Shown here in pieces: positions 1 to 64,000 of a stretch of 64,000 nt of DNA. Both the position numbers and the translations under genes were made by a program. The DNA comes from Methanospirillum hungatei JF-1 (GTDB lineage: Archaea > Halobacteriota > Methanomicrobia > Methanomicrobiales > Methanospirillaceae): contig NC_007796.1 of assembly GCF_000013445.1 (NCBI RefSeq), positions 62,001 to 126,000 of the forward strand, written 5' to 3'. The notes beneath the pieces were generated by a model. That model ran no database searches and was not told the DNA's origin. It saw only the letters and a list, made by a program, of their open reading frames with translations. Within the stretch, counting starts at the first letter, position 1; every line of letters begins with the position of its first letter.

Positions 1-1146
1 ACCCTTGTCTGTGGTGAGAATGTCTGTGGTGTCGATCCGGAACTCAAGCTGGGATCAGATGGGAAGGTTGTCTCCTCACCGGAAATGGACCGTAGAATCA
101 ACACCTACAAAAAGTTCCACGAGGGATATGGAGAGCTTCTCGTTCAGATGAACGTGGAAGATACCCGTCTTGGTACTGCAGAGTACGTCGCTTCCAAGCA
201 CAACCTTGAGACTATTGAACTGAAATGGGGACAGGGTGCCAAGTGTATTGGTGGAGAGATCAAGGTTAAAAACCTCGAACGAGCCCAGGAACTCAAGAAA
301 CGTGGGTATATCGTTCTTCCAGATCCGACCCGGGCTGACAATATCGCCGCATTTAAGGACGGGGCAATCAAGGAATTTGAGCGTCATTCAAGACTTGGAT
401 TTGTATCAAAGGAAGGTTTCCTGGAGGAAGTAGACCGGCTGCGTGGTATTGGCTTTAAGCGTGTAACCCTGAAGACTGGTGCCTACTCCATGAAAGAGCT
501 TGCAATGGCGATCCGCTGGTCATCAGAAGCAAAGATTGATCTGCTCACCATCGACGGAGCTCCTGGTGGAACTGGTATGAGCCCCTGGCCTATGATGAAT
601 GAGTGGGGTATTCCGACCTTCTATATTCAGTCCCTTGCCTACCAGATGGCAGAGGCATTAAAGAAGAAGGGAATGCGTGTTCCAGATCTTGCCATTGCTG
701 GTGGATTTGCCGATGAAGCAAATGCATTCAAGGCCCTCGCCATGGGTGCCCCGTACTTCAAAGCTGTCTGTATGGGTCGTGCCCTCATGATCCCGGGAAT
801 GGTTGGAAAGAATATTGAGAAGTGGATCAAGGATGGAGAACTTCCAAAGACCGTCTCCAAGTACGGATCTACCATCCCTGAACTCTTCGTTACTTACGAG
901 ACCCTGAAAGAGAAGTATGGAAACCGTCTGAGTGAGATTCCGGTTGGTGCTATTGGTATCTACACCTATGCACAGAAATTCAGAACCGGAATGCAGCAGA
1001 TCATGGCAGGCAGCAGAAACTTCTCCCTGAAATCTGTGAACAGAAATGATCTGATGGCCCTTACTCCAGAAGCAGCAGAAGTTTCAGGTATCCCCTATGT
1101 CATGGAATCATACCGCGACCAGGCCTGGGATATCCTTCTTGAATAA
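1..1146 (+). CDS. gltB: Archaeal-type glutamate synthase, large-subunit FMN domain (5' truncated by window)
   Basis: The reading frame is open from base 1, so the gene starts outside the window; about 381 codons are visible. Glutamate synthase makes two glutamates from glutamine and 2-oxoglutarate in the cytoplasm. The visible part resembles the FMN-binding synthase barrel: the glycine-rich stretch DGAPGGTGMSPWPMMNEWG and the later IAGGFADEANAFKALAMGA look like the phosphate-binding loops of that fold. Archaeal enzymes split the bacterial large subunit into separate domains, and this looks like the stand-alone synthase domain. A T-run follows the stop codon. The family is clear, but partner subunits cannot be seen. 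Confidence 0.88.
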   Translation, partial: TLVCGENVCGVDPELKLGSDGKVVSSPEMDRRINTYKKFHEGYGELLVQMNVEDTRLGTAEYVASKHNLETIELKWGQGAKCIGGEIKVKNLERAQELKKRGYIVLPDPTRADNIAAFKDGAIKEFERHSRLGFVSKEGFLEEVDRLRGIGFKRVTLKTGAYSMKELAMAIRWSSEAKIDLLTIDGAPGGTGMSPWPMMNEWGIPTFYIQSLAYQMAEALKKKGMRVPDLAIAGGFADEANAFKALAMGAPYFKAVCMGRALMIPGMVGKNIEKWIKDGELPKTVSKYGSTIPELFVTYETLKEKYGNRLSEIPVGAIGIYTYAQKFRTGMQQIMAGSRNFSLKSVNRNDLMALTPEAAEVSGIPYVMESYRDQAWDILLE

Positions 1147-1168
1147 AATTAAACCGATAAAATCCCTC

Positions 1169-1174
1169 TTTTTT
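1169..1174 (+). terminator. Oligo-T terminator after glutamate synthase
   Basis: A run of six T residues in a pyrimidine-rich stretch lies about 25 bases after the glutamate synthase stop. Archaeal RNA polymerase commonly terminates at such runs without a hairpin. This is inferred from base content only. Confidence 0.4.
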
Positions 1175-1529
1175 CTAACATTCCCTGAATATGCGGGGAT
1201 AGATAAATACTTCTTTGATAGAATGAAGGTACCCGTCTTCTTGATCCTGCCTGTCTGAAAATTGTCCGGGGAGAATTGTTTGGAAGATTCTTGATATCAT
1301 TCCGGAACCAGTCATTTATCCATTCCCTGTAGAAGATATTCTCAAATAGGCTATTATTCTCTCAAAGCCCTGGAGATCTTGTATGCCACAGATCTATTCG
1401 GGGACTTTGAAAACCAAAAATAAGAATGTGAGGGGTAAAGGGGATAAAAATTATCTGGATTTTTTATTTTCAGGATAATATGACGGGTTTCACAGGGAGA
1501 AGTTTTCTGGTATCAGGGTAAAGATATAT
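1175..1529. other. Gene-free stretch
   Basis: About 355 bases with no supportable gene. Short open stretches occur in all frames but none has a credible start, ribosome binding site or recognisable protein. It lies between an intact housekeeping gene and a decayed ATPase gene, so it may contain degraded sequence. Confidence 0.5.
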
Positions 1530-3118
1530 ATGATGAGGTTCTTTAATACCGCCGGACCGGTAAATTGTGAGAAACATTATTGTCTCCCACCTCTTAGCCG
1601 GTTTAATCTGCCAGAAATACTTACTCTCATTAGCCAGGAGAAGTATTTTGTTCTCCATGCGCCAAGACAAAGTGGGAAGACCTCCTGTCTTCTTGCATGT
1701 GCTGAATACTTCAATAAAGACGGGCGGTAATATGCACTCTATACAAATGTTGAAGCAGGCCAGGCTGCGAGGGAAGATGTCACGTTAGCAATGCGGGCTA
1801 TCCTGTATGGGATGCTTCAGAGAATGGAGATTCAATTTCCAAATCTTATCTCATCTGGGGAACTTGAGCAGATAATTCTTGATAATGGCCCGTTTGGTGC
1901 CATGACAACCTTTTTTACAGATTGTCTAACAGACTGGATAAACCACTTATCCTGATGATAGATGAGATCGATACACTTGTGGGTGATACATTAATTTCTG
2001 TTCTCAGGCAGATTCGATCTGGATATGATATTCGTCCACTTCATTTTCCATCATCCATCATCCTCTGTGGAGTTCGTGATTTTCGTGACTATCGTATCCA
2101 TTCCGATAAAGACAAATCAGTCATCACCGGTGGAAGTGCATTTAATATAAAAGCAGAATCTTTACGGTTAGGTAATTTCACCGAAGATGAGACAAGGACA
2201 CTTTTTCTTGAACATACCACAGAGACCGGGCAGGTTTTTGAAGATGAAGCCCTTGCCTCAGTCTGGAACCTGACGAGAGGTCAGCCCTGGCTTGTCAATG
2301 CCCTTGCATATGAGGTCTGTTTTAAAATTGAGGGGGGAAAGAACCGCTCCAATCCAATAACACAGTCCCTTGTCATGGAAGCGAAAGAGCGACTTATCCA
2401 GAGAAGGGAGACCCATCTTGATCAGCTGGTGGATAAACTCCAGGAAGAACGAGTCCGGAGAGTTATTGAACCGATACTTACCGGAGAGATATTTGAAGAG
2501 AACCTGAAATCTGATGATATTTATTACCTTGTCGATCTCGGGCTTATAACCCCGGAAAGGGGAGGAGCTCTGGCAATTTCAAACCCGATATACCAGGAGA
2601 TAATACCCCGGGAACTCAGTTATACTGCCCAGTCTGGTATGTCTCTGAAAGCAGCATGGTATATCGATAAGAATGGAAGCATCCGGGTCCATGATCTCCT
2701 GGTCTCATTCCAACAATTTTTCCGGGAGCACTCCGAAAGCTGGACTGAAATCGCCCAGTATAAAGAAGCTGCTCCTCAACTCATCCTTGAGGCATTCCTC
2801 CAGCGGATAGTGAACGGGGGCGGTCAGATAACACGGGAATATGGCTTGGGCAAAGGCAGGACAGATCTTTTCATCCTCTGGTGTCTGCCAGATGGGACAT
2901 ACCAGCGGTTTGTCATTGAATGCAAGATAGTATATGGATCCCGAGAAGCCACCATCAGCAAAGGTCTTGATCAGGTGATGAGGTATGCTGACCGGTGCGG
3001 AGCAGAAGAGGTGTACCTGCTCATATTTGACCGGGATACAAAGAAGAGCTGGGATGAGAAGATTTTTAATCAAATAATAGAGCATCAGGGGAGGAAGGTT
3101 ACGATATTTGGGATGTGA
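1530..3118 (+). pseudogene. Broken P-loop ATPase with C-terminal nuclease-like domain
   Basis: The first 66 codons encode an ATPase N-terminus with a Walker A motif (HAPRQSGKTS) and end at an in-frame TAA at 1728-1730. Reading through that stop continues a sensible protein in the same frame to about 1920. The frame then shifts, and the rest (398 codons from about 1922) carries the Walker B strand LILMIDEID and a C-terminal IECKI motif typical of PD-(D/E)XK nuclease folds. Homologous multi-copy ATPases of this type are frequent in methanogens and probably mobile or defence related. Two independent lesions indicate a pseudogene, unless there is a sequencing error. The downstream piece could still be translated from TTG at 1922. 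Confidence 0.75.
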
Positions 3119-3247
3119 CCGGGGGCATAACTATCTCTCTCTAAAAAAATGCTATCAGACTATTCATCCACCGGTTTTTAGGTCAACTCCTTATGGCCTT
3201 TACGAAATAGAGTTACTTTGGTCCCCATATCTGACACTTCCCGGCAA

Positions 3248-4423
3248 TTACGACCCAGGCGGTTGTTTCACCGGAGCTGAGAAACAATAATGAGACAACT
3301 CGTCGATAAGCCGTATTGCAACCTGGTATCCAAGTTCAGGTTCAAGGGATTCCAGCCATATATAAAATCCTACCTTCGGTGGGGTTTTCCGTTCATACTT
3401 GAATGTCCCCTGACCATCAAAGACCATTTTGTAATACTCCTTCTTCTGCCTTGGCTTTAAGTATATCAGAGGGCTGTAATCAGGAATATCGGCCGCAAGA
3501 ATGATCTTAGAAAATTGGGCCTGCAGATCATCTGCAGTATACTCCTTATCCCGGTATACAAATCTGTACCGCTCACACAATCGTTTGGCAGTTGAGGGAA
3601 AAAGTCTTCCAAACAGGATCTTCTTTACCAGTGTATGTGTCCGGTATGGTGAGGGAAGATCAATGATTCCTTCTCCGCCCAGATGGGTAAATACCCATTC
3701 CCGCTCCAAATCATGAAATTGTTTATAGGGAAAAGGTGCGGCGGTATTCAAATCGGTGGATAAACAGGTCTTACCAACCGGCAGGAAAGGTTTTTGTGAC
3801 TGTTTATTCCATGTTCCGGCGATATGTTTTCTGAAATTATCACATGAACGGGTGCAGAGTGAGATATGCTCCTCTGATCCAAGGACTTTTCGTCCCCCCT
3901 TGTAATTTGTCAGGGGAAATGAGGTTACGAGGATGAAGGTTACCGCTTTCTGGTTAAACAGGTACCTGATCACCTGTTTCTTATAATATATCTCCTGGAG
4001 GAAATCCTTCAGGTCAGAGGGAGATGTGACTACCTCAACAAAAATGACCGATCCATCCGGCTTTGTCATCAGCAGATCAAACTCTGCAAGATCCTGGCCA
4101 TTTCCCCTGATGGTGATATCGCCATTCCGTGAATAAAAAAAGCCATTCTGACCAAGGGCAGGGTAGGGATTTCTTCCCTTCACGTCTGCTCCTTTGAGGA
4201 CGACGGTCTTGATGGCATCGGTCTTGTCTGCGATGTCAAGAAAGAGCTCATAGGCGATCATCTCAAACCACCGCCCCTCTGCTGATCGCATATAGGATAT
4301 TTCGTCAGAAAAGAGATTTTTCTTCTCAAGTCGCGAGAGATGCCGGAGTGCCCGTTGAGCATGTTCTCTTCGCGGCTGACATAATTTATGATGAGATTCT
4401 ATCCATTGTGCGAGATCATCCAT
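3248..4423 (-). CDS. Hypothetical protein, possibly nuclease-like
   Basis: A 391-residue protein I do not recognise, starting at ATG 4423. A central stretch, EFDLLMTKPDGSVIFVEVVT, has the acidic-residue/beta-strand pattern of PD-(D/E)XK nuclease folds, but the usual lysine after the glutamate is replaced by valine, so activity is doubtful. There is no signal peptide or membrane segment. It converges on the broken ATPase gene, which also ends in a nuclease-like domain, with about 130 bases between them. This suggests a defence- or mobile-type neighbourhood, but that is inference. The gene is clearly coding; the function is unknown. Confidence 0.6.
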   Translation of the reverse strand: MDDLAQWIESHHKLCQPRREHAQRALRHLSRLEKKNLFSDEISYMRSAEGRWFEMIAYELFLDIADKTDAIKTVVLKGADVKGRNPYPALGQNGFFYSRNGDITIRGNGQDLAEFDLLMTKPDGSVIFVEVVTSPSDLKDFLQEIYYKKQVIRYLFNQKAVTFILVTSFPLTNYKGGRKVLGSEEHISLCTRSCDNFRKHIAGTWNKQSQKPFLPVGKTCLSTDLNTAAPFPYKQFHDLEREWVFTHLGGEGIIDLPSPYRTHTLVKKILFGRLFPSTAKRLCERYRFVYRDKEYTADDLQAQFSKIILAADIPDYSPLIYLKPRQKKEYYKMVFDGQGTFKYERKTPPKVGFYIWLESLEPELGYQVAIRLIDELSHYCFSAPVKQPPGS

Positions 4424-4654
4424 TATTCCCTGACACTATCCTCCATATTCTGTTTGGTATGGTATTTTACTAAAAATCATCCTGATTATTTTTCTCCAGT
4501 AGGGGAGACGGACAATTCCTTTAAAACTACACCATGATGACAGATATAAGTTATTCCCGCGCAGCACCTGATTTTTAATATCCTGTATCATGAGGACAGA
4601 TATCCCTTTCTCATCGGTATTATGCATAAGCAATCATGAAAAAACTGAGCAATA

Positions 4655-4662
4655 TTTATATT
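4655..4662 (+). promoter_or_regulatory. Candidate TATA box for tRNA-Lys / rpo operon
   Basis: TTTATATT in an A+T-rich stretch lies about 45 bases before the mature tRNA-Lys 5' end. An archaeal TATA box at this place would start transcription near 4685 and give a short 5' leader removed by RNase P. No equally good TATA box is visible between the tRNA and rpoH, so it may also serve the polymerase operon. Confidence 0.4.
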
Positions 4663-4704
4663 GTAAAACATCCTTCTAATAGTGCTACAGATCAGTGACT
4701 AACG

Positions 4705-4778
4705 GGGTTCGTAGCTCAGTTAGGCAGAGCGCCTGGCTTTTAACCAGGTGGTCGGGGGTTCAAATCCCCTCGAGCCCG
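4705..4778 (+). tRNA. tRNA-Lys (anticodon TTT)
   Basis: A 74-base cloverleaf. The acceptor stem GGGTTCG pairs with CGAGCCC with one G-T pair, and the discriminator base is G. The anticodon stem CCTGG/CCAGG holds the loop CTTTTAA, giving anticodon TTT. The T-arm GGGGG-TTCAAAT-CCCCT is standard. No CCA is encoded and there is no intron. It lies 64 bases upstream of rpoH on the same strand. Confidence 0.97.
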
Positions 4779-4817
4779 CTCCACGACAGTTGTGGTCTTT
4801 TGTGCAGACTTTTTACC

Positions 4818-4829
4818 GAAACGCGTTTC
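4818..4829. repeat. Perfect 12-bp palindrome in the rpoH leader
   Basis: GAAACGCGTTTC is its own reverse complement. It ends one base before the A+G-rich ribosome binding site of rpoH. It could be a protein-binding operator or a short RNA hairpin near the ribosome site. Its position at the head of the RNA polymerase operon makes a regulatory role possible, but this is not shown. Confidence 0.45.
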
Positions 4830-4842
4830 CAGGGGGTATGGC

Positions 4843-5094
4843 GTGTCCGCCGAGCTGAACGTACTGAAACATGAGATGGTACCAGAACACAGTATCATGA
4901 GCGAAGAAGATGTAAAAAATCTTTATGCTCGATACCAGATCGGACCCGAACAATTGCCGAAGATTTATCATGATGATCCGGCAGTATTGTCAATAGGGGC
5001 CAGAATTAGTGACGTAATTAAAATCGTCCGAAAAAGTATGACTGCCGGCCGAGCAGAATCCTATCGTCTGGTAGTAAGACGACCCAAAAAATAA
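4843..5094 (+). CDS. rpoH: DNA-directed RNA polymerase subunit H
   Basis: RpoH is a small archaeal subunit, homologous to the C-terminal domain of eukaryotic Rpb5, that sits at the downstream-DNA jaw. An upstream ATG at 4792 is in frame, but the family's N-terminus begins around [14 protein letters not shown] therefore choose GTG at 4843, which has AGGGGG about six bases before it, giving 83 residues, the usual length. Conserved features include [11 protein letters not shown] and the C-terminal RLVVRRP. It is the first gene of the polymerase operon, 18 bases before rpoB''. Confidence 0.9.
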
Positions 5095-5112
5095 CCTTCC
5101 GGGGCTGATCTG

Positions 5113-6669
5113 TTGATTGATTTAAGTATACTTTCTCAGGCTTACTTTTCCCGTGAACATGTAGCCCGTCACCAGCTGGACTCATACAATCATTTTCTTC
5201 TCAACAATCTCCAGAAGGTCGTTGATGAGCAGCGGGTAATTGAGACGGATATTGAAACACGGGGGAAAGGGAATGAACCGGTCTCTGTTGAACTTGGAGA
5301 TCTGAAAATTTTAAAACCACTGGTCCGTGAAGCGGATGGTTCTCAGTCCGAACTCTATCCTGGTGAGGCACGGTTGCGAAACATCACCTATGCAGCACCG
5401 ATTCAGCTTGACCTGACTCTTGTTCAGGGAGGAGTCAGACATGAGCCGGTGACTGCAACTATCGGACAATTACCGATCATGGTGGGCTCAGTTGCCTGCA
5501 ATCTGTATGGCATGACAGATGAGGAGCGGACTTCTCATGGAGAGGATCCCCTTGATCCGGGTGGCTATTTTATTGTGAACGGTACTGAGCGTGTGCTCAT
5601 GACGCTTGAAGATCTTGCCTCAAACAAGATCATGACAGAATATACCGAGCGGTACAATGAGCGTATCTACGTTGCCAAGGTGTTCTCCCAGTTTCGTGGG
5701 TACCGTGCCCTGGTCGTTGTAGAGCGGAACCGCAAAAACCTGCTTGAAGTTACCTTCCCGTCGGTTGCCGGTCATCTTCGGTTTGTTGATATGATGCGGG
5801 CCCTTGGTATGACCAGCGATGCTGATATCGTCCGTGCTGTCTCAACCGATGAAGAGATCCTCACGTTCATGATGCAGAATCTTGAGGAGAGCGAATGTGA
5901 GACCGTTGAATGCGGTGTCATGTACGTCGGGAAGAAGCTGGCACCCAACCAGACTCGCGATTATCAGCGCAAACGTGCAGAGTTTGTTCTTGATAATTAT
6001 CTTCTGCCACACCTCAATTACCTGATGCCCCGTACAGTGAACGAAGAGGATGAAGAGTGTATGAAAATTGTGCATTCTGTCCGGCTTGCAAAGGCTCATT
6101 TCCTTGGCCGGATGGCAGAGGCATGTTTTGATCTGGTTCTTGACCGGCGGCGTATTGATGATAAGGATCATTATGCAAACAAGAGGCTCAAACTGGCCGG
6201 TGACTTAATGGAAGACCTCTTCCGTATCTCTCTGAACCGGCTGACCCGTGATGTCAAGTATCAGCTGGAACGTGCCAGCATGAGGCACCGCGACCTCTCG
6301 ATCGCCACCGCAGTCCGTGCAGATGTGCTGACTGAGCGTCTCCTTCATCCGCTTGCAACCGGTAACTGGGTCGGAGGAAGAACTGGTGTGTCACAGCTGC
6401 TTGACCGCGTTGATCACATGAGTGTCCTTTCACACTTACGCAGAGTCATATCTCCCCTCTCCCGTTCCCAGCCGCACTTCGAGGCTCGTGATCTCCACCC
6501 AACCCAGTGGGGTCGTATCTGTCCAAGCGAAACTCCTGAAGGACCAAATTGTGGTCTGGTGAAAAATTTTGCCCAGATGGTGGAGATTAGTAAAGGCGTC
6601 CATTCAGATGAAGAGATTATTCGGATGCTCTATGGTATGGGTGTAGAGAGGATAGGAGTTGAGATTTGA
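5113..6669 (+). CDS. rpoB2: DNA-directed RNA polymerase subunit B''
   Basis: N-terminal half of the split second-largest RNA polymerase subunit (bacterial beta, eukaryotic Rpb2). The split into B'' and B' is typical of methanogens. The 518 residues contain protrusion, lobe and fork regions and end soon after the conserved fork motif [16 protein letters not shown]. It starts at TTG 5113, matching the family's N-terminus ([11 protein letters not shown]). Its stop overlaps the ATG of rpoB' (TGATG), which suggests coupled translation of two halves that must assemble one to one. Confidence 0.96.
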
Positions 6670-8489
6670 TGATTTCCACACAGTCAAGAGTGTTCGTTGA
6701 TGGAGCACTTATCGGTCTGGTAGATGATCCGAAAGCTCTTGTAACTCAAATTCGTGCCTTGAGGAGGCAGGGTGTCATCTCTACCGAGGTAAACTGCTCG
6801 TACAAGGAGTTTAACGGCGATATTATCATTCACACCGATCGCGGGCGGGCACGGCGACCTCTTATTGTGCTTGAAAATGGCGTCCCGACCATTCCTGAAG
6901 AGGAAATTCAAAAACTGAAAAATAAAGAGATAGAGTTTGTTGATCTTATCAAAAAGGGATATATTGAACTGATTGATGCAGAAGAGGAAGAAGACCTGAA
7001 TATTGCAATCAAACCAGAGAATATCACTCCTGAACACACTCATCTTGAGGTAGATCCCTCTCTCATCCTCGGTATCGGGGCAGCTCATGTACCATTCCCT
7101 GAGCACAATGCATCTCCCCGTGTTACCATGGGAGCCGGAATGGTCAAGCAGGCACTGGGATTTGGTTGTGCAAATATGAAGCTCCGACCTGATACCCGTG
7201 GTCACCTTCTCCACTATGTTCAAAAACCTCTGGTATATACGCAGACTTCTGATGTTATCGGTTCAGATGACCGGGCTGCAGGTCAGAACTTTGTTGTTGC
7301 AATCCTCTCCTATGAAGGCTATAACATTGAAGATGCCCTGATCTTCAACAAGGCATCAATCGACCGTGGTGTCGGACGTTCACACTTTTTCAGAACATAT
7401 GAAGGAGAAGAACGCCGGTATCCTGGTGGTCAGATTGACCGTATTGAGGTCCCTGACGAAGACGTGACAGGAGCACATGGATCTGATTATTATGCCAACC
7501 TTGACGATGATGGTATCATCAATCCAGAAACCATTGTCAAAGAGAAGGATGTCATTATCGGAAAGACTTCTCCGCCGCGTTTCCTTGAAGAACCAACGTC
7601 TGAGCTGATTACCGTAGAAAAGCGCCGTGATACCTCCGTGACCATGCGTTCCAACGAGCATGGTATTGTTGACACTGTTATTCTGACCGAAGGAGAGAAC
7701 AACTCCAAACTGGTCAAGGTCAGAACCCGTGATCTCCGTATTCCGGAAGTTGGAGACAAATTCGCATCACGACACGGGCAGAAAGGAGTCGTAGGGCTTA
7801 TCACTCCGAGTGTTGACATGCCGTTCACCGCGGGCGGTCTGACTCCTGACCTGGTCATTAATCCTCATGCAATTCCGTCACGAATGACTATCGGTCACAT
7901 GCTTGAAATGCTTGGTGGGAAGGTCGGCTCTCTTGAAGGACGTCGTATTGCTGGTACAGCTTTTTCCGGAGAACGTGAAGAGGATCTTCGTGCATCACTG
8001 AAAAAGTTCGGGTTCTCACACACCGGTCGTGAAGCCATGTGGGACGGTATCACCGGAAGACGATTCCTTGCAGATATCTACGTCGGTGTCATCTATTACC
8101 AGAAACTCTATCATATGGTCTCATCCAAGATGCATGCCCGTTCCAGAGGTCCGGTCCAGGTTCTGACCAGACAGCCGACTGAAGGTCGTGCCCGTGAAGG
8201 AGGTCTGCGTTTCGGAGAGATGGAGCGTGATGTTATGATCGGTCATGGAGCAGCCATGGCCCTGAAAGAACGTCTGCTTGAAGAGTCCGACAAGGTCACC
8301 GAGTATGTGTGTGCACGGTGTGGTATGGTTGCCATGCTGGACCGGAAACAGAATATTACCCGATGTCTCAATTGTGGCAGCGAGACTGATATCTACCCGG
8401 TTGAGATGTCGTATGCATTCAAATTACTCCTTGATGAGATGAAGAGTATGACCATTGCTCCCCGTCTCAACCTCGAGGATGTTGTATAA
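6669..8489 (+). CDS. rpoB1: DNA-directed RNA polymerase subunit B'
   Basis: C-terminal half of the split second-largest subunit, 606 residues from ATG 6669; GGAG lies about ten bases upstream inside rpoB''. It contributes the hybrid-binding domain, wall, anchor and clamp. Conserved landmarks are [15 protein letters not shown], the catalytic-side stretch [19 protein letters not shown], and a zinc ribbon near the C-terminus (CARCG and CLNCG pairs). An in-frame TTG exists one codon upstream but the overlapping ATG is the better start. rpoA' follows after 14 bases. Confidence 0.96.
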
Positions 8490-8503
8490 GGAGGAGAGAA
8501 GCA

Positions 8504-11164
8504 ATGCCAAGTCCTAAACGGATCGGGAAGATCGAGTTTGGTCTCCTCTCCCCGAAAGAGATCCGACAGATGAGTGTCAGAAAGATCATCTGGGCGGATA
8601 CGTACGACGATGACGGGTTCCCCTATCCCCAGGGTTTGATGGATCTGCATCTGGGTGTGATTGATCCTGGTCTCCGGTGCAAGACCTGCAGTCAGAAAGC
8701 AGGTGAGTGTCCCGGACACTTTGGTCACATCGAGCTGGCAAAGCCGGTCATCCACGTCGGGTATACTCGGCTTATTCGAAAACTGCTTCGTGTTACCTGC
8801 AGAGAGTGTGGCCGTCTGCTTCTGTCTGATGAAGAGATCGAGAAGATCATCGGACCAGAAGAAGAGATGGGAAGTGACTCGGTCAGTGAGAAGGATGTGA
8901 AGAAGGAGCGTATCTGTCCGCACTGTGGTGAGCAGCAGCTGAAGATCAACTTTGAAAAGCCAACCACATTTGCCGAGATCACGACCGACGAACGGGGCAA
9001 AAAAGTAGAAAATAAACTTACCCCGGCAGATATCAGAGCACGTCTTGAAAAGATTCCTGATGACGACCTGCAGAAACTGGGTATTATAGGCAGCGTGGCA
9101 CGTCCTGAATGGACTATTATGACCGTGCTTCCGGTTCCCCCGGTCACCATGCGGCCATCCATTATTCTTGAGAATGGTCAGCGTTCAGAGGACGACCTGA
9201 CGCATAAACTGGTTGATATCATCAGGATTAACCAGCGGTTCAAGGAAAACCAGGATGCAGGAGCACCCCAGCTGATCATTGAAGATCTCTGGGAACTTCT
9301 CCAGTACCATGTGACAACTTATATCGACAACGAGGTCGCTGGATGTCCGCCAGCACGTCACCGGTCCGGCCGTCCGCTCAAGACCCTCTCCCAGCGTCTG
9401 AAAGGAAAAGACGGGCGTTTCAGAGGAAGTTTATCTGGTAAGCGTGTGAACTTCTCATCCCGTACCGTTATCTCTCCGGATCCAAACCTCTCGGTCAATG
9501 AAGTGGGTATCCCCCAGAAGATTGCGAATGAGATGACCATTCCGGTTCAGGTCACGGTTTTTAATATAGATGAACTCCGCCGGATTGTCAGGGTCGGACC
9601 TGATCGGCCAAACCTCAAATCCCCCTGTGGTGCAAACTATGTCATCAGGCCTGACAAGCGTCGTATCCGTCTGGTAAAAGGTACCGGGGCAGATGACGGG
9701 AACCTTGACTTTGTTGCCGATCAGATAGACGTTGGATGGATTGTCGAGCGTCATCTCCGTGATGGTGATATTGTGCTCTTTAACCGACAGCCGTCCCTCC
9801 ACCGGATGTCAATTATGGCCCACTGGGTCCGGCTTATGGATGGCAAGACATTTCGTCTGAATCCGGCAGTCTGTCCCCCCTATAACGCGGATTTTGATGG
9901 GGATGAGATGAACCTGCACATCCCGCAGACCGAAGAGGCCAGGGTTGAAGCAGCCATGCTCGCAGCAGTGCAGGAGAATATCCTGTCGCCCCGTTTTGGC
10001 GGACCGATCATCGGGGGTATCCATGACCACATCTCCGGTATCTTCCTTCTGACCCACACACTCCGGTGGTTTACGAAGGAAGAGACCATCGATCTTCTCA
10101 AAAATAACAAGATTGATCGTCTCGGTGAACCAGGGAAAGTAGAGGATGGCGTGAAATATTGGTCCAACAAGCAGATATTCTCAAAGATCCTCCCGGCAGA
10201 TCTGAACATGGTATTCCGTGCATCCTCCTGTAAGGGCTGTGATGAATGCCAGCGGGTTGATTGTGAACGTGATGCATATGTGCAGATCATCGATGGTGAG
10301 TTAATATCCGGTGTTATCGATAAAAAAGCGGTTGGTGCATTCGATGGTGCAATTCTCCACCGTATCATCAGACAGTACGGATATGAACGAGCTGCACGCT
10401 TCATCGATGACATGACCCGTCTTTCGATTCGGGCAATTATGCATGACGGGTTTACCTTTGCTATCGATGACGAAGATCTCTCCAAGAGCGATTATGGCCA
10501 GATTCGTGAAGTTCTTGAACGTGCCGCCCAGGATGTGGAGCGTCGTATTCAGATCTTTGAGGATGGCCAGCTCGAACCCATGCCTGGCAGAACTCCGGAA
10601 GAGACCCTTGAGATGCAGATCATGCAGGTTCTTGGAAAAGCTCGTGATAATACGGGAGAGATTGCAGGCAGACACCTTGGTCTGTCGAATTCTGCCGTGG
10701 TCATGGCGGTCTCCGGTGCCAGAGGTTCGATGCTGAACCTGACCCAGATGGCCGGTTGTGTCGGTCAGCAGGCGGTTCGTGGTGAGCGTATCATGCGAGG
10801 GTACGAGGATCGGACCCTTCCCCATTTCAAGAAACATGACCGGGGAGCAATGGCTCATGGGTTTGTCATGAACAGTTACAAATCCGGTCTGAACCCGACT
10901 GAATTCTTCTTCCATGCAATTGGAGGTCGTGAGGGTCTGGTGGATACTGCGGTCCGTACATCCCAGTCTGGTTATCTCCAGCGGAGGATGATTAACGCTT
11001 TGCAGGACCTGAAAGTAGCCTATGATATGACCGTCAGAACCACCGGAGGCAGAATCATCCAGTTCGAATATGGTGAGGATTCTACCGATCCTATGAAGAG
11101 TTCATTTGGTGAACCGGTGGATGTCGAAGGAATTGTGAGTAATGTCCTCAAGGAGGAGATCTGA
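8504..11164 (+). CDS. rpoA1: DNA-directed RNA polymerase subunit A'
   Basis: N-terminal part of the largest RNA polymerase subunit (bacterial beta', eukaryotic Rpb1), 886 residues, a normal length. The absolutely conserved active-site loop [10 protein letters not shown] is at about residues 461-470, with Asp463, Asp465 and Asp467 binding the catalytic magnesium. The N-terminal clamp has CKTC...CPGHFGH and further zinc-type cysteine pairs (CREC, CPHC). A strong ribosome binding site, AAGGAGG, precedes ATG 8504. The stop overlaps the rpoA'' start by one base. Confidence 0.97.
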
Positions 11165-13125
11165 TGGAAGAGTTGATGATCCCCTCAGAAGCTGCAGCAG
11201 CAGTTCTCCGGTACTTTGAAGAGCACAAAGTCAAGAAAAAATTCCCAGATGATGTTCCGGAACATATTCGTGAAGTGCTCATCGAGATGGTTGAGTACCG
11301 GATGAAGGAAGAGGATGAGGAGGCAGAAGATACTATCGATGACCAGATGTTTATTGCCAAGATGGAAGATCTCATCCATGCAGAGAAATTCTATGACTGG
11401 CTCGAAGAGAGTTTCTCTCCTCTCGTGGTATCATCAGATGATGATGAGTCGATAATCCTCCCTCAGACCATCATTACTCCCACAGCCCGTCCGCGACTTA
11501 CTACACTGGATAAAAAATCAATGGAAGTCAGGGAGCACTTTTCTGACTACCAGATGACTATTGAGAAGATTAACTCCATCCCCGAGCGGATTGAGAAGAT
11601 CCTTAAGGATAGAATAAAGGATATCAAACGCCAGGAAAACCCGAACTTCAGGCTTACTCAGAAACAATACACGGTATTTCTGACCAATCTTCTCAAAAAG
11701 GGCGATTTTGAAGACTGGGTCATGCAGACCTTTCCGCTTCCAGCTGACATGGAGCAGGAAGTCTTCACGGTCAGGAAGGCTGTTCCTGAAGAAGAGATTA
11801 AGATTCCTGACTGGGTCGATGCAGCGGCATTTGAGGGCCTGAACCGGTTTGAGCAGGATAAATTCCGCGCTTTACTCCGGGATCACCTCTCTTCCCTGAA
11901 TGAACTTGTCGAACACCCACAAGTTACCCAGCGGATGTCCAAACGGTTCTTTGAGCTGATAGCCATAGGTCTTCCGCACCGGACCAATACCACTCTTGCC
12001 AAGATTATCATCGGACGTGAGATTGAGGGTCTGACTGATCCCTCCCGGATTGTAACAGACGAGCAGTATGCCAAGATTCTCGCCCAGATGGTCAAGGAAT
12101 ATAAGCACACCAGGATAGAACCATGTGAAGCGGTCGGAGTTGTTGCAGCCCAGTCTATCGGTGAGCCGGGTACGCAGATGACGATGCGTACTTTCCACTA
12201 CGCGGGTGTGGCTGAAATTAACGTTACCTTAGGTCTTCCCCGTCTGATTGAGATCATGGATGCCAGGAAGGAACCATCCACCCCGACCATGACCATCTAT
12301 CTCCGTGAGGGGTACTCAACTGACCGTGATAAAGCGCGGCAGGTATCCTGGCAGATTGAGGCAGCTCCGCTTCAGGAGTTTGGAGATATAACCACTGACA
12401 TGGCAAATATGCAGATCGTGGTTCATGTCAACAAAGCGGTCTGTGAGAAACGGAAGATATCAGTCAGGGAGATCCTTGAGACCGCTCCAAAGAAGATCAA
12501 GGAACGAAGACATTATCGTGATTTTGAGTTTGAGACGAATGAGTCTGAAGGGCTGCTCATCTTCATCCCCAAGGATCGGGGGAGTTATCAGAACCTGTTC
12601 CAGCTCAAAGAACATGTCCGGAATGTTATCGTTCAGGGTATTGATGACATTGAACGTGTAGTCGTCAGAAAGGAGTCCGGAGAATACATTCTCTACACCG
12701 AAGGCTCCAACCTGAAAGATGTGTTTGCCATCCGTGGTGTTGATACAACCAGGACCAGGACGAACAACATAAACGAGATTTCACAAGTTCTTGGTGTCGA
12801 AGCCGCCAGAAATGCCATCATCAACGAAGCACTTGCGACTCTCTCCGAACAGGGTATCATGGTCGATGTGCGCCACATCATGCTCGTTGCAGATATGATG
12901 TGCATGGAAGGTGAAGTAAAGCAAATCGGACGTCACGGTATTGCCGGAGAGAAGGAATCTGTTCTTTCCCGTGCAGCATTCGAAGTGACCGTGAATCATC
13001 TCCTGGATGCGGCAGTGGCCCATGAAGCTGACATCCTCTGTGGTGTGACTGAGAATGTCATTGTTGGTCAGCCAATTCAGCTTGGAACAGGGGATGTTAA
13101 ATTAGTAGTAAAGCAGAAAGTATAG
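11164..13125 (+). CDS. rpoA2: DNA-directed RNA polymerase subunit A'' with long N-terminal extension
   Basis: C-terminal part of the largest subunit. The canonical part begins near residue 305, with the bridge-helix/trigger-loop region [20 protein letters not shown] from residue 320 and the jaw and clamp segments after it. Usual archaeal A'' proteins are about 380-430 residues with some 70 before this motif. Here there are 653 residues and about 250 extra at the N-terminus. The extra part is charged, predicted helical, and contains two modules (about 14-88 and 122-196) that align with each other over F..., PE.I..., and F.DW...F positions. The start at ATG 11164 overlaps the rpoA' stop, so the extension is in the operon's natural frame. 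Confidence 0.94.
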
Positions 13126-13136
13126 GGGTATCTGAT

Positions 13137-13424
13137 ATGGATTTCAATACATCTCTGAGACGTGCAATTAAGACTGGGAAGGTTATCCTCGGTCAGAACG
13201 AGACAAAGGACAGCATTGAGAAGGGATCTGCAAAGCTTGTCGTCGTTGCGGCAAACTGCCCTGCAGAATTTTCCGGTTATCTCTCCGGTAAGGATGGAGT
13301 AAAGACGTATACCTATGAAGGGTCAGGCGTCCAGCTTGGTCGTGCTTGTGGTAAGCCCTTTATTGTGAGCGCACTAGCAATCGAAGAGTCCGGTGACTCT
13401 GACATTCTTACCCTTTCCCGGTAA
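13137..13424 (+). CDS. rpl30e: Ribosomal protein L30e (L7Ae-like)
   Basis: A 95-residue protein of the L7Ae/L30e/S12e RNA-binding family, located as in other archaea directly after rpoA''. The glycine-rich helix-strand core (KLVVVAANCPAEFSGYL) and the later LGRACGKPFIVSALAI are typical. It probably binds kink-turn-like rRNA. GGGGT precedes the ATG by about nine bases, and nusA follows after nine bases. Confidence 0.9.
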   Translation: MDFNTSLRRAIKTGKVILGQNETKDSIEKGSAKLVVVAANCPAEFSGYLSGKDGVKTYTYEGSGVQLGRACGKPFIVSALAIEESGDSDILTLSR

Positions 13425-13433
13425 CGAGGCTGC

Positions 13434-13862
13434 ATGGGAGTAGTCCTGAATGAAGAAACAATCGCACTTATCGCCCAGTTTGAAAAAATCACAGGGGCAG
13501 GAAGTCGCGATGTTATTGATGATGGTGACGATGACCGTCTCATTTTCATTGTAAATCCCGGCGATATGGGATACGCGATTGGGAAAAAAGGCGTCAATAT
13601 TAAAAAAGCATCAGAATCTTTCGGGAAAAGGATAGAGGCTGTGGAGTATTCTGACGATCCGGCACAGTTCATCAGGAACTGCTTCCATCCGGCCCAGGTG
13701 AAAGAGGTACAGTTTTCAGATTATCATGGCGAGCAGATCGCCCATGTTGTCATCCGGGATGAAGATCGTGGCCGTGCAATTGGGAAGGCAGGAAAAAACC
13801 TGAACCGGACCAAGATGCTGGCATTAAGAGAACACGATATTCAAAATATCATTATTGAATAA
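13434..13862 (+). CDS. nusA: NusA-like transcription factor with two KH domains
   Basis: A 142-residue archaeal NusA homologue consisting only of the two KH RNA-binding domains, without the bacterial N-terminal polymerase-binding and S1 domains. GxxG loops are visible as GYAIGKKGVNI and GRAIGKAGKNL. It is the last gene of the polymerase operon here. In many other euryarchaea rps12, rps7 and elongation factor genes follow; they are absent from this place. A T-rich stretch follows the stop. Confidence 0.93.
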   Translation: MGVVLNEETIALIAQFEKITGAGSRDVIDDGDDDRLIFIVNPGDMGYAIGKKGVNIKKASESFGKRIEAVEYSDDPAQFIRNCFHPAQVKEVQFSDYHGEQIAHVVIRDEDRGRAIGKAGKNLNRTKMLALREHDIQNIIIE

Positions 13863-13925
13863 CCGGACAGCATCTTACTTTTTTCATTCATAATCTTGAA
13901 ATAGGTGGCAGTAGGATTCACTCAT

Positions 13926-14711
13926 ATGGCTCTTCATATGAGAACATGGAGATGGGTCCTGATCGGTGCAACACTGGTCCTGATTTTAGCCGGATTTTCA
14001 TCAGTTGCATGTGATACTGGGGATTTCCCGGTCCCCGTCACAACGGTTCAGCCTCCTGCAAATCTGACGGTATCAGTTCAACTGAATCAGGAAGGGAAGT
14101 ATACAACCGCTATTTTCAGAGGCGGGCATGGACAGAGATTACTTAAGGAAATACAGGTCGAGGTAATTCACCCGGACGGGTCCAAAGACTCAGGAGTAAT
14201 CGGAAATGTTGTTGGTGATTCGGTCATGCTCAAAGGGTCAGGGTGTGGCGACCAGGTAATTGCCACAGCCAATTTTAAAAACGGTATGAGCTATGTCATT
14301 CTGAATGAGAAGATGCAGTATATCCGGGGTATCTGTCCTGCAGATTATTCTCCGACTGTGGATCCCTGTGAAGAGATTGCCCGTTCTCCCTCATTGAAAC
14401 CTGATCCTGTTCAGGAAATTCCTGTGAACAAATCTGTAGTCATCCAGGCAAATGTCGATATTAGCAGAATTGAGGTTCAGTTCAGGGGTGGATTCGGTCA
14501 GAATATGATAAAAACTTTACAGGTTCACCGGATCGGTCCGGACGGGTCAAAAGAGACACAGAGCCTTGGAAAAAACATCGGAGATGAGGTTGTTTTTACC
14601 GCGACAAATAATTGTATGGACAGAATCGCTGCAGATGTGTCATTTATTGACGGTACAATGTATCATTTCTATGATAAGGTCATTCGTATCAGTCGATACA
14701 TGTACCTCTAA
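13926..14711 (+). CDS. Secreted protein with two repeated beta domains
   Basis: I choose ATG 13926, with AGGA about nine bases upstream; GTG 13905 and ATG 13938 are possible. The N-terminus is a clear signal peptide or anchor (hydrophobic WVLIGATLVLILAGF). The mature part contains two related domains of about 85 residues: FRGGHGQRLLKEIQV...HPDGSK in the first and FRGGFGQNMIKTLQV...GPDGSK in the second, each ending with a cysteine-containing strand and a (D/N)G.(M/S)Y motif. The pattern suggests an internal duplication of a beta-sandwich. The family is known to me only as hypothetical methanogen surface proteins. Confidence 0.65.
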   Translation: MALHMRTWRWVLIGATLVLILAGFSSVACDTGDFPVPVTTVQPPANLTVSVQLNQEGKYTTAIFRGGHGQRLLKEIQVEVIHPDGSKDSGVIGNVVGDSVMLKGSGCGDQVIATANFKNGMSYVILNEKMQYIRGICPADYSPTVDPCEEIARSPSLKPDPVQEIPVNKSVVIQANVDISRIEVQFRGGFGQNMIKTLQVHRIGPDGSKETQSLGKNIGDEVVFTATNNCMDRIAADVSFIDGTMYHFYDKVIRISRYMYL

Positions 14712-14728
14712 ATTTTTTTAAAAACGAG

Positions 14729-14803
14729 CGGACCTGGAGGGATTCGAACCCCCGACATTCGGGTTAGAAGCCCGACGCTATATCCTGGCTAAGCCACAGG
14801 CCC
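14729..14803 (-). tRNA. tRNA-Arg (anticodon TCT)
   Basis: On the minus strand, GGGCCTG pairs with CAGGTCC in the acceptor stem (one G-T pair) with discriminator G. The anticodon stem TCGGG/CCCGA holds the loop CTTCTAA, anticodon TCT (plus-strand bases 14766-14768). The T-arm has the GGTTCGAATCC signature. It is 75 bases, with no intron and no encoded CCA. Confidence 0.96.
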
Positions 14804-14876
14804 AAAGATGTGCCTTATTTTATTTCCACCAGTACCAGATAATAGTAGCGTATGAATAAAGAGGATGGTGAGTTTT

Positions 14877-15272
14877 TCACCCTGCATGGTACGCAACCGG
14901 CCTGACCACATCAACAATTCTTGGTTCGGTAATTGAACATCTGGTAACATTTGCACGAATGGTGGTTTTCGAGAGGAATTTGAGCTTCACCCGTGCAGCG
15001 AGTTTTTCGCGCTCCATGATATGATATCCTGACCCTGATTCAACGGTATGTTTCATGGTAATTGCAACGGAGATGACTTCAGCGATAATTCCTGTATCAC
15101 CGACAGTAACATCTTCGCAATCAACAGTTGTCAGAAAAATGAGTGAACCTGGTGTCACCTGCGTCAGTGAGATAACATTATGTGCACTGGTAAGTTCAAT
15201 AGTCCGTGGAATACCTTTTTTCAGTTCTTCGATAACCTGGGGAAAAATCCCGGTAAGTGCAATACATTCCAT
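14877..15272 (-). CDS. DUF473-like protein
   Basis: A 131-residue cytoplasmic protein from ATG 15272. A GTG at 15281 overlaps the preceding stop, but the ATG has GGGTGAT at ribosome-site distance. The sequence (MECIALTGIFPQVIEELKKG) resembles DUF473, a family of unknown function largely confined to methanogens. It is mostly beta strands and has no membrane segment. It is translationally coupled to the PAC2-type gene upstream, so the two may act together, but no function is established. The family name is from memory and moderately certain. Confidence 0.6.
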   Translation of the reverse strand: MECIALTGIFPQVIEELKKGIPRTIELTSAHNVISLTQVTPGSLIFLTTVDCEDVTVGDTGIIAEVISVAITMKHTVESGSGYHIMEREKLAARVKLKFLSKTTIRANVTRCSITEPRIVDVVRPVAYHAG

Positions 15273-15277
15273 GGATA

Positions 15278-16012
15278 TCACCCATACATCGGCAGTTGCG
15301 GTTCTTTCCTGACTGGTTGCTCTTCAGCGGTCTGGACATCTTCTGCCAGTCTGTGCATCTGCGCTTCAATTTCTTCAGCTTGTTCAATAAGGCCTGACGT
15401 TTCAATCTGCAGATTATACAGAATATTCAGTACATCCACCGTTTTTGCAGCAGCCCTGGGATCTGGTGCATTGATCGTCTCTCCCAAAAGGCCAATACCC
15501 GGTATCCCTCGTATCTTACACTCGGTGAGTATACTGCTGGCAATACCGGAAATACTACCAATAGGGAGCCTGATTGCAGAGTCACCAAGTCTGTCCAGAA
15601 GGGGTTTTTCTGTAGCAACTGAGAAAACCCGCTTTTCCGGCTCATTTGTAATAATACCAGCCAACGTTACGACTTCTGATACATTATAAGGAGCGAGCCA
15701 GTCAAGAATGGCATTTGAGACTTCGTAACATATTTGGGGATGAATAGGAATGTCGGCAAGAATAGCAACAAACTTACCCTTTTCATAAATTCTCACCGGA
15801 ACAGCAATGACACCCTCTGACATCATTGCCATTGGCGGGAAATATTTACTGGTCATTGTCCCGATGGAATCAAACCCGAGTTTTTCAACTAAATAAGAGA
15901 GCGCAATACTTCCTACAAGACCACTTCCCGGAAATCCGATCAAAATTGCGGACCCTTCGGAAGTGAGGGGCCGGGCCTGAACGAGAACGTCAGGTATCTG
16001 GCTGGGGGTCAT
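15278..16012 (-). CDS. PAC2-family protein (proteasome-assembly-chaperone-like)
   Basis: A 244-residue protein of the archaeal PAC2 family, related to eukaryotic proteasome assembling chaperone 2. Landmarks are AILIGFPGSGLVGSIAL, a segment around FVAILADIPIHP, and IPGIGLLGE. The C-terminal 35 residues form a likely coiled coil rich in Glu and Gln. In archaea the family's function is not settled, and no proteasome genes are nearby. The stop overlaps the next gene's possible GTG start, so the pair forms a two-gene operon. Confidence 0.85.
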   Translation of the reverse strand: MTPSQIPDVLVQARPLTSEGSAILIGFPGSGLVGSIALSYLVEKLGFDSIGTMTSKYFPPMAMMSEGVIAVPVRIYEKGKFVAILADIPIHPQICYEVSNAILDWLAPYNVSEVVTLAGIITNEPEKRVFSVATEKPLLDRLGDSAIRLPIGSISGIASSILTECKIRGIPGIGLLGETINAPDPRAAAKTVDVLNILYNLQIETSGLIEQAEEIEAQMHRLAEDVQTAEEQPVRKEPQLPMYG

Positions 16013-16112
16013 ATATCAAAATAGGAGAAAGAAGAAGATAGGTCTGTCGCAGCAGGATGAGGCACATATCAAACGGTACTTAACCCTGCAGGACGTACTT
16101 TTCTTACTACTG

Positions 16113-16571
16113 ATGATAATGCCGGAATACAGGTGGTATCTAAAAACGGTAAAAACACCGATTTTAATCTATCTGCTTCTCATAATGATCCTTTGTTTGT
16201 CCGGTTGTGTCCGGCCTGAAGCCGGATTTACCGTTCGTCCGGAATCATTCAGGCAACCACCTGATGTGTATGCAAATGAAAGTACATCAGATGTAATTCT
16301 GTCAGTTGGAGATACCATGATGGTTTCATACCCCTGGACACCGGAGGATGGCAGGTACTGGCGTGTCTCAGTAACTGAGGGATTATTTGTCACTGGCGAC
16401 CGGTACACTCCCTTTCCACCCGGTATTCCAGTTGAAGTCTCCGGAACCCGGGAATGGATGGTGTGTGCAACCTCACCCGGTATTCAGACTTTTGTCGGAT
16501 ATCTGCGACCGAGAAATTTGTCATGGAATCTGGAAACTATCCAGCATAAAATTACCGTAACGGTTCTGTAA
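16113..16571 (+). CDS. Lipoprotein with chagasin-like (I42 inhibitor) domain
   Basis: A 152-residue protein with a hydrophobic N-terminus ending in a lipobox-like LSGC, so probably lipid-anchored outside the membrane. The C-terminal part resembles the chagasin/inhibitor I42 fold: a tryptophan-containing loop (YWRVSVTEGL), a conserved G.REWMVCATSPGIQTF segment and a final YLRP loop. Known members inhibit papain-like cysteine proteases. The first loop (NPTTGF in canonical members) is not conserved, so inhibition is uncertain. It is divergent from the PAC2 gene and 14 bases before the RsbU-like gene. Confidence 0.6.
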   Translation: MIMPEYRWYLKTVKTPILIYLLLIMILCLSGCVRPEAGFTVRPESFRQPPDVYANESTSDVILSVGDTMMVSYPWTPEDGRYWRVSVTEGLFVTGDRYTPFPPGIPVEVSGTREWMVCATSPGIQTFVGYLRPRNLSWNLETIQHKITVTVL

Positions 16572-16585
16572 GAAAATATGATCTT

Positions 16586-18706
16586 ATGAAAAGAATGAGA
16601 ATTGGAGTCGCTGGAAAATTATTGCTGATAATGGTTCTGCTCACCAGTCTCATCTTCATCATTATCGGCGGTATATCATGGATTGTGATGGGGAATCTGG
16701 GAGCCTATGCAACACAGTCCAGTCTTGCTCTTGGGGAACAAGCCATAGGTGAGAGCACAACCGCTCTGGAAGAGGATGCAGAGATCTATCTTCTCCGGCT
16801 TGTAAAAGACCAGGCAGAGATCACCGATATGGTCTTTGAACGGATCATTTCCGAGATGAATGTCCTCAATGACTATGGAAAAGTGATGATCAAAGAAAAT
16901 AATGTGACTCCTGTTACGTGGTATACCCGTGATATAAAGCCCGCAAAACCAGGTGAGACGGGTATCATCCATCTTTCTCCCGGAGTGACAGCAGAACACG
17001 TTCTGGATGAAATCATGGCACTGAGTTCATTCCAGCCTGTTTTCAATACCCTTTTCCATGCAGATAACCGGCTCACTGCATTGTATGTTACCTCTTCTTC
17101 AGGGATCACCTTCATCTTCCCCTGGACTCCACGAGTTGATCCTACCTTTGAACCACGATCCAGAAGCTGGTTTTTGGAAGCGGTGAATAGTTCGCAATTC
17201 GTATGGTCTGATCCGTATGTTGATGTCTTAGGAAATGGTCTTACCATCACCTGTTCGAAGGCAGTTCACAGTCCTGATAAAACCCGGACATGGGTCATTG
17301 GTTCTGATATTACTATTGAAACGATTAACTACCGGATTATCACCACCCAGCTTGGTGAAGACGGATATGCATTTCTGATAAATCAGCGGGGGGATATTCT
17401 CTCCAGACCTGGTCTGAGCGCTGGAGAGACCAGGTGGGATAAGTCATACGAGACAGAGAATCTTCTTCAGAGTACGAATGAAGATCTCAGAAAGGTTGCA
17501 GAAGAGATGACCAGGGGTCTTTCCGGTGTCAGTCGGTGCAGATTTGCAGAAGGTGACAAGTATATCGCCTATGCACCGGTAAAAAGTGTCGGATGGAGCA
17601 TTGGCCTTGTCGTACCGGTAGAACAGGTAATCGGACCTGCTCATATCACCGGTTCAGTCATCCGCCTGGCAAGTGAAGAAACCCATTCACACATCACCGA
17701 ACAGATGTCCTTTTTGCAAAAAATCCTTATTACAAGTTTCTTTCTCCTTTTCATCGGAGTGACGGGTATTGCAATATTCTTCTCTAAAATCATTACCGGT
17801 CCTGTTATGATACTAAGTGAAGGGGCCAGACGAATCGGGAATGGGGATCTGCAGACTCCGGTTGAGATACATACTGGTGATGAGTTTGAGGAGCTGGCCG
17901 GCGCCTTTAACCGGATGACAAATGACCTTCGCAATTATATTGTAGAACTTCGGAGAACCACCGCAGAGAAGGAGCGATTTACGCGTGAACTTGAGATTGC
18001 CCAGGGAATTCAGCAGAGTTTCCTTCCAGACAACGTTCCTGATATTCCTGGTATGGAACTTGCGGTATTTTCAAGCCCGGCTCTTGAAGTTGGAGGAGAT
18101 TTTTATGACTTTATCCCGGTTGGTGATGATCAGTGGGGGCTGGTTATTGCCGATGTGAGTGGGAAAGGTGTTCCAGCAGCACTGTTCATGGCACTCTCCC
18201 GAACCCTAATCCGGGTAAGTGCTACCTGGAAAAGCTCTCCTGCAAGTGCAATCACTGAGGCAAACACGCTTATCTGTCGTGACTCCAAGGCCAGTATGTT
18301 TGTAACGCTCTTTTACCTGGTTATCGACTCAAAGAAACGGCAGATCACCTATGTTAATGCCGGCCATAATCCTCCCCTGATGTTGACCGGAGGAGACCAG
18401 AGTGATATAACCCTTTTAAAGGCTGAAGGGATCGCCCTTGGAATCATCGATGATATTGACCTTGCTTCGGTAACGGTGGATTTGAAGAAGGGAGATATGG
18501 TTGCGCTTTATACTGATGGTATTACCGAAGCGATGAACAAGGATGGAGAGGAGTATGGAATAGAACGGTTTACTGAGGTTTTAATGCAGAACCGTGACCT
18601 TGATCTTTCCGCACTCATTAATGCAATAAAGACATCCATCAAAGAGTTTACAAAAGATGCTCCCCAGTCAGATGACATCACTCTTATCCTCTTCAGGGCA
18701 GTCTGA
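16586..18706 (+). CDS. Membrane sensor with HAMP and SpoIIE/RsbU-type phosphatase domain
   Basis: 706 residues. A transmembrane helix (about 12-34) is followed by a large extracellular sensor resembling a Cache domain, a second helix at about 381-402, a HAMP linker, a short coiled coil and a PP2C-type serine phosphatase domain. The phosphatase motifs include GGDFYDF (about 502-508), VIADVSGKGVPAALFMA, NAGHNPP, and ALYTDGITEA. RsbU-like enzymes dephosphorylate a STAS-domain antagonist; a STAS gene and a kinase-like gene lie 2 kb downstream. It would couple an external ligand to that switch. Archaea lack sigma factors, so the output is unknown. Confidence 0.9.
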   Translation: MKRMRIGVAGKLLLIMVLLTSLIFIIIGGISWIVMGNLGAYATQSSLALGEQAIGESTTALEEDAEIYLLRLVKDQAEITDMVFERIISEMNVLNDYGKVMIKENNVTPVTWYTRDIKPAKPGETGIIHLSPGVTAEHVLDEIMALSSFQPVFNTLFHADNRLTALYVTSSSGITFIFPWTPRVDPTFEPRSRSWFLEAVNSSQFVWSDPYVDVLGNGLTITCSKAVHSPDKTRTWVIGSDITIETINYRIITTQLGEDGYAFLINQRGDILSRPGLSAGETRWDKSYETENLLQSTNEDLRKVAEEMTRGLSGVSRCRFAEGDKYIAYAPVKSVGWSIGLVVPVEQVIGPAHITGSVIRLASEETHSHITEQMSFLQKILITSFFLLFIGVTGIAIFFSKIITGPVMILSEGARRIGNGDLQTPVEIHTGDEFEELAGAFNRMTNDLRNYIVELRRTTAEKERFTRELEIAQGIQQSFLPDNVPDIPGMELAVFSSPALEVGGDFYDFIPVGDDQWGLVIADVSGKGVPAALFMALSRTLIRVSATWKSSPASAITEANTLICRDSKASMFVTLFYLVIDSKKRQITYVNAGHNPPLMLTGGDQSDITLLKAEGIALGIIDDIDLASVTVDLKKGDMVALYTDGITEAMNKDGEEYGIERFTEVLMQNRDLDLSALINAIKTSIKEFTKDAPQSDDITLILFRAV

Positions 18707-18710
18707 TCCT

Positions 18711-20429
18711 TTATTTTTCCATCGGAAATTGCAGGATGATCTCTTCATCACCAGGCTTTGGTAATTTCACAATTTTCCCCCCGGCATACCTGACGGTTCG
18801 GAGAAGGGCCCGTGAAAGAGGAAGCTCGGGTTTCCAGTCTACACCGACTGGCGTGATTGCGATATGAACGAAATCTTTTTTTGGAAAAATCTCAACATTG
18901 ACACTATCTGCACCATACAATCGGTAATAATCGGACAATGCACTATAGATATCTGATAACCGGTCGACATCGGCATATATGAATTGAACAGTATCCGGAG
19001 TTTTGATAGAGAACCTGATCTCTTTGCAGTTTTGGTACTCTGCAAGTCTGCTCAGCAATATATTTCGAAAACTGGTGACATCATCGATAGAATGCAACAG
19101 GTCATCATCACTGAATGCACAAGAGTTCTGTTTCAATATAAGATCATTCAGGACGTGTACCGGATCACATTTTTTGAGTCTCGCAGTCGGAATCACTCCC
19201 TGCATGGCAGATAAAAGATCTGAGAATAGTCTGGTAGTCCGACGAACCAGGGAGGGATCGATGAGGTGCTCAAGAGTATGTCCTGTAAGATATGACCTGA
19301 TCTTTTGAAGTGTCTGCAAAGATTTCAGGATAACCTGTAGCTCGGAGAGTTTTTTCTCTTGAAAATCTTTGTAATAGGTTGTAAATCCATCAAGGGTTTT
19401 TTCAATATCATCGACAGGTATGAGACGTTCCAGGTCTTCTGCGGTTTCAAATTCTTCAAGTTCTTCAAGATGGTACCGAAGGAGCATGATTCTTCCGGCA
19501 ACAATAGGAAAGAGTCGGTATGCCTCATCCATAAGGTCCATAGCATGTCTCATGGAAAGATTTACCCGCCCTTTGTCAAAAAGGGCAACATCTGGTAAGG
19601 TTTCATGAGATTGCTTAAGATTGTGAAGTATTTTTCGAAACTCCGACACGCTGAATGCATTACCATGTCCCGGACAGATCACTGAAATTTCATAATTCTC
19701 AAGTATCCATTCCATCCTTTGGAGCGTTTTAGAAAATTCAATGGTGTCCCACCCCAGAATCCCTGCAACTCCGGGATTGAGTGCAAAGGGGATATCCCCG
19801 ACATGCAAAAGATTTCCAATACGGATGGCCATACTGTCATATGAATGCCCCGGTACTGCCCAGAAAAACAGTGATTGCCCGTCAGGAAAGCGAAGCTCTT
19901 CAGAAAGCAGGAGGATTTCGTCCGAAATGTGTATGTTATTGGGAATAAGCTGAAATCCCGGTAAAATTTCCGAAATTTCCAGATCCTGGTTTTTATTATG
20001 GAAAAGCGGGAGTTCTATCTGAAGGGGCGGTATTGGTAAATCCACCAGATAGGCCTGGGTATATCGCTGGTCTCCTGTTCTGATAATATCTGCACCAGAT
20101 GCATGACAGACAAATACCGGCTTTCCAAATTTTTCAAATCGCCGGTCTACCAATCCCTCGTAGATGTGATCGTAGTGCGCATGCCCGAAAATGATGATGA
20201 GTGGTTTTTCTCTGTCATATGAACATGTTACTAGAGCATCACATGCAGTGTCCATAACTTCCTGCGACGCACCCGTATCTAAAAAGACAATATTATCCCC
20301 TATAGTGAGTAGATACACATTCGAGCTGGTCACGTCAGGTTTTCGAATACAGGGAAAGATTCTGGCATGAGCCGTACCAGGAACATCCTGCCATCGTTCA
20401 TTCTGCAGAATAGCCTGTTTCGTTTTCAC
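18711..20429 (-). CDS. Metallo-beta-lactamase-fold protein with C-terminal kinase-like region
   Basis: 572 residues. The N-terminal 270 form a metallo-beta-lactamase fold: the zinc motif GHAHYDH near residues 102-108, a later histidine in WAVPGHSYDSMAIR, and VICPGHGN. The following helical region and the last 150 residues look like a histidine-kinase dimerisation/ATPase module: ADVDRLSDIYSAL resembles the N-box helix and PLSRALLRTVRYAGGKIV the G2 region. The N-box asparagine and glycine-rich loops are missing, so catalysis is doubtful. It is divergently transcribed from the STAS gene and tail to tail with the phosphatase gene, so it may belong to the same switch. Confidence 0.75.
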   Translation of the reverse strand: MKTKQAILQNERWQDVPGTAHARIFPCIRKPDVTSSNVYLLTIGDNIVFLDTGASQEVMDTACDALVTCSYDREKPLIIIFGHAHYDHIYEGLVDRRFEKFGKPVFVCHASGADIIRTGDQRYTQAYLVDLPIPPLQIELPLFHNKNQDLEISEILPGFQLIPNNIHISDEILLLSEELRFPDGQSLFFWAVPGHSYDSMAIRIGNLLHVGDIPFALNPGVAGILGWDTIEFSKTLQRMEWILENYEISVICPGHGNAFSVSEFRKILHNLKQSHETLPDVALFDKGRVNLSMRHAMDLMDEAYRLFPIVAGRIMLLRYHLEELEEFETAEDLERLIPVDDIEKTLDGFTTYYKDFQEKKLSELQVILKSLQTLQKIRSYLTGHTLEHLIDPSLVRRTTRLFSDLLSAMQGVIPTARLKKCDPVHVLNDLILKQNSCAFSDDDLLHSIDDVTSFRNILLSRLAEYQNCKEIRFSIKTPDTVQFIYADVDRLSDIYSALSDYYRLYGADSVNVEIFPKKDFVHIAITPVGVDWKPELPLSRALLRTVRYAGGKIVKLPKPGDEEIILQFPMEK

Positions 20430-20519
20430 GCATTGATCTCGCTTTCACAAATCATAAATTCCTAGCAGAGAACTGATTATACTAGGACTTGTGTCATTAT
20501 ACATGGAGAAGATAGGATA

Positions 20520-20870
20520 ATGGAAGATCATCTTTCAATACAGGAACGTGAAATCTCCGGAATTACTATTCTGGATATATCCGGAAGAATAGATGCTGCA
20601 ACTTCATCACAAATTGAAGGAGAGCTGGGAAAGAAGATTGATACCGGGGTTACGACTCTTATCCTTAACATGAAGGATTTGAGTTATATCAGCAGTTCTG
20701 GGCTTCGGGTAATACTCGCAGCATTGAAGCGGGTCAAGGCCGAAGAAGGGACCATCGCACTCGCTACTCTACAGCCTGGTCCCGGAGAAGTTTTTAAAAT
20801 GACAGGATTTGACCGGCTCTTTCCGATAAGTCCATCGGTTGAACAGGCAGTTGAAAAACTCAAATCGTAA
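20520..20870 (+). CDS. STAS-domain protein, RsbV/SpoIIAA-like antagonist
   Basis: 116 residues, a single STAS domain. The motif LSYISSSGLRVIL (about residues 54-66) carries the serine equivalent to the phosphorylated Ser of SpoIIAA (here Ser59, first of SSG). Such proteins bind the HATPase partner when unphosphorylated. The gene is followed after 23 bases by the HATPase gene, giving the RsbV-RsbW order seen in bacteria. Confidence 0.9.
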   Translation: MEDHLSIQEREISGITILDISGRIDAATSSQIEGELGKKIDTGVTTLILNMKDLSYISSSGLRVILAALKRVKAEEGTIALATLQPGPGEVFKMTGFDRLFPISPSVEQAVEKLKS

Positions 20871-20893
20871 TTTTATGTCTCGTTCGAATATGA

Positions 20894-21316
20894 ATGGCAG
20901 TATATCAGATTAACCTTGAAGATGCGATCACTGCAGTAACACAACTTGCAGAATTCCTCTCTGACATAATTGAAAAGGAGAGCATTTCTTTTGAAGTTGA
21001 AAATGCAATGCAACTTTCTGCAGAAGAAGCAGTTGTGAACATCATCACCCACGGGTATAATGGGAAACCTGGAATGATCGAAGTGACATGTGAAATTGCA
21101 GATGGTTTTGTTACACTCACGATCTGCGATGAGGCACCGCATTTTAATCCGTTAACTATTCCGCCTGCAGATGTTGATGCAGGAATTGATGAGCGGCGGA
21201 TTGGCGGTCTTGGGGTTCACCTGATCCGCTCACTCATGGATAAAGTCAGATACAAGCAGACTGATTCCGGTAATTGTCTTATCATGCAAAAGGCATTATC
21301 ATCCTCTCTTTCCTGA
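20894..21316 (+). CDS. RsbW-like serine kinase (GHKL ATPase)
   Basis: 140 residues of the HATPase_c_2 type. The N-box reads EEAVVNIITHGY with the Mg-binding asparagine; the G1 region is ICDEAPHFNP; the G2 region is RIGGLGVHLIRSLMD. In bacteria such proteins phosphorylate the STAS partner and bind a sigma factor. Here no sigma factor exists, so the bound target must be something else. The adjacent STAS gene and the nearby phosphatase complete a partner-switching set. Confidence 0.88.
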   Translation: MAVYQINLEDAITAVTQLAEFLSDIIEKESISFEVENAMQLSAEEAVVNIITHGYNGKPGMIEVTCEIADGFVTLTICDEAPHFNPLTIPPADVDAGIDERRIGGLGVHLIRSLMDKVRYKQTDSGNCLIMQKALSSSLS

Positions 21317-21362
21317 CAGCAGAAACCATCTGAAGAATGGTGGCATAGTTGTTTGGGTACAC

Positions 21363-22169
21363 ATGACCCAATCCTATGTTCATGGATATTCTGAACGTGA
21401 AGCTGAACGACTGTTTGATCAGGCTGAAACGCTGACCTGCCTGATTCACCATGACTCAATTTTTCCTCCGGGCAGTAGGATACTTGAAGCCGGATGCGGG
21501 ACCGGGGCACAGACCTGTATTCTTGCGGGTAAAAACCCCCGTTGTGAGTTCGTTTCTGTTGATATTTCTCACACATCACTTGCAATTGCAGAAAAGCGGG
21601 TGAGTGCTGCAGGTCTTTCGAACGTTACCCTGCAGCATGCAGATATTCTAGGAGATGAACTCCCATTTGGGATGTTTGACCACGCGGTTTTTTGCTTTGT
21701 TCTTGAACATATTCGAAAACCTGAAGAAGCAATCCGCCGTGTCATGAAGATGGTAAAACCAGGTGGCACGGTTACTGCTATTGAAGGGGATCATGGATCG
21801 GTTTGTTTTCATCCGGAGAGTGAAAAGGCTCTCATGGCCATCCGGTGTCAGGTCCTTCTTCAGGAACGAGCCGGGGGTGATGCCTGTATTGGAAGAAAAC
21901 TCTATCCGCTGCTGGTTTCATCAGGGCTCACCGATGTCATGGTTTCACCACGGCTGGTCTATGCTGATGGGGGGAGACCTGACTTAGCCACGGGATTTAC
22001 TGAGAAGACCTTCATAGCCATGATCCAGGGGATCAGAGATCCAGCAATTGCGGCAGGTCTGATGTCAGCAAAAGACTTTGATGAAGGGATATCGGATCTG
22101 ATTCGATCTGCCCAAAAAGACGGGACATTTAGTTATACATTCTATAAAGGACGTGGAATTAATCCCTGA
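21363..22169 (+). CDS. SAM-dependent class I methyltransferase
   Basis: 268 residues. Motif I is ILEAGCGTGAQT, followed by the acidic end of strand 2 (EFVSVDIS), motif II around HADIL and the later FVLEHIRKPEEAIRRV and MKMVKPGGTVTAIE typical of small-molecule or UbiE-like methyltransferases. The substrate is unknown. It lies 46 bases after the RsbW-like gene and may be cotranscribed. Confidence 0.82.
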   Translation: MTQSYVHGYSEREAERLFDQAETLTCLIHHDSIFPPGSRILEAGCGTGAQTCILAGKNPRCEFVSVDISHTSLAIAEKRVSAAGLSNVTLQHADILGDELPFGMFDHAVFCFVLEHIRKPEEAIRRVMKMVKPGGTVTAIEGDHGSVCFHPESEKALMAIRCQVLLQERAGGDACIGRKLYPLLVSSGLTDVMVSPRLVYADGGRPDLATGFTEKTFIAMIQGIRDPAIAAGLMSAKDFDEGISDLIRSAQKDGTFSYTFYKGRGINP

Positions 22170-22296
22170 AAATTGATTATTAAAAAAAAAGAGGGCGCGC
22201 AACAGCATTCTCCACAAATGCTTTAAGTAAAATTGTTTTCCTGAAAACAATGATCCAAAATCACTGGATAAACGAAAACCATACCATTAGCTTATT

Positions 22297-22310
22297 ACCT
22301 TATTGAGTTG
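22297..22310 (+). promoter_or_regulatory. Promoter-region element shared by the two chagasin-like genes, copy 1
   Basis: ACCTTATTGAGTTG lies 26 bases before the ATG at 22323. A near-identical ACCTTATTGGGTTG lies at 22915-22928 before the second paralogue. It may include the TATA box or an operator duplicated with the gene. Little else upstream is conserved between the two. Confidence 0.4.
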
Positions 22311-22322
22311 ACCTAAAGAGAC

Positions 22323-22826
22323 ATGGATCGGATTGTAACGTTCCTTCTCTTACTGGTTTCAGCACTCCTGCTGGTACCGGGGTGTATTGCAGAAGAACAG
22401 GTAGCACCTGAAGCAACTGAAGTTGTTCCAGAAGTCCCGGTTGTGGAAGAAGCAACCGAAGAAGTCGTTGAAGAAGTTGCAGGCGAAGTTCAGGCTGAGG
22501 AAGTAACTGAAGTCGTCGCTGAAGAACTTCCGGTGTACAATGTCACCGCTGATGTAAACAGCACTGAAATCAACATGACTGTTGGTCAGATTGCAATGAT
22601 CGAACTTCCGGTAACTACTGACTTTGAGTGGAATGTAACTGCATCAGAGGGTCTTACTATTATCAAGGACATCCATGTCGATGCAGTTGACGAAACTGTC
22701 GGCGCTTTCCACCAGTGGTTTGTTGAAGCTGTTGCAGCTGGAGAACAGTCTTTCTCTGGTGTAGAAAAGAAGGCAGATTCAGAAGAGACTGGCAGCGAAT
22801 ACACTCTTAAAATCCTCGTAGAGTAA
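22323..22826 (+). CDS. Chagasin-like lipoprotein, paralogue 1
   Basis: 167 residues. The signal peptide ends in the lipobox LLVPGC. It is followed by a low-complexity linker of Val, Glu, Ala and Pro (about 24-72) and a C-terminal I42-inhibitor-like domain with WNVTASEGLTI and HQWFVEAVAAGEQSF. The first loop reads PVTTDFEW, whereas paralogue 2 has the canonical NPTTGFSW, so the inhibitory loop has changed. It is probably anchored outside the membrane with the linker spanning the cell wall space. It is tandem with paralogue 2; the first 22 residues are nearly identical. Confidence 0.75.
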   Translation: MDRIVTFLLLLVSALLLVPGCIAEEQVAPEATEVVPEVPVVEEATEEVVEEVAGEVQAEEVTEVVAEELPVYNVTADVNSTEINMTVGQIAMIELPVTTDFEWNVTASEGLTIIKDIHVDAVDETVGAFHQWFVEAVAAGEQSFSGVEKKADSEETGSEYTLKILVE

Positions 22827-22914
22827 ATTTCATCTATTGTCGGATAACCCCGACACTTCTTTTTGTTCCAGATTACGTTTTTATTGTATTGTTCTGCAAT
22901 TCGTGCATACGATC

Positions 22915-22928
22915 ACCTTATTGGGTTG
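22915..22928 (+). promoter_or_regulatory. Promoter-region element shared by the two chagasin-like genes, copy 2
   Basis: ACCTTATTGGGTTG, 34 bases before ATG 22949, differs by one base from the element before paralogue 1. Confidence 0.4.
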
Positions 22929-22948
22929 GTATGATAACATGATTGATC

Positions 22949-23449
22949 ATGGATCGGATTGTAACGTTCCTTCTCGTACTGGTTCTAGCGCTCCTACTAG
23001 TACCGGGGTGTATTGCTGAAGAACTGGCTGCACCTCTTGCATCTGATGTTGCTGGAGAAGTCCCGGTTGCAGAAGTAACAACTGAAAAAGTTGTTGAAGA
23101 TACCACCGAAGAGACTACCGAAGAAGTCTTCGCATACAATATCTCTGCTGACGTAAATACGACTGAACTGAATATGACCCTGAACCAGGTAGCAATGATT
23201 CAGCTTTCTGAAAATCCTACTACCGGCTTTTCATGGAATGTAACTCTTTCTGATGGCCTTACCCTTCTGAATGACAGATATGTTCAGGATCCCACACCAG
23301 AGGGGATGGTTGGTGTTGGTGGTATCCATGAGTGGTACGTTGAAGCTGTTGCTGCAGGTAACCAGACTTTTGATGGTATCTATAAACAGCCATGGGAAGA
23401 AACGGTGGGCAATGAAACGACCTATTCCCTGGCGATTCTCGTAGAGTAA
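22949..23449 (+). CDS. Chagasin-like lipoprotein, paralogue 2
   Basis: 166 residues from ATG 22949, chosen because the paralogue begins with the same MDRIVTFLL; an in-frame TTG lies two codons upstream. It has the lipobox LLVPGC, an acidic Thr/Glu linker, then an I42 domain with the complete first loop NPTTGFSW and the conserved GGIHEWYVEAVAAG. Chagasin-family members inhibit papain-type proteases; the intact loop makes this copy the better inhibitor candidate of the three in this window. No matching protease gene is nearby. Confidence 0.8.
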   Translation: MDRIVTFLLVLVLALLLVPGCIAEELAAPLASDVAGEVPVAEVTTEKVVEDTTEETTEEVFAYNISADVNTTELNMTLNQVAMIQLSENPTTGFSWNVTLSDGLTLLNDRYVQDPTPEGMVGVGGIHEWYVEAVAAGNQTFDGIYKQPWEETVGNETTYSLAILVE

Positions 23450-23561
23450 TGATAGGTGAATATCAGATGAGTTCCATCTCTTTTTTTGTGAGTTGACTAT
23501 TAGGCAGGGGTTTGCAATTCGAACACAAAGAACTGTGTATGAAGCCCAAAAAAGAAGAGAT

Positions 23562-24035
23562 TCAGGATTCTGATATGACTGGAGTTCCCTTTTCTATCGC
23601 TCTGATATGGAGTTCAACCAGTTCCTGCATCCGGGGAACATGAAACTGATCTGCAATATCCTGAATTGCCTCCAGCAGATGCACTGATTCCTCGAGGTAA
23701 CTCAGGATATCGGCAGGATAGATCTCAATCCCAAACTCATCTCGAAGGTACTGACTGATCTGAATATGATCAAGTCCTGATTCCCGAAGCTCAATTATTT
23801 CCTTGACAAATTTTCGTTCAGGACAACCACAAAACGGGTTTTCCTGGCATTTGCAGGAGAGAAAACTCTTGATAAACGCCACTATCTGTTCTCGTGTTGA
23901 CCGATCAAATGAGTCATATGGCACGGAGAGAAGCGCCTCAAGAGTTGCACCATGAAAGGCTCCTTCTGGGAGTCGAAACCCAATTAATTTTCCGATCTGA
24001 CGGCTATAGCGAAGTCGTGCACGGGATGCTATCAT
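23562..24035 (-). CDS. Hypothetical protein with cysteine cluster (DUF5814-like)
   Basis: 157 residues. The centre carries SCKCQENPFCGCPE, a compact metal-binding-like cysteine cluster. Basic residues precede it and helical segments follow. I recall similar sequences in methanogens, both alone and attached to helicases, under DUF5814, but the name is uncertain. It has no signal peptide. Function is unknown; nucleic-acid binding is plausible. Confidence 0.6.
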   Translation of the reverse strand: MIASRARLRYSRQIGKLIGFRLPEGAFHGATLEALLSVPYDSFDRSTREQIVAFIKSFLSCKCQENPFCGCPERKFVKEIIELRESGLDHIQISQYLRDEFGIEIYPADILSYLEESVHLLEAIQDIADQFHVPRMQELVELHIRAIEKGTPVISES

Positions 24036-24232
24036 ATATGCTCCAAGGTAATGAAAGAGAATCAGGATCCTATGTAATGATCCTTATGAATCGTGTATGA
24101 TCGTTTGTTGTTTATTGATATATCATCTGTTACAGGTATATAATTTCAGAATGTTCTGTGCATAATCGTCTGAAAGGAAAAAAATTTATGATTTTTCAGA
24201 TGTCAGAGTCTCCGGATGAGATAGTAATCTGA

Positions 24233-25780
24233 TTACATCTCCCATCGCTCTATATTTCTTGTCTCCGGGTCAAATACAATTCCGACCTCGTAAATTGGTC
24301 TTGAATCTGATCGATACTTCTCTGCATATCCCCGCTTTCTGATCTGCTCAAGTGGACTTTCATCCCCACTCTTATCGATCCCAATGACTTTGAACTCAAA
24401 TATCCAGATTCCTGATCTCGTCTTCACGGTGAGATCAACCCGCCCTTTGTTCGATGTATCTTCCGGAATAACTTCGTATCCAAGACTTGCAAAATAGGTG
24501 TATACCACACTGGCATAATACCCCTCATATCTGGCGATCGGGTTGTTTCTGTACCAGTCATGTGGAATGGATGCAAAGAACGAATGAAAACAAGAATGTA
24601 ACCGATCACTATCCTCTTGTTCCAGTGCATCATACAACTGGTCACGAATGCCGAAGGAATCACGTCCGATTAATGCCTCTGAAAAGAGATAGTTCAGTGA
24701 TGACCTGACTTCGGTGTTTGGATAACCAAGGACACAGCGAAATCCCCGGATTGGATCGGAGGTCCACGATTTTATTGTTAGATAACCTGCCTGAAAGAGG
24801 AGTGTTTCAGTTCTGATGTATTCAGGATCAAAGGATCCCAGGAGGTCATCACCGGCGATAAGGCCTTCGTATTCTGCTGGAAGGCGGGGGTGTTTCTTCC
24901 AGAGGGCTATGAGAAATGAAGGGGTGCCTGTCTCAAACCAGTATGGTCGAATTATCCCCTTTGAGAAGAGGAGAAGAATATCAAACGGGTTGTAAACAGA
25001 TTCGCCGGTCCATGAATACCCATCATACCATTCACGAATCTCATCAACATCAAATTTCTTGAGATATTCAGAAAAGACTGTTTCAAGATCATGCTGAGTG
25101 TAGCCGCAAATAGCTGAATATGGCCTATCAAGGGTGATGTCATTCAGATTATTCAATCCTGAGAATATTCCTGTTTTAGCAAATTTCGAAACACCAGTAA
25201 GAAGAACAAACTTAAGATGGATATCAAGTGGTTTTATTGCTCCATAGAAATTTTTCAGACAATCCCGCATCTCCTTCACGAGGCTGATATCCCCGATATT
25301 ATCAAGAATCGGTCTGTCATACTCATCGATGAGGATGACTACCTGTTTCCCGGTTTTTTTTGCAATTTTTGGAATGAGTGAGAGGAGCCGGACACCGGGA
25401 TCCCCGCTGCTTTTATCGATCTCATAATATTCCTCCCATTCATCAAGGGTAGTAGTTAATCTGGTAATGAGATCGGAGATCTCTTTGAGTGTCCCTCCTG
25501 CAAAATCAACCCGAAGAACCGGGTACGTTGTTTCAAAGTCCCAACCCGCATCTGGAGAATCGAGGTATAACCCGGAGAAGAGTTCTTTCCGTCCGGAAAA
25601 AGCACAATCAAGGGTGTCAATGAAGAGACTCTTTCCAAATCTTCGGGGACGTGAAAGAAAGTAATATTTCCCTTTCGCGACCAGTTCGGAGATGAACTTG
25701 GTTTTATCGACATATGCATATCCTCCGGTTCTCATCTCTGAAAATGCCTGAATGCCGATTGGAAGTTTTGGAAGAGACAT
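24233..25780 (-). CDS. AAA-ATPase-like protein with PD-(D/E)XK nuclease domain
   Basis: 515 residues from ATG 25780, where the family's N-terminus begins (LPIGIQAFSEMRTGGYAYVD). Upstream in-frame starts would add 37 unrelated residues. It has a Walker A motif in FLSRPRRFGKSLFIDTL, a Walker B strand VVILIDEYDRPI, and a C-terminal nuclease-type motif around GRVDLTVKTRSGIWIFEFKV (D...E.K). This matches the AAA-ATPase-like / PD-(D/E)XK family that occurs in many copies in methanogens and gut bacteria. The role is unknown; mobile or defence activity is often suggested. Confidence 0.85.
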   Translation of the reverse strand: MSLPKLPIGIQAFSEMRTGGYAYVDKTKFISELVAKGKYYFLSRPRRFGKSLFIDTLDCAFSGRKELFSGLYLDSPDAGWDFETTYPVLRVDFAGGTLKEISDLITRLTTTLDEWEEYYEIDKSSGDPGVRLLSLIPKIAKKTGKQVVILIDEYDRPILDNIGDISLVKEMRDCLKNFYGAIKPLDIHLKFVLLTGVSKFAKTGIFSGLNNLNDITLDRPYSAICGYTQHDLETVFSEYLKKFDVDEIREWYDGYSWTGESVYNPFDILLLFSKGIIRPYWFETGTPSFLIALWKKHPRLPAEYEGLIAGDDLLGSFDPEYIRTETLLFQAGYLTIKSWTSDPIRGFRCVLGYPNTEVRSSLNYLFSEALIGRDSFGIRDQLYDALEQEDSDRLHSCFHSFFASIPHDWYRNNPIARYEGYYASVVYTYFASLGYEVIPEDTSNKGRVDLTVKTRSGIWIFEFKVIGIDKSGDESPLEQIRKRGYAEKYRSDSRPIYEVGIVFDPETRNIERWEM

Positions 25781-25995
25781 ATTGCTGAGAAGAGTAGGGC
25801 TTGGAGAACTGATGATTCTTACGGATGTTAGGGTAAAAAACTCCGGTTCCTTCGTATCCGTCTTCAGATATAGGCCCTTGGTTATCACCAATTTTTGTGT
25901 GTGTTATTCAAACAGAAGGAAGGATCAATCAATGAGGGGGTTGGTATGTATCAATTAATTACTGAGAAGTATGGAATTTGAGGATGCTGTGTTTT

Positions 25996-26181
25996 TCAGA
26001 CTCTGACAATTCTGACATCACATTTTTCTGCGGTTTGTGCCTGCCGCTCATCACTGGTGATCAAGAGTTCACCTCTGGCGATTGCTTGTGATACAAAAAG
26101 CAGATCGTAGAATGAATGTTCGAATTCTATCGCAATGTGGAGTGCCTCCGGATCATATTGCTCATTCGGTTCGATAGTTAT
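25996..26181 (-). pseudogene. C-terminal remnant of a PIN-domain (VapC-like) protein
   Basis: Sixty-one minus-strand codons follow a stop at 26182-26184 without a start codon. They encode a typical PIN-domain end: HSFYDLLFVSQAIARGELL, then ITSDERQAQ with the late catalytic acidic residue, and a final RIVRV before the stop. PIN proteins are RNases, often VapC toxins. The N-terminal half with the first catalytic aspartate is gone and no antitoxin gene is next to it, so this is a relic. Confidence 0.7.
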
Positions 26182-26205
26182 TCAACAGCCTCTGAAAAAA
26201 TATAT

Positions 26206-26844
26206 TTACGAAACCTCGCCTGCTTCCTCGTCAAAGTTCTTGAGCGTTCCCATGGCCTCATTCATAGTCTCAATCTGAATAAGCCATTCATCAAAGACGC
26301 CCATATCCTCTGAGTCCTTAATATATCTGCCACAGCAGGATTTGCCATTAATGACGTTCGCACCGATCTCCGCAGCTATCGCGAGTAGTTCTTCGGTATT
26401 CTCCTCATCAATACTACGTCCTTTCTTGACAAGAGCCTTGATATCTTCGTCATAGCCACCTTCCAGGTATTTTTTGGCAGAGGCAAACAGGACAAGTAAC
26501 TGGAAGTGCATGGGGGCTATGAGTTCAATCATATCCTCCCCTACCTCCTGTTCCATGATGATCTCCTCTACCTCGATGAGTTTATTCATCGATTCCTCCT
26601 TCGAAAACCTGTTGTTCTGGTAGAGCTTGATGATCTTCAAGACTTCAATACAGATATCCTGATTAAAACCATTCAACAACTGGTATCCTTCAGGCATATC
26701 ATCATCATCGCCACCCTCAAAATCAGCCTCACGCAGGGAGTTTATCCAGTTATCCCATCGCTCCTGGCTGTAAAAGATATAGAAGAGCTTCATTGGAGCT
26801 TCTTCCTGCGCTGATGCCGATTCTTTCTTTTTGCGTGGAGCCAT
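26206..26844 (-). CDS. DUF2150-like methanogen protein
   Basis: 212 residues from ATG 26844 with AGGTG about eight bases upstream; longer in-frame starts lie in the divergent intergenic region. After a short Lys/Ala/Glu tail the protein reads FYIFYSQERWDNWINSL, an acidic loop (GGDDDD), and then long helices. It resembles DUF2150, an archaeal family of unknown function. It is soluble and acidic. It is divergent from thiI. Confidence 0.7.
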   Translation of the reverse strand: MAPRKKKESASAQEEAPMKLFYIFYSQERWDNWINSLREADFEGGDDDDMPEGYQLLNGFNQDICIEVLKIIKLYQNNRFSKEESMNKLIEVEEIIMEQEVGEDMIELIAPMHFQLLVLFASAKKYLEGGYDEDIKALVKKGRSIDEENTEELLAIAAEIGANVINGKSCCGRYIKDSEDMGVFDEWLIQIETMNEAMGTLKNFDEEAGEVS

Positions 26845-26958
26845 TACATACACCTGTGATTGACCGGGCATAAGAGTTTGTCGGCTGCATGGCATGAGCC
26901 GGTATACTACCCAGCCTTTCAACAGCCATTTCAAGACAGAAAATAAAGTACTGACGAG

Positions 26959-28149
26959 ATGGAGCAGGATACCCGCAAGGTCGTGATGGTCCGGTTCGGA
27001 GAAATATTTTTAAAGAGTGAACCGGTGCGCAGGGAGTTTTTAAACAGGCTCCGGGATAATATCCGTGCCGGTCTGAAGGGACTGAACGTGGAAGCGACTA
27101 TAACGATCACCCGGAGCAGGATTCTGGTCAGTTCCGAATCCCCCGTAGATCTTGTACCCATGCTCTCACGGATTTTTGGCGTCATTGATATAGCTCCGGT
27201 AACGGTCTGTGGGAATAGTATGGATGATCTCTGTGATACTGCGATCCAGGTTGCACAATCTCATCTCATGCCCCATACCCGATTCGCGGTTCGGGCTCGG
27301 CGTGAAGGTGTTGAGGGTTTTTCCAGCCAGGAACTTGCTGCAGAAGCAGGATCCCGGATCATAGATGCCATTCCTGATCTAAAAGTGGATCTGACTGCAC
27401 CGGAGTATGAGATCTTTATCGAGGCCAGAAAAGATGGGAGCATGGTGTACGATACCCGGATATCCGGTCCGGGCGGCCTTCCTTATGGGACCCAGGGAAA
27501 AGCGGTTGCTCTCATCTCTGCCGGAATAGACTCACCGGTTGCTGCCTGGTTGATGATGCGCCGGGGTGTCCGCATGATCTTCCTTCATATCGAACCGGGA
27601 AAATTTGGTGGAGAAGATATCAGACGAAACCTTGAAAACAACCTTGCCGCACTTTCACACTGGGTTCCGGGTCTTGAATTACCTGTCATTACCATCCCTG
27701 CTGAGCCGTTCTATCAGGCACTTATGACCCTCTCCGAACCCAAGCTCAGGTGTGTTCTCTGTAAACGTGGCATGCTGGAACTGGCATCACGCTACGCACA
27801 AAAATCAGGCTGTGATGGTATTATAACCGGAGATAATCTTGGTCAGGTAGCAACCCAGACCCTTCACAACCTTGCTCCCATCTCTGCCGGTATAGAGATC
27901 CCAATCTATCGTCCGCTCATCGGGTATGATAAGGAGGAGATTATAACTCTTGCACGAAAGATAGGATCATTCTCATCTGAACCAGGGGACACCTCATGCA
28001 GTGTCCTCCCTCCCCGGCCGGTTACCAGGTCAGATGTCCATCAGATTGAGAGGCTTATGGAACAAGCATCTTTAGGGTCCGTCATCGAAGATATCCTAAA
28101 ATTTTCATCGATAAAAGTGATAAAAAATGGAATTTTTCAGAGTACCTGA
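26959..28149 (+). CDS. thiI: tRNA 4-thiouridine synthetase ThiI
   Basis: 396 residues: an N-terminal ferredoxin-like/THUMP region binding tRNA, then a PP-loop adenylation domain with SAGIDSPVAAW in place of the usual SGG(I/Y)DS. It makes 4-thiouridine at tRNA position 8. No rhodanese domain is present, as in other methanogens. Paired cysteines (RCVLCKR) and DTSCSV are visible in the catalytic part and may carry sulfur or an iron-sulfur cluster. It converges on pscS, another sulfur and tRNA gene, with six bases between stops. Confidence 0.92.
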   Translation: MEQDTRKVVMVRFGEIFLKSEPVRREFLNRLRDNIRAGLKGLNVEATITITRSRILVSSESPVDLVPMLSRIFGVIDIAPVTVCGNSMDDLCDTAIQVAQSHLMPHTRFAVRARREGVEGFSSQELAAEAGSRIIDAIPDLKVDLTAPEYEIFIEARKDGSMVYDTRISGPGGLPYGTQGKAVALISAGIDSPVAAWLMMRRGVRMIFLHIEPGKFGGEDIRRNLENNLAALSHWVPGLELPVITIPAEPFYQALMTLSEPKLRCVLCKRGMLELASRYAQKSGCDGIITGDNLGQVATQTLHNLAPISAGIEIPIYRPLIGYDKEEIITLARKIGSFSSEPGDTSCSVLPPRPVTRSDVHQIERLMEQASLGSVIEDILKFSSIKVIKNGIFQST

Positions 28150-28154
28150 TAGTA

Positions 28155-29336
28155 TTACCGTGAGCAGACCAGCCCTTCTTTCTCTGCTATTTCAATGAAT
28201 GACTCTGCAATATAATCAGCCTGTTCACTGGTAATGCCATAACTGTTAAATTTCCAAACCCTGGTAGATCCTGGAAGGATTCCTGCAATACCCCGTTCAC
28301 GAAGAGCACTGGTCAGGAAAAAACCCTTCTTTTTATGTGTCTTGGCAACGGTGTCAAATGAATCGGTTGTATTCATCCTGGTGAGGGTATGTTTCCGGGG
28401 GTACTCGCTTTGAACTTTTGTTCCTTCTATAGTAAGCAGGGCATCGACAATCCGGTTTACGTATTGTACCTGTGCATCAAATTCTTTCACCCTTCTCTTC
28501 ACATGGGGAAATGATGCCATCATCCCGACCGATGTAACGCCCATCAGAGTACATCCCATCATCTCAACCTCTTTTACTCCGAATGTCCTGCCGGTGAGAT
28601 CTCCCTTAATACCGGTCGTCCTGAAGACCTTCTCTGCCCATTCGCTGGTTGTTGCAAGAACACCGGATGGAGCAGGAGCAGCCATGCTTTTATGACCAGA
28701 ACCAACAAGAAAGTCTGCACCCAGCTCTTTTCCGTTTACATCCATGATACCGATCGTATACGCTCCATTACACAGGACTGGAATATCATATTGGTGAGCA
28801 ACCTTGCTGAGATCCGAAACCGGGTGCTGGTTTCCATACTGATAGTCAACCTGCTCAATAAACATGAGGGCCGGGGTTTTCCCGGTTGTCTTAATCACTT
28901 CCTCAATTCTGGCTGCTGCTGCGTCCGGGGTTATGATGTGTGATTCATCAGCAGGAATTTCAAAAGCTGTTCCCTTTGACTGTTCCACAGATAAAAATTC
29001 CGTGTAATGGGAGTACGCTGTCAGGAGGACTGGATCACCTGGTTTTACCATGGCAGAAGCAACGGCCTGAAAGCCTCTTCGTGCACCGGGCACCAGCCTG
29101 GCAACATCCATGTTCAGAAATGAAGCAAGATCCCTATGAAATTCTGCCAGCGGGGGCTTGGAGATATGATCAAGTCTGAATGGCTTGGTACAGTGATCGC
29201 AGACTGAATATCCGTCACCATATGCCAGGACTGCCTTCATGGCATCGGTGGTCAGTCGTCCACCGGCCTGAATTGGATCAAGGTTGATAAAAAGCTCATC
29301 AATCTGCCTGGAATCGATGCCTTCACCACAATTCAT
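28155..29336 (-). CDS. pscS: O-phosphoseryl-tRNA(Cys):Cys-tRNA synthase (SepCysS)
   Basis: 393 residues. This PLP enzyme converts Sep-tRNA(Cys) to Cys-tRNA(Cys), the second step of tRNA-dependent cysteine synthesis in methanogens. The PLP-lysine motif GSGHKSM places Lys at about 216. Three conserved cysteines of the family are present: Cys46 and Cys49 in SVCDHC and Cys262 in MMGCT. The ribosome site AAGGAGGAG lies inside the preceding small gene, whose stop overlaps this ATG (ATGA). That gene is split by an IS element, so pscS has lost its original upstream transcription unit and may depend on a promoter in or next to the IS. Confidence 0.94.
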   Translation of the reverse strand: MNCGEGIDSRQIDELFINLDPIQAGGRLTTDAMKAVLAYGDGYSVCDHCTKPFRLDHISKPPLAEFHRDLASFLNMDVARLVPGARRGFQAVASAMVKPGDPVLLTAYSHYTEFLSVEQSKGTAFEIPADESHIITPDAAAARIEEVIKTTGKTPALMFIEQVDYQYGNQHPVSDLSKVAHQYDIPVLCNGAYTIGIMDVNGKELGADFLVGSGHKSMAAPAPSGVLATTSEWAEKVFRTTGIKGDLTGRTFGVKEVEMMGCTLMGVTSVGMMASFPHVKRRVKEFDAQVQYVNRIVDALLTIEGTKVQSEYPRKHTLTRMNTTDSFDTVAKTHKKKGFFLTSALRERGIAGILPGSTRVWKFNSYGITSEQADYIAESFIEIAEKEGLVCSR

Positions 29337-29390
29337 GCCAGTAACTCCTCCTTCAGGATAGTGATCTGTTTCTCAAGTTTCCCGAGGATC

Positions 29391-29394
29391 TTTT
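29391..29394. repeat. 4-bp target duplication TTTT, left
   Basis: TTTT directly outside the left inverted repeat, matched at 31155-31158. Removing one copy restores an open frame across the insertion site. Confidence 0.75.
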
Positions 29395-29407
29395 GAGGGT
29401 GTTGCAC
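29395..29407. repeat. IS left terminal inverted repeat
   Basis: GAGGGTGTTGCAC, the mirror of 31142-31154 with one mismatch. Confidence 0.8.
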
Positions 29408-29461
29408 CAATGATCAATATCATGCAGGATCACAAATGATCGATCTCTACCCCTTAAGCTA

Positions 29462-31072
29462 TCAACCAAAATAGACTAATTGATGTATGAACCTGCATGT
29501 ATCAATTCCCACTTTACATACTGTGTTTGCAAAAATATAGGAAAAACCTGAACCTCTTGACGGTTTTATAATATTCGTAGCAAATTCTTTAATTTTAACT
29601 ATACCCTCAAATCTGATAAGTTTTTTTATATTATGCACTAATGCAGCTAAAAAGAATTCTCCCTCGCAATTCTCTTTCCCTTTTTGAGAGAAACTCCTAA
29701 ACCTCATATTATGTTTCATATTACCAAAAACTGGTTCGACCATGTATTTTCGTTTTCGATATAACTCTCTACCAGTGGGGGATTTCACACGTACTTCCAT
29801 AACTCGTTTACAAATTTCCTGAGTTGTTGCTTGTTTCTCTCTGTTCATAAAAGATTGCCAAACAAACGTCCCGATACTTTGCAATTCCGGAAATGTGATT
29901 ATTTCTCCCATACAAATCGCCCGACATATCATTTCCATTCGTGAGATATACCCATCATTATCTGAATATTCTGGAATTTTTCTTTCTTTAGAAGGAGGGA
30001 TGATGAGTTGAATGCCATAATCCAATTCTGCTAAAGAATTCGGGTATGAGAAATAACCTGCATCAGATAGTAGTATATTAGGCGAAATTGATGGATGAAT
30101 ACCCGTAAAAAGGTCTTCGAGTTCATTTAGCATAGGTATTAATAATTTTTTATCGTTTTGCTCATCTGATATCATTGCAGCGAGGATAAATTGATTTTCA
30201 GAAACGATAATCTGCCCATTATACCCTTGAATCCAGCCATTGGTGGTTGACATTATCTGACTTTCAGGATCAGTGAGATTTACTTTTGAATCTGAAGATG
30301 GCTCTTTTTTAGGCTCTAAAGGCTTTCTACCTCGTTTCTTTTTACCCGATTCTAATTCTTCTTTTTCGCGGTCCAGAATCTTTTCTTCTTGTTTTTTAGA
30401 TTCGATATCATGTCGTTCAATTAATTTCTCTTTAGCCCGATTAAGAACTTCCTTTCGTTTTTCTTTTGTTGAAAGATGCTCAGGTAGTCGGTTAATCTCC
30501 ATATCCTGAATATTTATATCATCGTTTTCTAACTCATCAATTTCCTGTGATTCATCAAAAAGCCGACCTAGCTCTGCTTCAAGGTATTTTAATTTTTTAT
30601 TGGCTGATAAAGAGGCATTACAGCCAAATTTTGATCCATCGAGGGCTAGGACACCGATTCTTGCTATCCCGGATTCTACGATAATTTGAGATAATTGTTT
30701 AAAAAGGGATTTGATTTCTTTTGAATTATTCTTCTTGAAACGATAGATCGTTGTATGGTCAGGTGTAAGATTATTGGCGACGATCCGATATCCAATATCA
30801 TAATGGCAGCACATCTCAATTTTTCTGCTAGATTTTTCTCCACGAATCATTGAATAAATTATTATTCCAAGCATTGAACGAGGATCAAAAAAGGCAGAAC
30901 CGCGACCATCGTCACGATATTTATTAATAAATGGACTAATATCGAGAATCGAAAGAATTTCTAATATGCCATAAGTAATATCATTTTCAGATAGCCAGTC
31001 CATCGCATTGACAGGGAGTAAAAATTGTTGTTCATTACCATATCCTCTAATCATGTTATAGCGATGAGACAT
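29462..31072 (-). CDS. Transposase, IS1182 family
   Basis: 536 residues and apparently intact. The N-terminus has the DUF772-type helix-turn-helix region (YSMIRGEKSSRKIEMCCHYD, then TPDHTTIYRFKK). The DDE catalytic residues are in LALDGSKFG, LLSDAGYFS and YMVEPVFGNMKHNMRF. A Lys/Glu-rich insertion lies between the first and second acidic motifs, as usual for this family. It cuts and joins the element's inverted repeats. It is transcribed in the same direction as pscS. Confidence 0.93.
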   Translation of the reverse strand: MSHRYNMIRGYGNEQQFLLPVNAMDWLSENDITYGILEILSILDISPFINKYRDDGRGSAFFDPRSMLGIIIYSMIRGEKSSRKIEMCCHYDIGYRIVANNLTPDHTTIYRFKKNNSKEIKSLFKQLSQIIVESGIARIGVLALDGSKFGCNASLSANKKLKYLEAELGRLFDESQEIDELENDDINIQDMEINRLPEHLSTKEKRKEVLNRAKEKLIERHDIESKKQEEKILDREKEELESGKKKRGRKPLEPKKEPSSDSKVNLTDPESQIMSTTNGWIQGYNGQIIVSENQFILAAMISDEQNDKKLLIPMLNELEDLFTGIHPSISPNILLSDAGYFSYPNSLAELDYGIQLIIPPSKERKIPEYSDNDGYISRMEMICRAICMGEIITFPELQSIGTFVWQSFMNREKQATTQEICKRVMEVRVKSPTGRELYRKRKYMVEPVFGNMKHNMRFRSFSQKGKENCEGEFFLAALVHNIKKLIRFEGIVKIKEFATNIIKPSRGSGFSYIFANTVCKVGIDTCRFIHQLVYFG

Positions 31073-31141
31073 ATAATATATTGATCTTAATAATATATAT
31101 AATTAAGCTTTAATAATTTATATTAAGCTTTTTTTGTGTTT

Positions 31142-31154
31142 GTGCAACAGCCTC
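31142..31154. repeat. IS right terminal inverted repeat
   Basis: GTGCAACAGCCTC on the plus strand, reverse complement of the left end with one mismatch. TTTT follows at 31155-31158. Confidence 0.8.
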
Positions 31155-31391
31155 TTTTCAGCCTCCTTTTTTTGTTCAACCGATAACTGATGGTGCGGGA
31201 CTGTATCCCGAAGCATACCTCTGATATCCGTAAGAAGGTAGAGTCCCTGAAATACCGCATCTACTGACCGTTTAGACATATATGCACCTGACTGTACGAT
31301 TGGTTCCGTGATGCAATAAGAGGAACGATTCGGAAAAGATGAAGTGGTGCGGATCTTTTAAAAAAATAAATCTATGAATCAGCTTCAGAGA

Positions 31392-32279
31392 CTAATACTG
31401 ACAGTCCTGCTTCCCTTCGAGGACTTTGCCCCGGCAACATGTCTGTGTTTTCGGGTTATAGCAGGTATCGCCACACTTCTGGGATCCTAGACCTTCAAAC
31501 ACCTGTTTCTGACAACATGATTGTGTTTTCGGGTCATAACAGGTGTCTCCACATGGCTGCAGACCAAGTCCCTCAAATACCTGCTCCTGGCAACATGTCT
31601 GTGTCTTTGGATTATAACAGGTATCCCCACAGGGCTGGTATCCAAAACCATCGTAGATGGTGCCCTTGCAACATGACTGACTGCCTGGATCATATGTTGA
31701 GCCTGCACAGAACATGACCCCCTTTCCATCATACACCTTCCCCTGTGAGCAGAACTGCTTTTCAGTATCATAACAGGCATTGCCGCATTCTCTCCAGTTC
31801 GGGCCTTCAAGAGTCTTGTTATTACAGCATGACTGGGTCATCTTGTCATAACATTCCCCGCCACATGCTCCCCAGTACCGGCCATCCAGGACCTGACCAT
31901 TACAGCATGACTGCGTGTCCGGGTTGAACTGCACTCCATGACAGGTCGAAAGACAACGGGTTCCGTTTACCGGGTATCCTTCACAACAGACCTGCTTCTC
32001 CCGGTTAAAACAGACACCCTTACACTCCCCCCACATCAGGCCATCATATATCTGACCCCTACAGCACGACTGTGTGCTTGGATCATAACAGCTGTCTCCA
32101 CATGGGACAATCTTGGTTTTATCGTCATACACCTGACCCTGGCAGCATGTCTGGGTAGCAGGATCATACATACCGGTTCCACAGGGTATGACTGCAGCAT
32201 ATACGCCTATAATGAGCGCCGATAAAAGTATGAGAACGGAAAACATCATACCAAAAAATCGGATATGGACTTTCTGCAT
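31392..32279 (-). CDS. Secreted cysteine-rich repeat protein (galaxin-like repeats)
   Basis: Start taken at ATG 32279; an in-frame ATG at 32333 would add 18 residues before the signal. A hydrophobic signal segment (FSVLILLSALIIGVYAA) is followed by ten repeats of about 25-28 residues of the type CGDTCYDPKTQSCCxxxVxxG. Most repeats have a single Cys, a second Cys three to four residues on and a CC pair, so four cysteines per unit, probably disulfide bonded outside the cell. Repeats 8-10 are almost identical, which indicates recent duplication. The pattern resembles galaxin-type repeats of eukaryotic matrix proteins. Function is unknown; a surface or adhesive role is plausible. Confidence 0.7.
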   Translation of the reverse strand: MQKVHIRFFGMMFSVLILLSALIIGVYAAVIPCGTGMYDPATQTCCQGQVYDDKTKIVPCGDSCYDPSTQSCCRGQIYDGLMWGECKGVCFNREKQVCCEGYPVNGTRCLSTCHGVQFNPDTQSCCNGQVLDGRYWGACGGECYDKMTQSCCNNKTLEGPNWRECGNACYDTEKQFCSQGKVYDGKGVMFCAGSTYDPGSQSCCKGTIYDGFGYQPCGDTCYNPKTQTCCQEQVFEGLGLQPCGDTCYDPKTQSCCQKQVFEGLGSQKCGDTCYNPKTQTCCRGKVLEGKQDCQY

Positions 32280-32370
32280 GATATCTTGTACTGCTTCACA
32301 GTTCAAGTATCTTCGCTCATGCCGGCTACTCACTCTTATTATCTCCCTGAGATGAATATCTTTTCAGATC

Positions 32371-33858
32371 ATGGATAACCGATTTCATCTTCTGACCGGG
32401 ACAGATGTGCTTTCTTACACCTGGATTCTCCCCCCCGGAGAAATGATTGCTGTAGGAGAACTGGCGGTAGTCACGGATGAACGAACTAAAACCCGCTATT
32501 TTGCACGGGTTACAAGAATGAATCATGAACCGGAGACAGGTGGGCTCCTGGTAACCGGCCTTCCCATCGGGTGCATCAGTCTGGATGGGGAATATCGAAA
32601 GCCACGAACCATCCCTGCGCTGTATTCACCGGTCAGACCCCTGGATGCAGATGAAAATGCCATACTCCGCAGGTTCATGGGAGAACTGGAAGTCGGGTTC
32701 ATGATGAGCGGAAACCAGAAGGTGGTTGACCTCCCTATCGGTATCCCGTCATCAGTTTTAAACCAGCACTTGGGAGTATTTGCCACGACCGGTATGGGAA
32801 AAAGTAATCTCATGAAGGTCTTCTGTGCCTCTGCAATCAATACGCGAAATGCAGGCATACTCCTCACCGATCCGCATGGGGAGTATGCAACCGGCCAGCC
32901 AGGCGACCCGGACTCACGGGGTCTTGTTCATCACCCGAAAGCTCAGGAGGGCCTTTCTGTATTTACTATCCGCGAACCGGCCATTGCCCAGGAATATGGG
33001 ATGAAACCGCTCCGGATCGGTCATAAGGATCTCTCGATTTCAGACCTTGGGCTGGTATTTGATCTGACTGCGGCACAGTATGAAGTTGTCAACCTCCTGA
33101 TGCCCTTTTCAACAAATGAAATCATCGATTTTTTCATCAATGAAGATGTCGAATCCCTCCCCTCACACCTGCGGACCACAGCCTACATCGGGAACCATCA
33201 GGATATCGCACAGCGTGTCAGGAGTGCGCCGGCTGATGCACTTCGTCTTGTCCAGCGTCAGATCCGGACTCTCCTGGACCTGACCTCACTCTTCGTAGAT
33301 TCATCGTCCTCTTCCCTCCCGGAAATTCTCTCTGATCTTGATGAAAATAAGGTTGTCCTGATTGACATCCCGGGGATGAGTGATGCTGCAGAACTTTTCA
33401 TCCTATCTGCAATCTCCAGGGCAATATTTAAGGATCGTCAACGTCGGTTTATTGAACAGGGCTCTGCAGCCGCAAGCGGCAGGGTTCTCATATCCATTGA
33501 AGAGGCTCAACGTGTCCTATCCCAGCGGTCTGAAAAAACAGGAGTTTTTCGAGAGATTGCCATGGAAGGGAGAAAGTTTGGAGTCGGTCTTGGCGTTATC
33601 ACCCAGCAGCCGAAAAATATTGATCAACGGGTGCTGGCCCAGATGAACACCCTCTTTGTCATGGGACTTGCTGATCATCATGACCGTGAGATCATTGCGT
33701 CATCTGCAAAACATGATCTCAGGGTTCTTGACACGGAAATCCAGACTCTTGACCGGGGAGATGCCGTTATATCAACGGTAGGGATACCCTTCCCGGTCAG
33801 TTGTCATATTCATTATTTTGAAGAGTATCTGGATGCCCTCTGGGAAGCGGCTCCCTGA
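32371..33858 (+). CDS. herA: HerA-like DNA helicase/translocase
   Basis: 495 residues with an N-terminal HAS-barrel and a FtsK/HerA-type ATPase. Walker A is at residues 141-146 (GMGKSN in VFATTGMGKSNLMK); LTDPHGEYA follows, and later VLIDIPGM, ISIEEAQRVLSQ and VITQQPKNID, the last resembling sensor and arginine-finger segments. HerA works with the NurA nuclease in DNA end resection, but no nurA is adjacent here. Some HerA-like proteins act in defence instead. It is divergent from the cysteine-repeat gene. Confidence 0.82.
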   Translation: MDNRFHLLTGTDVLSYTWILPPGEMIAVGELAVVTDERTKTRYFARVTRMNHEPETGGLLVTGLPIGCISLDGEYRKPRTIPALYSPVRPLDADENAILRRFMGELEVGFMMSGNQKVVDLPIGIPSSVLNQHLGVFATTGMGKSNLMKVFCASAINTRNAGILLTDPHGEYATGQPGDPDSRGLVHHPKAQEGLSVFTIREPAIAQEYGMKPLRIGHKDLSISDLGLVFDLTAAQYEVVNLLMPFSTNEIIDFFINEDVESLPSHLRTTAYIGNHQDIAQRVRSAPADALRLVQRQIRTLLDLTSLFVDSSSSSLPEILSDLDENKVVLIDIPGMSDAAELFILSAISRAIFKDRQRRFIEQGSAAASGRVLISIEEAQRVLSQRSEKTGVFREIAMEGRKFGVGLGVITQQPKNIDQRVLAQMNTLFVMGLADHHDREIIASSAKHDLRVLDTEIQTLDRGDAVISTVGIPFPVSCHIHYFEEYLDALWEAAP

Positions 33859-33859
33859 A

Positions 33860-34720
33860 TCAATGTGCAATCTCTTTTTTAAATGCTACCCAGAGAAGAA
33901 CTCCTGATAAAACCAGACCGCCCAGAAGATTTCCTATTGTTGCCGGGATGAGATTACTGAAGATAAATATACTCCATCCAAGATTTCCCGCAAGCGGGCC
34001 GACCTGTGCCACCTGCAGGAACGTAAGATGAGGTGCACATAAAAGCCCGGCAGGAACAAGAGCAGCATTGGTAATGGAATGCTCAAGACCGGTTGATGCA
34101 AGGGCCATGGAAGGAAACCATACACCGGCGATCTTTCCTATTGCATCATCGGCACAGATACCAAGGAGAACGGCAAGGTTCAGGAGCCAGCCCGCTGCGA
34201 CTGCTTTGATAAAACAGGCCCATATCCCAATAAGCCCAGGATAACTGCACCGTTCTGAAGCAAAGGCTACCACGTTTACCGCAGATGCCCCAGCAGTCAT
34301 TCCCTCAGGACCTGGCTGGAGGAGGACTCCGAAGGTCACAAGGGCGGCGAAAAAGAGAGCTCCGATAATATTTCCGATATAGGACAGACCCCATAATCTG
34401 AATACAGAAAGCCAGCTGCCCTGACCGGAAAATGCAGCAAAAGGTGCCAGCATTGCATCCCCGGTACAGAGTTCTGCACCGGTCAGGACAATCAGGATAA
34501 GCCCGAGGGGAAATACGAAGCCCGAAAGGAGCTGGGCTATTCCTGTTCCGAGGGCAGGTACAACACCGGTCGATACGATCATCATCAGTGATGCACCCAT
34601 GGCAATATATGCCCCGGCCATCCCTCCCCTGAGCAGAATATTCCATCCCTCAAGTGACATCCGGTATTTCCCGGACTCAGCACCTTTTGCTATGATTTCA
34701 TACGGGGTATGATATGACAT
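33860..34720 (-). CDS. fdhC: Formate/nitrite transporter family protein (FdhC-like)
   Basis: 286 residues with six predicted membrane helices and the FocA/FdhC signatures GAYIAMGASL and FPLGLILIVLTGAELCTGD; a later conserved segment is ILGICADDAIGK and LASTGLEHSITN. The family moves formate or related monovalent anions across the cytoplasmic membrane. Formate is a growth substrate for many Methanomicrobiales. GGAGGAGAAC precedes the ATG. No formate dehydrogenase genes are adjacent, so substrate assignment rests on the family only. Confidence 0.85.
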   Translation of the reverse strand: MSYHTPYEIIAKGAESGKYRMSLEGWNILLRGGMAGAYIAMGASLMMIVSTGVVPALGTGIAQLLSGFVFPLGLILIVLTGAELCTGDAMLAPFAAFSGQGSWLSVFRLWGLSYIGNIIGALFFAALVTFGVLLQPGPEGMTAGASAVNVVAFASERCSYPGLIGIWACFIKAVAAGWLLNLAVLLGICADDAIGKIAGVWFPSMALASTGLEHSITNAALVPAGLLCAPHLTFLQVAQVGPLAGNLGWSIFIFSNLIPATIGNLLGGLVLSGVLLWVAFKKEIAH

Positions 34721-34786
34721 GTTCTCCTCCTGGATATTGAATTTTCACTCTTCTTTTGAATCAATTTCTTTCATGTTTCCGGTTTA

Positions 34787-36529
34787 TCAGGTAATAACCA
34801 TATATGCGATGACTGATAAGACAACTGCCAGGAGCAGCATCCCGGCACTTATGGGAACAACATAGACAAGAATAGTATTTACAATACTTGCAAGTTGGGC
34901 AATAGAGTCTGATCCAAATATGATGACTCCGTTGCAGGTTGCAGAGCTACCGGCAGCCTTCGCTTCCGAACGGTCTTTGAGTGCCAGTTCAACCCCTTCA
35001 AGCACATGAGTCACGAGGTCATCGGGTGAAATCTGAAGCCCGACCGGGTTTTTACCACTGATAGTATTCACAACATGGGTATCAGTAGTCATCACCTCAG
35101 CCTCATCGACGAGGGCACGGACCTCATCTCTGATATATTCCCTCACTCCCTGTGCCATGTTGTTCCCGTCAATGAGAATATACGCAGCAGTCATCCCTCC
35201 GGTTTCAGTTACCAGGACCTGCAGACCAATATCTCCGATTCCCTCCTCTCTGGTGTATGGCAGGGGGAGATGTGCATATCCTGCCTGCAGAGGGTAGAGT
35301 GGTTCAACTTCCCACCGGTTCATTGCCTCTGTAGCAGCGGTGAAGTATTCATGTGCTGTTCTGGTCCCCGGAAGAATGACATCGATCTCATCACCAAGAC
35401 AGTTATGCGCATCTATAAACCCTATATGGGGTGTGATCTTATGTCCTTCACAGATGATGGCGTGCCCGATACCAAAATCAATATCTTCAGTCTTATCCGG
35501 GGAGCGGGTACTGACCATCAGCAGGGCATCTCCGATTCGCTGGTAGAGGAGTGATACTGTTCCCACCTGTATCCTGCCCGGCTTTCCTGCAGATTCATGC
35601 CAGTGGAGTGATGCCTTGGTTTCATTGACTGCATCGACAATTTTGTCAATCTCACCTTCAGATACCAGGTTGTAATCATGAGTTGCACATCCATGAGCAA
35701 CCATCATCTCCTCATCAAAGCGTTTTCTCAGAATTGAGGGAAGATTTCCTCCCCCGATCTCTCCCATCGGCCCTGGATGCACATTTGGAATCGTGAGGAT
35801 TAGATCCTTTTTTCCTTCACGTCTGAAGAAAATACTGACCTGTGGTATCCATGCCTCCTGTCCGATATCTCTGAAGAACTCTTCCATTCCCTTGTCCCCG
35901 TCGGTAAGGTGGGCAATGAATGCATTTAGGAACTTCAGGCCACGTATGTGAAATGCCCGGTATAATGGCCGATCAATGAGCCATATCAGGATGGCAAATC
36001 CGGTTCCAAAGAAGATCATCAGGACAGGGGTAAGAACGGGGAAGGGATCCGGAAGGATGGGCAGGACACAGACCCATCCGGCGATACTCTGAATGGATGC
36101 CGGAATGATCATCCTCGATGTCCGGTAATCTGCAATCGAGACGAGGACAAGAAGCCGGACTCCAAAGATAAATCCTAATGAAATGGCATAACACAGATCA
36201 AGCAGGTCCTTAAGGAAGATAAGGCCGATGAGAGTAATCAGGCATGAAAAGAGTGTACAAGAAACCGCCAGCAATGCCCCTCTGTTCCAGGTCATCTGAC
36301 GGTTGAGCAGTATGATCAGAGGCCGTGTCAGCAGAAATGCAATAACTCCCGGCACGATAAATCCCAGGATACCAAACCATTCATAGGATGGATCAAGTCT
36401 TCTGGAGAGAATTTCCAAAAGGAGCCCGAGAATTATCAGAATGCCAAGTGACGCCGGCCATCGTGGTGCGGTAAAGATGTACTTTGACATCTTTTCCATT
36501 CTGACTGCACTACCAGGAACGGTATCCAT
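34787..36529 (-). CDS. DUF2070 membrane protein
   Basis: 580 residues. About six to seven membrane helices occupy the first 200 residues and one or two more lie at the C-terminus. Between them is a soluble domain with VHPGPMGEIGGGNLP, AHGCATHDYNLV and IGFIDAHNC, histidine- and aspartate-rich motifs that suggest a metal-dependent site. This matches DUF2070, an archaeal family of unknown function. ATG 36529 is used; ATG 36499 is an alternative that fits the membrane start well. It lies 17 bases after the PfkB-kinase gene in one operon. Confidence 0.82.
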   Translation of the reverse strand: MDTVPGSAVRMEKMSKYIFTAPRWPASLGILIILGLLLEILSRRLDPSYEWFGILGFIVPGVIAFLLTRPLIILLNRQMTWNRGALLAVSCTLFSCLITLIGLIFLKDLLDLCYAISLGFIFGVRLLVLVSIADYRTSRMIIPASIQSIAGWVCVLPILPDPFPVLTPVLMIFFGTGFAILIWLIDRPLYRAFHIRGLKFLNAFIAHLTDGDKGMEEFFRDIGQEAWIPQVSIFFRREGKKDLILTIPNVHPGPMGEIGGGNLPSILRKRFDEEMMVAHGCATHDYNLVSEGEIDKIVDAVNETKASLHWHESAGKPGRIQVGTVSLLYQRIGDALLMVSTRSPDKTEDIDFGIGHAIICEGHKITPHIGFIDAHNCLGDEIDVILPGTRTAHEYFTAATEAMNRWEVEPLYPLQAGYAHLPLPYTREEGIGDIGLQVLVTETGGMTAAYILIDGNNMAQGVREYIRDEVRALVDEAEVMTTDTHVVNTISGKNPVGLQISPDDLVTHVLEGVELALKDRSEAKAAGSSATCNGVIIFGSDSIAQLASIVNTILVYVVPISAGMLLLAVVLSVIAYMVIT

Positions 36530-36546
36530 GCCTGTGTACCTGTATG

Positions 36547-37446
36547 TTATGCCCGTTTTGGACCATGAGAGGGGAATGGGCCAAACTTTTCTCCATACCG
36601 TCTGACCATAGTCTGCCAGTTAGGAAGGCCGGTCTGACACCCGCAGGTCTCCACGACAAAGGACGCGGTAACCACCCCGATTCTGCATGCATCTTCGGAA
36701 GAATACCCTGCAGCATAGGCAGTAAGAAATCCTGCCCTGAATGCATCTCCAGCACCAGTCGGGTCAACACAGGGGACCGGTACCGCAGGGATGAAGTGCT
36801 CTTTTCCCTGGTCATAGAGCACTGCTCCGTCTCCGCTTCTGGTCTCAATAGCCATCGGGACCCGGGATATCAGTTCGTCACGGTCAATTCCCAGGGTTTT
36901 GCACATGCCGGCATATTCATGATGATTTGCGATGAGAAGGTCGATTGAATCCAGAATGGTGTTCAGATGATCTGCTGTGTACCGGTGAAGATCCTGCCCG
37001 GGATCAAATGAGGCAAATCCTGACTGTTTTGCAACCTGTACATTAAATCCGGGGTCTGCAGTTGCCATATGCACGAAGGGGAGTGAAGGGGCTTTTTCGG
37101 TCTCAAAGAGATATGATGCACCCCACTCGAAATAGGTCATCTGATCCCCTTCAGGGCCGGTGAACATAAATGCAGTTGCCGTGTGCTTTTCAGGAGCGAT
37201 GAAGAACCGCTGGTCAATACCAAGTTCTTTCATTCTGGAGTCATATGCACTCCCTGCAAAATCTCCGCCAACTGCACTGATAAGTGACACTCTCCCTCCC
37301 AGGAGGGCGATTCCCACGGCAATATTTGCTGCCCCACCACCAAACGCAATCGTTCTCTCAAGTATTGATGCTGATGCATTCGGACCAGGGAGGTGGGAGA
37401 CTTTACAGATATGATCAACAGCAGTATGACCGACTACGGATATCAC
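36547..37446 (-). CDS. PfkB-family sugar/nucleoside kinase
   Basis: 299 residues of the ribokinase/PfkB fold. The N-terminal glycine signature is [17 protein letters not shown] and the C-terminal active-site motif is [13 protein letters not shown] with the catalytic Asp. The start is GTG 37446, overlapping the preceding stop as GTGA. Archaeal relatives phosphorylate nucleosides, ribose-type sugars or ADP-dependent sugars; the substrate is not readable here. Confidence 0.88.
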
Positions 37447-37781
37447 AACTCTTCAACCTCGATAATCTCAAGAGGGATATCCCGGAGGGCTTTTCCGATG
37501 GTTGATAATGCAATTCTGCGTGCATGCTCTTCAGAATCCGCCTTGTATACTTTCATCTCCATTTTTACTCCGACAAGGGCGGTTCTTGCAACAATCAGTG
37601 TGCACGGAAGTTCTTCCTCACAATATGGACATGAAAGAATTCCTGCTTCAACCTCAACAAATTTCGCGGTTGGGTTCAGTCTTTTTCCTGCCTCACTGAT
37701 CGCAATACTGATGGCGTCATCGACCGAATCAGCATCACGGATTGTCCAGGCAGATTCTAATACAACGAGATAATCAGGCAT
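37443..37781 (-). CDS. UPF0212 (DUF555) protein
   Basis: 112 residues of a small family conserved in methanogens and relatives. The sequence [11 protein letters not shown] is followed by a CPYC...LPC cysteine group near residues 50-60 that could bind zinc. AAGGAG precedes the ATG. The stop overlaps the start of the kinase gene. Function is unknown. Confidence 0.85.
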
Positions 37782-37804
37782 TCTTACTCCTTTTTTCTAG
37801 GGGG

Positions 37805-38332
37805 TTACCAGTATCCGTAATGAACATGTTCACCGGTTTCCATACGGGGAGGGGATGGCACTATTTCACGGGTATATCCGGCAGTGAGAAGTGTGACCGG
37901 CCTTATATGTCCGGGGATGTCCAGTATCTCACGAACCATCTCATCATCGAATGCTCCGGTCCAGCAGGAACCAAGCCCGGATGCATGAATTGCCATCATC
38001 AGGTATGTTCCTGCAATTGTTGCGTCCTGCATCGCATAGAGTATGCCCCGCTCACTGTACCTGGACATGGATCTGACATAGTTGGCACAGACTACAAAGA
38101 TAACCGGAGCAGCTGATACATGTTCCTGTTGGAATGCTGCATCACACAGAAGCTCCCGTGTTCCTTCATCCGTTACCACAATAACGTCCCATGACTCCAG
38201 ATTTCCTGCAGAAGGAGCTGAGCGGGTAGAGAGAAGGATCTCCTCGATAATGGTATCGGCAACAGGTTCTGGGAGATACTGTCTGACCGATGTTCGTCCA
38301 GCTAAAAAACGGTTGAGTTCAGACAAATTCAT
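37805..38332 (-). CDS. Nitroreductase-family flavoprotein
   Basis: 175 residues from ATG 38332; longer in-frame starts would read into the upstream gene. The N-terminal SVRQYLP (FMN phosphate-binding arginine region), SAPSAGNLESWDVIVV and the later GLGSCWTGAF are typical. Such enzymes bind FMN and reduce nitro compounds, quinones or flavins. The gene overlaps the end of the upstream hypothetical gene by 14 bases. Confidence 0.88.
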   Translation of the reverse strand: MNLSELNRFLAGRTSVRQYLPEPVADTIIEEILLSTRSAPSAGNLESWDVIVVTDEGTRELLCDAAFQQEHVSAAPVIFVVCANYVRSMSRYSERGILYAMQDATIAGTYLMMAIHASGLGSCWTGAFDDEMVREILDIPGHIRPVTLLTAGYTREIVPSPPRMETGEHVHYGYW

Positions 38333-38675
38333 GTTTTTCAAGTTCCTGCCAGGCAAGCATTGCAACCGTTGTGGCGTGGGTAATAGCAGATCCAATGCTC
38401 TTTACCGACTGATCAAAATCACTGCTTTCTACCAGACTGATAGCATGGTTCAGATTATCGATTGATTTTTGAAATTCTGAATTATTCGTTGCCCTGAGTG
38501 CAAACTGTAGTTCAATTCGTACAGATTCAAGGCACTGAAGAACAATCTTTCTCCCACCGGTGCGTTCTGCATCCTTCAGACCGGATAACACGGTAATCAG
38601 TTGTGATGCTATAATTAATTCTGATTTTGCCCGCTCACCATACTGATACGCGGAAACAGCACCCTTCTTGTCCAT
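38319..38675 (-). CDS. Small helical hypothetical protein
   Basis: 118 residues, nearly all helical by pattern, with no membrane segment and no recognised motif. On the minus strand a TATA-like sequence (plus 38697-38703, TTATAAG) lies about 25 bases before the ATG, so the message may be leaderless. GTAC repeats lie between the TATA box and start. It overlaps the nitroreductase gene by 14 bases and is probably cotranscribed with it. I do not recognise it. Confidence 0.65.
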   Translation of the reverse strand: MDKKGAVSAYQYGERAKSELIIASQLITVLSGLKDAERTGGRKIVLQCLESVRIELQFALRATNNSEFQKSIDNLNHAISLVESSDFDQSVKSIGSAITHATTVAMLAWQELEKHEFV

Positions 38676-38864
38676 AGTACGTACTGACCGTACGCATTAT
38701 AAGTAATGTTCATATGGTGAGAAGAGATCACTTTTTGATATCCATTTTTCACACTGATGTGGAGAATTTCAATTCAACGAAAACCCATGACATCCAGGAC
38801 GACATGCTGAGCATATCCATCGTTGGATGTTTCATGGCCGAAAAAAGAGTGAAAGGCTATTTGA

Positions 38865-39203
38865 TTATTTCGAGCGCTGTTTCTGGCCAAGCATGGATAC
38901 TTTCGGGCGTCCCATTCTTCTTCGGGCTGCCATGGTGCGGAGTGCCTGAGTCTGTCCGGCTCCTCCTTTGCCAACGCGTCCGCCCCGAACACCAGCTCCT
39001 CCTCTGCTTCCGCCACGCATCTCTCCACCACGACCTCTTCCACCACGGCCTGCAGCCCGTTCCATTCTCTTAATGGTGGTCTGTGCCTTAAACCGCTGGT
39101 TTGGCCCTGGCTTTTTCGTTTCTCCTTCCTTCTTTGGAACAAGGCGTATCTGACCTTTGCTTCCCTTTATCTGCATCCATTCCGTGGTTCCTGTCTTGCC
39201 CAT
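38865..39203 (-). CDS. Basic RGG-rich protein (DUF5350-like)
   Basis: 112 residues, very basic. The N-terminal 45 residues (MGKTGTTEWMQIKG, then KGQIRLVPKKE, KKPGPNQRFKA) resemble a small family I recall as DUF5350 in methanogens. The second half contains at least four RGG motifs in glycine/arginine-rich low-complexity sequence, like eukaryotic RGG-box RNA-binding proteins. GAGGTG precedes ATG 39203. RNA or ribosome binding is likely but inferred. The opposite strand carries an open frame here, but it lacks protein-like character. Confidence 0.7.
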   Translation of the reverse strand: MGKTGTTEWMQIKGSKGQIRLVPKKEGETKKPGPNQRFKAQTTIKRMERAAGRGGRGRGGEMRGGSRGGAGVRGGRVGKGGAGQTQALRTMAARRRMGRPKVSMLGQKQRSK

Positions 39204-39276
39204 AATTGCACCTCGCGAATGCCTGTACTATTGCCCGTTATCATCAATTAAAGATTGTCTAATATCGGTCCATCAT

Positions 39277-41121
39277 TCAGGCATTTTTCAGTACCTGAGA
39301 GATAGCCTCGCGGAGAATCTGGTTCACGATCTTCCCGTCAACTGATCCTCGCACTTCTTTCATCACAACGCCCATTACCGGACCGGTTGCAGCATTCCCG
39401 CGCTCTTTGATAAAATCAGCACGCTCTGCTACAATCCGGTTTATAATTTTTGTAAGTTCTTCTTCTGAGACCTTTGGCGCGGCTCGTTCACATGCCTCTG
39501 CCGGCGTCTTCCCCTCTGCCAGGGCGGTCAGGATGGGTGACAATGCCTCTTTGGCAACCTCTCCAGAGTTTATGAGAATAAGGACCTGTAAGATGTCCTC
39601 ATCCTTGATACGGTGAACCTGTGCACCCTCCCTGCTCAGTTCCCGGAGTGTTGAGTTAAATGCCCGTTCAGCAAGGGCGGGTTTGATTCCTGAATGTATT
39701 GCCTCTTCAAATGCACTTCTCCGCTCCGAGTATGCCATCTGCCTCGCAACTTCCCGTGCAAGGCCGAACTCCTGCATGTATCGTGCGATGGTATCATCTA
39801 TCATTTCAGGAATCTCAAGGGAGGCAAACCGTTCAGGAGTGACCCGTACCTGAAATACATCGGTCTCCGGATACATACGGGCAGCACCTGGTAATGGTCT
39901 CATATATGCAGTCGAGCCGCCTTCCAGCATCTTCCTGGTCTCTTTTGGCACCCCTTCAAAAGCCATCTCTGCTCTTCTGATGATCTGCTGCATGGCACAC
40001 TGACACCGCTGTGGTTTGTCTGCCACAATGATAACACAGTCATCTGGTGTTGCATCAAGAGCCTTCTTGAGATTTGTTACTTCATCTTCGGTAACACCGT
40101 ATGCGGGCAGTTCATCAGTATGGAAGAGCCCTCCAACTCCGCATTTCTTTGCGTAATCAGACATCTCACTTCCAAGACGCCGGCCAGGCTGGATTTCCCG
40201 GCCCACAAGTCCTGCAAACTTATTCAGACGGATGGCAAGAATTTTCGGTGCTGATTTCAGAACTCTGCTCTTACTGTCGGTAAAGAGCGATGTTACATCA
40301 ACCAGGGTCTTCTCTACAGATGCTCCTCGTTTTTTAAGTTCTTCTCTGATCTCAAGGAGTGAAACCTGCCTGCATACTTCTCTCCTGACGACTTCAGCGA
40401 TAAGATCAAGTTCCTGCACTCCTTTGATCTCAACCCTGGCACCTTCACGAATGGAGATATTAATGTCTTGTCTGATGGTCCCAAGACCGCGTTTTACCTT
40501 TCCGGTTGAACGGAGGATCATACCGATCTGTGCAGCCGTCTCCTGGACAGCTTCTGGCGTATGCATGCAGGGACTGGTTGTGATCTCAATCAGGGGTATG
40601 CCCAGACGATCAAGTGAGAAGATGGTATCTTCGATCCTCTGCGCCGCCTCTTCCTCAAGACAGACGGTCTCAATCCCTGCACCGCCTGGTAAAGTGCCAT
40701 TCATCGCAACCAGAGCAGTCCGCTGAAAACCGCTCGTGTTCGATCCATCAATAACCAGTTTTCGCATGGTGTGGATCTCAGGGACCGGCGTCATCCTGCA
40801 GACTTTTGCAATCGTGAGAACGATGTCAAGTGCCTCTTCATTGAGCGGTGCCGGCGGCTCTTCATCATTCTCAACAAGACAGGTTGTATCATAGGTCAGG
40901 TACCTGAACTGTCTGACCTGCATCATCTCTTCTTCAGCAGCCCGGTCAAGTTCGCCCATCTCGCTCTTTGTTGCACGGAGGTACCTGAAAAATTCCCCCT
41001 TTGACTCTTCAGCCTCACGGATCGTCGTTGGACACCTGCAGAAGAGTTTCTCTTTCGTGTTCAGCTGCTGGTGAATTTCAATCCCGGCAATCAACCCGAG
41101 TTTCTGATAGTCTATAGTCAT
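39277..41121 (-). CDS. gatE: Glutamyl-tRNA(Gln) amidotransferase subunit E
   Basis: 614 residues, the normal length. GatE activates the gamma-carboxyl of Glu-tRNA(Gln) with ATP and transfers ammonia to form Gln-tRNA(Gln) in archaea, which lack glutaminyl-tRNA synthetase. The N-terminus KLGLIAGIEIHQQLNTKEKLFCRCP has the GatB/GatE signature; the middle includes the insertion typical of GatE; the last 130 residues form the YqeY-like helical tail that contacts the tRNA. The start overlaps the gatD stop by four bases. Confidence 0.96.
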   Translation of the reverse strand: MTIDYQKLGLIAGIEIHQQLNTKEKLFCRCPTTIREAEESKGEFFRYLRATKSEMGELDRAAEEEMMQVRQFRYLTYDTTCLVENDEEPPAPLNEEALDIVLTIAKVCRMTPVPEIHTMRKLVIDGSNTSGFQRTALVAMNGTLPGGAGIETVCLEEEAAQRIEDTIFSLDRLGIPLIEITTSPCMHTPEAVQETAAQIGMILRSTGKVKRGLGTIRQDINISIREGARVEIKGVQELDLIAEVVRREVCRQVSLLEIREELKKRGASVEKTLVDVTSLFTDSKSRVLKSAPKILAIRLNKFAGLVGREIQPGRRLGSEMSDYAKKCGVGGLFHTDELPAYGVTEDEVTNLKKALDATPDDCVIIVADKPQRCQCAMQQIIRRAEMAFEGVPKETRKMLEGGSTAYMRPLPGAARMYPETDVFQVRVTPERFASLEIPEMIDDTIARYMQEFGLAREVARQMAYSERRSAFEEAIHSGIKPALAERAFNSTLRELSREGAQVHRIKDEDILQVLILINSGEVAKEALSPILTALAEGKTPAEACERAAPKVSEEELTKIINRIVAERADFIKERGNAATGPVMGVVMKEVRGSVDGKIVNQILREAISQVLKNA

Positions 41122-42350
41122 ACTGATGACCTCCGGGTTATCTCACCGGCCAGATTCTGCGTCATCATCAACCGTGCCTCGGAGAGACTGCTGCTGTTTC
41201 CAAGCACCCACATGAGTTTGACCAGGGCGACTTCAGGAAGCATATCTTCCCCCTCGATGACTCCGGCTCCGAGAAGGTCCCGACCGGTATCATACACCCG
41301 GTCACAGATCCGCCCGTGCAGACACTGGGATGTCATAACAAAGAGCGTTCCTGCTGCTGACATCTCCCTTATTCGTGCAATCATATCTGTCCCGCAATGT
41401 CCAAGTCCGGTCCCCGCAAGTACAATTCCCTTGTATCCGCTCCATGCTGAAAGAAGAGCAGGATCCATCCCTGGATAATACCAGATTATGGCACATTTTT
41501 CTTCCAGATGGTCTTTCAGTTCAGGCTCACCGTTCCCTCTCTTCACCGCATGGGAAGCGAGTGACACATCGAGTGACGGATAGGTGACAGAACCGATTAC
41601 GCCATCGCCAATGGTCTGAAATGCATCCCGCCTTGAAGTATGCATCTTTCTGACCCGTGTTCCCCGGTGGATGGCGCAGACATCGTCACTGGTTGTTCCA
41701 TGCATCACCACCACTACTTCTCCCAGGTCTGACAGGGCAGTTTTTACGGCGCACATACCATTCATGACATTATCACTGCTGGGACGGTCCGCCGATCGCT
41801 GGGAGCCGACAAAGACAACCGGGACCGGGGTTTTTATCATAAAACTCATGGCAGCGGCACTGTATGCCATGGTATCGGTCCCGTGAGTTACCAGAATACC
41901 CTGAGCACCTGATCTGATTTCATCATATATTGCACGGGCAAGCTGCTGCCAGATAGCAGGAGTCATATTTTCCGAGAGGATATTGCAGAGCTGGACTGCA
42001 CTGAACTGGGCAAGAGATGCAAGGCCCGGGATAGCGTTCAGGATGTCTGTTGCCCGGAACTGACTGGTAACAGCTCCCGTCCGGTAATCTATCTTACTTG
42101 CTATCGTTCCACCGGTAGAGACGATTGAGACCTTTGGAAGTGTTGTATCCTGGATAATCTCAACCTCCTGAGGCTCTGCCATTTCAGAGCTGCCGGTTTT
42201 CGTAAGACTTTCTTCCGGAACACCGATATTATATCCTGATGTGAGTTTGACGGTTGCCATCCCGTCCCGTGTTGTAATATATGTCCCTTCACAGGAACAT
42301 CCCTGCAAGGTACATCTGACAAGATCTCCGGTTTCAAATGTAGTACTCAT
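41118..42350 (-). CDS. gatD: Glutamyl-tRNA(Gln) amidotransferase subunit D
   Basis: 410 residues. GatD is an L-asparaginase-like subunit that releases ammonia from an amide donor for GatE. Both asparaginase active-site motifs are present: VSTGGTIASKID and ILVTHGTDTMAYSAA. The first 80 residues form the small N-terminal beta domain of GatD. The start overlaps the argH stop by four bases and the stop overlaps gatE, so the three genes are coupled. Confidence 0.96.
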   Translation of the reverse strand: MSTTFETGDLVRCTLQGCSCEGTYITTRDGMATVKLTSGYNIGVPEESLTKTGSSEMAEPQEVEIIQDTTLPKVSIVSTGGTIASKIDYRTGAVTSQFRATDILNAIPGLASLAQFSAVQLCNILSENMTPAIWQQLARAIYDEIRSGAQGILVTHGTDTMAYSAAAMSFMIKTPVPVVFVGSQRSADRPSSDNVMNGMCAVKTALSDLGEVVVVMHGTTSDDVCAIHRGTRVRKMHTSRRDAFQTIGDGVIGSVTYPSLDVSLASHAVKRGNGEPELKDHLEEKCAIIWYYPGMDPALLSAWSGYKGIVLAGTGLGHCGTDMIARIREMSAAGTLFVMTSQCLHGRICDRVYDTGRDLLGAGVIEGEDMLPEVALVKLMWVLGNSSSLSEARLMMTQNLAGEITRRSSV

Positions 42351-43828
42351 AATTGTGCAATTCTCCGTGCCTGTGTGAGAAGTTCATGTAATGATGCTGA
42401 TATCTGCGTCTTTTTATCGCAAATCAGTTCGATATCTTTTTCAAGTTCTTTCCGACGTTCAGCCAGGGCATCCAGCACCGCATCAGGGGCAGGTCCGCCA
42501 GGCAGTTTCCTGACTGAGAGGGATGTACTGACTGACAGGGCTGAGTCTATGTTCTTTTGTGTGACTCCAAGGGAAGAGAGGGTTTTTCCATAGAACTCCT
42601 CTGCTCCACGGTCAAGCGTGACAAGATCAAGCGATCCATCCTTCACCGCCTTTCCAACAATATGGTGGGCAGTTCTGAATGGAATATTAAATTCCCTGAC
42701 CAGCGTGTCGGCAAGTTCAGTTGTTGTCGTCCCCCCTCTTCCTGCTTCTTCTGCCATCCGCTCCCGATTGAATGTCGCAGATTCTACCATGCCTGCAAGA
42801 AGATCGATATCCCGCCTGACTCCGGTTATCCCGCGCCAGAGGTGAGGGTTCAGATCCTGCAGGTCCCGGTTATATGCCATCGGCAGTCCCTTGACAATCG
42901 TTATCGCTGATACAAATGATCCCAGAATAGTTCCTGTCCTGGACCGGAGTATCTCTGCTACGTCAGGGTTTTTCTTTTGTGGCATTATTGAGCTGGTTGA
43001 ACAGTACCGGTCATCAAGGTTCACAAACTGAACAAATGCTGAGCTCCAGATGATGAGTTCCTCACAGAACCGGGATATATTTGTCAGAAGCATGGTGTCA
43101 CATGCCAGGGTCTCCTCTGCAAAGTCACGTGATGCAACGGCATCCATTGAATTTACCAGAATCCTGTCAAACCCAAGCAGGTCTGCCGTAAAGGGTCGGT
43201 CAAGCGGATATCCGGTTGATGCAAGGGCTGCAGATCCGAGCGGGGAACAGTTCACCCGGCGCAAGGCATCAAACAACCGGTCAAAATCCCGGGAGAACAT
43301 CTGTTCATAGGCAAGCAGATGGTGGGCCAGCGTAACCGGCTGGGCATGTTGCAGATGCGTAAATCCTGGCATGACCGTAGTAATATGGTCCGCTGCAACA
43401 GAGAGCAGCACTGACCGGAGCCGTGTCAGCGCTTCAAGCTGGTCAAGGATGATATCCCGCGTTCTAATCCGAAGGCAGGTTGCCACTTCGTCATTTCGTG
43501 ACCGGCCGATATGGAGCCGTCCCCCCACATCACCCCCGGTCTTTCTGGTGAGGATGGTTTCAATCCCCGCATGGATATCTTCATACGAGGGATCAAACGC
43601 CTCTGCGGGCACACCGGATTCATACATGCATAAAAGTTCCTTCATCAGGGTCTTTGCATGGTCCTCATGTACGATCTGCTGTCTGGTCAGCATTACCAGA
43701 TGTGCCATATCGACCAGAACATCTGAAGAAGCGATATTTCTGTCCGCCTCCATCGAGGAGAGGAGTGATTCAATATCTTCTGTCCTCTCCCCGGAGAGCC
43801 GTGCCTTTCTGACGACATCTCTGGTCAT
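42347..43828 (-). CDS. argH: Argininosuccinate lyase
   Basis: 493 residues of the fumarase/aspartase superfamily. It cleaves argininosuccinate to arginine and fumarate in the last step of arginine synthesis. The superfamily signature is SSIMPQKKNPD, and earlier conserved segments are GRSRNDEVAT and TVMPGFTHLQHAQPVT. It heads an operon with gatD and gatE. A possible hairpin, CCCGT...ACGGG, lies at 43832-43850 directly before the ATG. Confidence 0.95.
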   Translation of the reverse strand: MTRDVVRKARLSGERTEDIESLLSSMEADRNIASSDVLVDMAHLVMLTRQQIVHEDHAKTLMKELLCMYESGVPAEAFDPSYEDIHAGIETILTRKTGGDVGGRLHIGRSRNDEVATCLRIRTRDIILDQLEALTRLRSVLLSVAADHITTVMPGFTHLQHAQPVTLAHHLLAYEQMFSRDFDRLFDALRRVNCSPLGSAALASTGYPLDRPFTADLLGFDRILVNSMDAVASRDFAEETLACDTMLLTNISRFCEELIIWSSAFVQFVNLDDRYCSTSSIMPQKKNPDVAEILRSRTGTILGSFVSAITIVKGLPMAYNRDLQDLNPHLWRGITGVRRDIDLLAGMVESATFNRERMAEEAGRGGTTTTELADTLVREFNIPFRTAHHIVGKAVKDGSLDLVTLDRGAEEFYGKTLSSLGVTQKNIDSALSVSTSLSVRKLPGGPAPDAVLDALAERRKELEKDIELICDKKTQISASLHELLTQARRIAQL

Positions 43829-43831
43829 AAT

Positions 43832-43850
43832 CCCGTATATCTTTCACGGG
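43832..43850. repeat. Inverted repeat before argH
   Basis: CCCGT and ACGGG arms with nine bases between them, three bases upstream of the argH ATG. It could form a leader hairpin or an operator. The arms are short and the evidence is weak. Confidence 0.3.
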
Positions 43851-44036
43851 AGGATCATTAATGTCCACCGATGTATCAGGTGGTGGAGTTATTGACAATC
43901 CCCGGATCTCACCGTTATGAATAATACAATGAGGGCAAAAACAAGGAATAAAATGGGCTCAATAATCATTTAATCGAATAAAAAAGGATAGTTTATGAAC
44001 CTGAACCGACTAGTACATAAGACAGGTGAGATTATC

Positions 44037-45047
44037 ATGAAGAATGTTTGGCTTATAGCTTCTCTCTTCCTCATTACCGGTCTGGTACTCTTATGTGGAT
44101 GTACCGGAACCCAGGAGACAGCCCCTGCATCACAGCAAAGTGCAGCAGGTGAAAAGACTGTTCTGAATATCGGATACCAGCCAAGTACCCATCAGATGGC
44201 ATTTATGACCGCATACAGCAAGGGTATGTACAATGAGACTCTTGCCCCTCTTGGCATAAAAGAGGTCAAAGCATATAGTTTCCCGACTGGTGCTCCTGAA
44301 ATGCAGGCCATGCTTGCTGGTGACCTTGACTTTGCATATGTTGGTGCTGCTCCCTTTGTCACTGCTGCTGCAACCGGCCTTGATGGTAAGATCATCGCTG
44401 CGGCCCAGACCCAGGGTTCATCAGTCGTCCTGAAGACTGGTCTGAATTATACCAGCCCTGTAGACCTGAAGGGACTGACTATTGCAACCTTCCCGGCTGG
44501 GACCATTCAGGACACCATTCTGCGGACCTGGCTGAAAGAGCAGGGACTTGACCCGGAGAAGGACGTCAAGATTGTAGCCATGGGACCGGGAGATGCAACG
44601 ACAGCAATCATGGCAGGAAAAGTTGACGCGGTATTCCTACCGGCACCTTCCCCGACAACCATTGAGGAGGCCGGAGCAGGAAAGATCATCATTCATTCAG
44701 GTGAGATGTCACCAAACCATGTCTGTTGTGTTCTTGTTGCAAGCGGAAAGATGATCAAAGAACATCCGGAGATCGTCGCCGAGGTTCTGAGGATTCATCA
44801 GCAGGCAACTGAATATAACAAGCAGAACTGGGAAGAAGCCTCTGGATATATGGAAGAGATGACGGCCATGAACACCTCAGTGATTATGAAATCGCTAAAT
44901 GAGTGGGATGGCGAGTGGGTATCTGATCCACATATCATCGTCGAGTCTGTGACCAGTTATGCACAGGATCAGGCTGCACTTGGGTACATTAAGACTCCGC
45001 TGAACGCTGATGATCTGATTGATACCAGCTTCTGGGATAAGCAGTAA
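44037..45047 (+). CDS. ABC transporter substrate-binding lipoprotein (nitrate/sulfonate/taurine class)
   Basis: 336 residues from ATG 44037, with AGGTGAG six bases upstream; ATG 43995 would put 14 residues before the signal. The lipobox LLCGC is followed by a Ser/Ala/Gln linker. The mature protein has the SsuA/TauA/NrtA-like fold: LNIGYQPSTHQMAFM, GAPEMQAMLAGDLDFAYVGAAP, and a later IMAGKVDAVFLPAPSP. It captures a small anion or related solute outside the membrane. The substrate cannot be read from the sequence. Confidence 0.88.
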   Translation: MKNVWLIASLFLITGLVLLCGCTGTQETAPASQQSAAGEKTVLNIGYQPSTHQMAFMTAYSKGMYNETLAPLGIKEVKAYSFPTGAPEMQAMLAGDLDFAYVGAAPFVTAAATGLDGKIIAAAQTQGSSVVLKTGLNYTSPVDLKGLTIATFPAGTIQDTILRTWLKEQGLDPEKDVKIVAMGPGDATTAIMAGKVDAVFLPAPSPTTIEEAGAGKIIIHSGEMSPNHVCCVLVASGKMIKEHPEIVAEVLRIHQQATEYNKQNWEEASGYMEEMTAMNTSVIMKSLNEWDGEWVSDPHIIVESVTSYAQDQAALGYIKTPLNADDLIDTSFWDKQ

Positions 45048-45100
45048 CGCTTCACCCCATACTTTTTCCTTTTCTCAAAGACCATTACTACTGGAGCAAC

Positions 45101-45118
45101 GTGTCAGCATGCTGGCAC
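45101..45118. repeat. Imperfect 18-bp palindrome between transporter genes
   Basis: GTGTCAGCATGCTGGCAC is a palindrome except for one symmetric position pair (T and G, a G-U pair in RNA). It follows a T-rich stretch after the binding-protein stop and lies 19 bases before the permease ATG. It may be an operator, an RNA processing site or a hairpin that sets the ratio of binding protein to permease. Confidence 0.45.
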
Positions 45119-45136
45119 CATAGTGAGAATTAAGCA

Positions 45137-45922
45137 ATGACAGGAATTCTACCGGGATCACGATCCCCCGGCTACACAATTCTCTCAATATCAGCACTCC
45201 TGATATTCTGGCAGGTGCTTGCAGATGAGATTGTGAGAAATCACTTTATTCTGCCATCCTTTACCGATGTTATCATCGCCTTTTATGAACTTCTCTTTGT
45301 CGGAACATTACCTATGGACTTTGCCGTGAGTATGATCCATTTCTTTATCGGACTTGGATTCTCTCTCCTTGTCGGCGTCCCTGCCGGCATCCTCATCGGA
45401 TGGTACCCGGTCGTCAACCGGCTGCTTGATCCCATCATTGAGATCATCCGCCCTATCCCTCCCCTTGCGTGGATTCCTTTTGCCATCGTCTGGTTTGGGC
45501 TTACCGACCTTGCAGCAGGTTTTGTTATCTTCATCGGAGCCGTCTTTCCGGTTCTCATTAACACATACGAGGGATTTCGCAATATCCCACGGATTTTTGT
45601 CGAAGCCGGGAAGATGCTTGGATGTACGAGTAATGCCGCTCTTATCCGTTTTATCGCCATTCCCGCAGCGTTGCCTCATCTTGCGGCCGGTTTCCGGGTA
45701 GCAAGCGGGGTTGCGTGGATGTGCCTTGTGGCGGCGGAGATGTTTGGGGTATCCAGGTTTGGTCTGGGCCAGAAGATCTGGTGGTACTATAATCTGCATC
45801 AGATGGACAAGGTCATGGTCTATATGCTGATTCTGGGTTTTATCGGACTTCTTATTGATTACATCTTCAGATATGGGATGAACCGGACTCTGCTCAAATG
45901 GCGCCAGGGAGAGGTGAACTGA
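45137..45922 (+). CDS. ABC transporter permease (SsuC/TauC type)
   Basis: 261 residues with six predicted membrane helices. The EAA-loop motif that contacts the ATPase is visible as FVEAGKMLGCTSNAALIRFIAIPAALPHL. It is a single permease gene, so the transporter likely works as a homodimer. The ATPase gene follows after one base. Confidence 0.92.
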   Translation: MTGILPGSRSPGYTILSISALLIFWQVLADEIVRNHFILPSFTDVIIAFYELLFVGTLPMDFAVSMIHFFIGLGFSLLVGVPAGILIGWYPVVNRLLDPIIEIIRPIPPLAWIPFAIVWFGLTDLAAGFVIFIGAVFPVLINTYEGFRNIPRIFVEAGKMLGCTSNAALIRFIAIPAALPHLAAGFRVASGVAWMCLVAAEMFGVSRFGLGQKIWWYYNLHQMDKVMVYMLILGFIGLLIDYIFRYGMNRTLLKWRQGEVN

Positions 45923-45923
45923 T

Positions 45924-46715
45924 ATGGGCAGAGTGGAAATATCTCATATCAGTCGGGAATTTATCAAGGAGGATGGGGATCGGGTTGTTGCCCTTTCAGA
46001 TATTAATCTCTCCATCGCCGATGATGAATTTGTCTCATTTGTCGGTCCCTCAGGGTGTGGGAAGACCACGCTGCTCCGGATTATCGCCGGTCTTGATAAG
46101 GCCAGTTCCGGAGAAGTCCGGGTTGATGGATCACTCATCACCGGACCGGGTCAGAAAGTCGGGATGGTGTTTCAGGAGTACTCCCTGTTTCCCTGGCGAA
46201 GTGTTCTCTCCAATGTTGCCTTCGGACTTCAGATGAGAGGGATTCCAAAAGAGGAACGGCAAGAGATTGCACGAAAATACATCTCACTCGTCGGCCTCTC
46301 TCAGTTTGAACAAAGTTTTCCGTATGAGTTGTCCGGTGGAATGAGACAACGGGTTGCAATAGCCCGGGCACTTGCCACAGATCCAGATCTTCTGCTCATG
46401 GATGAACCATTCGGCGCTCTTGATGCCCAAACCAGGAATCATATGCAGTGTGAACTGCTGGATATCTGGGAGACAAAAAAGAAGACTATTTTATTTGTTA
46501 CACATAGTTGTGATGAGGCCGTGTTCCTCTCTGACCGTGTGGTGGTTCTCTCTCCACGGCCTGGTGTTATCAGAGAGATTATCAATATACCGATATCACG
46601 GCCACGTGACAGGACAAACAAGGAGTTTATCGATCTCAGGCGTTGTCTTCTCGAGATGATCGATGAAGAGGAACGAGAGGAAGAAAGGATTAAGTGTAAA
46701 TCCGGCAATTTATAA
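45924..46715 (+). CDS. ABC transporter ATP-binding protein (SsuB/TauB/NrtD type)
   Basis: 263 residues. Walker A is FVGPSGCGKTTLLRI, the Q-loop is MVFQEYSLFPW, the signature is LSGGMRQRVAIARAL, Walker B is LLLMDEPFGALD and the switch histidine is in LFVTHSCDEAVFLSDRVVVLS. It powers the importer formed with the two preceding genes. No metabolic gene for sulfonate or nitrate use is adjacent, so the substrate remains open. Confidence 0.94.
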   Translation: MGRVEISHISREFIKEDGDRVVALSDINLSIADDEFVSFVGPSGCGKTTLLRIIAGLDKASSGEVRVDGSLITGPGQKVGMVFQEYSLFPWRSVLSNVAFGLQMRGIPKEERQEIARKYISLVGLSQFEQSFPYELSGGMRQRVAIARALATDPDLLLMDEPFGALDAQTRNHMQCELLDIWETKKKTILFVTHSCDEAVFLSDRVVVLSPRPGVIREIINIPISRPRDRTNKEFIDLRRCLLEMIDEEEREEERIKCKSGNL

Positions 46716-46745
46716 AAGCACATATCAATACAGGAGTTCGGGTTC

Positions 46746-47258
46746 ATGGTCAGAAAACCAAACAGCATGTACAGAAACCTTGCGAAGAAGGCCTATACTC
46801 GCAAGGAATATATGGGAGGTATCCCAGGTGTTAAAGTCGTTCACTTTGATATGGGGAACCTGACAAGCGAATTTCCAATGGAAGTTTCCCTGGTTGTGGA
46901 TGAGAGCTGCCAGATCCGGCACTCCGCTCTTGAAGCAGCCCGTATGAGCATTAACAGGAAGTTGAACAAGGAACTGGGGCGTATGAACTACCACCTCAAA
47001 CTGCGGACCTATCCACATCATGTCCTGCGTGAGAACAAGCAGGCAACCGGAGCAGGTGCTGACCGTGTGTCACAGGGTATGCGCCTTGCATTTGGGAAGG
47101 CAGTCGGAACTGCGGCCCGTTGCCAGCAGAATCAGAAGATCTTTACGGTCTTTTCAAATCCTGCAAGTGTTGAAAAGATCAAGGATGCCCTCCGTCACGG
47201 TGGTCATAAGCTTCCTTCCCCCACCCATCTCGTTATTGAGATGAAACAGGAATCATAA
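46746..47258 (+). CDS. rpl10e: Ribosomal protein L10e (L16 family)
   Basis: 170 residues, the full archaeal length. It begins [11 protein letters not shown] and contains [35 protein letters not shown], split here by family knowledge into the conserved loop that reaches the peptidyl-transferase region. It belongs to the large subunit. It is a single gene between a transporter and the TCA operon, with a T-rich stretch after the stop. Confidence 0.93.
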
Positions 47259-47285
47259 TTTTTCCTGAAATCTTTTTTTATTTTA
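47259..47285 (+). terminator. T-rich terminator region after rpl10e
   Basis: Three T-runs (five, seven and four T) follow the rpl10e stop within 30 bases. This fits oligo-T-dependent archaeal termination before the fumarase operon. Confidence 0.45.
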
Positions 47286-47327
47286 TTGGATCATTTCTAT
47301 ACCTCCTTTCAGACAGATATATCAGGT

Positions 47328-48164
47328 ATGTCTGAATCCGGTTATCCTGATCTTCTGAAACGGATCTCTGATGCTACAGAGAAAGCAGTCCGTAATGCAG
47401 AAATATATCTTCCAGATGATGTGAAGGCCAGATTGACAGAGGCCCTGAAGGTGGAGTCTGTTGTTGTCGCGAAGCAGGAACTTCAGAATATTCTTGAAAA
47501 TATCTGTCTTGCAGAAGAACGTTTTGCACCACTTTGTCAGGATACCGGCATTCCGGTAATGTATATCACCGTTCCTTATGGCATGACATGGACCCCTGAA
47601 ATGGAACAGGCAGTCCTGACCGGAATTCAAAACGCCACACAGCACATTCCGCTTCGTCCAAATCTTGTTGACCCCGTGAGCCGTGAAAATACCAAAACAA
47701 ATACCGGTCTTTCCATGCCCCCTGTCCATGTGAAACACGGTGACCGGTTTACCATCACCGCCCTCCCCAAAGGTGCAGGATCTGAGAATGTATCCAGAAT
47801 CAGGATGATGAACCCGTCAGATAAGGGAAATATTCCAAAATTTGTTGTTGAGACCATGCTGGAAGCTGGAGGGCGGCCCTGTCCCCCGGTCATTCTGGGT
47901 GTTGGAATCGGGGGAACCTTTGATGTCGCTGCATCCCTGGCAAAAGAGGCATTGCTGGAACCGGTGGATTCGATGACCGGCTATGAACAGGAGATCTGTG
48001 ATCAGGTTAATCAGCTTGGGATTGGTCCGATGGGGCTTGGGGGTGACACCACCTGCCTTGCCGTAAAAATCAAAACTGCCGGGTGTCACACGGCTTCCCT
48101 TCCGGTAGCGGTCAATATCCAGTGCTGGGCTGCACGGCGGGCAACCGTGGAGGTTCCCCTATGA
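47328..48164 (+). CDS. fumA: Class I fumarate hydratase, alpha subunit
   Basis: 278 residues from ATG 47328; an in-frame TTG at 47286 would add 14 residues unlike the family. The two-subunit class I enzyme interconverts malate and fumarate with a [4Fe-4S] cluster. The likely ligands are the cysteines in PLCQDTG, RPCPPVILGVGIGG and GDTTCLAVKIK. It is coupled to the beta gene by an ATGA overlap. Confidence 0.93.
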   Translation: MSESGYPDLLKRISDATEKAVRNAEIYLPDDVKARLTEALKVESVVVAKQELQNILENICLAEERFAPLCQDTGIPVMYITVPYGMTWTPEMEQAVLTGIQNATQHIPLRPNLVDPVSRENTKTNTGLSMPPVHVKHGDRFTITALPKGAGSENVSRIRMMNPSDKGNIPKFVVETMLEAGGRPCPPVILGVGIGGTFDVAASLAKEALLEPVDSMTGYEQEICDQVNQLGIGPMGLGGDTTCLAVKIKTAGCHTASLPVAVNIQCWAARRATVEVPL

Positions 48165-48718
48165 AACAACTCCAGACTCCGCTGGGTGATGAGGTCCTCT
48201 CGCTTAAGGCCGGAGAGATGGTTACCCTCTCAGGAACTGTCTACACCGCACGGGATGAGGCCCATCTGAAGATCATGGAGGATGGATTTCCTTTTGATCC
48301 GAAAGGGGCTGTGCTCTATCACTGTGGGCCGGTTATTGCCGATAACCGGATCATCGTCGCAGGTCCGACGACCTCGGCCCGGATGAACCGCCTGACCGGA
48401 TATATGCTGGATGCCGGAATCAGAGGGATCATTGGGAAAGGGGGGATGTCAGCAGAGGTCAGGGAGCTCCTGAGAGGCAGGGCAGTATATTTTGCCTTTA
48501 CCGGAGGGTGTGCAAATCTTGCCGCAGCCCGGATGAAATGCACCGGTGTTCATTTCCCTGAACTTGGAATGGCAGAAGCGGTCTGGGTAATTGAACTTGA
48601 CAAGCTCCCGCTTACCGTTGCGATGGATGCACATGGCGGAGATCTCTTTGCCGTGATCGAAGATCATGCACATGAAGTATTTCAGGCTATGTATCCAACC
48701 AGTACGACCAGAATATGA
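48161..48718 (+). CDS. fumB: Class I fumarate hydratase, beta subunit
   Basis: 185 residues from ATG 48161, which overlaps the alpha stop and has GGAGG upstream. It corresponds to the C-terminal domain of long bacterial class I fumarases. Signatures are GPTTSARM, IIGKGGM and FAFTGGCANLAA. The stop overlaps the korD start as ATGA, so fumarase and the ferredoxin oxidoreductase are made together. Confidence 0.92.
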   Translation: MKQLQTPLGDEVLSLKAGEMVTLSGTVYTARDEAHLKIMEDGFPFDPKGAVLYHCGPVIADNRIIVAGPTTSARMNRLTGYMLDAGIRGIIGKGGMSAEVRELLRGRAVYFAFTGGCANLAAARMKCTGVHFPELGMAEAVWVIELDKLPLTVAMDAHGGDLFAVIEDHAHEVFQAMYPTSTTRI

Positions 48719-48987
48719 AACTTGAGATTGACGAATCCCGGTGCAAAGGCTGCAACCTGTGTACCATGGTCTGCCCGTATAAAATTTACAGGCCGGGGAG
48801 TCGTCCAAACCGCAGGGGGATTTATGTTCCTGACCTCGATCAGCCGGAACGCTGCCCGAACTGCCGGCTCCAGGGATTGTACGGACGACGGTTATGCGGT
48901 GTGTGTGCATTAATCTGTCCGGATCAGGCAATCCGGTGGGTGCCTGAAAAGCCCTTTGAACCAATGAAAGTGGTGATTGAGTATTAG
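48715..48987 (+). CDS. korD: 2-oxoglutarate:ferredoxin oxidoreductase, delta subunit
   Basis: 90 residues, a ferredoxin-like subunit. The first cluster motif is CKGCNLCTMVCP; the second is spread by an insertion (CPNC, then CGVCALICP). It passes electrons between the thiamine active site and external ferredoxin. It overlaps fumB at its start and korA by 11 bases at its end. Confidence 0.93.
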   Translation: MKLEIDESRCKGCNLCTMVCPYKIYRPGSRPNRRGIYVPDLDQPERCPNCRLQGLYGRRLCGVCALICPDQAIRWVPEKPFEPMKVVIEY

Positions 48988-50095
48988 CCGGATTGCTTTT
49001 ATGCAGGGAAATATTGCAAGTGCAGAAGGGGCGCTTGCAGCAGGATGTACCTTCTTTGGAGGGTATCCGATTACTCCCTCAACTGAAGTGGCTGAACATA
49101 TGGCCGCCCGTATGCCAAAGATCAAAGGGGCGTGTTTTATCCAGATGGAGGATGAGATAGCCTCTATGGCTGCTATTATCGGGGCAGCCTGGACCGGTGC
49201 CAGATCCATGACCGCAACATCCGGGCCCGGCTTTTCCCTGATGATGGAGAATATCGGGTATGCAGTTATGACCGAGACTCCCTGTGTCATTGTGAATATT
49301 CAGCGTGGGGGTCCCTCAACCGGACAGCCTACTATGGCAGCACAGGGTGACATGATGCAGGTGAAGTTCGGATCTCACGGAGACTACAGTATTATCGCCC
49401 TTGCTCCGTCAAGTGTTCAGGAATGCTTTGACCTGACCGCAAAAGCTTTCAATCTGGCTGACCGTTTCAGGACTCCTGTTTTCCTCATGGCTGACGAGGT
49501 TATCGGACATATGCGTGAGAAGATCGAGATACCTGACAGTGTGGAGATTGTGCGGCCAAAAACCCTTGCAGAAGGTGCTCTTCCCTTTGCTCCCGGTCCG
49601 GACGGGGTTCCTGGATTTGCCGCCTTTGGAACCGGACGGCACATCCCGGTTACTGGTCTGACTCATGATGAACGTGGCTATCCGGATACTACAAACCCTG
49701 CACGACACGAATCCCTGGTCAGGAGACTTATCTCAAAGATTGAAGATGCACGACATGACATTGCAGATTATGCAATCGTGAATGAGGAAGCAGAGTATGT
49801 TTTTGTCTGCTATGGGGCACCGGTCAGAACCGTCAGGGAAGTAGTTGAGCGTTTCAGGATTCCTGATACCGGTTATCTGCAGCTTCGTATAGTATGGCCG
49901 TTTCCAGAGGATCTTCTCAGCCGGTTTCCGAAGGTAAAGGCCTTTATCGTTCCTGAAATGAACCTTGGCATGATGGCAAGAGAGATAGAACGTCATGTCA
50001 GCGTTCCGGTCATCCCGGTCAGCAAAATCGGAGGAGATCTCCATACTCCTGAAGAACTGGTTGAAGCAGTGAGGGTTGCAGGTGGTCTTTTATGA
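48977..50095 (+). CDS. korA: 2-oxoglutarate:ferredoxin oxidoreductase, alpha subunit
   Basis: 372 residues from TTG 48977, which gives the usual eight or so residues before QGN. ATG 49001 is an alternative, but it would remove a conserved strand. The sequence GGYPITPSTEVAEHMA and IQMEDEIASMAAIIGAAWTG are typical of the pyrimidine-side thiamine diphosphate domain. The enzyme joins succinyl-CoA and CO2 with reduced ferredoxin, or runs in reverse. The stop overlaps korB. Confidence 0.94.
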   Translation: MSISRIAFMQGNIASAEGALAAGCTFFGGYPITPSTEVAEHMAARMPKIKGACFIQMEDEIASMAAIIGAAWTGARSMTATSGPGFSLMMENIGYAVMTETPCVIVNIQRGGPSTGQPTMAAQGDMMQVKFGSHGDYSIIALAPSSVQECFDLTAKAFNLADRFRTPVFLMADEVIGHMREKIEIPDSVEIVRPKTLAEGALPFAPGPDGVPGFAAFGTGRHIPVTGLTHDERGYPDTTNPARHESLVRRLISKIEDARHDIADYAIVNEEAEYVFVCYGAPVRTVREVVERFRIPDTGYLQLRIVWPFPEDLLSRFPKVKAFIVPEMNLGMMAREIERHVSVPVIPVSKIGGDLHTPEELVEAVRVAGGLL

Positions 50096-50883
50096 GAGAT
50101 GACTGGTTCAGAGAGGATCGTCTCCCCCATATCTACTGTGCCGGGTGTGGAAATGGAACCATCATGAACTGTGTCCTCGAAGCCGTTGAAAGAACCGGAT
50201 GGGATCAGAAAAAGACAATATTTGTATCAGGAATCGGGTGTTCTTCCCGTGCTCCGGGGTATATCCTGACCGATTCACTGCATACCACTCATGGCCGTGC
50301 AATAGCATTTGCGACCGGTGTGAAGATGGCAAATCCCTCCCTGCATGTGGTGGTATTTACCGGGGATGGAGATCTCGCAGCTATCGGGGGAAATCATTTC
50401 ATTCATGCCTGCCGGAGAAATATCGATATCACCGTTGTCTGTATGAATAATCATATCTATGGAATGACTGGAGGACAGGGAAGTCCTACAACACCCATCG
50501 GAAAGACCTCTACCACAACTCCGTATGGTGCAGATGAAGCTCCGTTTGATCTCGCAGAACTCGCCATTGCGGCTGGTGCTAATTATGTCGCACGGTGGAC
50601 ATCATTTCACGTGAAACAACTGACGGAATCTGTGCTTACCGGTCTAAATACTCCGGGATTTTCTCTTATAGAAGTTCGCTGTCAGTGTCCGACATCGTAC
50701 GGGAGGCGCAATAAATATCGTGAGCCTGTAGATTACATGACATACCTGAAGTCACATGCAGTCCTGAAAGAGAAATGGGAGAGAACCGCCGCACCTGGAG
50801 CTGAACTTCCCGCTGATTCATTCCTGGTTGGGGAGTTTGTGAGAAGACAAAGGCCGGTAATGGGGGTGCCAGATGAGGCATGA
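50092..50883 (+). CDS. korB: 2-oxoglutarate:ferredoxin oxidoreductase, beta subunit
   Basis: 263 residues. The cysteine pair YCAGCGNGT, the thiamine diphosphate motif starting GDGDLAAIGGNHFIHA and ending with NNHIYGMTGGQ, and the stretch FSLIEVRCQCPT mark the catalytic subunit. The start overlaps the korA stop by four bases and the end overlaps korC by 11. Confidence 0.95.
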   Translation: MRDDWFREDRLPHIYCAGCGNGTIMNCVLEAVERTGWDQKKTIFVSGIGCSSRAPGYILTDSLHTTHGRAIAFATGVKMANPSLHVVVFTGDGDLAAIGGNHFIHACRRNIDITVVCMNNHIYGMTGGQGSPTTPIGKTSTTTPYGADEAPFDLAELAIAAGANYVARWTSFHVKQLTESVLTGLNTPGFSLIEVRCQCPTSYGRRNKYREPVDYMTYLKSHAVLKEKWERTAAPGAELPADSFLVGEFVRRQRPVMGVPDEA

Positions 50884-51412
50884 AATCCGGTTCTCCGGGT
50901 TTGGAGGACAAGGCATCATCCTTTCGGCTGTCATTCTTGGACGGGCTGCTGCTCTCTATGATCAGAAATATGCGGTCCAGACCCAGGTATACGGGCCTGA
51001 GGCCCGGGGAGGAGCATCGATGAGTGCGGTGATCATCGATGATGAACCGATTCTCTTCCCAAAGGTCAGGGATCCGGATACTTATGTTATCATGAGCCAG
51101 CAGGGATTTGAAAAATATGGAAAAAACCCCCGTGCTGATGCAGTCATGCTTCTGGATTCAGATCTGGTGCATGACCGGCCTTCATGCACATGGGTTGGTA
51201 TACCTGCTACCCTGTCTGCAAAGAAAGACCTTGGCCGGGAGATTGTTGCAAATATTATCATGCTTGGTGCATTAACCACCGCTACGACGGTTGTTTCCGG
51301 TCCTGCTCTTGAGAAGGCCATCCTTGACAGCGTTCCGAAAGGGACAGAGGATCTGAATCTGAAGGCGATGAGACGTGGACAGGAGTTGGGCATCGAGGGT
51401 GGATCATCATGA
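50873..51412 (+). CDS. korC: 2-oxoglutarate:ferredoxin oxidoreductase, gamma subunit
   Basis: 179 residues with the N-terminal RFSGFGGQGIILSAVILG and QTQVYGPEARGGASM typical of the gamma domain, which helps bind CoA. It starts inside korB and overlaps sucC by four bases. Confidence 0.94.
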   Translation: MRHEIRFSGFGGQGIILSAVILGRAAALYDQKYAVQTQVYGPEARGGASMSAVIIDDEPILFPKVRDPDTYVIMSQQGFEKYGKNPRADAVMLLDSDLVHDRPSCTWVGIPATLSAKKDLGREIVANIIMLGALTTATTVVSGPALEKAILDSVPKGTEDLNLKAMRRGQELGIEGGSS

Positions 51413-52488
51413 AACTAAAGGAATATGAAGCAAAGGATATCCTGCAAAAAGCAGGCATACCAATTCCCCGTGGTGTATTAGTAAAGAAGGGTTCGGATTA
51501 TCTGGTTAGTCCGGATATTAAAGAGGCAGCGATCAAGGCACAAGTGGAAGTAGCGGGACGGGGCAAGGCCGGCGGCATTCTCATGGCAGATCATGCAGGT
51601 ATCAGGGATACGACTGAAAAACTCTTTCAAACCACCATAAAAGGCCTCCCTGTTGAAGAGATCCTCATCGAAGAGAAACTTCAGATCCAACATGAGTATT
51701 ATCTCTCGATCACCATCGATCGCTCTCAAAAAGCGCCTGTCATTCTCTTCACAACCGAGGGGGGAGTGGATATTGAAGAAGTTGCACAAAAAAATCCTGC
51801 CGCAATACGAAAAGCAACCGTATATCCCCTCCTCTCCAAAGTTCCCGGATACACCCTCCGATACCTTCTGAATGGTGCCCCAAAGGAGATTGGAGCCATT
51901 ATTCAGAAATTATATACTGTTTTTATGTCACAGGACGCATTGCTTGCAGAGATCAATCCGTTGGTCATGACTCCTGATGGTCTGTTTGCCGCAGATGCAA
52001 AGCTGATTCTTGACGATAATGCCCTGGCCCGTCATGGCATTCAGGAGAACCGGGATCTCTCGGAACGTGAACGTAAGGCTGCTGCTCATGGATTCTCGTT
52101 CGTGGAACTGAATGGCAATATCGGTGTTATCGGCAACGGGGCCGGGCTTACCATGGCAACCGTGGATCTCATCAACCGGATGGGTGGCAGACCTGCGAAC
52201 TTCCTGGATGTTGGTGGAGGAGCAGACCGGGTCAGAGTTGCGCATGCCGTCCGTCTGCTTGGGTCCATGCCGGATGTGACAGTCATTATTGTAAACCTAC
52301 TTGGTGGGATTACCCGGTGTGATGAAGTGGCAGCAGGTATTATTGAGGCAGGTGTCAGTCAGCAGATCATTGTCAGGCTGGCGGGGACAAATGAGGCGGA
52401 AGGAAAAGCCCTCCTCTCATCAAAAGGATATCTGATGCTTGACACGATGGAAGAAGCGGTGACTGCCGCGGTGGAGGCAGCATCATGA
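51409..52488 (+). CDS. sucC: Succinyl-CoA synthetase, beta subunit
   Basis: 359 residues with an N-terminal ATP-grasp domain (IKAQVEVAGRGKAGGI; LAEINPLVMTPDG) and a C-terminal CoA-ligase fold (NFLDVGGGAD; RLAGTNEAEG). It is somewhat shorter than the usual 380-390. With SucD it interconverts succinate and succinyl-CoA with ATP or GTP. It overlaps korC and sucD by four bases each. Confidence 0.94.
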   Translation: MKLKEYEAKDILQKAGIPIPRGVLVKKGSDYLVSPDIKEAAIKAQVEVAGRGKAGGILMADHAGIRDTTEKLFQTTIKGLPVEEILIEEKLQIQHEYYLSITIDRSQKAPVILFTTEGGVDIEEVAQKNPAAIRKATVYPLLSKVPGYTLRYLLNGAPKEIGAIIQKLYTVFMSQDALLAEINPLVMTPDGLFAADAKLILDDNALARHGIQENRDLSERERKAAAHGFSFVELNGNIGVIGNGAGLTMATVDLINRMGGRPANFLDVGGGADRVRVAHAVRLLGSMPDVTVIIVNLLGGITRCDEVAAGIIEAGVSQQIIVRLAGTNEAEGKALLSSKGYLMLDTMEEAVTAAVEAAS

Positions 52489-53351
52489 TCTATGCAGATA
52501 AAAAAACCGGCGTTATCGTCTGCGGTGCCACCGGGAACCAGGGCTCGTTTCATATTGACCGGATGAACCAGTACGCCCGTTCAATTGGCGGAAGAGGTGT
52601 GGTTGCAGGGGTTACTCCGGGAAAAGGCGGGCAGGAAGTGCATGGGGTACCGGTATACAACTCCATCCTCGAAGCAGCCGAGGCACAGAATGCAACCGCC
52701 GCGGTATTATTTGTTCCCGGTTCTGCTGCAGGGGATTCGATCATGGAGGCGGCGGATGCCGGGCTGGATCTTGTGGTAACCATCACCGAGCATATTCCGG
52801 TTCATGATGTGATGCATGCGGTCACCTATGCGCAAATGAGGGATTGTACGGTCATCGGTCCGAACTGTCCAGGTCTCTTCTCCCCTGGCGAGATCAGCAT
52901 GGGTATCATGCCTGCTCATCTGGCAACCAGGGGTCCGGTCGGCGTTATCTCACGGAGCGGGACCCTGACATATGAGGTGGTTCATGAGCTGACCAGAGCA
53001 GGTATCGGTCAGAGTTCGATCATCGGCATTGGTGGGGATCCCATCATCGGACAGACCTTCGCTGATGTTCTTGAAAGGTTTGCAGAAGATCCGCTGACAA
53101 AAGCGGTCGTCATCCTTGGGGAACTTGGTGGTAACCTTGAGGAGGAAGGTGCACGGTCTGCAGAACTACCTGTTGTTGCTTTTATTGCGGGAACAACGGC
53201 CCCGGCTGAGAAGAGAATGGGTCATGCCGGAGCTATAGTCACCGGAGGTGAGGGTGATGCAAATGCCAAGATTGCACGACTTCGGGATCTCGGTGTCCCG
53301 GTTGCAGATCGGCTGTCAGAAATTCCCGCAATGATTCGGGGGGCAATCTGA
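52485..53351 (+). CDS. sucD: Succinyl-CoA synthetase, alpha subunit
   Basis: 288 residues, the normal length. It has the CoA-binding Rossmann start (VICGATGNQGSFH), the SRSGTLTYEVVHEL motif and the active-site histidine in KRMGHAGAIV that carries phosphate. It completes the path fumarate-(succinate)-succinyl-CoA-2-oxoglutarate encoded by the operon, except for a fumarate reductase, which is not in the window. Confidence 0.95.
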   Translation: MIYADKKTGVIVCGATGNQGSFHIDRMNQYARSIGGRGVVAGVTPGKGGQEVHGVPVYNSILEAAEAQNATAAVLFVPGSAAGDSIMEAADAGLDLVVTITEHIPVHDVMHAVTYAQMRDCTVIGPNCPGLFSPGEISMGIMPAHLATRGPVGVISRSGTLTYEVVHELTRAGIGQSSIIGIGGDPIIGQTFADVLERFAEDPLTKAVVILGELGGNLEEEGARSAELPVVAFIAGTTAPAEKRMGHAGAIVTGGEGDANAKIARLRDLGVPVADRLSEIPAMIRGAI

Positions 53352-54341
53352 ATGTCCATCATTGAAAACCTCCGCCGCGGTGATGGAGAAGAGGCAGGGG
53401 GCGGGAAATTTAATCCGTTCCGCATTCTTGAGATCGGAGAGAGCATGGTCCGGTATTGTGATGGCATCAGGATCAAGAATTACAATTTCCTTGCTATTCT
53501 GACCAGTGACCGACTTGTTCTGATTGAAAGTGCCCAGCAGAGTGCAGGAACCATTGCAAAGGAGATACCTGTCTCCATGATTCAGGGTGCTGCGATGGAG
53601 CGGGATGAGAAGAACCGGCCATCCCTGGCGGTATCAATGGAGGTCGGAGGTCAGACCCGTCTGATGAAACTGGTGTTTACCGGACTTATTGCTGAACCAG
53701 AGACCGAATGCCGTGAATGGTTTGCTGCCATTAATGGATATCCCCCTGAACCGGAACTTAATCAGGAACCTGAGCTCCTGGTTGCTCCAGAACCGACACC
53801 AGAACCAACACCGGTCTCTCTCTCCCCGCCCGGTACTGCAGGGCCTCTACCGGTTCCTGCACCCGCTCCAGTGCCCTCTCCGATAATTGATGCAGAAGCA
53901 GTCTCTCCTGTACCAAAAACTGAGGAGATTCAGGAGCAGATTCCTGCACCGGTACAACTGGAACCTGCACCAACACCCATCATCCACTATCAACAGGAAC
54001 CCGTTTCTCCCCCGGCGCCTGTGGAAATCTCCCCTGAAGTGCCAGCGGTCATTTCACCAGCACCGAAAGCTCCGGTTGTTGATAAGGCTCCGGAGTCCAT
54101 TCCACAAAAAACCATGCCCATTCCAAAAAATGGGAAACAACGTATATCAGTTCCGGCACCTGACACGGAATCAATACAAATTTCATTAGAAAAACCCAAT
54201 ATCAGCCCGCTCCGGTTTAAAAGAAGGGACACAACTCCTGTTAGCGGAAGCAGTGGGAAAGCCAGGTACTGTATACACTGTGGTTCACGGTTTCCTGCTT
54301 TGGCAAAGTTTTGTCCGGTTTGTGGAAAGACTCAGGTCTGA
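53352..54341 (+). CDS. Hypothetical protein: PH-like domain, Pro-rich linker, zinc ribbon
   Basis: 329 residues starting directly after the sucD stop. The first 130 residues are beta-rich (GESMVRYCDGIRIKNYNFLAI, then TSDRLVLIE) and resemble bacterial PH-like domains. Residues about 135-270 are rich in Pro, Glu, Val and Ala and are probably disordered. The last 30 residues form a zinc ribbon: YCIHCGSRF and FCPVCGK. There is no membrane segment. It may be cotranscribed with the TCA operon. I do not know its function. Confidence 0.7.
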   Translation: MSIIENLRRGDGEEAGGGKFNPFRILEIGESMVRYCDGIRIKNYNFLAILTSDRLVLIESAQQSAGTIAKEIPVSMIQGAAMERDEKNRPSLAVSMEVGGQTRLMKLVFTGLIAEPETECREWFAAINGYPPEPELNQEPELLVAPEPTPEPTPVSLSPPGTAGPLPVPAPAPVPSPIIDAEAVSPVPKTEEIQEQIPAPVQLEPAPTPIIHYQQEPVSPPAPVEISPEVPAVISPAPKAPVVDKAPESIPQKTMPIPKNGKQRISVPAPDTESIQISLEKPNISPLRFKRRDTTPVSGSSGKARYCIHCGSRFPALAKFCPVCGKTQV

Positions 54342-54347
54342 TCCTTC

Positions 54348-55082
54348 ATGGGATCATACCATGGCAGATATCCGCAGCTGGATGCCTGTCGTGGTATTGC
54401 CGTCCTCATGATGATCTGGTTCCATTTTTTTGTAGATCTTGCATTTCTTGGATTGCCCGGGCCTGATCCCTTTTCAGGTCTCCTTCGTATCTTCGGGATG
54501 CTGACCACGATCTCGTTTATTGGTATTGCAGGAATTTCGGCACACCTGAAAGCTGAAAAAACTCCGGGGATGATGAATCAGTTCTCTACGTTTTTCAAAC
54601 GGGGGGGCGAACTTCTCCTGATTGGCATGGGTATTACCATCGTCACCTGGTGGGTGATGGATGGCGAGGGTTATGTGGTATTTGGAATCCTGCACCTCAT
54701 CGGTACAGCACTTATTCTGACCCCGCTCCTCTACCGGTTAAATTATACCGGGCTAATCCTTGCAGCCGCTCTCATCCTGATCGCATACACAAACCTCCTC
54801 CCTTCCGGGCCCTTATGGCTTGCATGGTCTGGTATCTGCCCGGATGATTTTTATTCGGTAGATTATGCACCACTCATACCGTGGCTATCAGTATTTCTTA
54901 TTGGATTATCTGCCGGCCGGTTCCTCTTTCCATATGGCAATCCACGATGTGATCTTGGCGCCCCCGGCAGTTTCGTACTCTCTCTGGCTCATCTGGGAAG
55001 GCACTCCCTTCTGATATATCTTATTCATCAGCCGGTTCTGTTCCTGCTGATTATTAGTGTTGCAAAAATAAGTATCGGATGA
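54348..55082 (+). CDS. Membrane protein of the DUF1624 / HGSNAT-like acyltransferase group
   Basis: 244 residues with about seven membrane helices. The N-terminus QLDACRGIAVLMMIWFHFF is the conserved start of the heparan-alpha-glucosaminide acetyltransferase-like family, and HQPVLF near the C-terminus is typical too. Members move acyl groups across the membrane onto sugars. The substrate here is unknown. It lies six bases after the zinc-ribbon gene. Confidence 0.78.
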   Translation: MGSYHGRYPQLDACRGIAVLMMIWFHFFVDLAFLGLPGPDPFSGLLRIFGMLTTISFIGIAGISAHLKAEKTPGMMNQFSTFFKRGGELLLIGMGITIVTWWVMDGEGYVVFGILHLIGTALILTPLLYRLNYTGLILAAALILIAYTNLLPSGPLWLAWSGICPDDFYSVDYAPLIPWLSVFLIGLSAGRFLFPYGNPRCDLGAPGSFVLSLAHLGRHSLLIYLIHQPVLFLLIISVAKISIG

Positions 55083-55083
55083 A

Positions 55084-55815
55084 TTATTTCAGAATATTCA
55101 AAAGGCCGGAAAAAAGTTCTGAAGAGGTATTTTCAGTAGTATTATCCGATTCTTTCTCATGATCCCCAATCGATGAAGTGATGTTTTTCTTCACCGTCTC
55201 CAGACGGGACTGCACAACGGTGAGGTTTGGATCAATGCTGATCGCTTTTTCAAATGCATCAATGGCCTGTGTATTCTGTCCGATCTTTTCATATATCGTC
55301 CCGATGTAATACCATCCGACGGCATTATTCTGATCATAGGTTGTTGCATTGAGGTATGCTGCAATAGCCTCCTCGAATTTCCCCTGGTCAAAGTATGAGG
55401 CTCCCATATTTTCCCATGCACTGGAATAATTCGGACGAATACTCAATGCCTGCCGGTATGAGTCTACCTCCTCTTCATACCGTGCTAGTTTCCCAAGCGT
55501 GACCCCCCGGTTATACCATGCATCAGCATCCTGTGGAGTAACTCTGACTGCTTCATCTGCAACTTCGAGGGCCTCTTCATATTTTCCCTGCCTGTTCAGG
55601 ACGATCCCCAGGTTATTGAGTGCATCGGAAAACCCCGGACGCATCTTCAGAGCGAGCCGGTATTCATTTGTGGCATTTTCATACTGGCCAAAGGAGGACA
55701 ATGCATTTCCCATAAGATAATGCTCATCTGCTGTCATTTCATCCGTTTCTGCAAAAGTTGTGGGGACAAGGATGAGAATTATAAAAAAAGTGATGAGAGG
55801 AACTAATCTGTTCAT
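55084..55815 (-). CDS. Secreted or anchored TPR protein
   Basis: 243 residues. A signal peptide (LITFFIILILVPTTFA) is followed by five or so tetratricopeptide repeats of 34 residues, for example ALNNLGIVLNRQGKYEEALE and AWYNRGVTLGKLARYEEEVD. TPR domains hold protein partners; this one faces outward. A Ser/Asn/Glu-rich tail ends the protein. It is divergent from the archaellum operon, with about 280 bases between them. Confidence 0.85.
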   Translation of the reverse strand: MNRLVPLITFFIILILVPTTFAETDEMTADEHYLMGNALSSFGQYENATNEYRLALKMRPGFSDALNNLGIVLNRQGKYEEALEVADEAVRVTPQDADAWYNRGVTLGKLARYEEEVDSYRQALSIRPNYSSAWENMGASYFDQGKFEEAIAAYLNATTYDQNNAVGWYYIGTIYEKIGQNTQAIDAFEKAISIDPNLTVVQSRLETVKKNITSSIGDHEKESDNTTENTSSELFSGLLNILK

Positions 55816-56094
55816 TCAGTACACGGTTGGAATAGAATGAAATAATGTTTGTGGCTATGCCGTACATGCCCTTTTTGCTATCTGAAAAAATTAACTCCTC
55901 TTCCTATTCGACGGATGCAGAACCTATGTGTGAGATGAGGGAGATCGTACCGAATTTTATCCCCGTATTTTTTCAGTCCTCTATTCTTTTCATGAAGAAA
56001 TTCAGGCAATTAGTGGTCTCCTTTCTAGAAAAAAATCTCAATCTAAAAGTTCAAAAAATGTATTTATACTTCTGGTTGCAATCATTACATCATT
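55816..56094. other. Divergent intergenic region before the archaellum operon
   Basis: About 280 bases between the TPR gene and flaCE. A good TATA-like sequence lies just before flaCE. A weak open frame on the plus strand (from 55845) lacks a ribosome site and protein-like character. Nothing else is recognised. Confidence 0.5.
56061..56069 (+). promoter_or_regulatory. TATA box of the archaellum operon
   Basis: TATTTATAC preceded by an A-rich stretch lies about 30 bases before the flaCE ATG. Transcription would start about 26 bases downstream of its centre, only a few bases before the ATG. No ribosome binding site precedes the ATG, which fits a leaderless message. Confidence 0.55.
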
Positions 56095-56988
56095 ATGCCA
56101 GTCAACCAGGCGCAGGTCGACAGCATCATTTCTTCGGCATCTGCCGAAGATCCGGAGATTCAACTGCTTAAGCTCAGGGATGAGGTTGAGCTGCTGAAGA
56201 CCTCGATAAAACGCCTGCTCATCGATATACGGGAACGTATGAATGATGCGGAGAATCCGCTTGTTCAGGCGTTAAAGGGAAACCCGGTGGAGTTTGTGGG
56301 CCAGCATACCACAGCTCCCACTCCCATGGAGGGTTATATCGATGATTATGATGAGGAACCATCAGGTGGGGGTTTTTCAGAGGAAGGGGGGACGATGTCA
56401 GTGTCAGAAGAACCAGAAGCGATTGAACCGGTCGGACAACCGGATATGGGAATGACTGCAGGTCTTGGTGGGGGAGCGGGCAGCGTCTCATCAGCCTTGT
56501 CTTCTCTTGCAGCGGAGAAAGGGATGCTTGAAGCGCTCAGGAACCAATTGTTTGCCCAACCTGTACCGCCTGCAGAACCTGTAAAACAGAAAAAGCCACG
56601 TGAGAAGGTGAAGATACAGAAAGTATACAGCCTGTTTGAATGGACGACCAATAATGTGAAACGATACGGGCATGACCGGGTTGACCTTATGCTTGAATCG
56701 TACAAGGAGATGGGTCATATCTCTGAAGAGCATTGTAAACAGGTGAAAGATATTGCCCGCCTTATGGCACCGTCCATCGGGGAAGTCCATGAGATGAAGG
56801 CAGATGAATTTGTTCTGGCACTCTATGAACTCAACCGGATATTGCAACCTGATGATCCGGGTCTTGACCGTGACATGCTTGATGTCCTGATTGAGAAGAG
56901 AAAGATGGCAATGCCATCAGGCCGGATTGAGGAGACAAACCTGATAGAGGATGACTCAGAGTTTGAGTATATACCCTCTCGTGAGTAA
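56095..56988 (+). CDS. flaCE: Archaellum protein FlaCE (ArlCE), fused FlaC and FlaD/E
   Basis: 297 residues. Residues about 20-60 form a coiled coil (EIQLLKLRDEVELLKTSIKR) as in FlaC. A Gly/Glu/Pro-rich linker follows. The last 130 residues match the FlaD/E domain (LFEWTTNNVKRYGHDRVDLML, then EEHCKQVKDIARLM). In euryarchaea these proteins form the cytoplasmic part of the archaellum motor and receive the chemotaxis signal via CheF. It is the first gene of the motor operon, eight bases before flaG. Confidence 0.88.
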   Translation: MPVNQAQVDSIISSASAEDPEIQLLKLRDEVELLKTSIKRLLIDIRERMNDAENPLVQALKGNPVEFVGQHTTAPTPMEGYIDDYDEEPSGGGFSEEGGTMSVSEEPEAIEPVGQPDMGMTAGLGGGAGSVSSALSSLAAEKGMLEALRNQLFAQPVPPAEPVKQKKPREKVKIQKVYSLFEWTTNNVKRYGHDRVDLMLESYKEMGHISEEHCKQVKDIARLMAPSIGEVHEMKADEFVLALYELNRILQPDDPGLDRDMLDVLIEKRKMAMPSGRIEETNLIEDDSEFEYIPSRE

Positions 56989-56996
56989 CTGCCGAT

Positions 56997-57479
56997 ATGG
57001 CAAGCGAAGCTATCTCATCGTCAATTATGATAATAGGGGCGGTCCTTGGGGCCGCAGTCCTTATTACCGCAATCCTTCCAGCTATTTTTTCGGCTGGTGA
57101 TACCTTCGGGACCGTTTCGTCGTCGGCTGAGCAGAAACTTAAAACGGATTTTCGGATAGTGAATACTTATGCGAATGCTTCTGCAGTTCAAGTTTGGATG
57201 AAAAATGTTGGAAATAATCGGATTTCCGTCTATGATGTCCGAAATGCAGATGTATTTTTAGGGTTGTCTTCATCTAATTATAAAAGATATGGTTATGGAT
57301 CTGGTACTGATGGGAATTCCTTTATTGATAGTGGGACATCCATTGGAGAATATTGGGAGATCGGAGAAACATTAGAAATTTCAATATTGGGGATTAGCCC
57401 TGCATCGGGGATTGATTTTTCTTTCTCCTTTGCGTTGCCAAATAGTATTCGAAGAACCACGACATTTACGAGAAGTTAA
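56997..57479 (+). CDS. flaG: Archaellum stator-type protein FlaG (ArlG)
   Basis: 160 residues. An N-terminal membrane helix (SIMIIGAVLGAAVLITAIL) is followed by an archaellin-like beta domain outside the membrane. In other archaea FlaG forms filaments and with FlaF anchors the motor to the S-layer. Assignment as FlaG rather than FlaF rests on the N-terminal MASEAISSS pattern. Its second half is clearly more A+T-rich than flaCE. Confidence 0.75.
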   Translation: MASEAISSSIMIIGAVLGAAVLITAILPAIFSAGDTFGTVSSSAEQKLKTDFRIVNTYANASAVQVWMKNVGNNRISVYDVRNADVFLGLSSSNYKRYGYGSGTDGNSFIDSGTSIGEYWEIGETLEISILGISPASGIDFSFSFALPNSIRRTTTFTRS

Positions 57480-57486
57480 TTATTAT

Positions 57487-57969
57487 ATGGCATCGTCACT
57501 TATTGCTGGAGCCGTAAGTCTTTTATTAATAATTATTGCTGGATATGTCATAGCATCAGGGATTCTCATGGTGGCAGAAACGACAACATTGGCTCAAATT
57601 GATGTAACTGCGGCAAAGGAGCAAATTTTACAGAGTAATATTCAGATTATGGGTAATTATTCAGGTTCGAATTGGCTAATAATTGATGTAAAAAATATCG
57701 GAAATACTGTATTTAGTGGAACTGATATTCAAAAAATGGATTTATTTATTTATGATGGGTCATCTTTTTTAGGAAAATATGTAAAAGGGTCGGGCTCTGA
57801 TAGATTTTCATATTCAATTGAGAATGATGTGGTAAATAAAAACATGTGGGATCCAAGTGAAATCATCAATATTAATATTAATTTGACTAATGATCCTGCG
57901 ATTACACCTGCATGGGTAAAATTTGTCACCTCCAATGGTGTTAGCTCATCAACTAATATTATTATCTGA
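57487..57969 (+). CDS. flaF: Archaellum stator-type protein FlaF (ArlF)
   Basis: 160 residues from ATG 57487; an upstream in-frame ATG lies inside flaG and gives no sensible protein. The N-terminal helix (LIAGAVSLLLIIIAGYVIA) is followed by a beta domain like that of FlaG (WLIIDVKNIGNTVFSGTDI). FlaF binds S-layer protein in other archaea. The gene is strongly A+T-rich compared with flaH. FlaF and FlaG could be exchanged in naming. Confidence 0.72.
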   Translation: MASSLIAGAVSLLLIIIAGYVIASGILMVAETTTLAQIDVTAAKEQILQSNIQIMGNYSGSNWLIIDVKNIGNTVFSGTDIQKMDLFIYDGSSFLGKYVKGSGSDRFSYSIENDVVNKNMWDPSEIINININLTNDPAITPAWVKFVTSNGVSSSTNIII

Positions 57970-58065
57970 TTTCTCTAAAATTAACCTATAACTAGATTAT
58001 CAAATTAAAATTAAGAGAACACCTATTAGCAAATAGAAGAATTATACATAAGGGGCAGTCAACAT

Positions 58066-58836
58066 ATGGCAGAATTAGATCTTACCGGAGGCATGGATGA
58101 AGCCCGGGGAGACATAGCAGATCTCCTCGGGAAAGAGGAACGAAAAATCCTCACGACTGGAAACGCTGAAATCGACAAAAAAATCGCCGATGGTCTCCCT
58201 CTCGGGTCCCTTACCCTGATCGAAGGAGAGAACGATACCGGCAAATCAGTCCTTACCCAGCAGTTTATCTGGGGAAGTATGCACAATAACCTCCGCGTCG
58301 ATCTCTTCTCGACAGAACTTACCACAAAGAGTTTTCTGACCCAGATGGAATCGATGTCCCTTGATATCTCTGACTTCTTTGCGTGGGGATATATCCGCCT
58401 CTTTCACTGCCATCTGGTAGAGTTCAAATGGACTCCGGATGCCATGAACGATATCCTTGAACGAATCATCACCCATGTCAAGTTCAGTAATACCGATGTG
58501 GCAATCATTGATTCACTTACTATATTTACTGAGTATACAACGAATGAAGCGGTACTGACGTTTCTGACCCAGGCAAAAAACATCTGTGACCAGGGAAAAA
58601 CAATTCTTATCACCATGCACAGTTATGCATTCACTGATGAAGTCCTGACCCGTGTCAGATCAATCTGTGATGCTCATCTTCTCCTCATGAGAAAACTCAT
58701 GGGTGATAAGTACGTTATGGTTCTTGAAGTGGTGAAGGTCAGAGGTGCCAGGAAGACTACTGGTAACCTTGTCAGCTTTGAAGTCCATCCCGGATATGGG
58801 ATGAAGATTATTCCGGTATCAGTTGCAAAAGTCTGA
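58066..58836 (+). CDS. flaH: Archaellum motor protein FlaH (ArlH), KaiC-like
   Basis: 256 residues with a RecA/KaiC-like fold. Walker A is GENDTGKS (residues 54-61) and the Walker B strand is VAIIDSLTIF. FlaH binds ATP without obvious turnover and forms a ring with FlaI under the membrane. AAGGGG precedes the ATG. A 96-base A+T-rich gap separates it from flaF and includes a TATA-like ATTATACATA at 58041-58050, so an internal promoter is possible. Confidence 0.93.
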   Translation: MAELDLTGGMDEARGDIADLLGKEERKILTTGNAEIDKKIADGLPLGSLTLIEGENDTGKSVLTQQFIWGSMHNNLRVDLFSTELTTKSFLTQMESMSLDISDFFAWGYIRLFHCHLVEFKWTPDAMNDILERIITHVKFSNTDVAIIDSLTIFTEYTTNEAVLTFLTQAKNICDQGKTILITMHSYAFTDEVLTRVRSICDAHLLLMRKLMGDKYVMVLEVVKVRGARKTTGNLVSFEVHPGYGMKIIPVSVAKV

Positions 58837-58838
58837 AT

Positions 58839-60701
58839 ATGTCCCGGCTGCAGATTCAGGGGAAAATACCTTTTCAGGAGGCTGAGAGTCATGATACTGA
58901 AGAGTGTATACTAAACCCTGAGTCCTGCGCCCTGTACCGGATGCTGCCCGCAAATGCCAAAGAGTATGCCCGGAACTATCCCCACCTTCTTGAATACCTC
59001 CATATCTTCCCGGTAGATGAATTCGGAATCCCGTTATTCTTTTCTGAGCTGAAACGTGATTTGAAAGGGATTAAGGATCCGAATCTCATTTATCCTGCAA
59101 AACCTCCAATTTTCATTCATATCTTCTTTGATCCGAATGATGTCAGGAACTTTTACATCCCCATCGAACCATCGTTCATGCATAATATCGGCCGGTTGCT
59201 TCCGGCAATCGAGTACCGGCTGGTAGACCTGCTTGATGCCCTGGAAGAAGACCCGGTTACTCCGGAAGAGCGGACAGCGGTATTAAAACGCCTGCTCAGA
59301 CAGGTCATGTATATCAAGAAAGCAGGAGAAGCAATTGATCCCAGCCTGCTGAAGATTGAAGGGCCGAAAGGATTTGGAGACAAGTTAAAATCATTCCTTA
59401 CCACTGATCTGACCGCCAAAGAAGAACCGGGTGCCGAGCGGCTTTTTGCAGATGTGCCCCATCTCTCTGACGGGCGTATCATAGTGAGTCCCCAGGAGTT
59501 TGAAGCGATTGAGTACCAGATGATCCGTGACAAAATCGATGTCGGACTTCTGTATCCGTTTATCTCGGATAATTTTATTGAGGATATCACCTGTGACGGG
59601 CTTGGCCCCATATTTATCGAACACAAGATCTTCAAAGGGCTCAAATCTGTCGTCGGTTTTGATCAGGAGGCTGCACTTGATGATTTCTGTATTAAGCTTG
59701 CAGAAAAATCGCGTCGCCCGATTACGTACCGGAATCCAATCGTTGATGCGACCCTTCCGGACGGATCACGTATCAATATCGTCTATTCAACGGAGATCAG
59801 CCGGCAGGGGAGTAACTTTACCATTCGTAAAGCGATGGATGATGTCATCTCCATCACCAAGCTGGTCGAATTTGGAACCTGTAGTTATGCACTTGCGGCA
59901 TATCTCTGGATCTGCATTGAGAACGGAATGTCCCTTTTCATGTCCGGCGAGACGGCATCCGGCAAGACAACCTCAATGAATGCTCTTACAACCTTCATCT
60001 CCCCTGAGTCAAAGATCGTCAGTATCGAGGACACTCCGGAACTTATCATCCCTCATAAAAACTGGACCCGTGAAGTATCCAAAGGAAAAGGAAAAGGTGA
60101 AGGTGAAGGTTCAGATGTTACCATGTTCGATCTCCTTCGTGCTGCACTTCGTCAGCGTCCAAACATGATCATGGTCGGAGAGATCCGTGGAGTGGAAGGA
60201 GCAGTCGCATTCGGTGCCATGCAGACCGGCCACCCGGTGATGAGTACATTCCACGCAGCAACGGTGGAGAAACTGATTCAGCGTCTTACCGGTGACCCCA
60301 TTCTTATCCCCAAGACCTTCATTGATAACCTCAACCTGGTGGTCATTCAAAGTGCAGTCCGGCGGCCTGATGGAGCGATGGTCAGACGTCAGCTGAATGT
60401 TTCTGAACTGGTCGGATATGATGCACAAAGTGGAGGTTTCTCCTTTGTTGAGGTCTTTACCTGGGACCCGGTCACTGATACGCACGAATTTACCGGTAAA
60501 GGTTCAAGCTATCTTCTGGAAAACAAGATCGCAACCATGCTTGGTATTCCTGAGCATAAAAAGGCGCAAATGTACATGGAAGTAGAAAAACGTGCTAAGA
60601 TCCTGGAACGGCTTCATAAAGCAGGATATACTGACTTTATCGAACTCTTTCTGATGATAACAAAATTGAAAAAACAGGGACTTCTCAATATCGATATCTG
60701 A
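58839..60701 (+). CDS. flaI: Archaellum motor ATPase FlaI (ArlI)
   Basis: 620 residues, type II/IV secretion ATPase family. Walker A is GETASGKTTS (from Gly370), followed by SIEDTPELIIP (Asp box) and MIMVGEIRGVEGAVAFGAMQTGHPVMSTFHA (split here: MVGEIRG is Walker B and TGHPVMSTFHA the His box). It drives assembly and rotation of the archaellum. The start is two bases after the flaH stop. Confidence 0.96.
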   Translation: MSRLQIQGKIPFQEAESHDTEECILNPESCALYRMLPANAKEYARNYPHLLEYLHIFPVDEFGIPLFFSELKRDLKGIKDPNLIYPAKPPIFIHIFFDPNDVRNFYIPIEPSFMHNIGRLLPAIEYRLVDLLDALEEDPVTPEERTAVLKRLLRQVMYIKKAGEAIDPSLLKIEGPKGFGDKLKSFLTTDLTAKEEPGAERLFADVPHLSDGRIIVSPQEFEAIEYQMIRDKIDVGLLYPFISDNFIEDITCDGLGPIFIEHKIFKGLKSVVGFDQEAALDDFCIKLAEKSRRPITYRNPIVDATLPDGSRINIVYSTEISRQGSNFTIRKAMDDVISITKLVEFGTCSYALAAYLWICIENGMSLFMSGETASGKTTSMNALTTFISPESKIVSIEDTPELIIPHKNWTREVSKGKGKGEGEGSDVTMFDLLRAALRQRPNMIMVGEIRGVEGAVAFGAMQTGHPVMSTFHAATVEKLIQRLTGDPILIPKTFIDNLNLVVIQSAVRRPDGAMVRRQLNVSELVGYDAQSGGFSFVEVFTWDPVTDTHEFTGKGSSYLLENKIATMLGIPEHKKAQMYMEVEKRAKILERLHKAGYTDFIELFLMITKLKKQGLLNIDI

Positions 60702-60704
60702 TCC

Positions 60705-62309
60705 ATGGCATTTGAGGGTTTTTTAGATAAACTGCGTGCGTCCAACCAGGGAAAATTACCCTTTGAGGATTTGTATGCGACGATTTATGCAAAACTCTAC
60801 AAATTTTTCATAGAAGACAAGTACATGGGTTCAGATCTTCTGTTCATGCTGACGTACATGGCAGCGATCATCAGTGCCGATGCGTCACGTCCTGAAATTT
60901 TTGCATATACCGGAGCACGATCTGAATATGTCTCTACAAAATATATCCGCCGCGCTGATCTCCTGGTGAAACGATGGGGGTACAGTTATGTTGAAGCGCT
61001 CTCCAATGTCGCGAAGAAGATAGAGAATGAGATGCTCTTCTCCATGGTGAACCGGTATGCAAATGCAATTGAGTCAGGTGTTCCTGACAGCGATTATCTG
61101 AAACGTGAACTTGAAACTATCAGAAATATCTACAAATCGAGTTATGAACAGGGCATTGAGATGCTCAAAAAATGGGGTGATGCATATATTTCGATGCTCT
61201 TCTCAGGTGCCCTTGTCGGGATTATCATCATGGTCTCCATTGCCATTTACGCACCTGATAATATCCAGGGCACCTTGATGACCTCTTATGTCCTCATCGG
61301 TGGAATTTCCATATTGGGCATTGTAACCATGTATAAAGCGGTTCCGGCCGATCCTAAGACACACCGACTCTTGCAGGGATCGCCGGAACAAAACATGATT
61401 CACCGGATGGAAAAGAAGGTGGTTCCCATCCTCTGTATCATCGTCATTCTGCTTCTGCTCCTGGGTATGAATTTCGGTCTTGTCCTGATGCTTATCGGGA
61501 TGCTGCTCTTTCCTCTTGGGGTGATTGCGTTCATCGATGACGGGAATATCACGCTTCGTGACTCGGAGTTCCCTACGTTTATCAAAGGTGTAGGCGCGGT
61601 ACAGGGAGGAAAAGGGACCACTATTGCCCCGGCTATTCAGGATATTGATAAAAAATCACTTCCTTATCTCGAGCCCCTGATCAATTCTGTCTTTTCAAAA
61701 TTAAACCTGGGACTGGATGAGGACCGGACCTGGCAGCGATTTATCAACGATGGCGGGAGCTATCTGATATACAAGTATCTGAATATTTACCGGGATGCGC
61801 TCAAGCTTGGTGGTAAGGCTGACACGGTTGGTCAGATCGTCAGTTCATCCATGCTTGATCAGGTTCTGCTGCGGGATCACCGGCATACTATTTCCATGGG
61901 TTTTATGACTCTTCTTGTTCCAATGCATGCCATGATGGTTGCCATTTTCCTGTTTCTGTATCATATTCTGGTTGTAATGGCTGATGCAATATCCGAAAAA
62001 ATGGCATCGCTTGGGGAAGCAGGTGCGGCATTAACATCCGGGCAGGGTGCATCAATTGCCGGAGCAATGGGTGGAAGTATGTTTGTCTTTTCCAATTTTG
62101 ATAAGGATGCTATCGGTTTTTATGTCATCATCATCATTACCATGCTCACGATCTCGAATGTGGTGGCCGGGAAGATTGTTTCGGGCGGGGATAATGCATT
62201 AGTATATTTTTATTCAAGTCTTATCTGTTCTGTATCCGGGCTTCTTTACATAGTGGCTCCAATCATAACCGGAATATTCTTTATGATTCCCGTCTTTGAA
62301 GGTGTATAA
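60705..62309 (+). CDS. flaJ: Archaellum membrane platform protein FlaJ (ArlJ)
   Basis: 534 residues, TadC/GspF-like. Membrane helices lie around 170-205, 240-275 and in the last 130 residues. Two cytoplasmic domains, including PTFIKGVGAVQGGKG, face FlaI. It is the only integral core protein of the motor. It starts three bases after flaI. Confidence 0.94.
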   Translation: MAFEGFLDKLRASNQGKLPFEDLYATIYAKLYKFFIEDKYMGSDLLFMLTYMAAIISADASRPEIFAYTGARSEYVSTKYIRRADLLVKRWGYSYVEALSNVAKKIENEMLFSMVNRYANAIESGVPDSDYLKRELETIRNIYKSSYEQGIEMLKKWGDAYISMLFSGALVGIIIMVSIAIYAPDNIQGTLMTSYVLIGGISILGIVTMYKAVPADPKTHRLLQGSPEQNMIHRMEKKVVPILCIIVILLLLLGMNFGLVLMLIGMLLFPLGVIAFIDDGNITLRDSEFPTFIKGVGAVQGGKGTTIAPAIQDIDKKSLPYLEPLINSVFSKLNLGLDEDRTWQRFINDGGSYLIYKYLNIYRDALKLGGKADTVGQIVSSSMLDQVLLRDHRHTISMGFMTLLVPMHAMMVAIFLFLYHILVVMADAISEKMASLGEAGAALTSGQGASIAGAMGGSMFVFSNFDKDAIGFYVIIIITMLTISNVVAGKIVSGGDNALVYFYSSLICSVSGLLYIVAPIITGIFFMIPVFEGV

Positions 62310-62312
62310 GCG

Positions 62313-63410
62313 ATGGTTGAACTCTCAGACTCTACCCGGCGGCTGGTCATATTTGTAGCAATAGTCCTTGGGGGTTCAGTTCTTCTTATCTTCGATATTC
62401 CCGTCCTGTATCTGATGATGGGCGTCATTGGCATAGCCATCGTTCTGCTGGTCATTACCGGCACTATCATCCTGTCAGAATTAATTCAGGATTTGCGGTA
62501 CTGGCTGAAAAGCAGGCCCAAAAAACCTAAAAAAGAGAAGCAGCCAAAAGAGAAAGGAAAAGAGAAGGCGAAAGGCGAAGGAATCTTTTCATCACTCTCC
62601 GGTAAGATAAAGATACCATCTATCGCTCTCCCTGCAATAAAGCTCCCCGCACGGTCTGAAAAGTCCCGTGATGAGAAGAAAAAGGCCAAGGAAGAGAAGA
62701 AAGGGAGAGAAAAGAAGGAAAAGTCTCAAATGCCTGAAAAAACGGCAGATAAAGAAGAGGAGATCGAAGAAGCGGGCGTGGCATCTGATAGTGTAAAATC
62801 AGATGATACTACATTTGATGCCGACCTTCTGGAAGGTCTGGATCTTGATGACAGTCTTGACATCGATGCTGAACTTGACTCAGTAAATCCGGAGTTTGAC
62901 AATATCCGGACTCCTTATGGAGAAGGGGAGGTCATGCCTGAGATCCCCTCCGATTCTGACGTGAAAAAGATGGATATCTCAACCCAGGATGAGGAAGAGG
63001 AGATTATCCTGGATGATGACCAGGGTCCTGACGAGATCGACGCTATCTACTCAAGTACCATAGACATAGGCTCTGACTCCGGCGGTGATGTGATCTCCAA
63101 TCTTGAAGGGGGAGATACGATCAGTTCTTCTGATCTTTCTACCTACAGTTCATCTGAAGATACTCCCTATATGTATGGTCAGGAGGATGACGACTCCGGC
63201 GGGGAAGAACAGTTTGAACTCAGTCAGATGAAGGGTGGGGGCGATGATGATCTTATCGCTTCACTGAAGGCTGATATCGAAGACCTGAAGAAGAAGGATG
63301 ATGATGTACTTCTGCGGGATTTGAAGGATGTTCATGTGACTGCTGAGGAACTTGCTGAAGAGCTTCAGGAGATCATGACTATCATCAACCGAAGAATAAA
63401 AAGAAGATAA
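62313..63410 (+). CDS. Unknown two-helix membrane protein in the archaellum operon
   Basis: 365 residues from ATG 62313, three bases after flaJ. Two membrane helices (about 10-55) are followed by a strongly basic Lys/Glu/Pro segment (about 68-135), then a strongly acidic Asp/Ser/Glu region (about 137-300), and finally a coiled-coil segment (SLKADIEDLKKKDDDVLLRDL) ending with an Arg-rich tail. The architecture suggests a membrane anchor with a long flexible cytoplasmic arm. I do not recognise a family. Its place between flaJ and cheF suggests a link between the motor or polar complex and chemotaxis; this is inference. Confidence 0.75.
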   Translation: MVELSDSTRRLVIFVAIVLGGSVLLIFDIPVLYLMMGVIGIAIVLLVITGTIILSELIQDLRYWLKSRPKKPKKEKQPKEKGKEKAKGEGIFSSLSGKIKIPSIALPAIKLPARSEKSRDEKKKAKEEKKGREKKEKSQMPEKTADKEEEIEEAGVASDSVKSDDTTFDADLLEGLDLDDSLDIDAELDSVNPEFDNIRTPYGEGEVMPEIPSDSDVKKMDISTQDEEEEIILDDDQGPDEIDAIYSSTIDIGSDSGGDVISNLEGGDTISSSDLSTYSSSEDTPYMYGQEDDDSGGEEQFELSQMKGGGDDDLIASLKADIEDLKKKDDDVLLRDLKDVHVTAEELAEELQEIMTIINRRIKRR

Positions 63411-63440
63411 ATACCACGAAAAGATATCTGAAAGGAGACT

Positions 63441-64000
63441 ATGGCAGAGGTTCCGGCAAAACTGGAAAAAGGCGGGTCATGGGTGACCTCACGAATCGAT
63501 ATCGGAAATGACGGTATCGTTCTCAAAGATCCATGGAATGTCACAGTCAGCTACCGGAGTATTGTTGATCTTCAGAAACGCGGACAGATGATCACGCTCC
63601 TCGTCACGATGCCGGACAAGACCGAGCGCCCGTACAAGATCGCATCGGTTGAAAAAGTCCTTACGATTCTTACCAAGAAGATCATCATGGCCTGTAATGC
63701 ATACAGGATCATGGCCCATTTCATGTCACCGGCTATCAGAGGTGGCGTTCTCGTAACTGATGCGAAATGGGAGAAGGGGGCTATTGCAGTTTTAAAGACC
63801 GGCATCTGGTTTGTAAGTCAGGATAAGCAGATTAGCGTGCCGTTAAAAGAGGTCGCAAGTCTTGAGCTGACAAAACGGGAATTACAAAAGAAGAAACTTG
63901 ATGTGATTAAGATCGACCACCTTGAGGGTGGCGAAGTTGTCACCAGTTTCATCCTCTGTCCGCTCTCAACTCTGCAGGTTTTATACAATTTCCTTCGTGA
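63441..64000 (+). CDS. cheF: Archaeal chemotaxis adaptor CheF (3' end outside window)
   Basis: The first 186 codons from ATG 63441, with AAAGGAG upstream. The sequence starts MAEVPAKLEKGGSWVTSRI and continues with beta strands and a Lys-rich KRELQKKKLDVIKIDHL stretch, matching the CheF family (DUF439). CheF couples phospho-CheY to FlaCE/FlaD of the archaellum motor. No stop occurs before the window ends. Further che genes probably follow. Confidence 0.87.
   Translation, partial: MAEVPAKLEKGGSWVTSRIDIGNDGIVLKDPWNVTVSYRSIVDLQKRGQMITLLVTMPDKTERPYKIASVEKVLTILTKKIIMACNAYRIMAHFMSPAIRGGVLVTDAKWEKGAIAVLKTGIWFVSQDKQISVPLKEVASLELTKRELQKKKLDVIKIDHLEGGEVVTSFILCPLSTLQVLYNFLR

Follow-up and report, generated by a model that had tools for sequence, protein, structure and literature searches.

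A partner-switching set of Methanospirillum hungatei JF-1 and its linked metallo-beta-lactamase/pseudo-histidine kinase protein, a candidate non-sigma output

The genome of Methanospirillum hungatei JF-1, an archaeon of the order Methanomicrobiales, is a single contig of 3,544,738 bp, and the stretch of DNA analysed here (64,000 nucleotides, bases 62001-126000; hereafter the window) holds four genes at positions 16586-21316, not only the three named in the first-pass annotation; a divergent gene on the minus strand had been overlooked. The leftmost gene (16586-18706, plus strand) encodes a membrane sensor phosphatase of 706 residues with dCache_1 (residues 150-340; Pfam, 4.9e-18), HAMP (398-449; 3.9e-12), and SpoIIE/PP2C (514-704; 7.9e-53) domains. 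The overlooked gene (18711-20429, minus strand, GTG start) encodes a two-domain protein of 572 residues: a metallo-beta-lactamase (MBL) domain at about residues 10-280 (19590-20400), recognized by Pfam Lactamase_B, alignment, and fold matches, and a module at residues 282-572 (18714-19586) with DHp-like helices and a CA/GHKL fold, which is a pseudo-histidine kinase according to the predicted fold. Back on the plus strand lie an RsbV/SpoIIAA-type STAS protein of 116 residues (20520-20870; Pfam STAS, 1.4e-23), with the codon of Ser59 at 20694-20696, and an RsbW-type GHKL serine kinase of 140 residues (20894-21316; Pfam HATPase_c_2, 2.3e-30) that carries E45/N49 in the N-box, D79 in G1, and GGLG at residues 104-107 in G2. 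The divergent MBL and STAS genes are separated by 90 bp (20430-20519), a possible control region common to both. The kinase gene is followed by that of a class I SAM-dependent methyltransferase (Pfam; 268 residues, 21363-22169, plus strand), which is probably outside the switch core. On either side of the switch there are lipoprotein-like genes of the chagasin type (Inhibitor_I42), three in total (16113-16571, 22323-22826, and 22943-23449, all plus strand), and related ones are found in other Methanospirillum genomes.

That the phosphatase, the STAS protein, and the kinase make up an RsbU/RsbV/RsbW-like set, as the first-pass annotation had proposed, is confirmed at the level of sequence by the Pfam domains and by catalytic motifs that are intact and conserved across alignments of 64-83 relatives. 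The metal-binding catalytic aspartates of SpoIIE are 100% conserved in 64 relatives; in 76 relatives of the kinase, E45/N49 are kept at 98%, D79 at 100%, and the GGLG of G2 at 98-100% (G105/G107 100%). The phosphorylatable serine noted earlier on the STAS protein is residue 59, present in 83 of 83 STAS relatives. The STAS protein exceeds the NCBIfam ant_ant_sig cut-off. The closest solved structures to the JF-1 kinase are SpoIIAB and RsbW; however, it stays below the NCBIfam RsbW/SpoIIAB equivalog cut-offs (59.3 versus 145 bits for RsbW, 54.6 versus 155, and 37.9 versus 135 for SpoIIAB). Against one clear RsbW-type kinase, the JF-1 genome has four phosphatases of the SpoIIE type and as many STAS proteins; the other HATPase_c_2 matches are far weaker and mostly within long histidine-kinase-type frames. 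A single kinase thus seems to be the point at which several phosphatases and STAS proteins meet. A profile search of the genome with Sigma70_r2 gave no match, while the control search was positive in ten bacterial genomes; the idea of a hidden sigma factor was rejected on this ground. JF-1 being without sigma factors, the target of its kinase must be of another kind, as the first-pass annotation had argued.

The basic finding, a switch of this type in Methanomicrobiales, is already known, so the set is not newly noticed here. In the sections of Anderson et al. (2009; PMC2686161) drawn on for this work, an "anti-sigma/anti-anti-sigma/serine phosphatase" set, the same system as the JF-1 locus, is described in three Methanomicrobiales including M. 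hungatei; the same sections stress the absence of sigma factors, conclude that sequence does not allow the targets to be identified, and state that SpoII-type proteins are absent outside Methanomicrobiales. Two genome papers restate this account. With respect to those sections, the additions made here are the MBL protein, the gene fusions, and the occurrence in Methanothrix; Methanothrix carries the set, and the restriction to Methanomicrobiales given in 2009 no longer holds.

The N-terminal half of the 572-residue protein has the HxHxDH, H, D, H ligands and the fold of a metallo-beta-lactamase. The ligands H83, H85, D87, H88, H195, D212, and H255 are invariant in an alignment of 31 relatives. 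When the full-length model was used for the fold search, the MBL half alone (residues 9-282) was reported, with glyoxalase-II-like and other MBL structures as matches (best Z 20.1, GloB, 7l0b) and with PqsE at Z 18.3-18.5, the latter over a longer aligned stretch that includes part of the helical region. The domain is thus like GloB and PqsE, but unlike either of them it is fused to a DHp-CA module. For this module (residues 282-572) Pfam has no match even at E 1 and no NCBIfam model matches; its nature was therefore sought by predicting its fold and comparing profiles. Modelled alone (pLDDT 84), the module is predicted to begin with a helical bundle and to continue as a GHKL fold of the CA type, and in the comparison with the PDB, histidine kinases fill all of the best 50 rows. 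For the CA part, the leading rows have Z 12-13 with 117-125 residues superposed at 2.5-3.0 Å, the top one having Z 13.4 and an rmsd of 2.6 over 123 residues. In profile comparison, the CA part matches methanogen histidine kinases at 33-82% probability, whereas none of 35 unrelated clusters exceeds 1%, and the module matches RsbW-type kinases at 12% only. Reading the alignment of the module by eye, we found neither the N-box Asn nor DxGxG nor GxGL; the first helix likewise lacks a conserved His. The architecture is that of degenerate histidine kinases, and without the ATP-binding boxes no kinase activity is expected. A DHp-CA fold that lacks these boxes as well as the phospho-acceptor His leads us to read residues 282-572 as a pseudo-histidine kinase. 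The same predicted module is found, together with 5TMR_LYT repeats, in a membrane protein of about 1160 residues; in two Methanospirillum genomes (L132:2875-6378 and L133:13888-17346) its gene lies at a distance of 10-13 kb from that of the kinase.

A survey of gene neighbourhoods in other methanogens, suggested by the first-pass annotation, indicated that the switch recurs and that the MBL-pseudokinase gene is its linked partner in several gene orders. The kinase is present in 140 of the 232 genomes of the class; together with the conserved motifs given above, this excludes the possibility, raised earlier, that the set is confined to the one strain and has lost its motifs. The MBL-pseudokinase protein is found in 117 of the 232, of which 112 also have the kinase and the remaining five are metagenome-assembled genomes (MAGs) of 67-89% completeness; by genus, it occurs in 22 genera, all among the 29 that bear the kinase. 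The co-occurrence has p = 4e-32 by genome and 1e-5 by genus, figures that are indicative only, as the genomes are related and independence is overstated. The kinase was also found in Methanothrix, a second lineage: four genomes of f22, a different family of this phylum, carry it. There, the MBL-pseudokinase gene adjoins genes that may unite SpoIIE and kinase domains in one protein of 1000-1400 residues, next to two STAS genes. Such fusions of the phosphatase with its opposing RsbW-type kinase were seen at five loci of Methanothrix/Methanosaeta and an uncultured archaeon (L186, L192, L195, L200, and L219).

To count adjacency without bias, a scan of named genomes with the MBL-pseudokinase protein as sole query was used, and the loci picked around the kinase (L047-L126) were left out. 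Among the 56 archaeal genes so found, 36 have a STAS gene within 400 bp, four of them fused to it, and 46 have a switch gene within 8 kb, many contigs being short. Please note that gene calls outside the window come from our own selection of open reading frames with HMM priority, on which the 400-bp and 8-kb counts depend. The chance of STAS adjacency is roughly 0.4% per gene if six STAS genes per 2.5 Mb are assumed. The MBL gene is divergent from STAS in Methanospirillum. In Methanoregula it follows STAS in the same direction, in relatives of Methanolinea it precedes STAS, and in some genomes of families f4 and f5 it lies downstream of the kinase and S435 (a second common STAS protein, see below), so that its proximity to the switch outlasts rearrangement. 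In three Methanospirillum genomes (G200, G204, and G207) the locus is reduced to MBL, STAS, and kinase genes, the phosphatase and the methyltransferase being gone from it. Among the switch components STAS, rather than the kinase or the phosphatase, lies closest to the MBL protein. The fusions in Methanolinea-type MAGs join just this pair, MBL-pseudokinase and STAS, into single proteins and keep the phosphorylatable serine. The linkage of the MBL-pseudokinase with the switch is well supported, and the protein very probably belongs to the switch system.

By analogy with RsbW, RsbV, and RsbU and from what is known of these families, the RsbW-type kinase would phosphorylate the STAS protein at Ser59, and the dCache-HAMP-SpoIIE phosphatase, together with the three SpoIIE phosphatases elsewhere in the genome, would dephosphorylate it on sensing their signals. 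The STAS protein would then pair with either of two partners: the GHKL kinase, which is active, or the degenerate GHKL domain of the MBL protein. The closeness of STAS to the MBL gene and the fusions of these two make it the simplest reading that STAS docks on the pseudokinase; in one phosphorylation state, this docking may gate the metal-dependent hydrolase, which would then be the output where bacteria have a sigma factor. We infer in this way the direction of signalling, the STAS-pseudokinase binding, and the enzymatic activity of the MBL domain together with its having a substrate. A non-sigma partner switch in which STAS acts on the MBL-pseudokinase protein as output has, in our estimate, an even chance of being right. 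In its favour are the co-occurrence, the STAS adjacency, the fusions, the Methanothrix loci, the reduced Methanospirillum loci, the invariant ligands, and the histidine-kinase fold; against it are the kinase-bearing genomes without the MBL protein, the scarcity of switch genes near it in bacteria, the module behind 5TMR_LYT, and the kinship of the genomes. The fuller version, namely that a dead histidine kinase serves as the STAS docking site in competition with the live RsbW-type kinase, that serine phosphorylation thereby gates the fused metallo-hydrolase, and that both Methanomicrobiales and Methanothrix have this enzyme-output, non-sigma switch and some bacteria have relatives of the MBL-pseudokinase, is put forward more tentatively, at somewhat less than even chance. 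If it is true, a dead histidine kinase couples a serine-phosphorylation switch to a metal enzyme. It has been remarked since 2009 that these methanogens have proteins of the anti-sigma and anti-anti-sigma kind without any sigma factor; a conserved, sometimes fused partner narrows the question of their target to a few assays of binding and enzyme activity.

The MBL-pseudokinase protein may instead be an input, comparable to the bacterial stressosome proteins and RsbT upstream of RsbU/RsbW: the MBL domain would bind or process a ligand, the pseudokinase would relay this to STAS or to the kinase, and the true output would be elsewhere. We consider this the less likely direction, though one to be taken seriously, as histidine-kinase-like modules usually transmit and the same module behind 5TMR_LYT membrane repeats in some Methanospirillum genomes is sensor-like, with 5TMR_LYT also found N-terminal to a SpoIIE phosphatase domain in the JF-1 genome (L129). 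The invariant MBL metal site, on the other hand, is as for an enzyme (metal-binding sensors exist too), and the closest partner of the MBL gene is STAS and not the phosphatase. A different difficulty for the MBL protein as output is its absence from 28 of the 140 kinase-bearing genomes (Methanocorpusculum and several genera of family f6); it is therefore no universal target and other outputs must exist. The same 28 genomes would suit a switch whose kinase controls a transcription factor, or an enzyme, encoded elsewhere, with the MBL gene as no more than a metabolic neighbour. The target can be unlinked in bacterial sigma switches, so there is precedent for this; yet the linkage through several gene orders, the nested distribution, and the STAS fusions speak against it and make it improbable.

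Two further proteins were weighed as targets. S435, which combines STAS with about 320 residues of well conserved fold, is encoded in JF-1 at about 3.539 Mb (L127:8799-10112, minus strand) beside a second HAMP-SpoIIE phosphatase. It is present in 101 of the 232 class genomes, 96 of them with the kinase, it directly adjoins the kinase in Methanoregula and family f5, and its serine is conserved in all 24 aligned rows. However, it is not at the switch locus in JF-1, and its C-terminal part has no recognizable domain (none in Pfam, a weak DUF305 match among PDB sequences); as the output it is very unlikely, but it is a candidate for one of the other outputs mentioned above and could act alongside the MBL protein instead of competing with it. 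The adjacent methyltransferase, named as a possible target by the first-pass annotation, lies directly 3' of the kinase gene in five Methanospirillum genomes and flanks the kinase in these only, being away from the locus in G200, G204, and G207, where MBL, STAS, and kinase are kept, and in nearly all other genera. These neighbourhoods rule it out as a conserved partner and leave it a poor candidate with very little chance of being the target. The earlier interpretation is thus partly supported: the switch set and the non-sigma target stand, while the methyltransferase does not, and the MBL gene had been missed.

The JF-1 set resembles RsbU/RsbV/RsbW and SpoIIE/SpoIIAA/SpoIIAB of B. subtilis in its sensor PP2C phosphatase, its STAS protein with a phosphorylatable serine, and its GHKL serine kinase, and differs from them in having no sigma factor and in having the MBL-pseudokinase as an extra partner. 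Non-sigma partner switches are also known, among them SiaABC and HsbRAD of Pseudomonas. What these and Vibrio SypE/SypA have in common with the JF-1 switch is a protein, of STAS type or analogous to it, whose state depends, in JF-1 by analogy, on Ser/Thr phosphorylation, and an output that need not be a sigma factor; what sets JF-1 apart is its candidate output, an MBL hydrolase joined to a pseudo-histidine kinase. For SypE/SypA, the target of SypA is given as unknown (PMC8256260). In the literature searched, we found no description of an MBL hydrolase with a pseudo-histidine kinase as the output of a switch, and no paper joining partner switching, metallo-beta-lactamase, and STAS.

The two-domain MBL-pseudokinase protein was also found in ten bacterial records, two of which have a switch gene near: STAS adjoins it in Candidimonas humi DSM 25336, an isolate, and an RsbW-type kinase adjoins it in a Lentisphaerae MAG. 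No switch gene lies close to it in the Smithella, Syntrophus, and Desulfoluna MAGs, and some of the bacterial MAG contigs may be mis-binned. At three loci of Smithella-type bacteria (L205, L208, and L212) the gene is directly 3' of a 746-residue gene, which in L205, the one scanned, is an aldehyde ferredoxin oxidoreductase, possibly a hint of a metabolic role. A WD40-caspase-like protein is encoded just upstream of it in the Desulfoluna MAG (L199:4242-7520). In Methanocorpusculum-type genomes (g25, genus inferred; L106-L109), the kinase domain forms the C-terminal end of a protein some 680 residues long, for which Pfam gave a Cthe_2159 carbohydrate-binding match in L109, the one locus scanned.
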